Shown: positions 1 through 48,902 of the stretch, in pieces
Layout of the letters: the number at the start of each line of letters is the position of its first letter
Numbering within the stretch: position 1 is the first letter of the stretch
Assembly: GCA_003552125.1 (NCBI GenBank)
Contig: PUON01000027.1
Coordinates: 1-48,902, forward strand
From: Dehalococcoidia bacterium
Lineage (GTDB): Bacteria > Chloroflexota > Dehalococcoidia > GIF9 > AB-539-J10
DNA length: 48,902 bases
Reading direction: 5' to 3'
The notes under the pieces: generated by a model
The model's input: only the letters and a program-made list of their open reading frames with translations
Database searches by the model: none
Told to the model about the DNA's origin: nothing
Position numbers and translations under genes: made by a program

Positions 1-353
1 ATCGTGCCGCCGAGAATCGAGCCGGTATAGGTGAGAGCCAGGATGTTGGCCGCAGGCGCTACCCACAGGATGATGAATGCCGCACCGATTCCTGCGCCGC
101 CGTAGTAGATACCGCTTGAGACCGGAATAACGGTACAGGAACACGCCGCCACGAAGAAGCTGCCCCCGGCTGCAATACCGAAGGACTGGATCTTGCGTAC
201 CGCGGCGCCGAGGTAGCCGATAATCGCCTCGCGTGAGACGAACGTAACAATTCCGCCTGCAAGGAGAAACGCAGGGACCAGGCAGGTCAGCACATGGAGC
301 GCGACGTAATCCTGAAGGGCGTAGAATCCGCCACGCAGCATCTCTGTGAACAA
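1..353 (-). CDS. arsP: ArsP-type permease (UPF0718/DUF318), partial
   Basis: This is the N-terminal 117 residues of a polytopic permease; the rest lies beyond the window edge. Hydrophobic helices surround a CSCTVIP motif with Cys71 and Cys73, followed by a glycine-rich stretch and a WVAPAANILAL-like segment. Both are hallmarks of the DUF318 permease family, whose ArsP members export trivalent organoarsenicals. I chose the TTG start at 353 because AAGGAGG sits 7 bases upstream and an in-frame ATG at 341 has no Shine-Dalgarno. That ribosome site overlaps the arsR stop, so the two genes are one operon. The metal-sensor neighbour supports an arsenic or metalloid role, but other DUF318 permeases have unknown substrates. 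Confidence 0.8.
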   Translation of the reverse strand, partial: MFTEMLRGGFYALQDYVALHVLTCLVPAFLLAGGIVTFVSREAIIGYLGAAVRKIQSFGIAAGGSFFVAACSCTVIPVSSGIYYGGAGIGAAFIILWVAPAANILALTYTGSILGGT

Positions 354-365
354 AGAACACCCTCC

Positions 366-782
366 TTAGTAGTTGGCATCCCGCATGAGTATCTGTGGCT
401 GCGAGGAAGGCTGGTTCTCAGAGAGATTGGAATGCCTCCGTGCCGACTTGAGTCGGCGCCTATCGTCGAGCGCTACCACATCGCTCGCCGCGGCTCTGGT
501 CACTGCCTCGATCAGGCTACGTAAGGGAGGCGCCAAGCGTTCGAGTTCGACGGAGTAGTGTTTCCACCGACCTTCTTTCCGCACCCTCAGAAACCCTGCA
601 TCCTTCAATGAGCTGCAATAGCGGGATGCATTCACCTGAGAGATTTCCAGCACATCCATTACCTCACATACGCAGCATTCGCGTTGTATGAGCAGGTGCA
701 GGACGCGAACCCGCGTCGGATCGCTCAGACTCCTCGCCGCCCTTACCAGTTCATCCATGCTTCTACGGGCCATTAATTGCAT
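366..782 (-). CDS. arsR: ArsR/SmtB-family metalloregulator
   Basis: This winged-helix repressor of about 138 residues has the typical LSDPTRVRVLHLL entry into the DNA-binding domain. The ECCVCEVM motif matches the ELCVCDL-type As(III)/Sb(III) site of ArsR proteins. It is followed by the recognition helix (SQVNASRYCSSLKDAGFL) and the beta wing (VRKEGRWKHYSV). The ORF is open to an ATG at 800, but that codon directly abuts the -10 box of a consensus promoter and should not be in the mRNA. I prefer ATG 782; ATG 773 or 758 are possible. The gene is followed 12 bases later by the permease, the usual arsR-arsP arrangement with autorepression relieved by metalloid. Confidence 0.88.
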   Translation of the reverse strand: MQLMARRSMDELVRAARSLSDPTRVRVLHLLIQRECCVCEVMDVLEISQVNASRYCSSLKDAGFLRVRKEGRWKHYSVELERLAPPLRSLIEAVTRAAASDVVALDDRRRLKSARRHSNLSENQPSSQPQILMRDANY

Positions 783-800
783 AAATACGTAACCTTGCAT

Positions 801-829
801 ATATTATTGTCAGATTAGAGCCTTGTCAA
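801..829 (-). promoter_or_regulatory. arsR promoter (sigma-70 type)
   Basis: TTGACA (829-824), a 17-base spacer and TAATAT (806-801) read toward arsR. The expected transcript start is near 795, leaving a leader of about a dozen bases before ATG 782. Two TTGCATA direct repeats flank a TACGTA palindrome between about 778 and 802, a plausible ArsR operator overlapping the -10 box and start site. The operator is an inference. Confidence 0.75.
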
Positions 830-1091
830 ACGTTGTATGCCCCGTGGTCGGCGAGAGCTTCGATCCACTGATGGCAGCCTCTTCCGTTTGCGGAGGTCTT
901 CACGAAGGCTGGAGATATTGTCGGTACCAGCGACTCAGTCTGGACGTGAGTTGAGCCTCGGTTTCGGGCCCACCCGTCCACATGCCCGTACCGGAGAAGG
1001 TCCTGGTCTGGAACAATAGGAAGCGTGTATTCTTGGCAACCCATACACTCACGGTGCTAAACTGAAAGACCGACAAGGAGTCAAGGCGGCG

Positions 1092-2129
1092 ATGTCTGAG
1101 AATCAGGAACAACAGAAGACCCAGGGACGGCAGGAAGTATCCGCGCAATCCGAGAGGCACGTGCTCCTCGTGGCGATCGGTATCATCGTAGCCAGCCTGT
1201 TCCTGATCATTGGCGGAAACGCCGGATGGCTTACCGCAACTGCCGCCCCCGAGTTCCCCCAGGAGCCTCCGGTGATAATCGGTATGTCATCCACTCCCGA
1301 ACGGATCATGCCCCGCACGGTTGTCGCAGTCTCATGCGAAGCGACTCATCCGGGTGAAGCCGAGATGTCGTACACGTGGGTGGCCAGCGAAGGAGAGTTA
1401 CGGGGTGAAGGACCCGAGGTAGAGTGGGTGGCGCCTGCGACCGAGGGTCTTCACAGGATCTTCGTGACGGTTGAGGATGAATACGGCGCAAGCGCGGAAG
1501 AGTCGCTTACTCTTCGCGTCAGGGAGAACACGCCTCCCGAGATTACCGCAATGGGGACAGACAAAGGCGATGATGTGGGATGGGTGGTTCCCGGGACCAT
1601 GGTGTACATCTGGTGTGAGGCCGAAGATGTGGATGGAGACTCTCTTACCTACGAATGGACAGCCGATGCCGGTGAACTGTTTGGAGAGGGCACGTCCGTG
1701 GTCTGGGAGGCGCCGAACACCCTGGGAATGCACTGGGTCAGTGTGGAGGTGGATGATGGTTATGGTGGCGTGGCGGAGCGGTCCGTCCCGGTTAGCGTGA
1801 GTGCGGCTGAGCCTCCTGTGATACAGGACATCCGGGTTGAACCGGCCGACCGCAGATACGCGAAGCCATACCAGGACTCGTGGCAGATCTTCAAGGGACA
1901 GACCTGCACGTTTGAGGCAGTGGTGGTAGAGACTGACAGGGAGTACTCATACCGGTGGAGCGCTGAATCCGGGGAACTGTCGGCCGACGGGCCGACAGCA
2001 GTGTGGCAGGCGCCGTCGCCGGCACGTGCTCAGTGGGTAACCATCCTCCTGCAGGTGAGCGACGCCCACGGCAACGAGGCGAGCGAAACCCGCCGGATGT
2101 ACATTCAGACCTGCTCGGCCTGCATATAG
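1092..2129 (+). CDS. Membrane-anchored protein with three Ig/PKD-like repeats
   Basis: The protein has 345 residues. A charged N-terminus is followed by one transmembrane segment (about residues 24-46, HVLLVAIGIIVASLFLIIGG), and the remainder should be extracytoplasmic. Three tandem beta-sandwich repeats start near residues 58, 150 and 240. Each begins with PPVI- or PPEI-like residues and carries the pattern Y-T-W-x-A-x-x-G-E-L-x-G-x-G-x-x-V-x-W-x-A-P, ending in a V-x-V-x-D-x-x-G strand, as in PKD/cadherin-type surface domains. AAGGAG lies 12 bases upstream of the ATG. No enzyme domain is present, so an adhesive or structural cell-surface role is likely, but the partner is unknown. It is divergent from arsR with about 290 bp between them. 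Confidence 0.75.
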   Translation: MSENQEQQKTQGRQEVSAQSERHVLLVAIGIIVASLFLIIGGNAGWLTATAAPEFPQEPPVIIGMSSTPERIMPRTVVAVSCEATHPGEAEMSYTWVASEGELRGEGPEVEWVAPATEGLHRIFVTVEDEYGASAEESLTLRVRENTPPEITAMGTDKGDDVGWVVPGTMVYIWCEAEDVDGDSLTYEWTADAGELFGEGTSVVWEAPNTLGMHWVSVEVDDGYGGVAERSVPVSVSAAEPPVIQDIRVEPADRRYAKPYQDSWQIFKGQTCTFEAVVVETDREYSYRWSAESGELSADGPTAVWQAPSPARAQWVTILLQVSDAHGNEASETRRMYIQTCSACI

Positions 2130-2242
2130 CCCCATTCTTCGGCAAGTCTCAAGGTACCAGGAATCCGTCTGCCGACTTACGAAAGTGTTCCGCCCTTTCG
2201 CACGGCTCTCGGCCCGTGTCCCGAGGGGTTAGCGGGTTCAGA

Positions 2243-2318
2243 GCTGTGGAACCGGCTGACGCCAATGCCAATCTGGTGAGGCAATCCAGCCAGTCCTGCG
2301 CTCTGGCCGGGCCACAGC
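2243..2318. ncRNA. Candidate structured RNA element between the Ig-repeat gene and the cstA promoter
   Basis: GCTGTGG (2243-2249) pairs perfectly with CCACAGC (2312-2318). After an AA/G internal loop the pairing continues with CCGGC (2252-2256) and GCCGG (2306-2310), a 12-bp closing stem over 76 nucleotides. Inside are a CTGG/CCAG hairpin (2273-2289) and a GCCAG/CTGGC hairpin (2289-2307). The latter competes with the closing stem. Neither flank has the T-tract of a terminator. I could not match it to tRNA or to a riboswitch class I know. Strand and transcription are not established. The rest of 2130-2346 holds nothing I recognise. Confidence 0.4.
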
Positions 2319-2346
2319 AAAAAGGCACGGGGGGCCGACATACCTA

Positions 2347-2375
2347 TTGACAAACCGCAGACGCGGCTCTAGTAT
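2347..2375 (+). promoter_or_regulatory. cstA operon promoter
   Basis: TTGACA (2347-2352), a 17-base spacer and TAGTAT (2370-2375) make a near-consensus sigma-70 promoter. The transcript should start near 2382, giving cstA a leader of about 150 bases that contains a small ORF ending inside the cstA ribosome-binding site. Confidence 0.75.
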
Positions 2376-2431
2376 GTCTCCACTAATCTGCATCGCTCCA
2401 CGATATATTGAGCAACGGATACGGCAGGGAT

Positions 2432-2524
2432 ATGCGGAGGTGTTGCCTATGTAACAGTGTGGACATCCGGGCGTCTCTCTTCACAGGTTTCCCCCAGCCA
2501 CACCCTTTTCAGGAAAGGAGGTGA
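2432..2524 (+). CDS. Possible 30-residue leader peptide upstream of cstA
   Basis: An ATG at 2432 opens a 30-codon frame that begins MRRCCLCNSV and stops with a TGA at 2522-2524 lying within the AAAGGAGGTGA ribosome-binding site of cstA (2514-2524). It lies wholly inside the predicted cstA leader. Its own upstream site (GGCAGGG) is weak. Three cysteine codons in the first seven positions, together with a stop that places a terminating ribosome over the downstream site, resemble a translation-coupled leader peptide. No homology is recognised, and chance cannot be excluded. Confidence 0.35.
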   Translation: MRRCCLCNSVDIRASLFTGFPQPHPFQERR

Positions 2525-2530
2525 GAGCAC

Positions 2531-4210
2531 TTGACTACCACGTTAATTATCGTAGCTGCGCTTGTCATATACGTGATCGTGTACCTTCTGTACGGCAAGC
2601 GCATTGCGACCAATGTAGCGAAACTGGACCCAAAGGCCCAGACCCCCGCGCAAAGATTGTACGATGGCGTTGACTTCGTGCCCACGAAATGGCCCGTTGT
2701 CTTCGGCCACCACTTCGCCTCAATCGCGGGTGCAGGGCCCATCGTCGGCCCCATCATCGGCGTTACCTGGGGCTGGGTGCCGGCCATCCTCTGGATCTGG
2801 TTCGGCAATGCCTTCATCGGTGCGGTGCACGACTTCATGGCCATAGTGGCGTCCATCAGATACGACGGCAAGTCGATTCAATGGGTAGCCGGTGAGGTGA
2901 TGAAGCCGCGCGTCTCGACCATCATGGGCATATTCGTGTGGATCGCGATGGTGTTGATCATCGCGGCGTTCACGAACGTCGTCGCGGGACTGTTCATTAA
3001 CATTCCGTCCGTGGCGACGGCGTCGATAGGCTTCATTATCATCGCTGTAATCATTGGCTACCTGCTGTACTGGAAGAAGCAGAACCTCGTAGCGATGACC
3101 ATTCTGGGTCTGGTGCTACTTGTTGGTGCGCTGTTCCTGTCTCAGGTATACCCACTGGTAATGGATCGGCCATTCTGGCTGATCGCGCTGCTCGTGTACA
3201 TTATCATCGCAGCCGCGTTGCCGGTGACGATCCTGTTGCAGCCACGCGACTACCTGAACGCGTACATTCTCCTCGCGTTTCTCGCAGTGGGCGGCGTCGC
3301 CTTCCTCATTCTCAACGCGCCCCTGAACTGGCCGGCGTTCACGCTGTTCTCGGCGCATGCAATTGGAGCTCCTGCGCAGGCCTCGCCGTTCTGGCCGACC
3401 GTACCGCTCGTCATTGCGTGCGGATCTCTCTCGGGCTTCCACGCCATAGTTGGATCGGGCACGACCTCGAAGATGATCGACAACGAGATGAGTGCCTTGA
3501 GGATCGGCTACGGCGGCATGCTGCTTGAGGGCTTTCTGGCAACTATCGTCGTTGTTTCGCTCGGTGCATTCGGCCTGCAGGTGGCGGGAGCAACCGCAGG
3601 AGAAGTTGGCGTTGCGGGATGGGTCCCTCTGGCCATCGCACACTTCAGTGAAGCCTATGCGATGGGCGCTAACCAGGCTTTCGGCATGGCGATGGACTTC
3701 GGCATGACCTTCGCGTCCCTTACCGTCTGTGCGTTCGCGCTGACGTCGCTCGATACGACGGCCCGACTCGGGCGATTCGCGTGGCAGGATGTACTCGGAC
3801 GAATTGTGAGCCCTGCCGGGCAAGCCAGCGGAGGTTACAAATTCATTACCCACAGGTGGATTGCGTCGCTCATTGCCGCTGGAATCGGTGTCTATATGGC
3901 GACCACCGACGCGTTCACCGCGCTCTGGGTCGGTTTTGGGGCAGCCAACCAGATGCTCGCGGCAATTGCGCTCATGACCGCATGTGTCTTCTCTACCAAT
4001 GTGTTGAGGGGCGGTAAGTTCTGCTGGGTCACGATGATCCCGGCGTTCTTCCTCTGGGTCACGGTCTTCGCGGCCATGATCTGGTACGTGATCACGTTCA
4101 TCAGTATCGTGAACCCGATCACCATCGGATTCGTTGTGGTGATGATTGTGCTGTCGCTCATACTGCTGCTGGAGGTTATATCAGCGCTCAGGGCAGGACC
4201 GAAGAAATAG
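2531..4210 (+). CDS. cstA: Carbon starvation protein CstA (peptide/pyruvate transporter family)
   Basis: This integral membrane protein of 559 residues has many hydrophobic segments. It carries the CstA signatures near the N-terminus: RLYDGVDFVPTKWPVVFGHHF, then AGAGPIVGPIIG and WGWVPAILWIWFGNAFIGAVHDF. CstA proteins import peptides, and some import pyruvate, during nutrient limitation. The TTG start has an ideal AAAGGAGGTGA site 6 bases upstream. At 559 residues it is shorter than the roughly 700-residue enterobacterial CstA, matching the short subfamily. It is the first gene of an apparent operon with the small ORF at 4218 and an ArsA-type ATPase. Confidence 0.93.
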   Translation: MTTTLIIVAALVIYVIVYLLYGKRIATNVAKLDPKAQTPAQRLYDGVDFVPTKWPVVFGHHFASIAGAGPIVGPIIGVTWGWVPAILWIWFGNAFIGAVHDFMAIVASIRYDGKSIQWVAGEVMKPRVSTIMGIFVWIAMVLIIAAFTNVVAGLFINIPSVATASIGFIIIAVIIGYLLYWKKQNLVAMTILGLVLLVGALFLSQVYPLVMDRPFWLIALLVYIIIAAALPVTILLQPRDYLNAYILLAFLAVGGVAFLILNAPLNWPAFTLFSAHAIGAPAQASPFWPTVPLVIACGSLSGFHAIVGSGTTSKMIDNEMSALRIGYGGMLLEGFLATIVVVSLGAFGLQVAGATAGEVGVAGWVPLAIAHFSEAYAMGANQAFGMAMDFGMTFASLTVCAFALTSLDTTARLGRFAWQDVLGRIVSPAGQASGGYKFITHRWIASLIAAGIGVYMATTDAFTALWVGFGAANQMLAAIALMTACVFSTNVLRGGKFCWVTMIPAFFLWVTVFAAMIWYVITFISIVNPITIGFVVVMIVLSLILLLEVISALRAGPKK

Positions 4211-4217
4211 AGGCTAG

Positions 4218-4487
4218 TTGATACTCAGATCTCTGTACGAGTTTATAAGAGATTTCGGAAGCGGGCTAAGATCTCACTCAACTGAGTATGTCGAGTTCGA
4301 GCTCAGGGAGATGGAGAACATCTTAGCCCTGCTTCTGTTTAGCTCGTTCCTGGGAATGCCGAGTCCGCCGTCAGATCTGACATCCCGACTCATGCCGCAC
4401 ATGGTGCGCGAGATGTACGTGATGGGAAGTCGGTCCGGGGACCTCGACGATATTGCGGGACAGGTGAGTGGACTGTTCATCGACTGA
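4218..4487 (+). CDS. Small unknown protein coupled to an ArsA-type ATPase
   Basis: The ORF encodes 89 residues. It has a charged N-terminal helix, a short hydrophobic stretch (ILALLLFSSFLGMP, about residues 35-48) followed by a proline turn, and a C-terminal part rich in Met, Arg and Asp ending VSGLFID. The TTG start lies 7 bases after the cstA stop, and the ORF ends 12 bases before the ATPase start, so co-translation is likely. I do not recognise a family. Position suggests a partner or adaptor of the downstream ATPase. One hydrophobic segment is too short and amphipathic to call transmembrane with confidence. Confidence 0.6.
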   Translation: MILRSLYEFIRDFGSGLRSHSTEYVEFELREMENILALLLFSSFLGMPSPPSDLTSRLMPHMVREMYVMGSRSGDLDDIAGQVSGLFID

Positions 4488-4499
4488 TTCGGAGGACTG

Positions 4500-5456
4500 A
4501 TGGCGGTGCGACTGGTATATTCCATCGGCAAGGGCGGAGTAGGCAAGACCACCTGTGCTGCAGCTCTCGCTCTTCAGTCGTCTGTGCGGTGGCGCACGCT
4601 GGTGGTTTCTCTCGATCCGGCGCACAATCTCGGTGATGTTCTCGAGACACGTCTTACCAACAAGCCCTCCGGCCTGTCCTCAAATCTGTCGGCCAGCGAG
4701 GTGGACATGGAGGCCGCCATATCGCGCTACCTGAAACAGAGTTCGGAAAGACTGAAGACGATGTATCACTACCTCAAGGTCATCAACCTCGAGGGTTACC
4801 TGGACGCGCTCAGGCTTTCCCCCGGAATTGAGGAATACGCGACGCTACAGGCCATGGAGGAGCTCATTCGCGAGGCTGAATCGGACTACGACGTCCTCGT
4901 GTTCGATACGCCTCCTACGGGTCTTACGCTGCGGGTTCTCGCACTGCCCAGAGTGTCTGTGCTCTGGGGAGAGAAGCTCTCCAATCTGCGACGCGAGATA
5001 CTGGACAAGCGCCGAACCCTCAAGAACATCCACGGCGAGCGCAAATTCGTTGTCGATAATACCGAGCACCGGCTCCCGACAGAGGAGAAGGACGATGCGG
5101 TAATGCAGGAACTGAACGACTACGTATCCCGGATGTCGAAAATGGCAGCGCTTCAATCAGATGCGACACGCTGTCGCGTGATGCCTGTGATGAATGCCGA
5201 CAGGCTGTCCCTGTTCGAGACAAAGCGTGCGTTTGCGGCGCTGGAGGGCCTTGGTATGCCCATCGGCCCGATCATCGTGAACAAGGTGGGGCTTCAGTCC
5301 ACGGATGCGGGTTCCGTAGAACAGATCGGGAAGGAACTCCGGCGGAGTGTAAGAACGATACCGTACTATCAAGGTGAACTTATCGGCCGTGAGGCTGTCG
5401 AAGAGTTCGCCCGTCATGTAGACTTCTCGCAGTGGATACCGGGAGACACTGTCTGA
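4500..5456 (+). CDS. arsA: ArsA/Get3-family ATPase
   Basis: This single-domain P-loop ATPase of 318 residues has a deviant Walker A GKGGVGKTT (residues 10-18). The switch I/A-loop SLDPAHNLGDVL follows near residue 38. Switch II is DTPPTGLTLRVLALP, corresponding to the DTAPTGHTLRLL signature of ArsA/Get3, and VNKVG matches the nucleotide-base motif. It has one ATPase module, unlike the duplicated plasmid ArsA. The family includes arsenite-pump ATPases and Get3-type chaperones for tail-anchored membrane proteins. No ArsB or ArsD lies nearby, so a chaperone or targeting role is as likely as arsenite export. GGAGG lies 4-5 bases before the ATG. Confidence 0.85.
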   Translation: MAVRLVYSIGKGGVGKTTCAAALALQSSVRWRTLVVSLDPAHNLGDVLETRLTNKPSGLSSNLSASEVDMEAAISRYLKQSSERLKTMYHYLKVINLEGYLDALRLSPGIEEYATLQAMEELIREAESDYDVLVFDTPPTGLTLRVLALPRVSVLWGEKLSNLRREILDKRRTLKNIHGERKFVVDNTEHRLPTEEKDDAVMQELNDYVSRMSKMAALQSDATRCRVMPVMNADRLSLFETKRAFAALEGLGMPIGPIIVNKVGLQSTDAGSVEQIGKELRRSVRTIPYYQGELIGREAVEEFARHVDFSQWIPGDTV

Positions 5457-5503
5457 AACTTGATGTGCCGGCGCGTCAACTGCCGGCGAAAGGACGTTGA
5501 TGC

Positions 5504-6151
5504 ATGGATGTCGCAGCCTGGGCTCTACCTGCAGTTGTCATAGTCGCCCTGTTTATCGCCACCACCTACTTCATGGGACGGAGACACAATGTCGTCCTGA
5601 TGCGCATCTACGCACAAGCTCTTGAGAAGGCACTGAGGCCGGTGGACCAGAAGTACACGTGGATCGGTGGCTACATTGGCTACAGGGCTGAATATAAGGT
5701 CAAAGATGATTTCATCAAGATGGTGAAGGCGAGTCTCCAGCTGTTGCCGCGAATGAGCCTTCTTTACAGGCCGATCGCACGCTTCACAATGCGGCATGAC
5801 AAGCTTTACCTCGTGTTCGAATGCAAGCAGAGCCTCCCGGGAGAGGCACATCTCATCAAGAAGGGACAATACCGGTTGGTTCCCGCGGGAATTGAGCATA
5901 TAGAGCAGTTCCGCAGGCGGGACGTCACGCTTGGAGGCGTAGATTTCGAGCTGCTGTCGCTGGATTCCCGAGGCGAGAGGGAGTTGATGCGGTGGGCGGA
6001 GTCTCTACAGGTAGCTGATTACTCGCACATTAAGCACCTGTCGTTCACTTCCAGCACCAACGTGGCCTACGCTTATGTCGATCCCGACCAGGAGCTGATC
6101 GCTGCCCTCGGCCGCACTGCCCCTGACTTCGTCAGGTCTGTAGCGAAGTAG
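5504..6151 (+). CDS. Unknown membrane-anchored protein downstream of arsA
   Basis: The protein has 215 residues. One N-terminal transmembrane segment (about residues 5-24, WALPAVVIVALFIATTYFM) is followed by a basic cytoplasmic-type domain of mixed alpha/beta character (WIGGYIGYRAEYKV, MSLLYRPIARFTMRHDKLYLVFE, a C-terminal YVDPDQELIAALG). I recognise no catalytic motif or named family. AAAGGACG precedes the ATG, and the gene starts 47 bases after the ATPase with no terminator between, so it is probably the last gene of the cstA operon. A membrane docking partner for the ATPase is an attractive guess only. Confidence 0.65.
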   Translation: MDVAAWALPAVVIVALFIATTYFMGRRHNVVLMRIYAQALEKALRPVDQKYTWIGGYIGYRAEYKVKDDFIKMVKASLQLLPRMSLLYRPIARFTMRHDKLYLVFECKQSLPGEAHLIKKGQYRLVPAGIEHIEQFRRRDVTLGGVDFELLSLDSRGERELMRWAESLQVADYSHIKHLSFTSSTNVAYAYVDPDQELIAALGRTAPDFVRSVAK

Positions 6152-6241
6152 GGGTTCTGGCTCGGCTGCCGACGAATCGTGTGCAGCTAACCGGTCTGTT
6201 GTTCCTCTCACCGATCTCTTTGCGTGGCATCATGCAAGCTG

Positions 6242-6266
6242 GTAACCTAGCAGATTTGGAGGTTAC
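6242..6266 (+). promoter_or_regulatory. Inverted repeat over the glyQS ribosome-binding site
   Basis: GTAACCT (6242-6248) and AGGTTAC (6260-6266) form a perfect 7-bp inverted repeat with an 11-base loop. The right arm overlaps the TTGGAGGT Shine-Dalgarno of glyQS. In RNA it would partly hide the site; in DNA it could be an operator. A weak promoter (TTGCGT 6220-6225, 17 bases, TAACCT 6243-6248) would place the left arm in the -10 box. No T-box features are present. Confidence 0.45.
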
Positions 6267-6272
6267 ATACAT

Positions 6273-7619
6273 ATGTCAGACACCGTCACGATGGACAAGA
6301 TAGTCTCTCTCTGCAAGCGCAGGGGCTTCATCTTCCAGAGCAGTGAGATCTATGGTGGACTCGCAAGTTGCTGGGACTACGGACCGGTTGGGGTTGAGCT
6401 TAAGCGCAATGTGAAGAACGCGTGGTGGCGCAGCGTAGTAGAGTCGCGCGGTGATGTAGTCGGCCTTGACTGCAGCATAATGATGCACCCGATAGTCTGG
6501 CAGGCCAGCGGCCACCTGGAGGGTTTCAGCGACCCGCTGGTGGAGTGCAAGGTATGCCACATGAGGTGGCGTGCCGATCAGCTTGAGAAACAGGCGTGCC
6601 CCTCATGCAGCGGTGAGCTCACCGAACCACGGAACTTCAACCTGATGTTCAAGACGTTCATGGGGCCTATCGAGGAAGACGCGGCGATAGTGTACCTGCG
6701 GCCCGAGACAGCACAGGGTATCTTCGTCAATTTTGAGAACGTCATCACTACTTCAAGGAAGCGACTGCCCCTCGGAATCGCGCAGATAGGGAAATCGTTC
6801 CGCAACGAGATTACACCCGGTAACTTCACGTTCAGGACCCGCGAATTCGAGCAGATGGAGCTTGAGTTCTTCGTCAAACCCGGCACCGATGAGGAATGGT
6901 ATGACTACTGGGCGAAGGAGCGGTTCAACTGGTACGTGCAGTTCGGAATTCGTGCTGAGAAGTTGCGCATGCGCGAGCACGCCAGGGACGAGCTGGCGCA
7001 CTATGCCAAGTCCTGCGTCGATGTCGAGTATGAGTTCCCGATAGGCTGGTCCGAGCTCGAGGGTATCGCCAATCGAACCGATTTCGATCTTTCTCAACAC
7101 TCGAAGTGGAGCGGAAAGGATTTGAGCTACTTCGATTCGCAGACGAACGAGCGGTACGTACCTTACGTCATCGAACCTTCGGCGGGGGCAGACCGCTCGG
7201 TCCTGGCATTCCTGGTGGACGCCTACCGCGAGGAGGAAGTCGAGGGTGCGACGCGAGTTGTCCTCAAGCTACACCCGGCTTTGGCTCCCGTGAAGGTTGC
7301 GGTACTTCCTCTCAGCCGTAACGAACGTCTCTCCCCGCTTGCCAGAGAGATCCACGAGAGGCTCAGCAGATCGTTTGTGACCGAGTATGACGACACCCAG
7401 AGCATCGGCCGGCGTTACAGGCGCCAGGATGAGATAGGCACTCCGCTCTGCGTCACGGTCGATTTCGAATCGCTTGAAGACAATCAGGTGACGATTCGTG
7501 ACCGCGATACGCTCGCACAGATACGTATTCCGATTACGGAAATGGAAGGCGCTTTGAGATCAAGGCTGGCGGGAGAGGAGTTTGGCTCCGATAACCTCTG
7601 GGCCGGCGCGCGTGCCTGA
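6273..7619 (+). CDS. glyQS: Glycyl-tRNA synthetase, dimeric type
   Basis: The enzyme attaches glycine to tRNA-Gly in the cytoplasm. At 448 residues it is the single-chain class II type found in archaea, eukaryotes and some bacteria, not the split GlyQ/GlyS form. Visible features include the N-terminal RRGFIFQSSEIYGGLASCWDYGP signature, a small zinc-site pair (CKVCHMRW and CPSCSGEL), motif 2 around SFRNEITPGNFTFRTREFEQME, motif 3 near SAGADRSVLAFLVDAY, and a C-terminal anticodon-binding domain (VKVAVLPLSRNERLSPLA). TTGGAGGT lies upstream of the ATG. The gene has its own terminator and stands alone. Confidence 0.96.
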   Translation: MSDTVTMDKIVSLCKRRGFIFQSSEIYGGLASCWDYGPVGVELKRNVKNAWWRSVVESRGDVVGLDCSIMMHPIVWQASGHLEGFSDPLVECKVCHMRWRADQLEKQACPSCSGELTEPRNFNLMFKTFMGPIEEDAAIVYLRPETAQGIFVNFENVITTSRKRLPLGIAQIGKSFRNEITPGNFTFRTREFEQMELEFFVKPGTDEEWYDYWAKERFNWYVQFGIRAEKLRMREHARDELAHYAKSCVDVEYEFPIGWSELEGIANRTDFDLSQHSKWSGKDLSYFDSQTNERYVPYVIEPSAGADRSVLAFLVDAYREEEVEGATRVVLKLHPALAPVKVAVLPLSRNERLSPLAREIHERLSRSFVTEYDDTQSIGRRYRRQDEIGTPLCVTVDFESLEDNQVTIRDRDTLAQIRIPITEMEGALRSRLAGEEFGSDNLWAGARA

Positions 7620-7653
7620 CAATTGCACACTGGCGGGAACATGGTAATCAGAC

Positions 7654-7690
7654 GAGGGCGGCTCCCATGGGAGCCGCCCTCTTGATTTAC
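7654..7690. terminator. Bidirectional terminator between glyQS and etfA
   Basis: A perfect palindrome at 7654-7681 (left arm GAGGGCGGCTCCCA) would form a stem of 12 or more base pairs with a tight loop, followed by TTGATTT. It lies between two convergent genes, so it can stop transcription from both sides. The T-tract is weak on either strand. Confidence 0.7.
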
Positions 7691-7709
7691 ATCCGTAAAC
7701 GAACACTCG

Positions 7710-8681
7710 CTACTTCTTCTTGAGGAGTTCGATCATCTGCGGGATCACTTGGTACAGGTCGCCGACCACCGCGTAATCTGCGATGCGGAACAGTGCAACC
7801 GACGGGTCTGAGTTGATCGCGACGATGGTCCCCGAATCACGTATTCCGGCGAGGTGCTGAGGAGATCCCGATACTCCGACACCGACGTAGAGCTTCGGCT
7901 TCACGATGGTGCCGCTGAAGCCCACCTGGTGATCCTTGCTGATCCAACCGTCGTCCACCAGCGGCCGGGTTGCACCGACAACTCCGCCGAGCGCGTCGGC
8001 AAGCTGCTGCACGAGTTCGAAGTCGTCGGCATTCCTCAGTCCGCGACCCGCGCATACTACGATATCCGCTCCCGCGATGCTCGCAGGCTTGGCCTCACCC
8101 TTCCCGAGGACTTTGACGCCGCTATCGACTTTCTCCACGCCTTTCTTGACGATCTCTCCCTTCCGGCCCTCATCTTTCTGCCCCGCTTCCAGTGCGCGGT
8201 ACCGCACTGTGACCATGGTGATGTCGGAACTGGTCTTCACATGGGCGAGGAAGTTGCCTGTGAACGCCGGCCGCACCTGGAGCAGAGAGCCATCCTCCTG
8301 CAGCTCGAGAGCTGTGCAGTTGGATGTGAGACCGGCCTCTACTGCTGTTGCCACGCGGGGCGCCAGCGCCTTTCCAGTCAGGGTGGAGCCGAACATAACT
8401 ATTGCCGGCTGCACCTCAGAAATGAGAGAGACCAGATTCTGCTTGTGGGCCAAGGAGTCGAACGTGGCGAGTGACTCGTCGTCGTAAACGTAAACAGTGT
8501 CGGCGCCGTAAGCCACCAACTCCTGTGCTGTTTCGGTGATCCCTGATCCCAGCACCGCACATGAGACCTTGGAGTCGGTCTTGTCCGCGAGATCTCGTCC
8601 CTTGCCGAGGAGTTCGTAGCAGATGGGGTGGACGCGTCCCCCTTCCCTCTCAACATATATGAGTATGCCTTTGTTTTCCAT
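7710..8681 (-). CDS. etfA: Electron transfer flavoprotein, alpha subunit
   Basis: This is the FAD-binding large subunit of ETF, about 323 residues, which takes electrons from acyl-CoA dehydrogenases. The N-terminal adenine-nucleotide hydrolase-like domain ends near residue 190. The C-terminal FAD domain shows the classic GATRPLVDDGW, QVGFSGTIVKPKLYVGVGVSG and INSDPSVALFRIADYAVVGD motifs. I prefer ATG 8681, with AAGGGG 8 bases upstream inside etfB; the GTG at 8684 is also in frame. It sits one or a few bases after etfB and is translationally coupled to it. No FixC/FixX or bifurcating dehydrogenase gene is adjacent, so whether this ETF bifurcates cannot be told. Confidence 0.95.
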   Translation of the reverse strand: MENKGILIYVEREGGRVHPICYELLGKGRDLADKTDSKVSCAVLGSGITETAQELVAYGADTVYVYDDESLATFDSLAHKQNLVSLISEVQPAIVMFGSTLTGKALAPRVATAVEAGLTSNCTALELQEDGSLLQVRPAFTGNFLAHVKTSSDITMVTVRYRALEAGQKDEGRKGEIVKKGVEKVDSGVKVLGKGEAKPASIAGADIVVCAGRGLRNADDFELVQQLADALGGVVGATRPLVDDGWISKDHQVGFSGTIVKPKLYVGVGVSGSPQHLAGIRDSGTIVAINSDPSVALFRIADYAVVGDLYQVIPQMIELLKKK

Positions 8682-8685
8682 CACA

Positions 8686-9477
8686 CTACCCCTTCAGCAG
8701 GCCCGCTTTGTCAAGCGCTGCAACGAGTTGACTGGCTGCGTCTTCCCCCTGGAGGACCTCCCCCTTTCGTTTCTTCTCCGGGGGCAGCGCGATGCTCTCG
8801 ACCCATGTGGCGGAACCCGCAATTCCCAACTTCACGGGATCAACGTCGCCCAGATCGGCCGCCGTCCATTTCTCGACCTCGGCCTTTCTTGCGCGCAGCT
8901 TCTCCTTCAGAGTGGGAAGCCGCGGAGTGTTCAGTTCCTTGGTGCCGGTGATGAGCAGAGGGAATGATGCCTCCACGCTGAGAGAACCAGCAGAGGTCTC
9001 CGTAACCGCAGTGACCTTATCAGTGCTGACTTTGGTGAGCTCAGACACGAACGGCAGAAGAGAGACTCCGAGCCGCTCCGCAAGCCCGGGGCCTACCTGG
9101 CCGGTGTCGCCGTCGACAGTTGTCTCTCCACAGAGGATCAGGTCGAAGTCACCCACCTTCCGGATCGCCGCAGCAAGTGTGTACGAGGTGGCGAGAGTGT
9201 CGGCACCCGCAAATGAGTCATCGTAAAGCAGGATGCCGCGGTCTGCGTCTCTCGCAATGCCTTCCCGCAATACTGCTTCGGCCGACTGCGGCCCCATGCT
9301 GATGACGGTGACGGTGGCGCCGAGTTGTTCCTTCATCTGCTGGGCTGCTTCGAGGGCATTCAGGTCGAACGGATTGATCTCTGAATCGGCAGACTTCCGG
9401 TCTACCCGGTTCGTCTCGCGTAGGAACTTGACCTTCTCAATATCCGGTACCTGTTTCGCTAATACGATAATATGCAC
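8686..9477 (-). CDS. etfB: Electron transfer flavoprotein, beta subunit
   Basis: The small ETF subunit, 263 residues, begins with the typical HIIVLAKQVPD strand. It has INPFDLNALEAA, a VDGDTGQVGPGLAERLG segment corresponding to the ETF-beta signature, and PRLPTLKEKLRARK near residue 195. The GTG start is preceded by AAGGAGGTG with about 10 bases between. It forms an ETF heterodimer with the downstream etfA. The broken acyl-CoA dehydrogenase fragment immediately upstream suggests that a dehydrogenase partner once stood in this operon. Confidence 0.95.
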   Translation of the reverse strand: MHIIVLAKQVPDIEKVKFLRETNRVDRKSADSEINPFDLNALEAAQQMKEQLGATVTVISMGPQSAEAVLREGIARDADRGILLYDDSFAGADTLATSYTLAAAIRKVGDFDLILCGETTVDGDTGQVGPGLAERLGVSLLPFVSELTKVSTDKVTAVTETSAGSLSVEASFPLLITGTKELNTPRLPTLKEKLRARKAEVEKWTAADLGDVDPVKLGIAGSATWVESIALPPEKKRKGEVLQGEDAASQLVAALDKAGLLKG

Positions 9478-9584
9478 GTCAGAACACCTCCTTCTATCGC
9501 GTCACACTCGCCTGAGAACTGAACGTGACAGCCGGGATTGCCGGTCCCGGTTCTCGATGCGATCTCTTCCTGGTCGCCAGGATT

Positions 9585-9745
9585 CACCAATCTCTTCACT
9601 GGATAGGAGCATGCGCATAATCTCGGACGTTCCTCCACCCCCCGTCCCGCACGCTGATGTCTCGCAGTAAGGGCTCCGCCAAATAGTAGGTGTAGCCGGG
9701 ACCGCAGAGTACGTTCATCGCCCTCCGATCTCCCTGCAGCGTTGT
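9585..9745 (-). pseudogene. Acyl-CoA dehydrogenase C-terminal remnant, frameshifted
   Basis: Reading the minus strand, one frame gives AMNVLCGPGYTYYLAEPLLRDISV and a neighbouring frame gives GGGTSEIMRMLLSSEEI. Together these are the C-terminal helix and signature of acyl-CoA dehydrogenases (GGxGYT...LLRD...GGTSEI). Removing one G from a run of six Gs near 9640 would rejoin the frames. Nothing upstream resembles the rest of the enzyme, so only about 50 codons remain. It lies just upstream of etfBA and just downstream of the dehydratase-like gene. The remaining 9478-9584 and 9746-9779 hold no gene. Confidence 0.65.
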
Positions 9746-9779
9746 CATGTGCCGGCGCAGTCCTGTGATTGGAATGGCG

Positions 9780-11243
9780 CTACTTCTTTGGCGACGGCTC
9801 GGGGATTTCCTCCTCGATTCCGATAAGGCGGCGCGCGTAATCGACGGATTGGTCGAGTCCCGCATTCATGCGCACGACAAGCTTTGCTCCCTCAGGAGAC
9901 CCTCCTCCGTGCATGCAGCCAGGCACGCCTGCGCCCAGCGTCAGCCATTCGATCAGACGTGCGATCTTGGCGCGCGACTCGGCGGACGACGCAGCCTTGA
10001 GGTACTTCTGAACCAGGTGCCCGTGGTTCGGATCGGTGAAGTCTGCGTAAGATGGCAGACATCCGGTCTCTCCGATGCCGCCTGCGATCTCCTGCGTCAG
10101 GCGCTTAGTCTCGTATGGCAGCGTGGCAACGTGCACCTTGTTCACGTTCGCCAGCAGAGGGTTGGTCAGCCACGCACCGGACGGGTGCTTCTTACCGAGG
10201 ACGGCTGCAGCCACTCCGACGGCAAATGTAGTTTCATTGTTGACGTACATCTGCGTCAGCTTCTCATTGAACGCTCGTGTTGACAGGCCATTGGCGCGTG
10301 CAATCAAAGCTGCTGCACCGGCCATCACGTCGCCCTGTCCCGCAACGCACCCGCCAATTGCCGAGCGATAGGGACTTATGAAGTTCATCAACACCGAGCC
10401 GGTCGCCTTACACTCGCCACAGAGGAATACCCTCTCGTTGGGAACGAAGACGTCTTCAAAGAACAGGTATGCCTGAGTGGTGCCCCCGATTTTGACAGGA
10501 ACGTCGAAACCTTCCTCCGCTTCACGCGTATCGCTCGGGTGGCGAGCCTCTATGATGGTGAGTCCTTCGACATCCTTGGGAACGACAAAGGACACGGCGA
10601 AGTCCTTGTCGGCTTCTTTGTAGTTCGATCCCGGCAGCACAAAAACTTCCTGTGCTGCTGCCGTACCACAGATCATGACCTTGGCACCACGAACTACGAT
10701 TCCGTTGTCCCTGACGTCCACGATGTGAACGTTCATGTCGGGGTCCTCCTGCTGGGAGGGCGTCAGTGCACGGTCTCCCTTGGCGTCCGTCAGTGCCCCG
10801 GAAACGGTGATATCGTTGTCCTGTGCATAGCGCAGCCAGTCTTTGAGGCGCTGGTGGTACTGCGTCTCCTGATCCTGATCAAGATCCCAGGTGGTGGGCC
10901 ACATGGTGTTCAGGGCTGCATGACCGGCACATCTGCCACCTGTGCAAGTCCCGGTCAGGTGATACGCCTCACGCTTCATCCTGCAGTTCGCAATCATGTC
11001 ATCGGCAGATTGCAGGACTCCAAGGTAGCGGGATATATGATCGCCGGTAAGATGCGAGGTCGTTGAGAAGATCTCTGAGGTCTTGGGGTCAAGTGCGCCA
11101 GCGTATAACTGGGCGTGCCCCTCGACGGTACCTTTGGTGTGAGGATTCGTTGTGACATCTTCTATGAGCTGCCCAAACTTGTACATGTTTGGACGGAGTT
11201 TCCGCAGGGCTTCTTTATACTGCACGGGCGTCTTCAGGGCCAT
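9780..11243 (-). CDS. 4-hydroxybutyryl-CoA dehydratase/HpaB-family flavoprotein with altered active site
   Basis: The protein of 487 residues aligns by length and landmarks with 4-hydroxybutyryl-CoA dehydratase (AbfD), an FAD and [4Fe-4S] enzyme of the HpaB fold. It has TGTCTGGRCAGHAALN near residue 100, the HpaB-like VFVPNERVFLCGE segment near 266, and HGGGSPEG near 445. In the well-studied AbfD the cluster ligands, from memory, are Cys99, Cys103, His292 and Cys299. Here Cys100 and Cys105 are spaced one residue wider, position 292 is Tyr, 299 is Cys, and 296 and 300 are Ile and Val rather than Tyr and Lys. It is therefore a divergent paralogue whose substrate I cannot assign. AAGGAGGGG lies just before the ATG. 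Confidence 0.75.
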   Translation of the reverse strand: MALKTPVQYKEALRKLRPNMYKFGQLIEDVTTNPHTKGTVEGHAQLYAGALDPKTSEIFSTTSHLTGDHISRYLGVLQSADDMIANCRMKREAYHLTGTCTGGRCAGHAALNTMWPTTWDLDQDQETQYHQRLKDWLRYAQDNDITVSGALTDAKGDRALTPSQQEDPDMNVHIVDVRDNGIVVRGAKVMICGTAAAQEVFVLPGSNYKEADKDFAVSFVVPKDVEGLTIIEARHPSDTREAEEGFDVPVKIGGTTQAYLFFEDVFVPNERVFLCGECKATGSVLMNFISPYRSAIGGCVAGQGDVMAGAAALIARANGLSTRAFNEKLTQMYVNNETTFAVGVAAAVLGKKHPSGAWLTNPLLANVNKVHVATLPYETKRLTQEIAGGIGETGCLPSYADFTDPNHGHLVQKYLKAASSAESRAKIARLIEWLTLGAGVPGCMHGGGSPEGAKLVVRMNAGLDQSVDYARRLIGIEEEIPEPSPKK

Positions 11244-11279
11244 GAACCCCTCCTTTTATGTAAGGCCACAATGACGGGC

Positions 11280-11308
11280 ATTTTACCATAGGGTCGATAG
11301 ACGGCCAA
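11280..11308 (-). promoter_or_regulatory. Promoter of the dehydratase-like gene
   Basis: TTGGCC (11308-11303), 17 bases, TAAAAT (11285-11280) read leftward, with a TGG extended -10 just upstream of the hexamer. The leader to ATG 11243 would be about 30 bases and contains the AAGGAGGGG site. Confidence 0.6.
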
Positions 11309-11363
11309 TGCGAGGCGCAGCCGGTGGGTACATGGGGACTCGCGGGATGAGGAAAGGAGGCTA

Positions 11364-11437
11364 TCGGGGCGAGAGGACTCGAACCTCCGGCCTCAGCGTC
11401 CCGAACGCTGCGCGCTACCAGACTGCGCTACGCCCCG
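11364..11437 (-). tRNA. tRNA-Pro (anticodon CGG)
   Basis: A full cloverleaf of 74 nt reads on the minus strand. The acceptor stem is CGGGGCG/CGCCCCG with discriminator A, the D stem GCGC/GCGC, the anticodon stem CAGCG/CGCTG with loop TTCGGGA (anticodon CGG at 11403-11401), and the T arm GGAGG-TTCGAGT-CCTCT. The genome does not encode CCA here; the next bases are TAG. Confidence 0.96.
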
Positions 11438-11480
11438 TTTGCCCACGTCATTATAAAGTGCTTCAATACGCACTGCAAAC

Positions 11481-12665
11481 ATGAAGTATCTTATGCTCAT
11501 TATGGATGGTGCGGCTGACCGTCCTCTCCCGTCGCATGGGGACAGGACCTGTCTTGAGCTCAGCCGTACGCCTAGCCTCGACGCTCTTGCGCGTGAGGGA
11601 TCTGTAGGAATGGTTCGTACCGTGCCGCAGGGCATGGAACCGAGCAGCGCCTGCGCGTGCATGTCGCTGCTCGGTTATGACCCAAGGGTGTACTTCATGG
11701 GCCGTGGCTCGATCGAGGCTCGTAGCATGGAGATACCTGTTGGAGCAGGCGAAGCTGTGTTCCGGTGCAACCTGGTGAGTATACGCGATGGACGGATGCA
11801 CAGCTACAGTTCGGGTTACATAAGCAACGAGGAAGCGCGCGAACTTATTCATGCTCTGGACGAACGCCTTGGCGGTCGAGATGTGTCATTCTATCCGGGT
11901 GTCAGCTATCGCCATATATGCCTGGTTCGTGGTCACGAGGACGCACTGAGAGCAACCTGCACTCCTGCTCACGATATTCCCGGTGGAGTGATTGATGAGA
12001 ATCTTCCGCGTGGAGAAGGCAGTGAGCTCCTTCGAGACCTGATGTTCCGCTCCGCCGATGTGCTGCAGAAGCATCCCATTAATGCACGTCGAATGGAGAG
12101 AGGAGAACCTCCTGCGAACATGATCTGGCTCTTCTGGGGGAGCGGGCAGATTCCGCCGCTTCCGCCTTTTCGCGAGACCTATGGGTTGCATGCCGCAATG
12201 ACGTCGGGAGTTGACCTGTTGCTCGGCCTGGGTAAGATGATGGAGATGCAGACGCTGGACATCCCCGGGGTTACCGGTGATATCGCGAACGACTATGCTG
12301 CCCAGATTCAGGGGGCCGTGCAGGCCCTTGAGACGAACGATCTCGTGGTGGTTCATGTTGAGTCTCCGGATGAGGCTGGTCATGACGGCTCTGTGACTGA
12401 TAAGGTACAAGCGATAGAACAGATCGATGAGCAGATGGTGGCGGTGGTGCGGTCGCTTGGCCACGAAAGAGTACGGATACTGATAGCGCCGGATCATCCC
12501 ACGCCCATCCATGTGCAGACACACGTCGCCGATCCTGTGCCATTCCTCTTATGGGGTGCTGGCATAGCCGCAAACGGTGCGACCCGGTTCACAGAAGCTG
12601 AGGCAGCACGAACGGGCCTTGTTGTGGAAGAGGGCCATGGACTCATGGCAGACCTGACAGCCTGA
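11481..12665 (+). CDS. Proposed homoserine kinase of the ApgM (phosphoglycerate mutase-like) family
   Basis: This alkaline-phosphatase-superfamily protein has 394 residues. Metal-binding landmarks are MDGAADRP at residue 8, the SSACACMSLLGYDP segment, ESPDEAGHDGS and APDHPTPIHVQTH near the C-terminus. The family covers archaeal-type cofactor-independent phosphoglycerate mutase and a subgroup proposed to be a non-orthologous homoserine kinase (TIGR02535 type). Aspartate kinase starts 11 bases downstream, which favours the homoserine kinase reading: both enzymes act in threonine synthesis. No Shine-Dalgarno is seen. A TTGCCC-17-TTCAAT promoter (11439-11467) would start the mRNA about 7 bases before the ATG. 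Confidence 0.8.
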   Translation: MKYLMLIMDGAADRPLPSHGDRTCLELSRTPSLDALAREGSVGMVRTVPQGMEPSSACACMSLLGYDPRVYFMGRGSIEARSMEIPVGAGEAVFRCNLVSIRDGRMHSYSSGYISNEEARELIHALDERLGGRDVSFYPGVSYRHICLVRGHEDALRATCTPAHDIPGGVIDENLPRGEGSELLRDLMFRSADVLQKHPINARRMERGEPPANMIWLFWGSGQIPPLPPFRETYGLHAAMTSGVDLLLGLGKMMEMQTLDIPGVTGDIANDYAAQIQGAVQALETNDLVVVHVESPDEAGHDGSVTDKVQAIEQIDEQMVAVVRSLGHERVRILIAPDHPTPIHVQTHVADPVPFLLWGAGIAANGATRFTEAEAARTGLVVEEGHGLMADLTA

Positions 12666-12676
12666 AAGAGAAACGC

Positions 12677-13903
12677 ATGTCACTGGTAGTGCAGAAATAT
12701 GGCGGCAGTTCAGTCGCCAACGCAGACAGGATCAGGAATGTTGCGTCGCGAATTGCTCGCGGGCGTGACGCAGGAAATGACACGGTCGTGGTCGTGTCGG
12801 CGATGGGAGACACTACAGATGATCTGATCTCCCTGGCCCACCAGCTCGCGGAGCGGCCGGATGAGCGTGAGATGGACGTGCTGCTGTCTACCGGTGAGAT
12901 CGTATCCAGCACTCTGCTGGCGATGACGCTCAAAGCGATGGGGCATAATGCAGTCAGCCTGACGGGTCTGCAGGCCGGAATTCGCACTGACACGCAATAC
13001 AGCAGGGCACGAATCACCTCAATCGATCCGGAGCGGATTCTGCAGGAGATCGGCAAAGGCAACGCGGTCATCGTTGCCGGGTTTCAGGGGGTGAATTCCC
13101 AGATGGATACGACGACGCTTGGCCGGGGAGGATCTGATACTACTGCAGTGGCACTGGCCATCTGCCTTGGGGCAAGCGTGTGTGAGATCTACACCGATGT
13201 GGAGGGGGTGTTCTCTGCTGATCCCCGTATCGTTCCTGAAGCGATGAAAGTTGACACGATTGGTTACGAGGAGATGCTGGAACTCGCAACCTACGGTGCC
13301 AGCGTTATGGCGCCACGTGCCGTGGAACTCGGACAGGCTTACGGAGTGCCGATAAGGGTTGCGTCAAGCAGCAGCGACTCTGTTGGCACGCTCATCTGCA
13401 AGGAGGGCTCGATGGAATTGCGCAACAAGGTAAGCGGGATCGCTCACGATACGAACGTGGCGAAGATCATGGTGATCGGGGTCCCCGACAAGCCTGGAAT
13501 TGCACGGGAAGTCTTTGAGCCGCTTGCGCGCGCCAACATCAGTGTGGATACTATCGTCCAGAACGCGGGAATCGATAATATCACCGATATAACGTTTACC
13601 GTTGCTCGAACAGATGTGGTCAAGGCGTTGTCCATTGTCGAACCAGTCGGCAGATCCATTGGAGCGGCGAGGGTTACCAGTGATGAATCGCTGAGCAAGG
13701 TCAGTATTGTGGGTACAGGGATGCAGAACACCCCCGGGTACGCGGCGCGGATGTTCCGCGCACTTGCCGAAGAGGATATAAATATTCACCTCATCACGAC
13801 CTCTGAGATACGGATTACCTGTATCATTCAGGAGGAAAGGGTGAAGGATGCGGTTCGTGCATTGCACAAGGCGTTTGAGGTAGAGTTTCGGCAGAAGCAA
13901 TAA
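12677..13903 (+). CDS. lysC: Aspartate kinase
   Basis: The enzyme of 408 residues phosphorylates aspartate at the first step of lysine, threonine and methionine synthesis. The N-terminal kinase domain shows VQKYGGSSV (residue 5), VSAMGDTTDDL, LLSTGEIVSS, FQGVNSQMDTTTLGRGGSDTTA and YTDVEGVFSADPRI. Two C-terminal ACT domains (about residues 265-340 and 345-408; VIGVPDKPGIAREVF and VSIVGTGMQNTPGYAARMF) are the usual sites of feedback inhibition by lysine and/or threonine. It is coupled to the proposed homoserine kinase upstream (11-base gap). Confidence 0.95.
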   Translation: MSLVVQKYGGSSVANADRIRNVASRIARGRDAGNDTVVVVSAMGDTTDDLISLAHQLAERPDEREMDVLLSTGEIVSSTLLAMTLKAMGHNAVSLTGLQAGIRTDTQYSRARITSIDPERILQEIGKGNAVIVAGFQGVNSQMDTTTLGRGGSDTTAVALAICLGASVCEIYTDVEGVFSADPRIVPEAMKVDTIGYEEMLELATYGASVMAPRAVELGQAYGVPIRVASSSSDSVGTLICKEGSMELRNKVSGIAHDTNVAKIMVIGVPDKPGIAREVFEPLARANISVDTIVQNAGIDNITDITFTVARTDVVKALSIVEPVGRSIGAARVTSDESLSKVSIVGTGMQNTPGYAARMFRALAEEDINIHLITTSEIRITCIIQEERVKDAVRALHKAFEVEFRQKQ

Positions 13904-13947
13904 GACCGCAGTGCCGGGTCACCCGGGGGAATCAGGAGAGGAATCCT

Positions 13948-14796
13948 TTGCAACAGGAAGAAGAACGAACTCGGTTGAGCCGTAAGCTATCGCAGGAGGC
14001 CATTGACCTGGCGAGTGAAGGTCGCTGGGAAGAGGCTGTAGCCGCCAACCGCGCCATCATTGAACGGTTTCCCGATGACGTAGCCGCGTGCAACCGTCTT
14101 GGCCGAGCTCTCATCGAGCTGGGAAATTTCTCCGAGGCCGAAGAGGCTTATCGCAAGACTCTGGTGATTGATCCCGGGAACAGCATCGCGTCGAAGAATC
14201 TTGAGCGCTTGAAAGCGTGGACCGGCGTTGGCCAACTTGAAACCGAGAAGGCGCGTGCACTGGGCCGCGAGTTCTTCGCTTCGAAACAGGGCAAGACGGG
14301 GGTTGTGGCGCTGACCAATGTGCAATCGCTGAAACTCATTTCTGATATCGGGATCGGAGGAGAGGCGGTACTGCGGCGTCGAGGGCAGCAGGTCCTGGTG
14401 GAGGACGAAAGCGGCGCCGTGCTGGGCGAGCTGGAGCCTAAGCATGGCGTTCGGCTCGCCAAGCTGATGCAGGGGGGAAACAGATACAGCGCCACGATCC
14501 TTTCCACTGAAGAAGGCGGCCCGCAACTGCTCGTAAGAGAAGATTACCAGCATCCCGAGATGGTGGGACAGTCCTCGTTTCCTCCGCCACGGGCGGACAG
14601 GCTGTACGGTCATCCAGGCAGGGTTTCTCCCGTCGAGACGCCGCCGATCGTGGACGAAGAACGCAAGTCGACTACGATTCGAGGGCTTGGACAGGGCGAT
14701 ACCGACGAGCCGTTCACTGAAGATGAAGACAGGAGTTATCTGGAGGGATTCACATTGGTAGACGAACCACGTAATGGACAGGGGAGCCAAGAGTGA
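13948..14796 (+). CDS. TPR-repeat protein upstream of gyrA
   Basis: The protein has 282 residues, a TTG start and AGGAGAGGAA upstream. The N-terminal 90 residues are two or more tetratricopeptide repeats ([20 protein letters not shown] and [22 protein letters not shown]), a protein-interaction scaffold. A small beta-rich region follows (about residues 120-200, [19 protein letters not shown]), then a Pro- and acid-rich, probably disordered tail. There is no signal peptide. Its stop overlaps the gyrA GTG start by 4 bases, so the two are translationally coupled. A role in gyrase assembly is only suggested by position. Confidence 0.7.
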
Positions 14797-17234
14797 CCAT
14801 AGCGGGTGTTATTAAGCCGATTGATATCGAACAGGAGATGAAACGCTCCTACCTCGATTACGCGATGAGCGTCATCGTATCCCGGGCATTGCCCGACGCA
14901 CGGGACGGGCTCAAGCCGGTGCAGCGTCGCGTGCTTTTCGCGATGGATGACCTGGGAATGCGACCCAATAGCGCATATAAGAAGAGCGCCCGTCTCGTTG
15001 GTGAAGTGCTCGGTAAGTACCATCCCCATGGCGACTCTTCTGTGTATGACGCGATGGTGCGAATGGCTCAGGGTTTCTCTCTGCGGCACCCCCTTGTCGA
15101 TGGGCAAGGCAATTTTGGGAGCGTAGACAACGATCCTCCTGCAGCGATGCGCTATACAGAGGCTCGATTGGCACCAATCGCCATGGAGATGCTTGTCGAT
15201 ATCGATAAGGACACCGTCGACTTCGTCTCCAACTTCGACGATTCCCTCAAAGAGCCATCCGTTCTGCCGGCGCGGCTTCCCAACCTGCTGGTAAATGGGG
15301 CTTCGGGCATAGCAGTCGGCATGGCCACGAATATCCCTCCACACAACCTTGGAGAGGTGTGTGACGCGATCGCGCACTTGATCGAGAACCCTCTTAGCAA
15401 CAGTGAGGAACTGATGCAGTTCGTCAAGGGACCTGATTTCCCTACGGCAGGCATCATCCTTGGCACGGAAGGTATACGCAGCGCGTACACCACGGGTCGC
15501 GGCAGGATCGTGATGCGCGCCCGTGCTGAAGAGATCACGACGAAGAGCGGAAAGCGCCAGATTGTGGTCACAGAAATTCCTTTCCAGGTCAACAAGGCTG
15601 CACTCGTTGAACGCATCGCTGTGCTTGCACGCGAGAAGAAGATCACCGGGATTGCTGAAGTCAGGGATGAATCGGACAGGGAAGGCATGCGTATCGTTAT
15701 CGAGCTGAGAAAGGAAGCACAGCTCGGACGCATCCTGAACAATCTGTATCAGAACACCGCACTGCAGACGACGTACTTCGTCAACATGGTAGCGCTTGTG
15801 AACGACAAGCCCCAGACGATTGATCTGCGCGAGGCGCTGACCCACTATGTTGACTTCCGCACAGACGTCATCACGAGAAGAGCGCGCTTCGATCTCGACA
15901 AGGCGATGAAGCGGGCGCATATCCTCGAAGGACTGCAGATCGCGATCGACCATCTGGACGAAGTAATTGCCGTGATCCGCGGTTCCGAGACTGTAGAAGC
16001 GGCACGCAACAACCTCATTTCGCGCTTCGAGCTGTCTCATGAGCAGGCGCAGGCCATTCTGGACATGCCGCTCCGCAGGCTGGCACAACTGGAGAGAGAG
16101 AAGATCGCCGAGGAGTACGCGGAACTGGTCAAGACCATCGCCTACCTCGAGGACCTGCTTGCCAACCCGAAGAAGATACTGCACCTCATCAAAGACGAGG
16201 TAATTGATCTCAAGAGCCGGTTTGCTAATCCTCGTCGGACCCAGATATGGGAGCAGGAAGCCACCGAGTTTACTCGTGAGGATCTCATTCCTCACCAGAA
16301 GATGATCGTAACCCTCACCGCAGGCGGTTTCGTCAAGCGTCTGCCGGCAACGACCTATAGAGTGCAGCACCGTGGTGGCCGCGGCGTGATGGGCATGGTG
16401 GTTCGTGACAGCGATTCGGTGCGGCACATTCTCGCGGCGGACACGCACGACACGATCCTGTTCTTCACCAGTAAGGGCAGGGTGTATAGTGTTAAGTGTT
16501 ACCAGATACCTGAGGAGTCATCGCGCACGGCCAAGGGGACGGCACTGGTAAACGTGGTTCCTGTCGATCTGCGGGATCACATCACCACGCTGCTCTCCAT
16601 TCCGAAGTTCGAGCCGAAGAAGTTCCTTGTGATGGCCAGTCGCCGTGGAGCCGTCAAGAAGACGCCGCTCGACGCGTTCTCCTCGATTCGCAAGACAGGC
16701 GTGATTGCGATCAACCTGAAGGAGAATGACCATCTTGTCTCTGCGCAGGTTGTTAGCGACAGCGACGAGATGGTATTGGTCAGCCAGAACGGTAATGCCA
16801 ACCGGTTTCCGGTGGACAGCCTTCGTGTTGCTTCCCGCAGTAGTGGCGGCGTGCGCGGTCTCCGTGTCTCGGACGACGAGCTTGTGGGCATGGATCGCGT
16901 TCACATTGATGTGTATCTGCTCACCGTGTCTCAGAAGGGTTATGGAAAGCTCACGCGAGTGGACAGCATACCGGTGCACAGGCGTGGAGGAAAAGGGCTT
17001 CGGGTACATCGAATCGGATTCGAGACTGGGAAGCTCGCCGTGGCGAAACTCGTCCCTCCCCAGGGATCACTTGTTCTGCTGTCGTCATCTGGCAATGTGG
17101 TCGTTATTCCTATGGAGCAGATCTCGGTGCAGAGCCGGAACGCCCGCGGTGTACACCTGATGGCCCTCGAGAAGAAAGAGACAGTCGTGTCGGTTACCGC
17201 AACCGGTGACGTTGAGATTGCAATCGAAGAGTGA
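14793..17234 (+). CDS. gyrA: DNA gyrase subunit A
   Basis: This is a type IIA topoisomerase breakage-reunion subunit of 813 residues. The conserved core begins [31 protein letters not shown]. The quinolone-pocket helix reads [14 protein letters not shown] and keeps the serine and acidic residue of a sensitive enzyme. The catalytic tyrosine lies in [10 protein letters not shown]. The C-terminal beta-pinwheel carries QHRGGRG, a GyrA-box variant of the usual Q-R/K-RGGRG, which supports gyrase rather than topoisomerase IV. The GTG start overlaps the end of the TPR gene. No gyrB is in the window. Confidence 0.95.
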
Positions 17235-17281
17235 ATCGGGTTCGCTCTACACAGGCACATGTGATTGGGAGGAACCATCAA

Positions 17282-18019
17282 ATGCAATTGGTATTCGTTC
17301 ACGGATCGGGCGCTACAGGCGTGGTATGGAAGCACCAGGCCGATTTCTTCAAAGGGGCCGATGCTGTCAACCTTCCTGGACATCTTGCCGAAGGCGAGGC
17401 ATGCGAGAGCGTAGAGGAGTACGCTGCCTGGCTTCATGAGTATGTACTCTCGAGGGGATACTCGCGCCCGGTGCTGGCAGGGCACTCTCTTGGTGGCGCC
17501 ATCGTGCTTCAGTATGCGCTGGATTATCCCCAGGATCTCGGCGGCCTTATCCTTGTAGGCACCGGGGCTAAGCTCAGGGTCGCCCCTCACGTGCTCGAAA
17601 TAATCGAGAAGGGTATCGACGACCCGGATTCATGGCTGAGTGAGTTTGTTGAATCTCAACTGCGAGCCATCCACGACGTAGTGTTCGATACGGTCACACG
17701 TGGGGCCGGGATGGAGCCCGGTCTTCGGGAGCGGATTCTCCGGGACGCCGCCGCTGTGGGCGCGCGTGTACAGTTGAATGACTTCCTGTGTTGCGACCGG
17801 TTCAATGTGATGGATCGCCTTCATGAAGTGAAGGTTCCGACACTGGTGCTATCCGGCAGCCTCGATGTCTTCACGCCGCCCAAGTACGGTGAGTACCTGG
17901 CCGAAGGTATCGATGGTGCCACCTTCGTGGTAATCGAGGGAGGCACGCATCACTTCTTCGCCGAGAAGCCGGAACAGACGAACCGCGCCATCAGCCACTT
18001 CCTCAAGTCGATTCAGTAG
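17282..18019 (+). CDS. Alpha/beta-hydrolase
   Basis: This cytoplasmic alpha/beta-hydrolase has 245 residues counted from ATG 17282, which has GGGAGG 9 bases upstream; the frame is open further upstream without a site. It shows the oxyanion motif HGSG (residues 7-10), the nucleophile elbow GHSLGG with Ser69, an acid at Asp195 (SGSLDVFTPP) and His223 or His224 (GGTHHFFAEKP), a complete triad. The substrate is unknown; esterase, carbon-carbon hydrolase and thioesterase members share this pattern. Its 3' end overlaps the convergent radical-SAM gene by 17 bases. Confidence 0.85.
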   Translation: MQLVFVHGSGATGVVWKHQADFFKGADAVNLPGHLAEGEACESVEEYAAWLHEYVLSRGYSRPVLAGHSLGGAIVLQYALDYPQDLGGLILVGTGAKLRVAPHVLEIIEKGIDDPDSWLSEFVESQLRAIHDVVFDTVTRGAGMEPGLRERILRDAAAVGARVQLNDFLCCDRFNVMDRLHEVKVPTLVLSGSLDVFTPPKYGEYLAEGIDGATFVVIEGGTHHFFAEKPEQTNRAISHFLKSIQ

Positions 18020-19808
18020 AGGCGGCACAGCCATCACTGCAATTCTGCAGCCCGCAGGAGTTGCAGCTTGCCTGGCGGCAATCGGGGGTGAAGTCCCCGG
18101 TCTCCATCTTGCGCTGTTCTGTGGAAAGATAATCATCCGTTACGCCTGTGCTGATATGCGACCAAGGCAAAGCCGCGTTGTTGCGTGCGGCGAGGTTGCG
18201 GTAACTGTCCAATGGCAGGCCGCACGATTCAAATGCAGAAACCCAGTTCTCGTAGGAGAAACGCTCTCCCCACGCATCGAATCTGCTTCCCATTTGCCAT
18301 GCGCGGAGGATGGCCTGTCCCGTGCGGCGATCACCCCTTGAGAGAGCGGCCTCGACTTGACTGATGCGAGCGTCGGGCCATGACAGCCGTACTCTGTCGT
18401 TCCGCAGACCCTTCTGCAGGAGCGAAACCTTGACATCAACCTGCTCGGTGCTGTCCTGCAGATGCCACTGACAGGGAGTGTGTGGCTTTGGCACGAGCAG
18501 GGAAACGCTCACATTGACACGCAGTCGCGAGTCAAATCCTGCGATGCGGCGGACGAGCGACGTGATGCCCACCACGTCCTCCTCAGTTTCGGTTGGCAGT
18601 CCTATCATGAAATACAGTTTGAGTTTCGTCCACCCTCCCTCTCTGAGGGCTTCCAGCGTGGTGAAGATGTCCTCCTCGGTTACGTTCTTGTTGATGGCCC
18701 GCCGCAGCCGTTCCGTACCTGCTTCCGGCGCGAAAGTGAATGAGCTTCCCCTGCGTCCCGGGAGGGCTTCAAGGAGGCGTACGGACCCAGGACCCAGTCG
18801 CAGACTGGGAAGAGAGAGCGAGATGTTCCTCCTCTGGCAGAGGGGGTTCAGATCGTCTATCAGGTTCTCCATTTGTGGGTAATCACTACTACTCAGAGAG
18901 AGCAGCGATATCTCACCGTAGCCGCAGTTGTTGGCCATCTGCTCACACGCTTCGACGATTTGCCCTCGGGTCCGGGAACGAACCGGCCGGTAGAGCATTC
19001 CCGCCTGGCAGAAGCGGCAACCCCTGGTACAACCTCGCTGGATCTCAATGCTGCCGTAGTCATGCACTGCCTCGAGCATTGGAACCACGGGGTGGGCTGG
19101 AGGTGGTGGCAGGATCTGTACCGTTCTACGTGATACGACGCGTGGCGCGTCGCCGTCTTGTTCCATGAAGAGAAATGTGTTTTCAGTGTCGTACCTTGGC
19201 TCGTAGAGCGATGGCACATACACGCCCTGCAGTCGGCTGGCGGCCTTCAAGAGATGGCCACGGTCTCCCCTGTGTGCTCGAATGGTTTCCACCAGTTCCT
19301 CGAGTCCCTCCTCTGCTTCTCCGACGAAGAAGAGGTCGATGAAATCCGCCATGGGCTCCGGATTCGCTGCACAGCTGCCACCGGCGATGATGAGTGGATG
19401 GTGAACCGTGCGCTCACGACGCAGCAGCGGCACGCCTCCAAGGTCCAGAACGGTCAGTACGTTCGTGTAGGTAAGCTCATATCCGAGAGAGAAGCCGATG
19501 ACGTCGAAATCCGAGAGCCGCTGTCTGGTCTCGATAGAGAATAGAGCGTGCCCCCTCTCTCTCAGAGCCTGTTCCATGTCCGGCCAGGGAGTAAATACTC
19601 GCTCTGCCACGACGTCGGGTGATGAGTTGAGCTTCTCGTATAGAATGTGCAGCGCCAGGTTGGACATGCCCACCTCGTACGTGTCCGGATAGCACAGGGC
19701 GAAGCGGAGTGCAGTGGTGTCCCAGGACTTCACCACGGAGTTCCACTCGCTCCCGGTGTACCTGGCTGGGCGGGAGACCTGGTGAAAGATTGCTTCGGGA
19801 ATGCTCAC
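18003..19808 (-). CDS. B12-binding-like radical SAM protein (TIGR03960-type)
   Basis: The protein of about 601 residues opens with PARYTGSEWN and FALCYPDTYEVGMSNLALHILY, the signature of the TIGR03960 radical-SAM group. The N-terminal half resembles a cobalamin-binding fold. The [4Fe-4S]-SAM site is RGCTRGCRFCQAG (CxxxCxxC) near the middle, and a Cys-rich tail (CRQASCNSCGLQNC) may hold another cluster. In many bacteria this protein is joined to or followed by a DUF2344 partner; none is seen here. Starts at 19850 and 19823 overlap a consensus promoter, so GTG 19808 is preferred. Function unknown, probably RNA modification. Confidence 0.85.
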   Translation of the reverse strand: MSIPEAIFHQVSRPARYTGSEWNSVVKSWDTTALRFALCYPDTYEVGMSNLALHILYEKLNSSPDVVAERVFTPWPDMEQALRERGHALFSIETRQRLSDFDVIGFSLGYELTYTNVLTVLDLGGVPLLRRERTVHHPLIIAGGSCAANPEPMADFIDLFFVGEAEEGLEELVETIRAHRGDRGHLLKAASRLQGVYVPSLYEPRYDTENTFLFMEQDGDAPRVVSRRTVQILPPPPAHPVVPMLEAVHDYGSIEIQRGCTRGCRFCQAGMLYRPVRSRTRGQIVEACEQMANNCGYGEISLLSLSSSDYPQMENLIDDLNPLCQRRNISLSLPSLRLGPGSVRLLEALPGRRGSSFTFAPEAGTERLRRAINKNVTEEDIFTTLEALREGGWTKLKLYFMIGLPTETEEDVVGITSLVRRIAGFDSRLRVNVSVSLLVPKPHTPCQWHLQDSTEQVDVKVSLLQKGLRNDRVRLSWPDARISQVEAALSRGDRRTGQAILRAWQMGSRFDAWGERFSYENWVSAFESCGLPLDSYRNLAARNNAALPWSHISTGVTDDYLSTEQRKMETGDFTPDCRQASCNSCGLQNCSDGCAASTEST

Positions 19809-19821
19809 AACTTGTCGTTGC

Positions 19822-19850
19822 ATTATAGTGGTTGTGCCCATGACGCTCAA
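19822..19850 (-). promoter_or_regulatory. Promoter of the radical-SAM gene
   Basis: TTGAGC (19850-19845), 17 bases, TATAAT (19827-19822). The upstream in-frame ATG codons lie inside it, and the expected transcript start is only about 7-8 bases before GTG 19808. Confidence 0.65.
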
Positions 19851-19876
19851 TTCGTTCTGTCATGGTGCTTCGCTCG

Positions 19877-19905
19877 TTGACCGCGGCCACTTCGCGTCCT
19901 AGAAT
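19877..19905 (+). promoter_or_regulatory. dtd promoter
   Basis: TTGACC (19877-19882), 17 bases, TAGAAT (19900-19905). The ATG at 19918 is 12 bases after the -10 box and has no Shine-Dalgarno, so the mRNA is almost leaderless. Confidence 0.65.
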
Positions 19906-19917
19906 AGTTGTCTGCCT

Positions 19918-20364
19918 ATGAAAGCGTTGCTGCAGCGAGTAATCTCCGGCTCCGTCTCAGTGGAAGGTTCTGTAGTAGGGCGCATCGAGCGCGGCCTGGT
20001 GGTACTGCTGGGCGTCGGCAGGGACGACACGGACGAGGATGTAACGTACCTTGCCCGGCGGGTTGCCGAGCTTCGGGTCTTTCCTCGCGAGAACCTCGAG
20101 TTTGACCTCTCTGTACAGGACATAGCAGGCGGCGTGCTGGTAGTCAGTCAGTTCACCCTCATGGCGGACACACGAAAGGGGCGACGCCCCGGGTTCAGTG
20201 ATGCTGCTCCTCCGGAAGAGGCCCGTTCTCTCTACGAGCGATTTGTACAGGAGCTCCGAGATTTGGGATTAACCGTGGCCACCGGCAATTTCCAGCAACA
20301 CATGCACGTGGAGATCATTAACGACGGGCCGGTCACTATACTCCTGGAGAGTCGCAGGACCTAG
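19918..20364 (+). CDS. dtd: D-aminoacyl-tRNA deacylase
   Basis: This proofreading enzyme of 148 residues removes D-amino acids, and glycine from tRNA-Ala, wrongly charged to tRNA. The family frame is intact: MKALLQRV at the start, [12 protein letters not shown], the catalytic-face motif [23 protein letters not shown] near residue 78, and [11 protein letters not shown] with the Gly-Pro motif near the C-terminus. The usual FGAxM before NDGPVT reads FQQHM here, an unusual substitution. It is divergent from the radical-SAM gene, and the two promoters lie back to back. Confidence 0.93.
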
Positions 20365-20529
20365 CCTCTTCGCCCGTTGTCTCCATCAGGCGCGTGTCTG
20401 AGAACGGCTCGACAGACACTACTGCAATCAGAAGGGGATAATCAAGAGCTGAGGCGCATGAGTCTGGCTGGGATCACTGCTGCCGATTGATATCTTCGGT
20501 CCGTAATCTGTTCTTTCGGACCGTTCGCG

Positions 20530-21074
20530 CTTCCCGGCCGCATGTCTCTTCTGGTGTGTGGAATGTCGTGGCAGTCTCCACAATAGACTCCATTCTGCTC
20601 ACCCTGTTTCCTGTGTGGGCGCGCGACATCTACCGGGGCTTCATTGATCGAGGTGCGAGCGAATACAAAGAGCTTCGTGTCGGTCAGTGGGTGATCCCGA
20701 TCATGGCCCTCATTGCGATGCTCTTTGCGTGGCAGGCGTCGCTCAGGACAGGACTCGACTTCATGATCGCGCCGCTCTCGGCCGCCGCATCCGCCGGACT
20801 CCTGATGGTGGTGCCGAGCATTTTCGGCGCGTTCTTCTGGAGACGGGCAACCGCCCCTGCTTCAATATCGAGTATTGTGACAGGAGCCGTCGTTGTCCTG
20901 GTACTTCAGGTCACCGGGGCAAGGCCGCTCGGCTGGTGGCCCGGAGTCTGGGGCCTGATTGTCTGTACCGCTATATTCGTGCTGGTGAGCCTGATGACAC
21001 ATGCGCCACGCGACAAGGCGGATGAGTTCATTGGATACCTGTCCGAGAAGCTTTCGTCGGGCCGGTACGTCTGA
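20530..21074 (+). pseudogene. Sodium:solute symporter remnant (C-terminal third)
   Basis: About 180 codons align by eye with the end of SSF transporters: VSTIDSILLTLFPVWARDIYRGF matches the helix around the STxDS motif, followed by the YKELRVGQ loop and four hydrophobic helices. A working SSF protein has 12-14 helices in roughly 500 residues. The first eight or nine are missing, and 20365-20529 shows no symporter-like coding in any frame. No ribosome site precedes the open frame. I read this as the surviving tail of a deleted transporter gene, with the frame still open to 21074. Confidence 0.7.
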
Positions 21075-21095
21075 AACTGGAACTCAGCGGACGAA

Positions 21096-21374
21096 CTAGT
21101 TGCCCGGCTGTCGGCCAACCACGCTCATCTTGGCCATTCGCAGGAGCGCACCCGATTCGGTCTTGAGAACCACCGACGTATCGTCTATTGTTTCGACCAC
21201 GCCGTAAATGCCACCACTGGTAACCACCCTCGAACCCTTCTTCAGGCTCAGCAGGAGCTCTTCCTGTTCCTTCTGCCGCTTCCGTTGCGGCCGAATGGTG
21301 AAGAAGTACATCGCTGCGAACATCAGGACGAAGAAGAACAGAAGCGGCAGGAGACCGAGAAATTGTTCATCCAT
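21096..21374 (-). CDS. yajC: Preprotein translocase subunit YajC
   Basis: This small single-pass membrane protein of 92 residues associates with SecDF. A hydrophobic helix (LLPLLFFFVLMFAAMYFFTI, about residues 7-26) is followed by the family signature RPQRKRQKEQEELLLSLKKGSRVVTSGGIYG. The ATG at 21374 has GGAGGG about 10 bases upstream and overlaps the miaB stop by 8 bases, so it is coupled to miaB. The secD and secF genes are not in the window downstream; the SSF remnant follows. Confidence 0.93.
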   Translation of the reverse strand: MDEQFLGLLPLLFFFVLMFAAMYFFTIRPQRKRQKEQEELLLSLKKGSRVVTSGGIYGVVETIDDTSVVLKTESGALLRMAKMSVVGRQPGN

Positions 21375-22701
21375 GATAAGGGAACCCTCCTTTTTCCGAA
21401 ATACTATTGTAGACGACTTGGCCCTGCAATGCCCAGGGACCCGTCTTCGTGATTTCCACGGTGACAAGGTGGCCAAGACAATCACTGTTGCTCTCGAAGA
21501 AGACGAGCTTGTGCGTTCGGGTTCTCCCGAACCACCGTCCCTTCTTCTTGCCCTCTACGAGAACCTCGTACTGCCCCTGCACGTAGGTGGCGTTAATCTC
21601 GGAGGCGATCCTCGCCTGCAATTCTTCGATCCGGTGCAGCCTGTCCTTCTTCGCCTGCTGAGGAACCGAGTCGCTGTACTTCCGCGCAGCAATCGTCTCC
21701 GGTCGCGGTGAGTAGGCCGCCACGTGGACTACATCGAAGCGGATCTGGTCGAGCAGTGAAAACGTGGACTCGAACTGCTCATCAGTCTCTCCGGGGAAGC
21801 CGACGATAATGTCGGTAGCTATCGATATGCGCGGCATGGCGTCCCGTATGCGGGCTACCAGTCGCACGAAGTCGTCGACTGCGTAGCCACGAGCCATAGC
21901 CCGCAGGATATCGTTGTCTCCGGACTGTAGCGCGAGGTCGAGGTGCTCGCATACTTTGCCCAGGCGCGCCATGGTGCTGATGAGCTTGTCGGTCATGTCC
22001 TTGGGATGATTTGTGAGGAAGCGGATTCGCTGTAACCCCTCTATGGGTTCCAGACGTTCGAGCAGGTCGGCAAGGTCGGGCCTGTCCGGGAGGTCGTGAC
22101 CGTACGAATCCACGTTCTGTCCGAGAAGAACAACCTCTCGAGTCCCTTTGGCGACGAGACAGCGTATCTCCCCCTCCACCTCAGCAGGTGTACGGCTGAT
22201 CTCGCGTCCCCTGGTATAGGGTACGATGCAGTAGGTGCAGAAGTTGTTGCATCCGTGGATGATGGGAACGTAAGCAGACACCCCGGCAGTCGACTCGGCT
22301 GCTCCTGCGCATGTCGATGTGTCCGGTAGATGAGTCCCGATGGGCGGTGTACGCTGTTGGAGAAGCCAGTCTTCCAGGACTCCATACTCCCCGGAGCCAA
22401 AGAACAGGTCTACGTGCGGAAAACGGCTCCTGAGCTCGTTGCCATCCCGAGCCGTGAAGCACCCGGTAACTGCTATCTTCATGCGGGGACGTTCTTTCTT
22501 CATGCCCGCGAGCAACCCCAGGGTGCCCAGGATTCGGTCCTCGGCGCTCTGCCGCACGACGCATGTGTTCAGCACCACGAGATCGGCCGAATCCAGCTGC
22601 GGTTCATGCGCGTAGCCCGCGGAAGCGAAAACACCGGCTATTCGGCGAGATTCCGCCTGGTTCATCTGACATCCGATTGTCCAGAGGTGATAGTGCAGCA
22701 T
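21367..22701 (-). CDS. miaB: tRNA-2-methylthio-N6-dimethylallyladenosine synthase MiaB
   Basis: This radical-SAM methylthiotransferase of 444 residues adds the methylthio group at A37 of tRNAs reading UNN codons. The UPF0004 domain supplies three cysteines (TIGCQMNQAE, NTCVVRQSAED, VTGCFTARDG). The radical-SAM site is IIHGCNNFCTYCIVPYTRGRE, and a TRAM domain lies at the C-terminus (QYEVLVEGKKKGRWFGRTRTHKLVFF). The retained NMNQ-like and RTRTHK segments favour MiaB over MtaB or RimO. The promoter overlaps that of the divergent radC; the leader is about 25 bases with AGGA. Confidence 0.94.
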   Translation of the reverse strand: MLHYHLWTIGCQMNQAESRRIAGVFASAGYAHEPQLDSADLVVLNTCVVRQSAEDRILGTLGLLAGMKKERPRMKIAVTGCFTARDGNELRSRFPHVDLFFGSGEYGVLEDWLLQQRTPPIGTHLPDTSTCAGAAESTAGVSAYVPIIHGCNNFCTYCIVPYTRGREISRTPAEVEGEIRCLVAKGTREVVLLGQNVDSYGHDLPDRPDLADLLERLEPIEGLQRIRFLTNHPKDMTDKLISTMARLGKVCEHLDLALQSGDNDILRAMARGYAVDDFVRLVARIRDAMPRISIATDIIVGFPGETDEQFESTFSLLDQIRFDVVHVAAYSPRPETIAARKYSDSVPQQAKKDRLHRIEELQARIASEINATYVQGQYEVLVEGKKKGRWFGRTRTHKLVFFESNSDCLGHLVTVEITKTGPWALQGQVVYNSISEKGGFPYHG

Positions 22702-22727
22702 GAGTGGCTCTATTCCTAAGGGAGAAC

Positions 22728-22745
22728 ATTATAGTATAGTATAAA
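22728..22745. promoter_or_regulatory. Overlapping divergent -10 elements of miaB and radC
   Basis: On the minus strand TATAAT (22733-22728) serves miaB. On the plus strand two tandem TATAGT hexamers (22730-22735 and 22735-22740) and TATAAA (22740-22745) face radC, whose GTG start is at 22749. The -10 elements share the same base pairs, so polymerase can probably bind only one side at a time. Neither side has a good -35. Confidence 0.55.
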
Positions 22746-22748
22746 CTG

Positions 22749-23501
22749 GTGTCGGGCAAACCCATTGAGGTCGATGATTCACGCAAGCAGCACCGCCAGC
22801 GGCTGCGCGAGCGGTTCGCCAAAGATGGGCTGTCGGGCTTCCACAACTACGAGGTCATAGAGCTGCTGCTCACGCTGGTCAAGGAACAGCGCGACTGCAA
22901 GACTGAAGGCAAGGAAGCCATCAAGCGGTTCGGCAGTGTCAGAGGGGTGCTCGACGCATCTCCCGAGGAACTCAGGCAGGTCCGGGGTATCGGTGATATG
23001 AGCGTGTTCGTCATTAAGCTGGCACGCGCTCTGGCCGAATTGTATTACGGAGAGCGCATGTGGCGAGGCGAGTCGCATCTGAGCAACTCGCAGGCGGTTG
23101 TCGACTACCTGAAGGTGGCGATGGGAGCGCTGGACCGGGAGACGTTCCGTGTCGTGTATCTGGATGCCCAGCACAGACCCAAAGGCGTGGAGACTCTCTT
23201 CGAGGGGACGCTGACGTCCAGCGTGGTATATCCGCGCGAGGTTTTCCGAAAGGCGCTCGAGCGCAATGCCCATGCCGTGATTCTCGCGCATAACCACCCT
23301 TCGGGAAGCATCGATCCCAGCGAGCATGACAGGCAGATCACCCGCGAGATGATAACCGCCTCCGCCCTTATTGATGTGGGCGTACTGGATCACATAATAG
23401 TGGGAGCCAACTCGCACTTCAGCTTTGCCGACCGCGGCCTGATCCGGGAATACAGATTGCAGGCCAGCGATTTCCATCAGCGGCTCCGGGGTCAGTCCTG
23501 A
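22749..23501 (+). CDS. radC: RadC/YsxA-family JAMM-domain protein
   Basis: The protein has 250 residues. An N-terminal helix-hairpin-helix region (PEELRQVRGIGDMSVFVIKLA) is followed by a MPN/JAMM metallo-domain with Glu in FEGTL and the zinc motif HNHPSGSIDPSEHD. Bacterial RadC proteins are common, but despite the name a repair role is unproven; some act near recombination or mobile DNA. The GTG start has no Shine-Dalgarno and lies 8 bases after a TATAGT hexamer, fitting leaderless initiation. It is divergent from miaB and convergent with the DUF2148 gene. Confidence 0.9.
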   Translation: MSGKPIEVDDSRKQHRQRLRERFAKDGLSGFHNYEVIELLLTLVKEQRDCKTEGKEAIKRFGSVRGVLDASPEELRQVRGIGDMSVFVIKLARALAELYYGERMWRGESHLSNSQAVVDYLKVAMGALDRETFRVVYLDAQHRPKGVETLFEGTLTSSVVYPREVFRKALERNAHAVILAHNHPSGSIDPSEHDRQITREMITASALIDVGVLDHIIVGANSHFSFADRGLIREYRLQASDFHQRLRGQS

Positions 23502-23527
23502 TGGGCGGGCGTCGCAGGGCGAGGCGA

Positions 23528-24106
23528 TCAACCCCTGTCGAAATACGGGCTCTTTCCCGAGACGGACAAAGGGATCCCCATCACGATGTCGGCCTCGAGC
23601 CATTTGAGCTTCGCCGCCGCGACTCCCATTGTGTACATCATGCGGTTGTCTACATTGTTCTCAGCCGCAACCTTGACGGCTGAGCCGAGCGCGACTCCGA
23701 GATCGATAGAGGCGATTGCGCACACTGGCCCCGGAAAATCCTGAGAGGCATCCCGCTTCTCTCGAGCCTTGAGCAGATTCTCGCATGTCCTGAACCCGCA
23801 CGCCCCACAGTCGAATGGATTCTCCGGCTTCTTTGGAACTCCGCGTATCCCTATCAGCACCGCGCAGTGAGAGGCGCGTACATTTCCAGCATCGCGCTTC
23901 AGCCCGTTCGCGATGATCTCAGGCCGACCCGGTGCCGTGTCTTCCATCGCGCGGGCCAGGATTTCGAGATCCTCTCCATCAATGATCATGGTCCGTATCT
24001 CATCGACACCCCTTGCCTTGGGAGCGGTTCTTGCTGCCGCGATCATGAGGTTGGCGACAGTTCTCATTGCATCCTGTTCGGCTGTTTGTGACTCAATCCT
24101 TGCCAT
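23528..24106 (-). CDS. DUF2148 ferredoxin-domain protein
   Basis: The protein has 192 residues. The N-terminal MRTVANLMIAAARTAPKARGVDEI resembles a nitroreductase-like segment and is typical of DUF2148/COG4739. A Cys cluster follows (NPFDCGACGFRTCENLL, then PVCAIASIDLG) that can hold an iron-sulfur centre like those of the Fe-S subunits in acetyl-CoA synthase systems. It occurs mainly in anaerobes and has no assigned reaction. GGGAGG precedes the ATG. A candidate promoter is TAGACG-17-TACAAT, with the -10 at 24179-24174. Confidence 0.85.
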   Translation of the reverse strand: MARIESQTAEQDAMRTVANLMIAAARTAPKARGVDEIRTMIIDGEDLEILARAMEDTAPGRPEIIANGLKRDAGNVRASHCAVLIGIRGVPKKPENPFDCGACGFRTCENLLKAREKRDASQDFPGPVCAIASIDLGVALGSAVKVAAENNVDNRMMYTMGVAAAKLKWLEADIVMGIPLSVSGKSPYFDRG

Positions 24107-24233
24107 CCTGATCCTCCCATTCAGCTATGCGGTTGATACCAACTGTCCACAGCAGTCAGGCTATAGGCCAGCTATTGTAAGACAGTCACCATAGTTCGTC
24201 TAATCAACTCTTCCTGCTCCCCGTCAGCGATGA

Positions 24234-24239
24234 TACAAT
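24234..24239 (+). promoter_or_regulatory. Extended -10 box directly before the lipoprotein start
   Basis: TGA followed by TACAAT (24234-24239) ends 5 bases before ATG 24245, which predicts a transcript starting at or next to the A of ATG. The frame is open to an earlier ATG at 24230, but that lies upstream of the -10 box. Confidence 0.5.
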
Positions 24240-24244
24240 TGACC

Positions 24245-24688
24245 ATGAACATGAGTGCACGAAGGGATTCTCGACATAGCGCGGTCAGAGTCGGGCGGAT
24301 GTTCGCCCTGTTGTGCGTTTTGGTGCTTGCTGCGGGGTTCTTCATCGCATGCGACACCACGCCGTATGCTCAAACCATTCGCATTACTGCGGAGCCGATG
24401 AACGTCGATGGCTTGTTCGCCAGGATTGAATACCTGAAGGACGGCAAGGTCGAAAACTCAGTACACCTCGTCGATGGTGACGGCGACGGTGTAATCGATG
24501 GAAAGTCCGGTCCGAGATCTCAAGGGAACTGGCCGGTCGGATGGCTCTGGTTCGATCAGATGTACCAGGATACGGTAGTCGGAGAGACGGAGATCTCCTT
24601 CGACGGCCAGAAAGTGACAATAACGGCGGAGAGCACATACGAGTTCGTTGTGGGCGAATACGAGGTTCGTTCCGGCTCTAAACCGTAA
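24245..24688 (+). CDS. Small predicted lipoprotein
   Basis: The protein has 147 residues. A basic N-terminus (RRDSRH, RVGR) and a hydrophobic segment (MFALLCVLVLAAGF) end in a lipobox-like FIAC, so Cys near residue 38 would be lipidated and the protein held at the outer face of the membrane. The mature part is beta-rich and carries DGDGDGVIDG, an EF-hand/thrombospondin-type calcium loop. I recognise no family. The gene appears leaderless, and the HIT gene follows 29 bases later with its own ribosome site. Confidence 0.65.
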   Translation: MNMSARRDSRHSAVRVGRMFALLCVLVLAAGFFIACDTTPYAQTIRITAEPMNVDGLFARIEYLKDGKVENSVHLVDGDGDGVIDGKSGPRSQGNWPVGWLWFDQMYQDTVVGETEISFDGQKVTITAESTYEFVVGEYEVRSGSKP

Positions 24689-24717
24689 CACACTGCCACA
24701 GATCGTGGAGGACGCGA

Positions 24718-25065
24718 ATGTCTGCAGATTGTATCTTCTGTCGGATTATCACAGGTGACGTGCCCAGCGATTTGGTATATACGGATGAGGAGATGGTCGC
24801 ATTTCGCGACATCAACCCTGTGGCTTCAACCCATATTCTTGTGGTCCCTCGAGAGCACATAGAGTCGGTACCGCACCTGCAACCCGGTCATGAGGGACTG
24901 GTTGGCCGAATGGTCATGAGGGCGCGGGCGCTCGCAGAGGACGAAGACCTTGCATCCCGCGGTTATCGACTGGTGGTAAACAGCGGCCCCGAGGGGGGGC
25001 AGATGGTTCCCCACCTCCACCTGCACCTTATCGGGGGCAGAAGGCTGAAAGACCAGATGGGTTAG
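24718..25065 (+). CDS. HIT-family nucleotide hydrolase (HinT-like)
   Basis: This histidine-triad protein of 115 residues starts CIFCRIITGDVPSDLVY with the CxxC zinc pair seen in many bacterial HinT proteins. It ends with the triad HLHLHLIGG, preceded by NSGPEGGQMVP. HinT enzymes hydrolyse AMP-N-linked compounds and aminoacyl-adenylates. GGAGG lies just upstream of the ATG. The last 4 bases overlap the convergent ispH gene. Confidence 0.93.
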   Translation: MSADCIFCRIITGDVPSDLVYTDEEMVAFRDINPVASTHILVVPREHIESVPHLQPGHEGLVGRMVMRARALAEDEDLASRGYRLVVNSGPEGGQMVPHLHLHLIGGRRLKDQMG

Positions 25066-25910
25066 AGTTGCAGCAGCCGACTCTCGATCATGTCGATACT
25101 CGAATCCGGGGTCGATGCTCCCGCAGTGAGGCCAACACAGCGTTTTCCCTTGAACAGAGCAACTTGTATTTCGGAGGGCGATTCCACCAGGTGCGTTTCA
25201 ACAATTGCGGCGCATGATTCAGCCAGGCGTCGAGTGTTGGCGCTGTTTCGTCCGCCAATCACTATCATTGCATCCACCTCTCGGGCCAATTCCGCTGCAG
25301 CCGCCTGTCGACGGCGTGTAGCATCGCACAGGGTGTTCACTGCGCGAACCTCTCTCCCGCTTGCCAGCACCTCGACTGTCGCGCTTTGTACGAACGATGT
25401 GAAGTCCTCGATGCGCTGAGTGGTCTGCGAGACGATGCCCACGCGTGCTCCGAGAAACAGAGCGTCCCGGTCCCCCAGCGATGGCAGATCGAGCGTGGCA
25501 ATACCCCTGGAACCACTCCAGCCAAGCAGGCCGCGTACCTCTGAGTGATTCGCATCGCCAAAGATGACAATTGTCAATCCCTCCTTCGCCATGTCTGCTA
25601 CCACTCTTTGGGCATGGGCGACTATCGGACAGGTGGTATCGATAACGGTGATGCCCCGTTCGGAGAACTCCCGCACTGTGTGGGGAGGCACTCCGTGTGC
25701 GGACACCACCACGGCTGAACCCGTCACTTCTTCCGGGGTGCTTACCGCTGTGATGTCTTGTGCCGCGAGTTCGGCGAGCAGTATGTGGTTATGCGCCAGG
25801 GGCCCCAGCGTCTGCAGTGATCCGTGGTCAGGTACGGCTTCGCGGACCATATCCACCGCTCTTCGGACGCCGTAGCAGAGGCCGAGCTCTCGTGCCCTCT
25901 CAACCCGCAT
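25062..25910 (-). CDS. ispH: 4-hydroxy-3-methylbut-2-enyl diphosphate reductase
   Basis: This is the last enzyme of the MEP isoprenoid pathway, 282 residues, and makes IPP and DMAPP with a [4Fe-4S] cluster. The three cluster cysteines are at 12 (GLCYGVRRAV), 94 (DTTCPIV) and 195 (NTLCDATRRRQ). The conserved SAHGVPP, GDANHSEVRG, SQTT and GGRNSANTRRLAE segments are all present. It is a stand-alone IspH without the S1-domain extension seen in some Clostridia. The ATG lies inside the last codons of plsC, an 11-base overlap, so it is translated with plsC. Confidence 0.96.
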   Translation of the reverse strand: MRVERARELGLCYGVRRAVDMVREAVPDHGSLQTLGPLAHNHILLAELAAQDITAVSTPEEVTGSAVVVSAHGVPPHTVREFSERGITVIDTTCPIVAHAQRVVADMAKEGLTIVIFGDANHSEVRGLLGWSGSRGIATLDLPSLGDRDALFLGARVGIVSQTTQRIEDFTSFVQSATVEVLASGREVRAVNTLCDATRRRQAAAAELAREVDAMIVIGGRNSANTRRLAESCAAIVETHLVESPSEIQVALFKGKRCVGLTAGASTPDSSIDMIESRLLQL

Positions 25911-26541
25911 AGTGTCCTCTTCGTTCCGGTGGCAGCATTTCGGCGATTTGGAACATGATGGTGGTTGTCAGCCGGCCGGTTTCGGAGCGGCTCATCCGGC
26001 CCTCCCTGGCCTCCAGGCAGAATGGGTCTCCGATGGATATTGTCACCTTTGGGCGGCGCAGCCACCACCACTTCCCCCGGATCTGTTCGGTGCCCTGTAT
26101 CACCACCGGGATCATCGGGGCCCCGGTGTGACTGGCGAGCATTGCTGCCCCCGGCTTGCCCTGCAGCAGTATCCCGGAGCGAGACCTCCTGCCCTCCGGA
26201 AACAGTCCCAGAACCTGCCCTCGGCAGAGGGAATTCTCCGCCTGACGCATGACGTCGCGCTTCTGCTGCAACTCCCCGGCGCGTGCCACAGGCAGCATTC
26301 CGGCGTCGCGCAGGAGTCGCCCGATATACGGATAGCGAAACAGCTCCTCCTTTGCCATGAAAGACACCTTTCGTGGAAAGGCGAGCACCAGTAGCAGAGG
26401 GTCTGCAAGATGCACGTGATTTGCGACCAGCAACAGAGGTCCTTCGGAAGGTACTCGCTCCGTGCCGCACACGCTCCAGCGCAACAGTATGCGGCACAGC
26501 AGTCTGACTACGGCTATTGCGAATCGGACGTTCAAGTTCAC
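25900..26541 (-). CDS. plsC: 1-acyl-glycerol-3-phosphate acyltransferase
   Basis: This membrane-associated acyltransferase of about 213 residues makes phosphatidic acid. Motif I NHVHLADP fits the HX4D catalytic pair (His42, Asp47), motif III is FPEGRRSRSG, and a proline-containing motif IV is IPVVIQGTE. A hydrophobic N-terminal helix (FAIAVVRLLCRILL) is present. I chose GTG 26541 because it lies downstream of the cmk stop and gives the usual family length; the frame is open up to 26661, which would overlap cmk. It lies in the order cmk-plsC-ispH, common in several phyla. Confidence 0.92.
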   Translation of the reverse strand: MNLNVRFAIAVVRLLCRILLRWSVCGTERVPSEGPLLLVANHVHLADPLLLVLAFPRKVSFMAKEELFRYPYIGRLLRDAGMLPVARAGELQQKRDVMRQAENSLCRGQVLGLFPEGRRSRSGILLQGKPGAAMLASHTGAPMIPVVIQGTEQIRGKWWWLRRPKVTISIGDPFCLEAREGRMSRSETGRLTTTIMFQIAEMLPPERRGHYAG

Positions 26542-26581
26542 GCGTAGGCTTCCCGCAGATGGGGGACTTGCCCGAACAGGC

Positions 26582-27262
26582 TCAGCAGGAGCTTCGGCGC
26601 TCGTGGACGAGGGCGAGTATGTTGTCGACGACTTCTTCAAGGCTGAGTCCATCCGTATCAATCACCACCGCATCGTCAGCAGGTCGCAAAGGCGACACCG
26701 CCCTTGTGATGTCATTGTGGTCCCTCTGTTCCAGTTCGGCAAGAACGGAGTCAAATGACGCGTCTGCTCCGCGCTCCACCAGTTCAGTGTAACGTCTTTT
26801 CGCGCGTTCGGCGACCGATGCGCTGAGGAACACTTTGAGGTCCGCATCGGGCAGCACGATTGTGCCGATGTCGCGCCCGGCCATAACGAGGCACATCTCG
26901 GTTGCCATGCGTCTCTGCTCCGAGACCATTCGCTCGCGTACCTGCGGGATCTTAGCGATCAGGGCCACGTTTCGTTCAACTTCCGGGGCACTGATGTAAT
27001 CGGAGACTTCTTCACCGTTAACCATGACGGCGAGACGGGGTCCTCCTGCGGGAACGAACTCGAACCTGGTGTTGTGCGCGAGGGCGATGAGCGCATCAAC
27101 GTTGACTGGCGTGAGACCTACCGAGAGCGCCTTCCATGTGAAGGTGCGATAAATAACACCGGTATCGAAGAAGTGAAAACTCAACTTCTCCGCCAGTAGC
27201 AGGCCGACACTGCTCTTACCGACTGCTACGGGTCCGTCTATGGTTATCAGCCGCAGGTTCAA
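26582..27262 (-). CDS. cmk: Cytidylate kinase
   Basis: The enzyme of 226 residues phosphorylates CMP and dCMP. The P-loop TIDGPVAVGKSSV is followed by FDTGVIYRTFTW, GRDIGTIVLPDADLKVFLSAS and the lid AERAKRRYTEL. The frame is open 52 codons further upstream, but TTG 27262 gives the normal family start (LRLITIDGP). It also lies 11 bases after an extended -10 element (TGT-TATACT, 27279-27274), so the mRNA would start within a few bases of the TTG. No Shine-Dalgarno is present. Confidence 0.93.
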   Translation of the reverse strand: MNLRLITIDGPVAVGKSSVGLLLAEKLSFHFFDTGVIYRTFTWKALSVGLTPVNVDALIALAHNTRFEFVPAGGPRLAVMVNGEEVSDYISAPEVERNVALIAKIPQVRERMVSEQRRMATEMCLVMAGRDIGTIVLPDADLKVFLSASVAERAKRRYTELVERGADASFDSVLAELEQRDHNDITRAVSPLRPADDAVVIDTDGLSLEEVVDNILALVHERRSSC

Positions 27263-27273
27263 GCTGAGAACAG

Positions 27274-27282
27274 AGTATAACA
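27274..27282 (-). promoter_or_regulatory. cmk extended -10 element
   Basis: TGT plus TATACT reads leftward at 27282-27274, 11 bases before the TTG start of cmk. No clear -35 is seen, as is usual for extended -10 promoters. Confidence 0.5.
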
Positions 27283-27317
27283 GAACGCACTTCGTCCTCA
27301 CCGCTGCCCCGGCGATG

Positions 27318-27353
27318 TGGTATAGTGGTCGCGCCGCTCGTGGCAGGCGGCGC
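27318..27353 (+). promoter_or_regulatory. Malic enzyme promoter with 5'-end hairpin
   Basis: TGG-TATAGT (27318-27326) is an extended -10 facing the malic enzyme gene. The predicted transcript begins near 27333, directly at an inverted repeat GCGCCGC (27331-27337)/GCGGCGC (27347-27353). The leader to ATG 27470 is about 137 bases. Confidence 0.4.
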
Positions 27354-27469
27354 TGTGTTCGTGGCGCCAAGCTGCCGATGAGCCCGGCTACAGCAAATAC
27401 TGCGCTCTCAGGAATCAACGAACCCGAGGTAGTGGATTCCGAAGCACGCAGCCGAGGAGGTACGCCCCC

Positions 27470-28828
27470 ATGACGCGGAAATTCACGAAAGAGGAGCTGC
27501 TGGCGAAGGCGAACAAACCGTCAGCGGATGCCATGAAGCTGCACGGGTTCTACCGCGGCAAGATGCAGACAGTGCCCCGATGTCATATCCGCAGCTACTC
27601 AGATTTCTCCAGCTACTACAGTCCTGGAGTCGCTGCCCCCTGTCGTGCCATTGAAGAGGATGAATCCAGGGTAAATGAGTTTACGGGTCGTTGGAATACC
27701 ATAGCAGTCGTCAGCGATGGCACTCGTGTGCTTGGGCTGGGGGATATCGGTCCGAAGGCCGGGTATCCCGTGATGGAAGGTAAGGCTATGTTATTCAAAC
27801 ACCTTGGTGGCGTCGATGCCGTGCCCATCTGTCTGGGTACGAAGGATGCCGACGAGATTATCCAGGCGGTGAAGTGGCTCCAGCCCTCGTTTGCCGCCAT
27901 AAATCTTGAGGACATCTCCAGCCCGAAGTGCTTTCGTATTCTGGATGAGCTCAGGGCGGAGGCAGAGATTCCCATCTTCCACGATGATCAACAGGGAACC
28001 GCCACGGTTATCCTGTCGGGACTCATAAATGCGCTGAAGATAGTCGGCAAGGATATGGATAAGGTTCACATTGTTCTCAATGGGGCCGGAGCGGCTAATG
28101 TGGCATGTGCCCGGCTCATGTTCTCGATGGGCGCCGATCCGGAGACCACGATGGTGGTCGATAGCAAAGGGATTCTGCATCCGGGGCGCACTGACATTGA
28201 ACAGGAGAAGGAACTCTACGCTCATAAGTGGAACCTGTGCCGGTCCACCAACGCGGAACGCAGGACTGGTGACCTGGGCGAAGCTCTGAAGGGGGCCGAT
28301 GTGCTCATATCCCTCGCACGCTCGGGTCCCGACGTCATTTCGCAGCGTGAAGTTGCGGGCATGTCCAGCGATGCTATCTGTTTTGTATGCGCCAATCCAA
28401 TTCCTGAGATATGGCCGTGGGAGGCGAAGGAAGCCGGCGCACGGATCGTGGCTACAGGCCGCTCCGACTTCCCCAACCAGGTGAATAATTCGACCGTCTT
28501 CCCCGCCCTGTTTCGGGGGGTGCTTGACGTCCAGGCAACCACGATTACTGACGAGATGTGTCTTGCAGCGGCGCAGGCACTCGCAGAATATGCCGAGGAA
28601 CGTGGTATCAACGACGAGTATATCTCTCCGACCATGGAGGAACCGGAAGCATTTATCAGGGAGGCAGTTGCTGTGGGTTTGAAGGCCCAGGAACAGGGAG
28701 TCGCGGCGTCCATGGTTACTCAAGATCAGCTGCTTGCGGCTGCGAGGCATATGATCGATGGTTCCCGGAAGTCTCATGATGCCCTTGTAAATGCAGGAGT
28801 GATTCAGCCAGCTCCTGACCTTGAGTAG
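27470..28828 (+). CDS. Malic enzyme (NAD-dependent, bacterial type)
   Basis: The protein of 452 residues decarboxylates malate to pyruvate. The N-terminal malic domain shows DFSSYYSPGVAAPCRAI, VSDGTRVLGLGDIGPKAGYPVMEGK and the metal-binding INLEDISSPKCF and IPIFHDDQQGTA. The NAD-binding domain begins VLNGAGAANVACARL and includes FVCANPIPEI and GRSDFPNQVNNSTVFPALFRG. There is no phosphotransacetylase-like tail, so it is the short type. GAGGAGGT precedes the ATG. The fumarase genes follow, making malate supply and use adjacent. Confidence 0.93.
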   Translation: MTRKFTKEELLAKANKPSADAMKLHGFYRGKMQTVPRCHIRSYSDFSSYYSPGVAAPCRAIEEDESRVNEFTGRWNTIAVVSDGTRVLGLGDIGPKAGYPVMEGKAMLFKHLGGVDAVPICLGTKDADEIIQAVKWLQPSFAAINLEDISSPKCFRILDELRAEAEIPIFHDDQQGTATVILSGLINALKIVGKDMDKVHIVLNGAGAANVACARLMFSMGADPETTMVVDSKGILHPGRTDIEQEKELYAHKWNLCRSTNAERRTGDLGEALKGADVLISLARSGPDVISQREVAGMSSDAICFVCANPIPEIWPWEAKEAGARIVATGRSDFPNQVNNSTVFPALFRGVLDVQATTITDEMCLAAAQALAEYAEERGINDEYISPTMEEPEAFIREAVAVGLKAQEQGVAASMVTQDQLLAAARHMIDGSRKSHDALVNAGVIQPAPDLE

Positions 28829-28922
28829 CCCTGTTGATCATGGCTTGTTGGCGACTTTGCAAGCTGGGCTGCAAGGCAGGGCAGCGCGCCGCCGAATCGG
28901 TCGACACACGGAGTGAGCAACT

Positions 28923-29768
28923 GTGCGAGAATTGCATGTAGCGAAACTGACGAGCACCATCTCCCTCCTGTTTCAGGAAGCCTGTCACAGGCTGCCAAAT
29001 GACGTCGTTGACGCGTTGCGGAGTGCACGCGACAGGGAGGAATCCGGCGCGTCCCGCGATATTCTGGACAAACTCCTCGAGAACGCCGAACTCGCGCCGC
29101 GTGAGATGATTCCCCTGTGCCAGGATACCGGCCTCGCGGTTGTGTTCATCGAGCTTGGACAGGACGTTCACCTGGTGGGGGGAGATCTGCGCGATGCCGT
29201 TGATGAAGGAGTGAGACAGGGCTACGCGGAAGGTTACCTGCGCACTTCGGTGGTCTGTCGGCCGTTTACCGCCAGGGTGAATACTGGCGATAACACGCCC
29301 TCGGACATTTGGGTCGAGATAGTCTCCGGTGAGTCGGTGAAGATCTCTGTGCTTCCCAAGGGAGCCGGTTCGGAGAACATGAGCCGGCTCATGGTCCTGA
29401 CTCCGGCGATGGGGAGAGAGGGGGTCATCGACTACGTAGCATCCGTGGTGGATGAGGCGGGCGGTAATCCATGCCCTCCGCTGATTGTTGGCGTTGGCAT
29501 AGGGGGAACAACTGAGAAGACCATGATGATGGCGAAGAAGGCGTTGCTCCGGCCGGTGGGACAACCGAGCGCCGACGAAGAGAACGCAGCCCTTGAGAGA
29601 GATATACTTGAGCGTATCAACGGGCTGGGAGTTGGAACGCTGGGCTATGGCGGGACGGTAACTGCCCTGGCAATCCACGTGGAGTCGTTTCCCTGCCACA
29701 TCGCCAGCCTCCCTGTTGCGGTTAATCTGCAGTGTCACAGCGCGCGCCGGGGTGTTGCGGTCATTTGA
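28923..29768 (+). CDS. Fumarate hydratase class I, alpha subunit
   Basis: The large half of the two-subunit oxygen-sensitive [4Fe-4S] fumarase, 281 residues, interconverts fumarate and malate. The three cluster cysteines are in PLCQDTG, GNPCPP and LQCHSARR. KGAGSENMSRLMVLTPA and GVGIGGTTEKTMMMAKKAL are family landmarks. The start is GTG with GGAG upstream. L(+)-tartrate dehydratase TtdA belongs to the same family, but the TCA-cycle neighbours favour fumarase. Its beta subunit starts 14 bases downstream. Confidence 0.92.
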   Translation: MRELHVAKLTSTISLLFQEACHRLPNDVVDALRSARDREESGASRDILDKLLENAELAPREMIPLCQDTGLAVVFIELGQDVHLVGGDLRDAVDEGVRQGYAEGYLRTSVVCRPFTARVNTGDNTPSDIWVEIVSGESVKISVLPKGAGSENMSRLMVLTPAMGREGVIDYVASVVDEAGGNPCPPLIVGVGIGGTTEKTMMMAKKALLRPVGQPSADEENAALERDILERINGLGVGTLGYGGTVTALAIHVESFPCHIASLPVAVNLQCHSARRGVAVI

Positions 29769-29782
29769 CGAAGGCGGAGAGA

Positions 29783-30358
29783 ATGGAACAGGCCAGACGC
29801 ATAACCTTACCGTTTACTGATGAGATTGTTCGTGGGCTCCGCGCAGGAGATCGCCTGCTGCTTTCCGGCACGCTCTACGTGGCCCGCGATGCGGCTCACA
29901 AGCGGATGTTCGAGGCACTGGACAGGGGGGATCCCCTGCCTTTCGACATTTCCGGCGCCACTATCTACTTCATGGGCCCGAGCCCGGCGCGGCCGGGAAG
30001 GCCAATGGGTGCGGGAGGCCCCACCACCGCGAGCCGCATGGATCCCTATTCGCCGCGTCTTGTTGCACTGGGGCTCAAGGCGATGATTGGCAAGGGCACC
30101 AGGTCCGCGGCGGTCCGTGAGGCATTGCGCGAACATAATGCCGTGTTTCTCGGAGGGATCGGAGGTGCCGGAGCGCTTCTATCGAAGTCGGTGGAGAGCT
30201 CTGAAGTTGTCGCCTATGACGATCTGGGCCCGGAAGCGCTGCGCCGTCTCACAGTGAAGGATCTTCCGGTGACGGTGATTGATGATGCGACCGGGCGTGA
30301 CCTATATGAGGAAGGTCGAGCGCGCTACCGCACAATTGGCCGCGCCCACACTCACTAG
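29783..30358 (+). CDS. Fumarate hydratase class I, beta subunit
   Basis: The small swivelling subunit of the two-subunit fumarase has 191 residues counted from ATG 29783, which has GGAGAG upstream. Motifs include [49 protein letters not shown] and GKGTRS, the family substrate-binding segments. It pairs with the alpha subunit just upstream. Its TAG stop shares bases with the stop of the convergent sucD (overlap 30355-30358). Confidence 0.92.
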
Positions 30359-31239
30359 CAGACTTCCCGGGATGAGAGCACACGGTTCGCAGTTGCTCCT
30401 ATCTCCGCTGGGTTCTCGACGACGACAGCCCCTGCCGACTCCAAAGCGGCCATCTTCTCGCGCGCTCTGCCTGATTGACCCTCGATGATCGCTCCGGCGT
30501 GACCCATACGGCGACCGGCGGGCGCGCTCGCACCTGCGACGAATGCAATCACGGGCTTGCTCATGGTCTCGATATATGCCGCGGCTTCCTGCTCCATCGA
30601 ACCCCCTATCTCCCCGACGAGTATCACTGCGTGTGTGTCATCATCGGCCTCAAAGCGTCTCAGAATCCGGGCGAAGTCCGTGCCGGGGAGAGGATCGCCA
30701 CCGATACCGACGCATGTCGACTGGCCGATGCCCTCAGACGTCAGTTGTGCAACCACCTCGTAGGTAAGTGTGCCGCTGCGTGAGACCACACCGATGTTAC
30801 CCGGCATATGAATCGCCGCAGGCATTATTCCGACCTTGCAGCGTGCAGGAGGAGATATGATGCCAGGACAGTTCGGCCCGATCACCGTCACGTCCGTGCC
30901 CTGTAGATACCGGTGCCAGGTAATCGCATCCATCGTCGGAATGAATTCGGTGATGCAGACGACGAGTGGTATTCCCGCGTCGACGGCCTCAATTATCGCG
31001 TCCGAAGCGAACTGCGCTGGCACGAAGATGATGCTGGCTGTCGCCCCGGTCTCTCTCTTCGCCTCCTCCACGCTCTCAAAGACCGGAGTCCTCTCCTCCC
31101 ACAGGGAGCCGCCCTTCCCGGGAGTTACGCCTGCGACTACCTCGGTCCCGTATTCGATGCAACGGAGCGTGTGGAAGGTCGCTTCGTTGCCCGTAATTCC
31201 TTGCACGACAACTCTGGTGCGATCATCCACCAAGATCAT
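30355..31239 (-). CDS. sucD: Succinyl-CoA synthetase, alpha subunit
   Basis: This subunit of 294 residues carries the phosphohistidine: [11 protein letters not shown] contains the catalytic His. The CoA-binding Rossmann domain includes [13 protein letters not shown] and [19 protein letters not shown] and [11 protein letters not shown] are standard. With SucC it interconverts succinyl-CoA and succinate plus NTP. Its ATG overlaps the sucC stop by 4 bases. Confidence 0.96.
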
Positions 31240-32423
31240 GAGGCAGCCCCTCTCTTCTTTCCGGTCATACCACTCGCAGCTACCGCAAGCCGTCCGGCGC
31301 GGCCAAGTTCGGTCTCAAGCATCACTGTCATGGGTCCGGAATTGAGCATATCTCGCGCCTTCGCGTCGTTGGTGCCTTGCAGGCGAACCACGATCGGGAT
31401 CGCAGGATGTCGGTCCTCCAGCACTCGCAGGAGCGCCTTTGCCACGACATCGCATCGAAGGATTCCTCCGAAGATATTTATCCATGCCACCTTCACATCA
31501 CGGTCATCCAGCAGCAGTTCGATCGCCTGGCGAATCCTGAGTTCATCCGCTGCTCCGCCCACGTCAAGGAAGTTGGCGGGCCGGCCGCCGAGCAGCGTGA
31601 CCAGATCCATGGTCGCCATCGCAAGCCCGGCGCCGTTTACGAGGCAGCCAATCGAGCCGTCCAGCTTGACGTAGCTGAACCCCGCCTGCGCAGCGCGCTG
31701 TTCCAGCGGATCCTCCTGGGATATGTCTGCGAGCGCCGCGATCTCCGGCTGCCGATACAGAGCGTTGTCATCGATCGAGACCTTTGCGTCGAGTGCGATG
31801 AGTCCCCTGTCTTCCGTCACAACCATCGGGTTGATCTCGATGAGGCTGCAATCCTTCTCGACGAAGAGCCGATAGAGTGCCCGCATGATTCGTGCTGACT
31901 GAACGGCGAGTTGGCCGCTGAGTCCCAGTGCCCGAGCCAGTACCCTTGCCTGATACGGGAGCAGCCCGGTGAGAGGGTCGACAGCCACGGACACGATCTC
32001 ATCAGGGTGTGTTCCGGCCAGTTCCTCGATGTCCATTCCCCCACGCGCGCTCGCCATGAAGACGATTCTCTTTCGCGACGGTTCCACAAGCAGACCGAGA
32101 TACAGTTCGCGGTCCGGAATCACTTGTTCTTCAATAAGAACAAGATTTACCGGAAGTCCCTGTGGGCCCGATTGCCCAGTTACAAGCGAGTTTCCGAGGA
32201 GCCGTGCCGCGGCGTGTCCGGCTTCTTCGGGACAATCCGTGGCAATGATCCCGCCCGCCTTGCCTCTGCCTCCAGAGAGTATCTGCGCCTTCAGGATCGA
32301 CTTACCTCCCCGTATCCTGGCTGCCTCAAGAGCTTCCTGCTGGTTCGCCGCAATGTGGCCCTCGGGGACGGGAATGCCGTACTGGGACAGCACCTGCTTC
32401 GCCTGGTATTCGTGAAGCTTCAT
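31236..32423 (-). CDS. sucC: Succinyl-CoA synthetase, beta subunit
   Basis: This ATP-grasp subunit of 395 residues begins [22 protein letters not shown], with [14 protein letters not shown] for nucleotide binding, EINPMVV for the metal site and [18 protein letters not shown] in the C-terminal CoA ligase domain. It forms the SucCD complex with the gene it overlaps. No strong Shine-Dalgarno is seen before the ATG. The gene lies 57 bases downstream of tRNA-Ser on the same strand, so readthrough from the tRNA promoter is possible. Confidence 0.96.
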
Positions 32424-32480
32424 CTTGTGTAATCCAACCGGCTCGAGGGAGGTGTCACTTGAAGGGTGGGTTAGCGTTTG

Positions 32481-32568
32481 TGGCGGAGGGAGTGGGATTC
32501 GAACCCACGTTCGCTTGCGCGAAAACGGTTTTCAAGACCGTCGCCATCAACCGCTCGGCCATCCCTCC
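32481..32568 (-). tRNA. tRNA-Ser (anticodon TGA)
   Basis: This is a class II tRNA on the minus strand. The acceptor is GGAGGGA/TCCCTCC with discriminator G, followed by an encoded CCA (32483-32481). The anticodon arm is ACGGT-CTTGAAA-ACCGT with anticodon TGA, the long variable arm reads TTCGCGCAAGCGAA, and the T arm is GTGGG-TTCGAAT-CCCAC. Confidence 0.96.
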
Positions 32569-32669
32569 GCAGCCACGAAAGTATATCACTCGTCCGGACG
32601 TTGGCACGGAAATGTCTCGCCAGGCCAGTCTGTCGCGTCCTCCTGCAATTTGTCCCAACCTGTAACACG

Positions 32670-32698
32670 TTGACAGGTTCGTGGGCGGCTCCTAGAAT
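32670..32698 (+). promoter_or_regulatory. Strong promoter for the amino-acid dehydrogenase leader
   Basis: TTGACA (32670-32675), a 17-base spacer and TAGAAT (32693-32698). The predicted start near 32705 gives the dehydrogenase an unusually long leader of about 228 bases, which contains a possible small ORF. Confidence 0.7.
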
Positions 32699-32725
32699 GC
32701 ATGCGGTGTTCGAAAGGGAAGGTTG

Positions 32726-32839
32726 ATGGATACATCTCAGAAGTCCCGAAAGCAGCGATTCCGCCGCCCCCTATTGACCTCTGGTGTTGCAGTCTGGCCT
32801 AAGGACGGGTGGGATCATCGGCGCCATGCCTTGTCATGA
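32726..32839 (+). CDS. Possible 37-residue basic small ORF in a leader
   Basis: ATG 32726 with GGGAAGG just upstream opens a 37-codon frame. It begins MDTSQKSRKQRFRRPLL, is rich in Arg and Lys, and ends at TGA 32839. It lies in the leader between a consensus promoter and the dehydrogenase. It could be a leader peptide or a small protein. I see no family and coding is unproven. Nothing else was recognised between 32840 and 32919. Confidence 0.3.
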   Translation: MDTSQKSRKQRFRRPLLTSGVAVWPKDGWDHRRHALS

Positions 32840-32932
32840 GGTGGCCTGCCGAATGATATCTGCCGATCTGTGTCGCCCTCTGCCGGACGAGTAGGATTAC
32901 GATCGCCAGTATCACTGACAGGAGGTATGGTT

Positions 32933-34057
32933 TTGATCATTGAACAGGAAGTATTCGGCTACGCCGACGAGATTGGTCCCGAGAAGATCGTCTATTTTCA
33001 CGATCCGCGGACGCAGCTGAAGGCAATCCTGGTCGTGGACAACACCGCCCTCGGCCCGGCAGTCGGAGGCGTTCGGATGGCTCCTAACGTGACCACAGGA
33101 GAAGTCTTTCGTCTGGCACGTGCAATGACCTTGAAGAATGCGGCTGCGGGCATCCCCTTCGGAGGCGCCAAGTCCGCGCTCCTGGCGGAGGCAGATGTGG
33201 TCGACAGGGATGAAATGCTGAAGGTCTACGCGCGAGTATTGCGAAATCAGGTCGACTACATTCCGGGTCCGGATATGGGTACTGATGAACACTGTATGGC
33301 CGTCATGCACTGCGAAATTGGTCGCGCAGCCGGATTGCCTGCGGAGCTTGGGGGAATTCCCCTGGATGAGATCGGGATTACCGGCTATGGAGCGGCAGAG
33401 GCGGCCGAAGTCGCAGCCCGTTTCATCAACAGGGACTTGCGAGGGGCGCGTGTGGCGATCGAGGGATTCGGAGCGGTCGGACAGGCCTGCTTCCGCGCTC
33501 TGGTGGACAAGGGCGCGCGCGTTGTCGCTGTCTCCGATATTCATGGTGGCGTGTATGACCCCGAGGGACTCGAGTTCGAGTCGCTGGTTACGCGCGACCC
33601 GGTGACCGCAAAGCCTAACAAGCTTTGGAACCGCAGGTTCGAGAAGGGAGAGCGTATTGCGTGTGCCGACCTGTTCTCGCTTGACGTTGACGTGATAATC
33701 CCGGGTGCCAGGCCGGACGTCATCACCATGGAGAACGTGGGCAACGTGAAAGCCTGGCTGGTTGTCGAAGCCGCGAATATTCCCGTCAGCATCGAAGCCG
33801 AGATCTGGCTTGCGGATCATGGTGTTCTGGTCATCCCCGATTTCATTGCCAATGCCGGTGGCGTTATTGCCATCTCCGTGGAACTGCGCAAGGGTAGCGT
33901 CGAAGAGGCTTTCGAGGTGGCGGGACAACAGATTCGGACCAATGTCCAGAAGGTACTCGAGATAGCGAGAGACGAGAACGTTCTGCCGAGGGTGGCGGCA
34001 GAAACCATGGCGCGGCGTCGTGTCCTGAATGCCATGAGGGGCGACAGGGTAGACTGA
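32933..34057 (+). CDS. Glu/Leu/Phe/Val dehydrogenase family protein
   Basis: The oxidative deaminase of 374 residues links amino acids and 2-oxo acids through NAD(P). TTG 32933 is the likely start because AGGAGG lies 7 bases before it; ATG 32927 is too close to that site. Motifs include TALGPAVGGVRM, MTLKNAAAGIPFGGAKSAL with the catalytic-site Lys region, PGPDMGTDE, and the Rossmann GFGAVGQACF. The N-terminal part (YFHDPRTQLKAILVVDNTALGP) resembles leucine dehydrogenases, while PGPDMGTD resembles glutamate dehydrogenases, so the substrate is left open. Confidence 0.88.
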   Translation: MIIEQEVFGYADEIGPEKIVYFHDPRTQLKAILVVDNTALGPAVGGVRMAPNVTTGEVFRLARAMTLKNAAAGIPFGGAKSALLAEADVVDRDEMLKVYARVLRNQVDYIPGPDMGTDEHCMAVMHCEIGRAAGLPAELGGIPLDEIGITGYGAAEAAEVAARFINRDLRGARVAIEGFGAVGQACFRALVDKGARVVAVSDIHGGVYDPEGLEFESLVTRDPVTAKPNKLWNRRFEKGERIACADLFSLDVDVIIPGARPDVITMENVGNVKAWLVVEAANIPVSIEAEIWLADHGVLVIPDFIANAGGVIAISVELRKGSVEEAFEVAGQQIRTNVQKVLEIARDENVLPRVAAETMARRRVLNAMRGDRVD

Positions 34058-34134
34058 TCCAGCCCGCAGGAGCCGATTATCTCGGAGTTCGAGTTGTTAG
34101 ATAATTCGCTCTCGCGAAAGAGCCCGCCCGATGA

Positions 34135-34143
34135 TGGTAGAAT
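34135..34143 (+). promoter_or_regulatory. Extended -10 before thiDE
   Basis: TGG plus TAGAAT (34138-34143) ends 9 bases before ATG 34153. The start codon has no Shine-Dalgarno. No convincing -35 was found. Confidence 0.5.
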
Positions 34144-34152
34144 GGCACAGGC

Positions 34153-35220
34153 ATGACCTCCCATCTGTTTCGCCTCGTCGATGCCAACGTGAATCGTGCC
34201 TCTGAGGGCCTCAGGGTTCTCGAGGATGTCGCGCGGTTCGCTTTGGATGATGATGGCATGGCACGCGAATTGAGAGCGATGCGCCACGATCTCGCACTCA
34301 TCACTTCACAGTTCGGACTCAAATTACTATCGGCACGGGATTCCGTCAGGGACGTTGGCAGGGAATCCGGGATGCGGGCCCAGGGTGATAGAACGTTGCT
34401 CTCCACAGTGCGTGCGAATGCCAAGCGGGCGGAGGAATCCCTGCGCGTGCTTGAAGAGATTGGACGACTCGTTGACTTCGAGAGACACATCAACTCGGCT
34501 CGTGTTGAGGGATTGCGATATTCGCTGTATGACCTTGAGAAGCGACTCTCCGGCGGCGTCTCTCGTGCGGATTCCGTCTCCAGGATTCGTGGTTTGTATG
34601 TAGTTGTCGACAGGCAGGCAGTAGGCGAGCGTTCACTTGTGGAAGTGGCTTCCGAGGCGATAGAGGGCGGGGCCGCGGTGATTCAGCATCGCGACAAGGT
34701 AAGTGACAAGGTGGAAGTGTATCGTGAGGCCGAGGCCTTGAGCTCGCTGTGCGTCGAGAGAGGGGCCCTGTTTGTTGTGAACGACTATGCCGATATTGCC
34801 ATGGCTGTGGGCGCCGCGGGACTGCATGTGGGGCAGAGAGATCTTCCACTTGCGGTATTGAGGAGGATGCTGCCAGTCGAGACTATCATAGGGGTATCCT
34901 GCGAGAGCGAAGAAGATGCACAGAGGGCGGTAGAGGAAGGAGCGGACTATCTTGCGATTGGTGCACTCTTCCCCACTACACAGAAAAGCGATCATGTCCT
35001 GGTCGGCTTGAACCTGCTTTCCTCGGTGTGCGGAAGGGTTGGCAGCACACCTGTTGTAGCCATTGGCGGAATAGGTGCAGAGAATGTGGCTGCTGCGGTC
35101 AGCGCAGGAGCCGACGCGATTGCCGTGATCAGTGCCGTGATCATGCAGCCTGACATACGGGTTGCTGCGAGGATGCTTCTGGACGCGATTCAGAGTGCAG
35201 AGGAGGCCAGGAAACTGTGA
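34153..35220 (+). CDS. thiE: ThiD2-ThiE fusion: thiamine-phosphate synthase with N-terminal ThiD2-like domain
   Basis: The protein has 355 residues. The N-terminal 135 residues (RLVDANVNRASEGLRVLEDVARF, a helical domain repeated in style at RANAKRAEESLRVLEEIGR) match the ThiD2-type domain linked to HMP-phosphate kinase activity. From about residue 145 a TIM-barrel thiamine-phosphate synthase follows (GLYVVVDR, VIQHRDK, FVVNDYADIA, HVGQRDLP, YLAIGALFPTTQK, AIGGIGAENV). It would join the pyrimidine and thiazole halves of thiamine. The usual QLREK reads QHRDK here. The stop overlaps the start of the translin gene by 4 bases. Confidence 0.88.
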   Translation: MTSHLFRLVDANVNRASEGLRVLEDVARFALDDDGMARELRAMRHDLALITSQFGLKLLSARDSVRDVGRESGMRAQGDRTLLSTVRANAKRAEESLRVLEEIGRLVDFERHINSARVEGLRYSLYDLEKRLSGGVSRADSVSRIRGLYVVVDRQAVGERSLVEVASEAIEGGAAVIQHRDKVSDKVEVYREAEALSSLCVERGALFVVNDYADIAMAVGAAGLHVGQRDLPLAVLRRMLPVETIIGVSCESEEDAQRAVEEGADYLAIGALFPTTQKSDHVLVGLNLLSSVCGRVGSTPVVAIGGIGAENVAAAVSAGADAIAVISAVIMQPDIRVAARMLLDAIQSAEEARKL

Positions 35221-35855
35221 ATACGAAAGAACAACTCGACGCGATCTCGTCAGCGGCTCACGGGTACTTCTCAGCGCAGAACCAGGCGCGCGAGAAGGCA
35301 TTGCCGCTTTGCCGACAGATGATTCAAAACAGCGGAAACGCGATTCGTTCGGCTCACAGACAGAACACTGAAGCAGCGCGACAGCTTCTCGACGCCAATC
35401 GGTCGCTCAATGAAGAGCTGCTCACTGCCGTGTCGGACAGCGACGAGATGCGTCAGGCAGGTTTCATCCATGACGCTCAGAAAGAATACGCTGAAGCATG
35501 CCTTACCTTCGCGCTGATTCAGGGGGCCTCCCTTCCCGAGGCTCGCGATCTTGGGGTATCGATGCCTGCGTACCTCAATGGCCTTGGAGAAACGGTTGGC
35601 GAACTGCGCCGGTTTATTCTGGACAGTCTGCGGCGCGGCGATACCACACGGTGTGAATCGCTCTTGGATGCTATGGATGACATCTATGGAGTACTCATGG
35701 GCATGGATTACCCGAACATGGTGACCCACGGGCTGAGGAGAAACTCGGATGCCGCGCGCGGGCTAATTGAGCGAACCCGGGGAGATCTCACGACAGCCCT
35801 GCGACAGGATGCGCTGGAAGAGCGACTCGCCCAGTTTGAACGACGCATCTGTTGA
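35217..35855 (+). CDS. Translin-family protein
   Basis: This all-helical protein has 212 residues. The C-terminal two thirds carry the translin/TRAX pattern: YAEACLTFALIQGASLPEARDLGVSMPAYLNGLGETVGELRRFIL, a GDTTRCESLLDAMDDIYGVLMGMDYP segment and HGLRRNSDAARGLIERTRGDL. Translins bind single-stranded RNA or DNA, and TRAX-type members have nuclease activity. I did not identify a full acidic nuclease triad. It is coupled to thiDE by a 4-base overlap, a pairing whose meaning is unknown. The stop codon lies within 3 bases of the hppA promoter. Confidence 0.8.
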   Translation: MNTKEQLDAISSAAHGYFSAQNQAREKALPLCRQMIQNSGNAIRSAHRQNTEAARQLLDANRSLNEELLTAVSDSDEMRQAGFIHDAQKEYAEACLTFALIQGASLPEARDLGVSMPAYLNGLGETVGELRRFILDSLRRGDTTRCESLLDAMDDIYGVLMGMDYPNMVTHGLRRNSDAARGLIERTRGDLTTALRQDALEERLAQFERRIC

Positions 35856-35880
35856 CAAATCAAAGTGCTCTGCCTAAAGT
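35852..35880 (+). promoter_or_regulatory. hppA promoter
   Basis: TTGACA (35852-35857), 17 bases, TAAAGT (35875-35880), starting on the stop codon of the translin gene. The predicted start near 35887 leaves a leader of about 85 bases that contains a terminator-like hairpin. Confidence 0.7.
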
Positions 35881-35916
35881 GTACGAACGAAATGCCTCGA
35901 TCACGATGTGTGGGAC

Positions 35917-35948
35917 AAGGCGCTCAGGTCGATGATGCGCCTTTTCTC
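35917..35948 (+). terminator. Terminator-like hairpin in the hppA leader
   Basis: AAGGCGC (35917-35923) pairs with GCGCCTT (35937-35943) across a 13-base loop and is followed by TTCTC, so four Ts end the structure. It lies downstream of the hppA promoter and 13 bases upstream of the AAGGAGG site. It may end readthrough from thiDE-translin or act as an attenuator for hppA. Confidence 0.5.
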
Positions 35949-35971
35949 ATGTGCATAAGGAGGACAGGTAT

Positions 35972-38032
35972 ATGAATCTGATGTGGCTGAGCGTGATTGC
36001 TGGAATCCTTGGTTTCGCCATCGTCGCGTACTTCACGAAGTACGTGCTTTCTCAAGACGAAGGATCCAAGGAGGTGCAGGAAGTATCTGCCGCAATACGT
36101 GAAGGTGCGATGGCCTTTTTGCGGCGCGAGTATCAGACCCTTGCCATCGTAATTGTGCTTATCGCGGTCATTCTGTTTATTGTGCCGCAGCTTGGCTGGA
36201 AGGTATCCGTCGCATTCGTCTTTGGTGCGCTGTGCTCGATGGGGGCAGGGTTTGCGGGAATGAGTATCGCGACCAGAGCCAATGGCAGGACGTGTGCCGC
36301 TGCTGCCAAGAGTCTCGACCAGGGACTACGCGTTTCCTTTCGTGCTGGTGCGGTGATGGGACTCACCGTCGTCAGTATCGGCATTCTCGGTGTCGTTATA
36401 CTGTATTTTGTCTGGCATAACGATCCTCGGTTTCTCGCGGTTATTCCGGCGTACGGAACCGGAGCGTCTCTTGTAGCGCTCTTTGGCAGGGTCGGTGGCG
36501 GCATCTTCACCAAGGGCGCGGATGCAGGATCCGACCTCGTTGGAAAGGTAGAGGCGGGCATCCCGGAGGATGACCCGAGAAATGCCGCGGTTGTGGCAGA
36601 TAACGTGGGTGACAACGTCGGCGATGTCGCCGGCATGGGTGCTGACCTGTTCGAGACTTACGTACAGTCCATTATTGCCACGATGACACTGTCGGTCGTG
36701 GTAGTTGGGCTGGGCATTGCTGCGAACCAGGAGACCGCATGGCTCATTCCGATGCTGATTGCGGCCGGAGGCATACTTGCTTCCGTAATCGGCTGTTTGG
36801 TGGTCAGGGTCGGCGAGACGGTGGAGATGGGCAAACTACTCGGTGCACTGAGGCGTGGCACGCTGACCGCCTCCATTCTGACCGCGATTTTCGCCTTCCT
36901 CGTCATCAACTTCCTTGATGCCAGCATAAACCTCTTCTGGGCGATGCTCGCGGGCCTCGTGGCAGGGGTGATCATCGGGGAGAGCACCAGCTACTTCACG
37001 TCCTATGAGTTCAAACCTACAAGGGGAATCTCAGAGGCTTCTGCTTCCGGGGCCGGTGCTACCATCATCCAGGGTTTCTCAGTGGGCATGATGAGCACCT
37101 GGCCCGCTGTGCTGCTTATCGTTGCGGCCATACTTACGGCATTCTACTTCGGCAGCTTTTACGGAGTTGCGCTCGGTGCGGTTGGCATGCTGTCGACGCT
37201 TGGTGTGACCCTTGCGACCGATGCGTACGGTCCTGTTGCTGATAATGCTGGCGGCATAACCACGATGACTGGACAGCCTCCCGAGGTTCGAGAGCGCACC
37301 GATGCACTTGACTCTCTTGGCAACACAACTGCGGCCACGGGCAAGGGCTTTGCGATCGGCGCTGCGGCCCTCAACTCTCTCGGACTGATCCTCTCCTACG
37401 CGATCGCAGTGGGAATCGTGTCCATTTCGGGTGGGGGCATTCAGACTACCGATCCCGGCGCTCTCAGTTTGCTCAGCGCTCCGGTGCTGGTGGGTGTACT
37501 GCTCGGAGGCATGATGCCGCCCGTATTCTGTGCCATGACCATGCAGTCCGTGGCGGTGACTACGGAGGCGATCATCGCCGAGGTGAGGCGGCAGTGGCGT
37601 GAGATCCCGGGACTGATGGAAGGTACGACAAAGCCCAAGTACGGCCTGGTGGTCGACATCTGCACCAAAGCTGCTCTGCGGGCCATGCTCCTGCCCTCCA
37701 TCATGGCCATCCTTGCTCCGGTCATCGTTGGCGTGGTCCTCGGCAAGTACGCACTGGCGGGATTCCTCGTTGGAGCGCTGGTGACGGGTTTCATTATGGC
37801 GGTTATGCTGAACAACGCCGGAGGTGCCTGGGACAATGCCAAGAAATGGATTGAGTCCGGCATGCTTGGAGGCAAGAACTCAGATGCTCACAAGGCTGCG
37901 GTGGTTGGTGACACCGCTGGTGATCCGATGAAGGACACCGCTGGCCCCTCGTTGAACATCATGCTCAAGCTCATGTCTGTAATTGCTCTCATGCTTGCGC
38001 CGGTACTTACGCACTTCACCGGCATTATTTAG
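35972..38032 (+). CDS. hppA: Membrane-bound ion-translocating pyrophosphatase
   Basis: This multi-pass protein of 686 residues, counted from ATG 35972 with AAGGAGG 8 bases upstream, hydrolyses pyrophosphate and pumps H+ or Na+. The active-site loops are present: GGGIFTKGADAGSDLVGKVEAGI, DNVGDNVGDVAGMGADLFETY, and the C-terminal NAGGAWDNAKKWIE and GDTAGDPMKDTAGPSLN. The diagnostic GNTTAATGKG has Ala rather than Lys, which in this family marks the K+-dependent class, the class that contains the sodium pumps. The pumped ion cannot be told by eye. Confidence 0.96.
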   Translation: MNLMWLSVIAGILGFAIVAYFTKYVLSQDEGSKEVQEVSAAIREGAMAFLRREYQTLAIVIVLIAVILFIVPQLGWKVSVAFVFGALCSMGAGFAGMSIATRANGRTCAAAAKSLDQGLRVSFRAGAVMGLTVVSIGILGVVILYFVWHNDPRFLAVIPAYGTGASLVALFGRVGGGIFTKGADAGSDLVGKVEAGIPEDDPRNAAVVADNVGDNVGDVAGMGADLFETYVQSIIATMTLSVVVVGLGIAANQETAWLIPMLIAAGGILASVIGCLVVRVGETVEMGKLLGALRRGTLTASILTAIFAFLVINFLDASINLFWAMLAGLVAGVIIGESTSYFTSYEFKPTRGISEASASGAGATIIQGFSVGMMSTWPAVLLIVAAILTAFYFGSFYGVALGAVGMLSTLGVTLATDAYGPVADNAGGITTMTGQPPEVRERTDALDSLGNTTAATGKGFAIGAAALNSLGLILSYAIAVGIVSISGGGIQTTDPGALSLLSAPVLVGVLLGGMMPPVFCAMTMQSVAVTTEAIIAEVRRQWREIPGLMEGTTKPKYGLVVDICTKAALRAMLLPSIMAILAPVIVGVVLGKYALAGFLVGALVTGFIMAVMLNNAGGAWDNAKKWIESGMLGGKNSDAHKAAVVGDTAGDPMKDTAGPSLNIMLKLMSVIALMLAPVLTHFTGII

Positions 38033-38052
38033 GCTGACACTGGTTGTCTTGC

Positions 38053-38096
38053 AGAGTGGCCGGGAGCCCCTGAAACTCCCGGCCACTCTCTTTGTT
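38053..38096 (+). terminator. hppA terminator
   Basis: AGAGTGGCCGGGAG (38053-38066) pairs over 14 bp with CTCCCGGCCACTCT (38076-38089), a 9-base loop, followed by CTTTGTT. Confidence 0.85.
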
Positions 38097-38112
38097 GGCC
38101 CGTTCGGCGCGG

Positions 38113-38121
38113 TGCTACAAT
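38113..38121 (+). promoter_or_regulatory. uvrA extended -10
   Basis: TGC plus TACAAT (38116-38121) ends 10 bases before ATG 38132. The AAGG between them is too close to the ATG to work as a normal ribosome site. The same TGC-TACAAT element precedes the MtnX-like and acs genes. Confidence 0.55.
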
Positions 38122-38131
38122 CAACAAGGCA

Positions 38132-41023
<2,892 letters not shown>

Positions 41024-41124
41024 TCAGCGATCCTGGACCGTATTCTTCCGGTGTTGTGCAGCGTGAACGAGACAGCGAAGATGGGATTGCGACAGTATTG
41101 AGTCGTTGGCTTTTCGCAGATCCG

Positions 41125-41760
41125 CTATAGCCTGGCCAGGCCGTCGACGACGTCTGTGAGATCGTGGAACGGTATGCACTCCATCTCGTGTTTCTGGTAA
41201 TAGTTCAAGAGATCCCCGGTTGCAAAAACTAAATGTGCGTGACGTGAGGCGTATGAATCGGAGGTGCCGTTGCCCACGTATACGACCCGATAGCCCTCGC
41301 TCAGAAACTGCCTGATGTATGCTTCCTTGAACCCGTCTTGGAGAACCGTCCCGTCCGGAGCGATATACTGGACCTTCACACCATCCGGCTCGAAGGCATT
41401 TGTTGCCGCATGGACCTCAATCCCCTGGATGCACAGCGCGCGTAGCAGAGCTGCTATGTAGAATTGCAGGCCGTTGCTTACGATGACGAAGCGGAAGCCA
41501 CGGTAGTCACAGTAGTCGATCAACTCCCGGAATCCAGGGCGCACGCGGACATGCTCGTCGAGCTTCGCGAGCAATGTAGCCTCGTCCTGTCTGATCATGG
41601 CGAAGGCTCTCGTGTTGAACTCTCCTACCGTGATCCGGCCCTCCTTATACTTCTGCAGTATGGTGCGCCAATCGCCTTCCGCATATGCATCAAGCAGATA
41701 GAAGCTTGCGTCGTCTTCGGTTATGGTGCCGTCAAAGTCACACTGTATGAGCGTCTTCAT
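41125..41760 (-). CDS. HAD-IB phosphatase, MtnX/SerB-like
   Basis: This small soluble phosphatase of 211 residues has HAD motif I CDFDGTITEDD (Asp8, Asp10), motif II VSNGLQFYI, and motif III/IV VVYVGNGTSDSYASRHAHLVFA. The overall pattern is close to MtnX (methionine salvage phosphatase) and phosphoserine phosphatase-like proteins. Its substrate cannot be fixed, as no other methionine salvage gene is nearby. It lies downstream of xth on the minus strand but has its own extended -10 promoter. The leader opens with a hairpin and has no Shine-Dalgarno. Confidence 0.82.
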   Translation of the reverse strand: MKTLIQCDFDGTITEDDASFYLLDAYAEGDWRTILQKYKEGRITVGEFNTRAFAMIRQDEATLLAKLDEHVRVRPGFRELIDYCDYRGFRFVIVSNGLQFYIAALLRALCIQGIEVHAATNAFEPDGVKVQYIAPDGTVLQDGFKEAYIRQFLSEGYRVVYVGNGTSDSYASRHAHLVFATGDLLNYYQKHEMECIPFHDLTDVVDGLARL

Positions 41761-41774
41761 TGTTACATGCTTCA

Positions 41775-41812
41775 GGCCCGTCTGCGGGACGGGCCCGGGT
41801 GGAATTGTAGCA
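41775..41812 (-). promoter_or_regulatory. Promoter and 5'-terminal hairpin of the MtnX-like gene
   Basis: TGC plus TACAAT (41812-41804) predicts a transcript start near 41797. The RNA would begin almost directly with GGCCCGTC/GACGGGCC (an 8-bp stem at 41795-41775, 5-base loop). About 14 bases then separate the hairpin from ATG 41760. The same hairpin could also end xth transcription, but it lacks a T-tract. Confidence 0.5.
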
Positions 41813-41826
41813 CATAGCTTCTGGCT

Positions 41827-42600
41827 TCAGGTTATGTTGAGTGTGAGGCTTACCGGGCAGTGATCTGACCAAGTGACCTCACTCATTATGCTCGCTTCAG
41901 CAACGGAAGCCACGAGATCGTCACTGACGAAGAAATAATCCAGTCTCCAGCCGACGTTCCTTTCGCGGGCGCGGGTTCGCAGGTCCCACCATGTGTAGTG
42001 TCCGCCCTCGCTCTCGAAGAGGCGGAAGGTGTCCACGAACCCGGCGCCGGTGAGACGGTCCATCCACTCGCGCTCCTCGGGCAGAAACCCTGACACATTG
42101 GCGTTCGTCTTCGGATGGGTAAGGTCGACTTCTTTGTGTGCGGTGTTGTAGTCCCCGCAGATGATGATGCGTTCACCACGGCTTCTGAGGGCCATCAGGT
42201 GGGAGAGGAAGGCATCGTAGAACCGCAGCTTGTACTGGAGTCGTTCATCGCTCATCTTGCCGTTTGGAAAGTAGACGTTGAACAGCAGAAACGCCGGGTA
42301 GCGAGCCACAAGCACTCTTCCTTCCGTGTCGAACTGGTCTATTCCGAAACCCGCCTGCACCTGGAGCGGTTCCTCTCGGCTGAAGAGTGCCACGCCACTA
42401 TAGCCCTTCCGTTCGGGGTGGTTCCAGTACACGTGATAGCCGTCTGGCGAATGCAATGAAGCGCTGAGCTGATTGGGCTGTGCTTTGGTTTCCTGGAGGC
42501 AGAGCACATCAGGGGAGACCTCGTTGAGCCACTCCACGAATCCGCGCTTCTCCATGGCGCGGATGCCATTCACGTTCCAGCTCAGTAGATGCAGCGCCAT
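41827..42600 (-). CDS. xth: Exodeoxyribonuclease III
   Basis: This AP endonuclease and 3'-5' exonuclease of base excision repair has 257 residues. Catalytic landmarks are SWNVNGIRA, LCLQETKA (metal-binding Glu), GYSGVALFSRE, FNVYFPNG, CGDYNTAHKEVDL (catalytic Asp and Asn), WRLDYFFVS and WSDHCPVSL (Asp-His pair). It has the full family length and no transit sequence. Confidence 0.95.
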   Translation of the reverse strand: MALHLLSWNVNGIRAMEKRGFVEWLNEVSPDVLCLQETKAQPNQLSASLHSPDGYHVYWNHPERKGYSGVALFSREEPLQVQAGFGIDQFDTEGRVLVARYPAFLLFNVYFPNGKMSDERLQYKLRFYDAFLSHLMALRSRGERIIICGDYNTAHKEVDLTHPKTNANVSGFLPEEREWMDRLTGAGFVDTFRLFESEGGHYTWWDLRTRARERNVGWRLDYFFVSDDLVASVAEASIMSEVTWSDHCPVSLTLNIT

Positions 42601-42728
42601 GTGACCGCGCTAGCGTAACAGGTTCTGGGTACCCGGACAAACATCAGCGCTTGTGTCAACTGCATCGATGAAGCAGAAACTTGGATTGCCAGTTCATTTG
42701 GTTAATGGCAGTTGCAGGATCCTTTTGC

Positions 42729-42757
42729 TTGGGGGCTGACAGAAACGGTGATATACA
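42729..42757 (+). promoter_or_regulatory. Weak candidate promoter for the receiver protein
   Basis: TTGGGG (42729-42734), 17 bases, TATACA (42752-42757). The remaining gap 42601-42866 shows only a short TGCCA...TGGCA repeat and no gene. Confidence 0.3.
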
Positions 42758-42866
42758 GGCATAATTCATCCGACAGGGATGGAGTCCGGATTGACGCCTG
42801 TGGTATGCGAGCTGAAAATCTTTACCGCAGTGGGAGTCCGTGGCTGACTGAGAAGAGGGGGGAATC

Positions 42867-43247
42867 ATGAGGGTCTATGTGGTCGATGATTCACCGCTGG
42901 TCAGGGAGAGACTGGTCGCTCTCTTGTCGGAGATACATGGGATCGACGTGGTCGGGGCGGCCGAGAGTGCGAAAGAGGGGATTGCAGGAATCATTTCTCA
43001 GGAACCGGATGTCGCTATACTTGATATTCGTATGCCTGCAGGCAGTGGAATCTCCGTACTGGACGAGATCAAACGTGCAAATAAGCCGCCTGTCATCATC
43101 ATGCTGACCAACTACCCATATCCTCAGTATAGGCGAAAGTGCATGGATGCAGGAGCAGACTACTTCTTTGACAAATCGAACGAGTTTCACAAAGTGACTG
43201 ACGTTCTCTCTCGTATGGTTGTGGAAAGAGAGAGTGCGGATGGCTGA
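42867..43247 (+). CDS. Stand-alone response-regulator receiver protein
   Basis: The protein of 126 residues is a single CheY-like REC domain without an output domain. The acidic pair is at Asp7-Asp8, the phosphoacceptor Asp53 is in AILDIRMP, Thr81 is in IMLTNYP and Lys103 is in YFFDKSNEF. All the key residues are present. A purine-rich GAGGGGGGA site precedes the ATG. It lies 107 bases upstream of pilT, so a role in twitching or surface behaviour is plausible. No histidine kinase is in the window. Confidence 0.9.
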   Translation: MRVYVVDDSPLVRERLVALLSEIHGIDVVGAAESAKEGIAGIISQEPDVAILDIRMPAGSGISVLDEIKRANKPPVIIMLTNYPYPQYRRKCMDAGADYFFDKSNEFHKVTDVLSRMVVERESADG

Positions 43248-43354
43248 CCAGCCAGGAGATAGACAGACGCCTGCAATAGTTGCACTCGTTCTGACACCCG
43301 CATGGTGCCGGCTGGTATTCAGGGATTGTCAGGTATCCCGAGGAGGATGCTGTC

Positions 43355-44422
43355 ATGGGGATGAACGTTAAGGAATTGCTTCGCTTAACGGCCGAGAAGG
43401 AAGCATCGGATTTACATCTCAGAGTCCCGGCGCCACCTATGCTGCGTGTCGACGGGAGCCTCGTGGCGGCAGACGGGCTTCCACGACTCGCCCCCGGAGA
43501 TGTCGAGGAGGTTTTTCATCAGACGACCACCCAGACACAGAGGGATCGGTTTTTCGCGGATCTCGAACTGGATTTCGCGTACAGCGTTCCTGGCCTTGCA
43601 CGTTTCCGTGTGAACGTGATGCTGCAGCGTGGCACGATGAGCATCGCATTCCGGCGGATTCCCTTCACGGTTCCCACCATTGCCGAATTCGGTCTTCCTG
43701 ACATCTGTATGACGCTCATTATGAAGCCCAGGGGGCTTGTGCTTGTGACGGGGCCAACTGGCAGTGGCAAGAGCACGACGCTTGCGGCGATGATTGACTA
43801 CCTTAATGAGACCGAGGCGCGAAACGTCATAACCATTGAGGACCCCGTCGAATTCCTTCACCACAATAAGAAGTGCCTGATCGCCCAGCGTGACTTAGGT
43901 GATGATACCAAGTCGTTCGCGAATGCTCTCAAGCATGCACTGCGGCACGATCCCGATGTAATACTTGTGGGAGAGATGCGCGACCTGGAGACGATCTCCA
44001 CTGCAATCACGGCCGCAGAGACGGGACATCTGGTGCTTGGAACACTCCATACTGTGGACGCAGTGCAGACAGTGGATCGCATCATCGACGCATTTCCTCC
44101 GGAGCATCAGCACCAGGTAAGGCTTCAACTCTCCCAGGTCATCGAGGGCGTACTGTCGCAAACGCTGGTTCCCCGTGCCAGTGGCCGCGGGAGAGTCGGC
44201 GTCTACGAGATACTCGTAGCCAATGGTGCAGTCAGAAACCTCATCAGGACAAACAAGACATACGAGCTGACCAGCGTACTTCAACTCAGTGCCAGGGAGG
44301 GGATGCAGACGCTGAACCAGGCTCTGGCGCACCTGGTGAACACGCGCGTCATCACTGCAGAGGAGGCCGTGAGGAAGAGCAGCGACCCGGATCAGTTGCA
44401 ACGCCTCGTACACGGATACTAA
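43355..44422 (+). CDS. pilT: Type IV pilus retraction ATPase PilT
   Basis: This hexameric motor ATPase of 355 residues has an N-terminal PAS-like domain (EASDLHLRVPAPPMLRVDGSL), Walker A GPTGSGKST, the Asp box (ITIEDPVEFLH), Walker B PDVILVGEMRD and the His box TGHLVLGTLHT. The C-terminal AIRNLIRE-type motif of retraction ATPases reads AVRNLIRTNK here. GAGGAGG lies upstream of the ATG. The last base of its stop is the first base of the next gene's ATG. Other pilus genes must lie outside the window. Confidence 0.94.
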   Translation: MGMNVKELLRLTAEKEASDLHLRVPAPPMLRVDGSLVAADGLPRLAPGDVEEVFHQTTTQTQRDRFFADLELDFAYSVPGLARFRVNVMLQRGTMSIAFRRIPFTVPTIAEFGLPDICMTLIMKPRGLVLVTGPTGSGKSTTLAAMIDYLNETEARNVITIEDPVEFLHHNKKCLIAQRDLGDDTKSFANALKHALRHDPDVILVGEMRDLETISTAITAAETGHLVLGTLHTVDAVQTVDRIIDAFPPEHQHQVRLQLSQVIEGVLSQTLVPRASGRGRVGVYEILVANGAVRNLIRTNKTYELTSVLQLSAREGMQTLNQALAHLVNTRVITAEEAVRKSSDPDQLQRLVHGY

Positions 44423-44898
44423 TGGGTACTGAAGTAACTTACGTACAGATTATCCTGCTGTGGGTGGCAAGGACGGCAGTACTGGTGTTCGTTGCAGCGC
44501 TGCTTGGCTGGCTTGGTATCTCGGTCCTGGATGTCCTCACCCCTGGAATCCGGCAACGGCAACGCGTGGGGGAGCATCCGGTCTCTGTGGGACTGTACAT
44601 TGGCGGCTTCATGATAATGATAGGGCTCGTGATCCATGGGGTGGTTACCGGACCGGTACTCATTGGCTCGGGACTGTTGCGCAGCGTTGTCGATCCTGCT
44701 CGAATCGGACTTATCGCTATTAGCTTCCTTGTAAGCCTTCTCCTCGGGGTAGTAATACTGCGCATGGTTGACAGGCTCACTCCTCGCATACGGTTCAGCT
44801 CTGTCGATGAGGATCCACTGGCCGCAGGGGTGTACGTTTTCGGCTATCTGGTGTTCTTTGGACTCATCCTGCATGGCGCACTTACAATGCCGCTCTAA
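44422..44898 (+). CDS. DUF350-type membrane protein
   Basis: The protein has 158 residues and four predicted transmembrane helices arranged as two similar halves. Each half has D-x-LTP-x-I-R (DVLTPGIRQRQRV and DRLTPRIRFSSV), then an acidic ExP/EDP turn and an AxG(L/V)YxxG(F/Y) helix. This internal repeat is the pattern of DUF350 (UPF0719) proteins, small inner-membrane proteins of unknown function. It starts on the last base of the pilT stop and overlaps the next gene by 26 bases, so pilT and these two genes are coupled. Confidence 0.75.
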   Translation: MGTEVTYVQIILLWVARTAVLVFVAALLGWLGISVLDVLTPGIRQRQRVGEHPVSVGLYIGGFMIMIGLVIHGVVTGPVLIGSGLLRSVVDPARIGLIAISFLVSLLLGVVILRMVDRLTPRIRFSSVDEDPLAAGVYVFGYLVFFGLILHGALTMPL

Positions 44899-45721
44899 GC
44901 TGATCTATACCCGCCTTGCACGGGTTCTGCTTTGCAGCCTCGCGCTTATCCTTCTGTGTCCTCTTGCGGTCCTGTCTGCTCCCACAGGGAATTTCTACCT
45001 CGAGGGAGGAGAGGTCTTTGACGACTGGGATATCTGCAGAACGCGTGCTTACGGTGAGGACGGCTTCTTCAGGTTTGATGGTTACAGCTTCGAACCAGTC
45101 ATCGCTGCTCAAAGTCTTGGTTTCAATGCGGATGTGGCGTATCAGAGAGGAATTGAGTTCGAGCGTCAGTACCCGGATCAGGCTCAGCGTGCCGAAGCGA
45201 TATTCACGTACGTTCGTGACCGGGTCAGGTACATGTCCGACCGTTCCCAGTTCGGCTATAACGAGTTTGCAGTGAATGCAGATGAACTCATGTCGGTGGT
45301 CGACCGGGACGGTGTGGCCTATGGCGACTGTGAGGATTACGCGGTTCTTCTCGGCGTTATGTACGTGGGGGCAGGGCTTCGTTCGGGGGTGGTGCTTGCG
45401 CCCGGGCATGCTGCGGCACTCGTCTATCTCCCCGATTACCCGTACGCGAACCGATTCCTGACGTTACACGGGGAACCGGGATGGGTGTGGGCAGAAGCTA
45501 CAGGTGGCAACAACCCTCTTGGCTGGATGCCTGACGAGTACATGCGTACAGAACTCCTCGGATACGAATTGCAGGACGTCGGACTCCAACGGGAAGGCTT
45601 GCCGGACAAACCCGTTACCACCATCACCCGCGACACCGGCGGGGGCTTCGCCCTCCCGATATCTCCCTTCCTCCTCGTGGTGTTCGTCCTGTGGCTCATT
45701 CCCGCATTGGCGCGCCGTTAG
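44873..45721 (+). CDS. Secreted, membrane-anchored transglutaminase-like protein
   Basis: The protein has 282 residues from ATG 44873. A signal sequence (about residues 16-36, ARVLLCSLALILLCPLAVLSA) and a C-terminal membrane helix (FLLVVFVLWLIPALARR) place the middle outside the cell. The papain-like transglutaminase core shows Cys153 in YGDCEDYAVLL and His179 in PGHAAAL. The third position is Glu208 in VWAEATGG, where Asp is usual. It could be a peptidase or amidotransferase acting on surface proteins. No other start inside the frame fits better; the frame is open to 44768. Confidence 0.72.
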   Translation: MAHLQCRSKLIYTRLARVLLCSLALILLCPLAVLSAPTGNFYLEGGEVFDDWDICRTRAYGEDGFFRFDGYSFEPVIAAQSLGFNADVAYQRGIEFERQYPDQAQRAEAIFTYVRDRVRYMSDRSQFGYNEFAVNADELMSVVDRDGVAYGDCEDYAVLLGVMYVGAGLRSGVVLAPGHAAALVYLPDYPYANRFLTLHGEPGWVWAEATGGNNPLGWMPDEYMRTELLGYELQDVGLQREGLPDKPVTTITRDTGGGFALPISPFLLVVFVLWLIPALARR

Positions 45722-45791
45722 GGTGCGAGCAAAATGCGCAGGTCAGCCTTTCTCGCTCGGCAGGCAGAATTCGTACCGACACCATCTCCTT

Positions 45792-45820
45792 TTGATAAAC
45801 GGAAACGTGGTTGCTACAAT
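45792..45820 (+). promoter_or_regulatory. acs promoter
   Basis: TTGATA (45792-45797), 17 bases including TGC, TACAAT (45815-45820). The leader of about 65 bases holds a perfect 12-bp palindrome ATACGGCCGTAT (45850-45861) and a 9-codon ORF (45836-45865). Confidence 0.75.
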
Positions 45821-45891
45821 CGGCGAGGTCCCATTATGCACAGTGGCGAATACGGCCGTATATAGGCACGAGAAAAGGAGACACGTTTAAG

Positions 45892-47826
45892 ATGACACAG
45901 ATTCTGCCACCTCAGGTAGTAGGCTTCATGAAACGGGCCGAAGAGGATTACGAAGGATTCTGGGAAGATGCCGCGATTGCGGCGATGGAGGACATCTACT
46001 GGTTCAAGCAGTGGGATACCGTTCTGGAGTGGGAATATCCCACATTCCGCTGGTTCACTGGCGGACTGACCAACATGTGCTACAGCTGTGTTGACTATAA
46101 GGTCGACCAAGGCCTTGGCATGAAGGCTGCGTTCATTGCGGAGGATGGAGACACGGGCGTTACTCGTACGGTCACCTACCTTCAGCTATTGGAGATGGTG
46201 AAGCAGTACGCCGCTGCACTGCGGGGTCTCGGTGTCCAGAAGGGCGACCGGGTTGCCATCTACATGCCGATGGGTATTGAAGCCGCAGTCGTGATGCTTG
46301 CATGTGCGAGGATAGGCGCCATCCACATGGCTATATTCGCGGGCTTTTCGCCGGGCGCAGTGGCGGACCGTCTGTCTCTGACCGAAACCCAGTACATCTT
46401 CGTTCAGGATGCGGGCACGCGGCGTGGAAAACCGGTTCCCCTGAAGGTTATGGTTGATGACGCGATCGACCAGCTTGATGACCCCTCCCTGATTAAGTCT
46501 ATGGTGGTGCTCAAGACGGGAGGCGTCGAAGTCAAGATGAAGGAAGGCCGGGACATCACCTGGGATGAGTTCATTGCGAAGGGTGAGGGCCAGAGCCCCG
46601 ACGTGACGCCGATGGCATCGGATGACCCCCTGTTTGTGATGCCCACATCGGGCACTACGGCCAAACCGAAAGTTACCGTTCACCGTCACGCCGGGTATCA
46701 GCTCTACATCTACTCAATGGCCAAGTGGATCTACGGACTTGAGGACGATGACGTGTGGTTCTGTACCTCAGATATCGGCTGGATCGTCGGTCACAGCTAC
46801 AACATCTATGGCCCGCTGCTGGTGGGCTGTACCTCGATCCTGTTCTCCGGCACTCCTGACTACCCCAGGCCGGATATGTGGTGGGACCTCATTGAGAGGA
46901 ACAAGGCGACGGGTCTGTGGTTCTCTCCCACCGGCATCCGCGGTCTGAGGCGACTGGGCATCGAGCATGCACAGAAGCATGACCTCAGTTCGGTGAAGCG
47001 GGTGCTGTGTGCAGGAGAGCTCCTTAATCCCGCCGCGTGGGAATGGCTGCAGAACGATGTGTTCGGCGGTTCTGTGCCGGTAATCGACCATATGTGGCAG
47101 ACTGAGACCGGAGGCCCCATCGTCGCCAATCCCTATGGAATCGCCATAGCTCCGATCAAGCCGGGCTCTTCGGCCATTCCTGTTCCCGGGCTTATTGCCG
47201 ATGTGGTTGACGTGAACGATGGCCACGTTTGCGAGCCGGGCGAAAAGGGCGTGCTCGTTATCAAGAAGCCTTTCCCCGGACTCACTTCCACGCTTTGGGG
47301 CGATCCTGAGCGCTACAAGACGGACTACTGGGAGACCAAGGAAGGCACCAAGGGCATGTACTACGCGGGTGATTCCGCCTCCAAGGATGAGAATGGCTAC
47401 ATCTGGTTCGCGGGACGTGCCGACGAAGTCATCAAGATCGCCGCGCACCGAATCGGAACCGTTGAGGTGGAGAGCTCCCTTATCTCACACCCTGCAGTGG
47501 TTGAGGCAGGCGTGTCGGGCGTGCCGGATGAACTGCGCGGTGAGGTTGCCAGCGCCTTCGTAGTGCTCTCCAAGGACTATGAACCGAGCGAAGATCTTAA
47601 GAAGGAGCTGATCAGCCACGTCCGCCAGACGATGGGGCCGATCGTCGTCATCGGCGATATTCACTTCGTGAATATGCTGCCGAAGACCAAGAGCGGCAAG
47701 ATCATGAGGCGAGTCATGAAGGCTCTTCTGACGGGCAAGGACATAGGAGATCTGTCGACTGTCGAGGAAGAGGCCTCAATCGAAGAGATTCGTGACGCCG
47801 CAAGCAAGATGAAGGGCGACTCCTAG
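45892..47826 (+). CDS. Acyl-CoA synthetase, AMP-forming (acetyl/propionyl-CoA synthetase-like)
   Basis: This adenylate-forming ligase of 644 residues activates a short-chain carboxylate to its CoA thioester. The N-terminal WFKQWDTVLEWEYPTFRWFTGGLTNMCYSCVDY is Acs-like. GDRVAIYMPM, GAIHMAIFAGFSPGAVADRL, WQTETGGP and KTKSGKIMRR with the catalytic Lys are present. The A3 phosphate loop reads TSGTTAKPKV (residues 252-261) instead of TSG-S/T-TGKPKG, two unusual changes. AAAGGAG precedes ATG 45892, and earlier in-frame codons lie in the leader. Acetate, propionate or a branched acid are all possible substrates. Confidence 0.9.
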   Translation: MTQILPPQVVGFMKRAEEDYEGFWEDAAIAAMEDIYWFKQWDTVLEWEYPTFRWFTGGLTNMCYSCVDYKVDQGLGMKAAFIAEDGDTGVTRTVTYLQLLEMVKQYAAALRGLGVQKGDRVAIYMPMGIEAAVVMLACARIGAIHMAIFAGFSPGAVADRLSLTETQYIFVQDAGTRRGKPVPLKVMVDDAIDQLDDPSLIKSMVVLKTGGVEVKMKEGRDITWDEFIAKGEGQSPDVTPMASDDPLFVMPTSGTTAKPKVTVHRHAGYQLYIYSMAKWIYGLEDDDVWFCTSDIGWIVGHSYNIYGPLLVGCTSILFSGTPDYPRPDMWWDLIERNKATGLWFSPTGIRGLRRLGIEHAQKHDLSSVKRVLCAGELLNPAAWEWLQNDVFGGSVPVIDHMWQTETGGPIVANPYGIAIAPIKPGSSAIPVPGLIADVVDVNDGHVCEPGEKGVLVIKKPFPGLTSTLWGDPERYKTDYWETKEGTKGMYYAGDSASKDENGYIWFAGRADEVIKIAAHRIGTVEVESSLISHPAVVEAGVSGVPDELRGEVASAFVVLSKDYEPSEDLKKELISHVRQTMGPIVVIGDIHFVNMLPKTKSGKIMRRVMKALLTGKDIGDLSTVEEEASIEEIRDAASKMKGDS

Positions 47827-47835
47827 AGTCGCCCT
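47813..47835 (+). terminator. Hairpin over the acs stop codon
   Basis: AGGGCGACTC (47813-47822) pairs over 10 bp with GAGTCGCCCT (47826-47835), with the loop CTA. The stop codon is inside the structure. No T-tract follows, so it may protect the 3' end rather than terminate. Confidence 0.45.
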
Positions 47836-47865
47836 CCTGAATACGGCCAGTGGGGATGTGAACAA

Positions 47866-47900
47866 CGGGGACGCGCTCAGCGCGTCCCCGTTATCTGTCT
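47866..47900. terminator. Bidirectional terminator between acs and the acyl-CoA dehydrogenase
   Basis: CGGGGACGCGC (47866-47876) and GCGCGTCCCCG (47880-47890) form an 11-bp stem with a 3-base loop, followed by TTATCTGTCT on the plus strand and TTGTTC on the minus strand. The hairpin includes the dehydrogenase stop codon. Confidence 0.7.
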
Positions 47901-48902
47901 GGCGATGGTCCACCGCTGCATCTCCGAAGTTCCCTCGTAGATCTCGGTAATGCGCTGGTCCCTGTAGTACCGCTCAACGGCAAACTCCCGCGTGTACCCG
48001 TAGCCACCGTGTATTTGTACAGCCTTATGGCAAATACGGTGTGCTGCCTCGCTGGCGTACAGCTTGGCCATTGCCGCCTCTTTCAGTGGTGGCTTGCCCC
48101 CCTGCTCTCCTGTCAGCCACGCAGCCCGGTATGTCAAGAGGCGGGCTGCGTCCAGTTCCACCGCCATGTCCGCGATCATGAACTGGATTCCCTGGTGGCG
48201 GGCTATCTCCACGCCGAACTGCTTGCGCTCCTTCGCGTACGCGACTGCCGCATCGTACGCAGCCTGCGCAATTCCCACGGCCTGCGCGGCGATGGTTACC
48301 CTGCTGGCATCGATGGCCTCAAGCGCGATGCGAAAACCCTTGCCCTCCTCGCCGATGAGGTTCTCTGCCGGAATGCGGCAGTTGTCAAACACCAGCTCCG
48401 CAGCTGACGTGGGGTGAATGCCCATCTTGTGTTCTACCTTGCCTACTGAGAAACCAGGCGTCCCCCGCTCCACAATGAACGCGCTGATGCCCTTGTGTCC
48501 GAGAGACTTATCCTTCGTGGCAAACGTCGTTACGAATTCGGCCTCCGCACCGCTCGTGATGAAGATCTTGGTGCCATTGAGGACGAACTCATCACCGTCC
48601 CTTTCGTACTTCATGTCGAGGTTCGCCACGTCACTTCCGGCCATCGCCTCTGTCAGTGCGAATGCCACTGTGGCGCCATCGATGACTCTCGAGATATAGC
48701 GTTTCTTCTGCTCGTCGCTTCCGTGCATGGTGATCGGATACATCGCCAGCCCGAGACTCACGAGATACGTGATGCCCAGACCGCCTGAGCCCTTGGAGAC
48801 CTCTTCTGCGGCGATGACGAATGTCAACTCGTCGCCTGTGCCGCCGTACTCTTCCGGCAGGCCGACGCTGTACAGTCCCACCTCGGCCATCTTCTTCACC
48901 AT
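47877..48902 (-). CDS. Acyl-CoA dehydrogenase, N-terminus outside the window
   Basis: At least 341 C-terminal residues of an acyl-CoA dehydrogenase are present. FALTEAMAGSDVANLD is the FAD/substrate signature (ALTE-x-x-AGSD), followed by FVTTFATKDKSLGHKGISAFIVERGTPG and GRFQ-type helices. The second family signature QIHGGYGYTREFAVERYYRDQRITEIYEGTSEMQR contains the catalytic-base Glu of the short-chain acyl-CoA dehydrogenase type (IYEGTSE). It oxidises acyl-CoA to enoyl-CoA and passes electrons to ETF; etfAB lies 38 kb away in this window. The start is not visible. It is convergent with the acyl-CoA synthetase gene. Confidence 0.93.
   Translation of the reverse strand: MVKKMAEVGLYSVGLPEEYGGTGDELTFVIAAEEVSKGSGGLGITYLVSLGLAMYPITMHGSDEQKKRYISRVIDGATVAFALTEAMAGSDVANLDMKYERDGDEFVLNGTKIFITSGAEAEFVTTFATKDKSLGHKGISAFIVERGTPGFSVGKVEHKMGIHPTSAAELVFDNCRIPAENLIGEEGKGFRIALEAIDASRVTIAAQAVGIAQAAYDAAVAYAKERKQFGVEIARHQGIQFMIADMAVELDAARLLTYRAAWLTGEQGGKPPLKEAAMAKLYASEAAHRICHKAVQIHGGYGYTREFAVERYYRDQRITEIYEGTSEMQRWTIARQITGTR

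Follow-up and report, generated by a model that had tools for sequence, protein, structure and literature searches.

The locus studied here raises the question of what reaction is carried out by a protein that resembles 4-hydroxybutyryl-CoA dehydratase (AbfD) and lacks several residues expected at its active site. AbfD-type genes are used to mark the 4-hydroxybutyrate carbon-fixation cycles, and also GABA/succinate fermentation. In AbfD, we take Cys99, Cys103, Cys299 and His292 to be the ligands of the cluster, and Glu257, Tyr296, Lys300 and Glu455 to be the catalytic (acid-base) residues. The window, a 48,902-nucleotide stretch of DNA from a Dehalococcoidia bacterium with a genome of 2.09 Mb, carries an AbfD-like gene together with ETF genes and a dehydrogenase remnant (Table 1). 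Its protein product contains the Pfam domains HpaB_N and HpaB, and AbfD (PDB 1u8v) is its top relative of solved structure in a phmmer search. Its AlphaFold model, built from its own clade and with a pLDDT of 91.9, superposes on 1u8v with a TM score of 0.94 and an rmsd of 1.6 Å, placing it within the HpaB/AbfD fold. Fold, length and three cluster cysteines are shared with the AbfDs of Clostridium aminobutyricum (1u8v) and N. maritimus (6vjr), to which the window protein is 34–38% identical.

A sequence-only reading of this gene had proposed that its numbering runs closely enough with that of AbfD for individual sites to be compared. Phmmer and MAFFT alignments with 1u8v bear this out, as residue numbers coincide between about 250 and 320, and they agree with the substitutions that had been listed: Tyr at position 292 where AbfD has the ligand His, Ile at 296 for Tyr, Val at 300 for Lys, Cys at 299 as in AbfD, and a first cysteine pair spaced Cx4C (C100/C105) in place of Cx3C (C99/C103). 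The alignment does not recover His292, Tyr296 or Lys300 at shifted positions. Further losses beyond those first noticed are E257 to Q257, T190 to C192 and a four-residue gap beside E455, so that Glu257 and Glu455 are missing as well, and an extra cysteine, Cys395, has no AbfD counterpart. The new cysteines, the downstream ETF genes and the dehydrogenase remnant in the spacer had likewise gone without mention.

Table 1. Features of the AbfD-like locus in the window (positions count from the first letter of the window)
Feature	Position	Strand	Basis
AbfD-like flavoprotein gene, Tyr292 clade, 487 aa	9780..11243	-	ORF and translation
C100-x4-C105, first cysteine pair of presumed cluster; one-residue insertion relative to AbfD Cx3C	10929..10946	-	alignment
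Cys192 at AbfD Thr190 position; mostly Cys within the clade, sometimes Ala	10668..10670	-	alignment
Gln257 replacing AbfD Glu257	10473..10475	-	alignment
Y292-R-S-A-I296-G-G-C299-V300: His292, Tyr296 and Lys300 replaced, Cys299 retained	10344..10370	-	alignment
Cys395 in clade-specific 2-residue insertion; invariant; candidate replacement ligand	10059..10061	-	alignment
G442-C443-M444-H445 beside 4-residue deletion taking out AbfD Glu455 segment	9909..9920	-	alignment
Acyl-CoA dehydrogenase gene, decayed 3′ remnant, ~140 bp	9580..9722	-	blastn vs L012-L017: 67-77% identity, indels
EtfB, intact	8686..9477	-	Pfam ETF; dN/dS 0.07 vs L013
EtfA, intact	7710..8684	-	Pfam ETF and ETF_alpha; dN/dS 0.05 vs L013

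The window protein also shares its Pfam domains and overall fold with HpaB, the oxygenase component of 4-hydroxyphenylacetate 3-monooxygenase. However, identity to HpaB over the structural match is about 21%, the alignment shows no cluster cysteines in HpaB, and the window protein falls below both NCBIfam cut-offs for HpaB (140 versus 480 bits for TIGR02309, 74 versus 885 bits for TIGR02310). The NCBIfam scores together with the cysteines rule out an HpaB monooxygenase. The genes next to the window gene include no HpaC-type flavin reductase partner; a PF01613 gene adjoins the AbfD-like gene only in the two Thermoplasmatota genomes. Because His292 and the catalytic residues are absent and the HpaB scores fall short, we place the protein and its clade in neither AbfD nor HpaB, although they may resemble AbfD in using FAD beside a cluster.

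The genome of the window encodes five further family members. Two of these are AbfDs in which every canonical residue is present, at 60% and 54% identity to the C. aminobutyricum enzyme, and this makes it unlikely that the window gene is a redundant second dehydratase. The AbfD paralogues L004, L005 and L006 have His292 and Lys300 and vary at Tyr296, Glu257 or Glu455, and the family has therefore diversified more widely in this genome.

Relatives of the window protein carry the same substitutions throughout. The combination Y/I/C/V at positions 292/296/299/300 was found in 31/31 distinct full-length relatives, and H/Y/C/K in 25/25 AbfD-type sequences, which excludes chance or sequencing error. 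All 31 share C100, C105, Q257, Y292, I296, C299, V300 and C395, the last at a position that is a gap in the 25 AbfD-type proteins, and a wider alignment of 68 rows, about 10 of which are the same genomes represented twice, gives the same pattern. Across the clade, C100, C105 and C299 occur in every member with Cx4C spacing, the ligand His292 is Tyr in all, and Gln, Ile, Val and a deletion or Gly stand in for Glu257, Tyr296, Lys300 and Glu455. Among 109 columns invariant in AbfD, 15 have switched and become fixed again in the Tyr292 clade, and these are concentrated at ligand or catalytic positions (5 of 8, versus 10 of the 101 others; Fisher p = 0.001). A further 58 of the 109 are retained, including H458 and a TDPKGDR-like core, and, judging by alignment and model, fold and conserved core are kept. 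The idea that the enzyme carries out another reaction than AbfD is well supported by these clade-fixed ligand and acid-base changes and by the canonical AbfDs in the same genome.

The question of whether the Tyr292 form is a clade is settled by the tree, which gives it a single origin (support 100/100) and a stem 1.24 changes per site long. Most of the AbfD-type sequences used for comparison come from Dehalococcoidia, and intermediates elsewhere may therefore have been missed. Clade members occur in six phyla (represented by Dehalococcoidia, Zixibacteria, Elusimicrobia, Bacillota, Synergistaceae and Thermoplasmatota), with fragments from others. Within Chloroflexota, we found the clade solely in the genus of the window and as one partial copy from the same order. 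In Zixibacteria it was found in 62 of 118 genomes, nearly always as a single copy and the sole family member found, and among 12 genomes from other phyla it was the sole family match in 7, an eighth having just one short extra match. A Synergistaceae subtype (L090, L217, L218; 43–45% identical) has all four invariant cysteines and lacks Q257, C192 and C443, with Ala at 190 and 257; two of its three members have Met300. Our literature search, with many subscription papers outside its reach, found no description of the Tyr292 clade.

In the genus of the window, an intact acyl-CoA dehydrogenase (ACAD) gene lies at the place of the remnant in all other genomes examined. The remnant has drifted and carries indels, which disfavours a gene missing merely by an assembly gap, and no close copy of this ACAD was found elsewhere in the genome. 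As the AbfD-like gene and EtfBA are intact next to the decayed gene, the AbfD-like enzyme does not need that ACAD. The genome has three EtfB genes, and retention of the ETF genes therefore proves little by itself, since there may be another reason for keeping them.

Gene order in Dehalococcoidia and Bacillota relatives is AbfD-like, ACAD, EtfB, EtfA, and one of the Bacillota genomes has a PaaK-like CoA ligase gene at the head of this tightly packed operon with ACAD and EtfBA. In Elusimicrobia, an ACAD adjoins the AbfD-like gene. Except for one adjacent canonical gene (L141), every linked ACAD carries Gly where the YEGT loop should have its catalytic Glu, a residue that is present in nearly all of the other ACADs sampled from these genomes. 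They are not of the LCAD/IVD type with an alternative Glu, as we read Ala or Gly at that site from the alignment. These base-less ACADs form one clade (support 96/94), and its distribution follows that of the AbfD-like gene: uncorrected for shared ancestry, the ACAD is present in 9 of 10 Synergistota genomes with the AbfD-like gene versus 3 of 141 without (p = 2e-11), and in 6 of 8 versus 0 of 53 among the Chloroflexota relatives (p = 5e-7). The two genes are on different contigs in the Synergistota genomes examined. In four phyla, then, a single clade of base-less ACADs accompanies the AbfD-like gene, by linkage or by co-occurrence, together with ETF genes. The partner is not universal, since in Zixibacteria and Thermoplasmatota no base-less ACAD is linked to the AbfD-like gene, nor did the ACADs sampled from those genomes include one; in some members from these two groups, a gene with a nitroreductase or flavin-reductase domain adjoins the AbfD-like gene instead. 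Other neighbours in Zixibacteria (SpoIIE/GAF phosphatase, EB_dh heme domain) give no clue to a pathway. In the searchable literature, many subscription papers lying outside it, we found no description of the base-less ACADs or of their partnership with the AbfD-like clade.

There are several possible explanations for this combination of a conserved scaffold and an altered active site. The origin of the window in a metagenome assembly and the remnant dehydrogenase next door might suggest a functionless AbfD copy, either decaying or misassembled, which we find hardly credible given that the reading frame is intact, that dN/dS is 0.02–0.08 (an approximate ratio, with dS near saturation), which indicates strong purifying selection, and that identical changes are found in independent genomes of six phyla. 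Purifying selection and the clade-wide signature rule out a decayed paralogue or an assembly error. With ligand and acid-base residues replaced alike in every member, it is nearly certain that the widespread clade protein is no broken copy but a distinct enzyme yet to be characterised. The sequence-only reading had allowed for an altered cluster or none, and for another substrate; this pointed in the right direction, and of the two states the altered cluster is the likelier because C100, C105 and C299 never vary and are joined by a new cysteine, C395, that is equally constant. Cluster loss would leave a plain flavoprotein, dehydrogenase- or reductase-like, with the cysteines in another role, for instance forming a disulfide or a zinc site, or serving as redox-active thiols. 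It would be in keeping with the missing ligand and changed spacing of the first cysteine pair, with HpaB relatives of the same fold that lack the ligand cysteines in the alignment and, to our knowledge, have no cluster, and with ETF, nitroreductase or flavin reductase genes as neighbours. We nevertheless judge it unlikely, since loss of the cluster would free C100, C105 and C299 to vary, and they are found in every member across six phyla while nearby catalytic residues changed. Our own reading is that the cluster is probably retained with changed ligation. FAD would most likely still be bound, as would an iron-sulfur cluster held by C100, C105 and C299, with Cys395, Tyr292 or the substrate as candidate ligands at the former His292 site.

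A retained cluster could also serve chemistry of the AbfD type, in a redox-neutral dehydratase, lyase or double-bond isomerase acting on a different CoA thioester with substitute acid-base residues, while ETF and ACAD take part in other steps of the pathway. The common fold and retained columns agree with such an enzyme, as do operons, typical of acid degradation, that include genes for CoA ligase, crotonase and CoA transferase, and a Synergistaceae AbfD-like gene unlinked to the ETF operon. This too we regard as improbable, because His292 and the four acid-base residues are all replaced and, apart from Tyr292 and the partly conserved Cys443, no obvious invariant acid-base substitute is found at those positions. 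The best explanation, on balance somewhat more probable than not in its joint form, is a distinct and functional clade that arose from the AbfD branch of the HpaB/AbfD flavoprotein family. We lean slightly towards its being an FAD/[4Fe-4S] enzyme that acts on a CoA thioester without the alpha-carbon base usual in the family and exchanges electrons with ETF or other flavoproteins. Because the acid-base residues of AbfD are lost, such an enzyme should neither dehydrate 4-hydroxybutyryl-CoA nor isomerise vinylacetyl-CoA. Linkage and co-occurrence suggest another CoA thioester as the probable substrate, in a pathway that in four phyla would also use the base-less ACAD and ETF; electrons would pass via ETF or, in other phyla, via the neighbouring nitroreductase or flavin reductase.

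As to the missing base, long-chain and isovaleryl-CoA dehydrogenases have an alternative one, and benzylmalonyl-CoA dehydrogenase releases CO2 as it oxidises an alpha-carboxylated substrate; we know of no AbfD-like partner for the latter. In all three, the glutamate position is occupied by glycine or alanine (PMC11659651), and in this the benzylmalonyl-CoA dehydrogenase is like the partner ACAD, a likeness drawn by description only. In our own reading of the fold, Glu455 of AbfD may be equivalent to the glutamate loop of the ACADs. More speculatively, an alpha-carboxylated (substituted malonyl-type) acyl-CoA, in which CO2 loss replaces alpha-proton removal, would explain the missing alpha-carbon base in both the AbfD-like enzyme and the ACAD. 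A fuller scheme has the cluster histidine swapped for Cys395, yielding an all-cysteine cluster beside FAD and turning a redox-neutral radical dehydratase into a net oxidoreductase that feeds ETF, and has a co-evolving base-less ACAD in an undescribed CoA-thioester pathway where decarboxylation or another step takes over from alpha-proton removal; taken whole, we consider this scheme quite doubtful.

Clade members would receive AbfD or HpaB annotations by homology yet should not carry out those reactions, and false pathway calls are possible, above all in Zixibacteria, where the clade protein was nearly always the sole member of the family found. The clade further supplies naturally occurring replacements of ligand and bases that bear on what the cluster histidine and the glutamates contribute to flavin/iron-sulfur radical catalysis. 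A conserved partnership between it and a base-less ACAD is likewise indicated.

In Synergistaceae, one operon (L206:66-8668) groups a base-less ACAD with EtfB, EtfA, an enoyl-CoA hydratase, a CoA transferase, a protein that we take to be a probable transporter and an MmdA-like carboxyltransferase, and looks like an undescribed acid-degradation pathway. In the window itself, a tRNA-Pro (CGG) gene (11364-11437, minus strand) shares the strand of the AbfD-like gene and is its immediate upstream neighbour.
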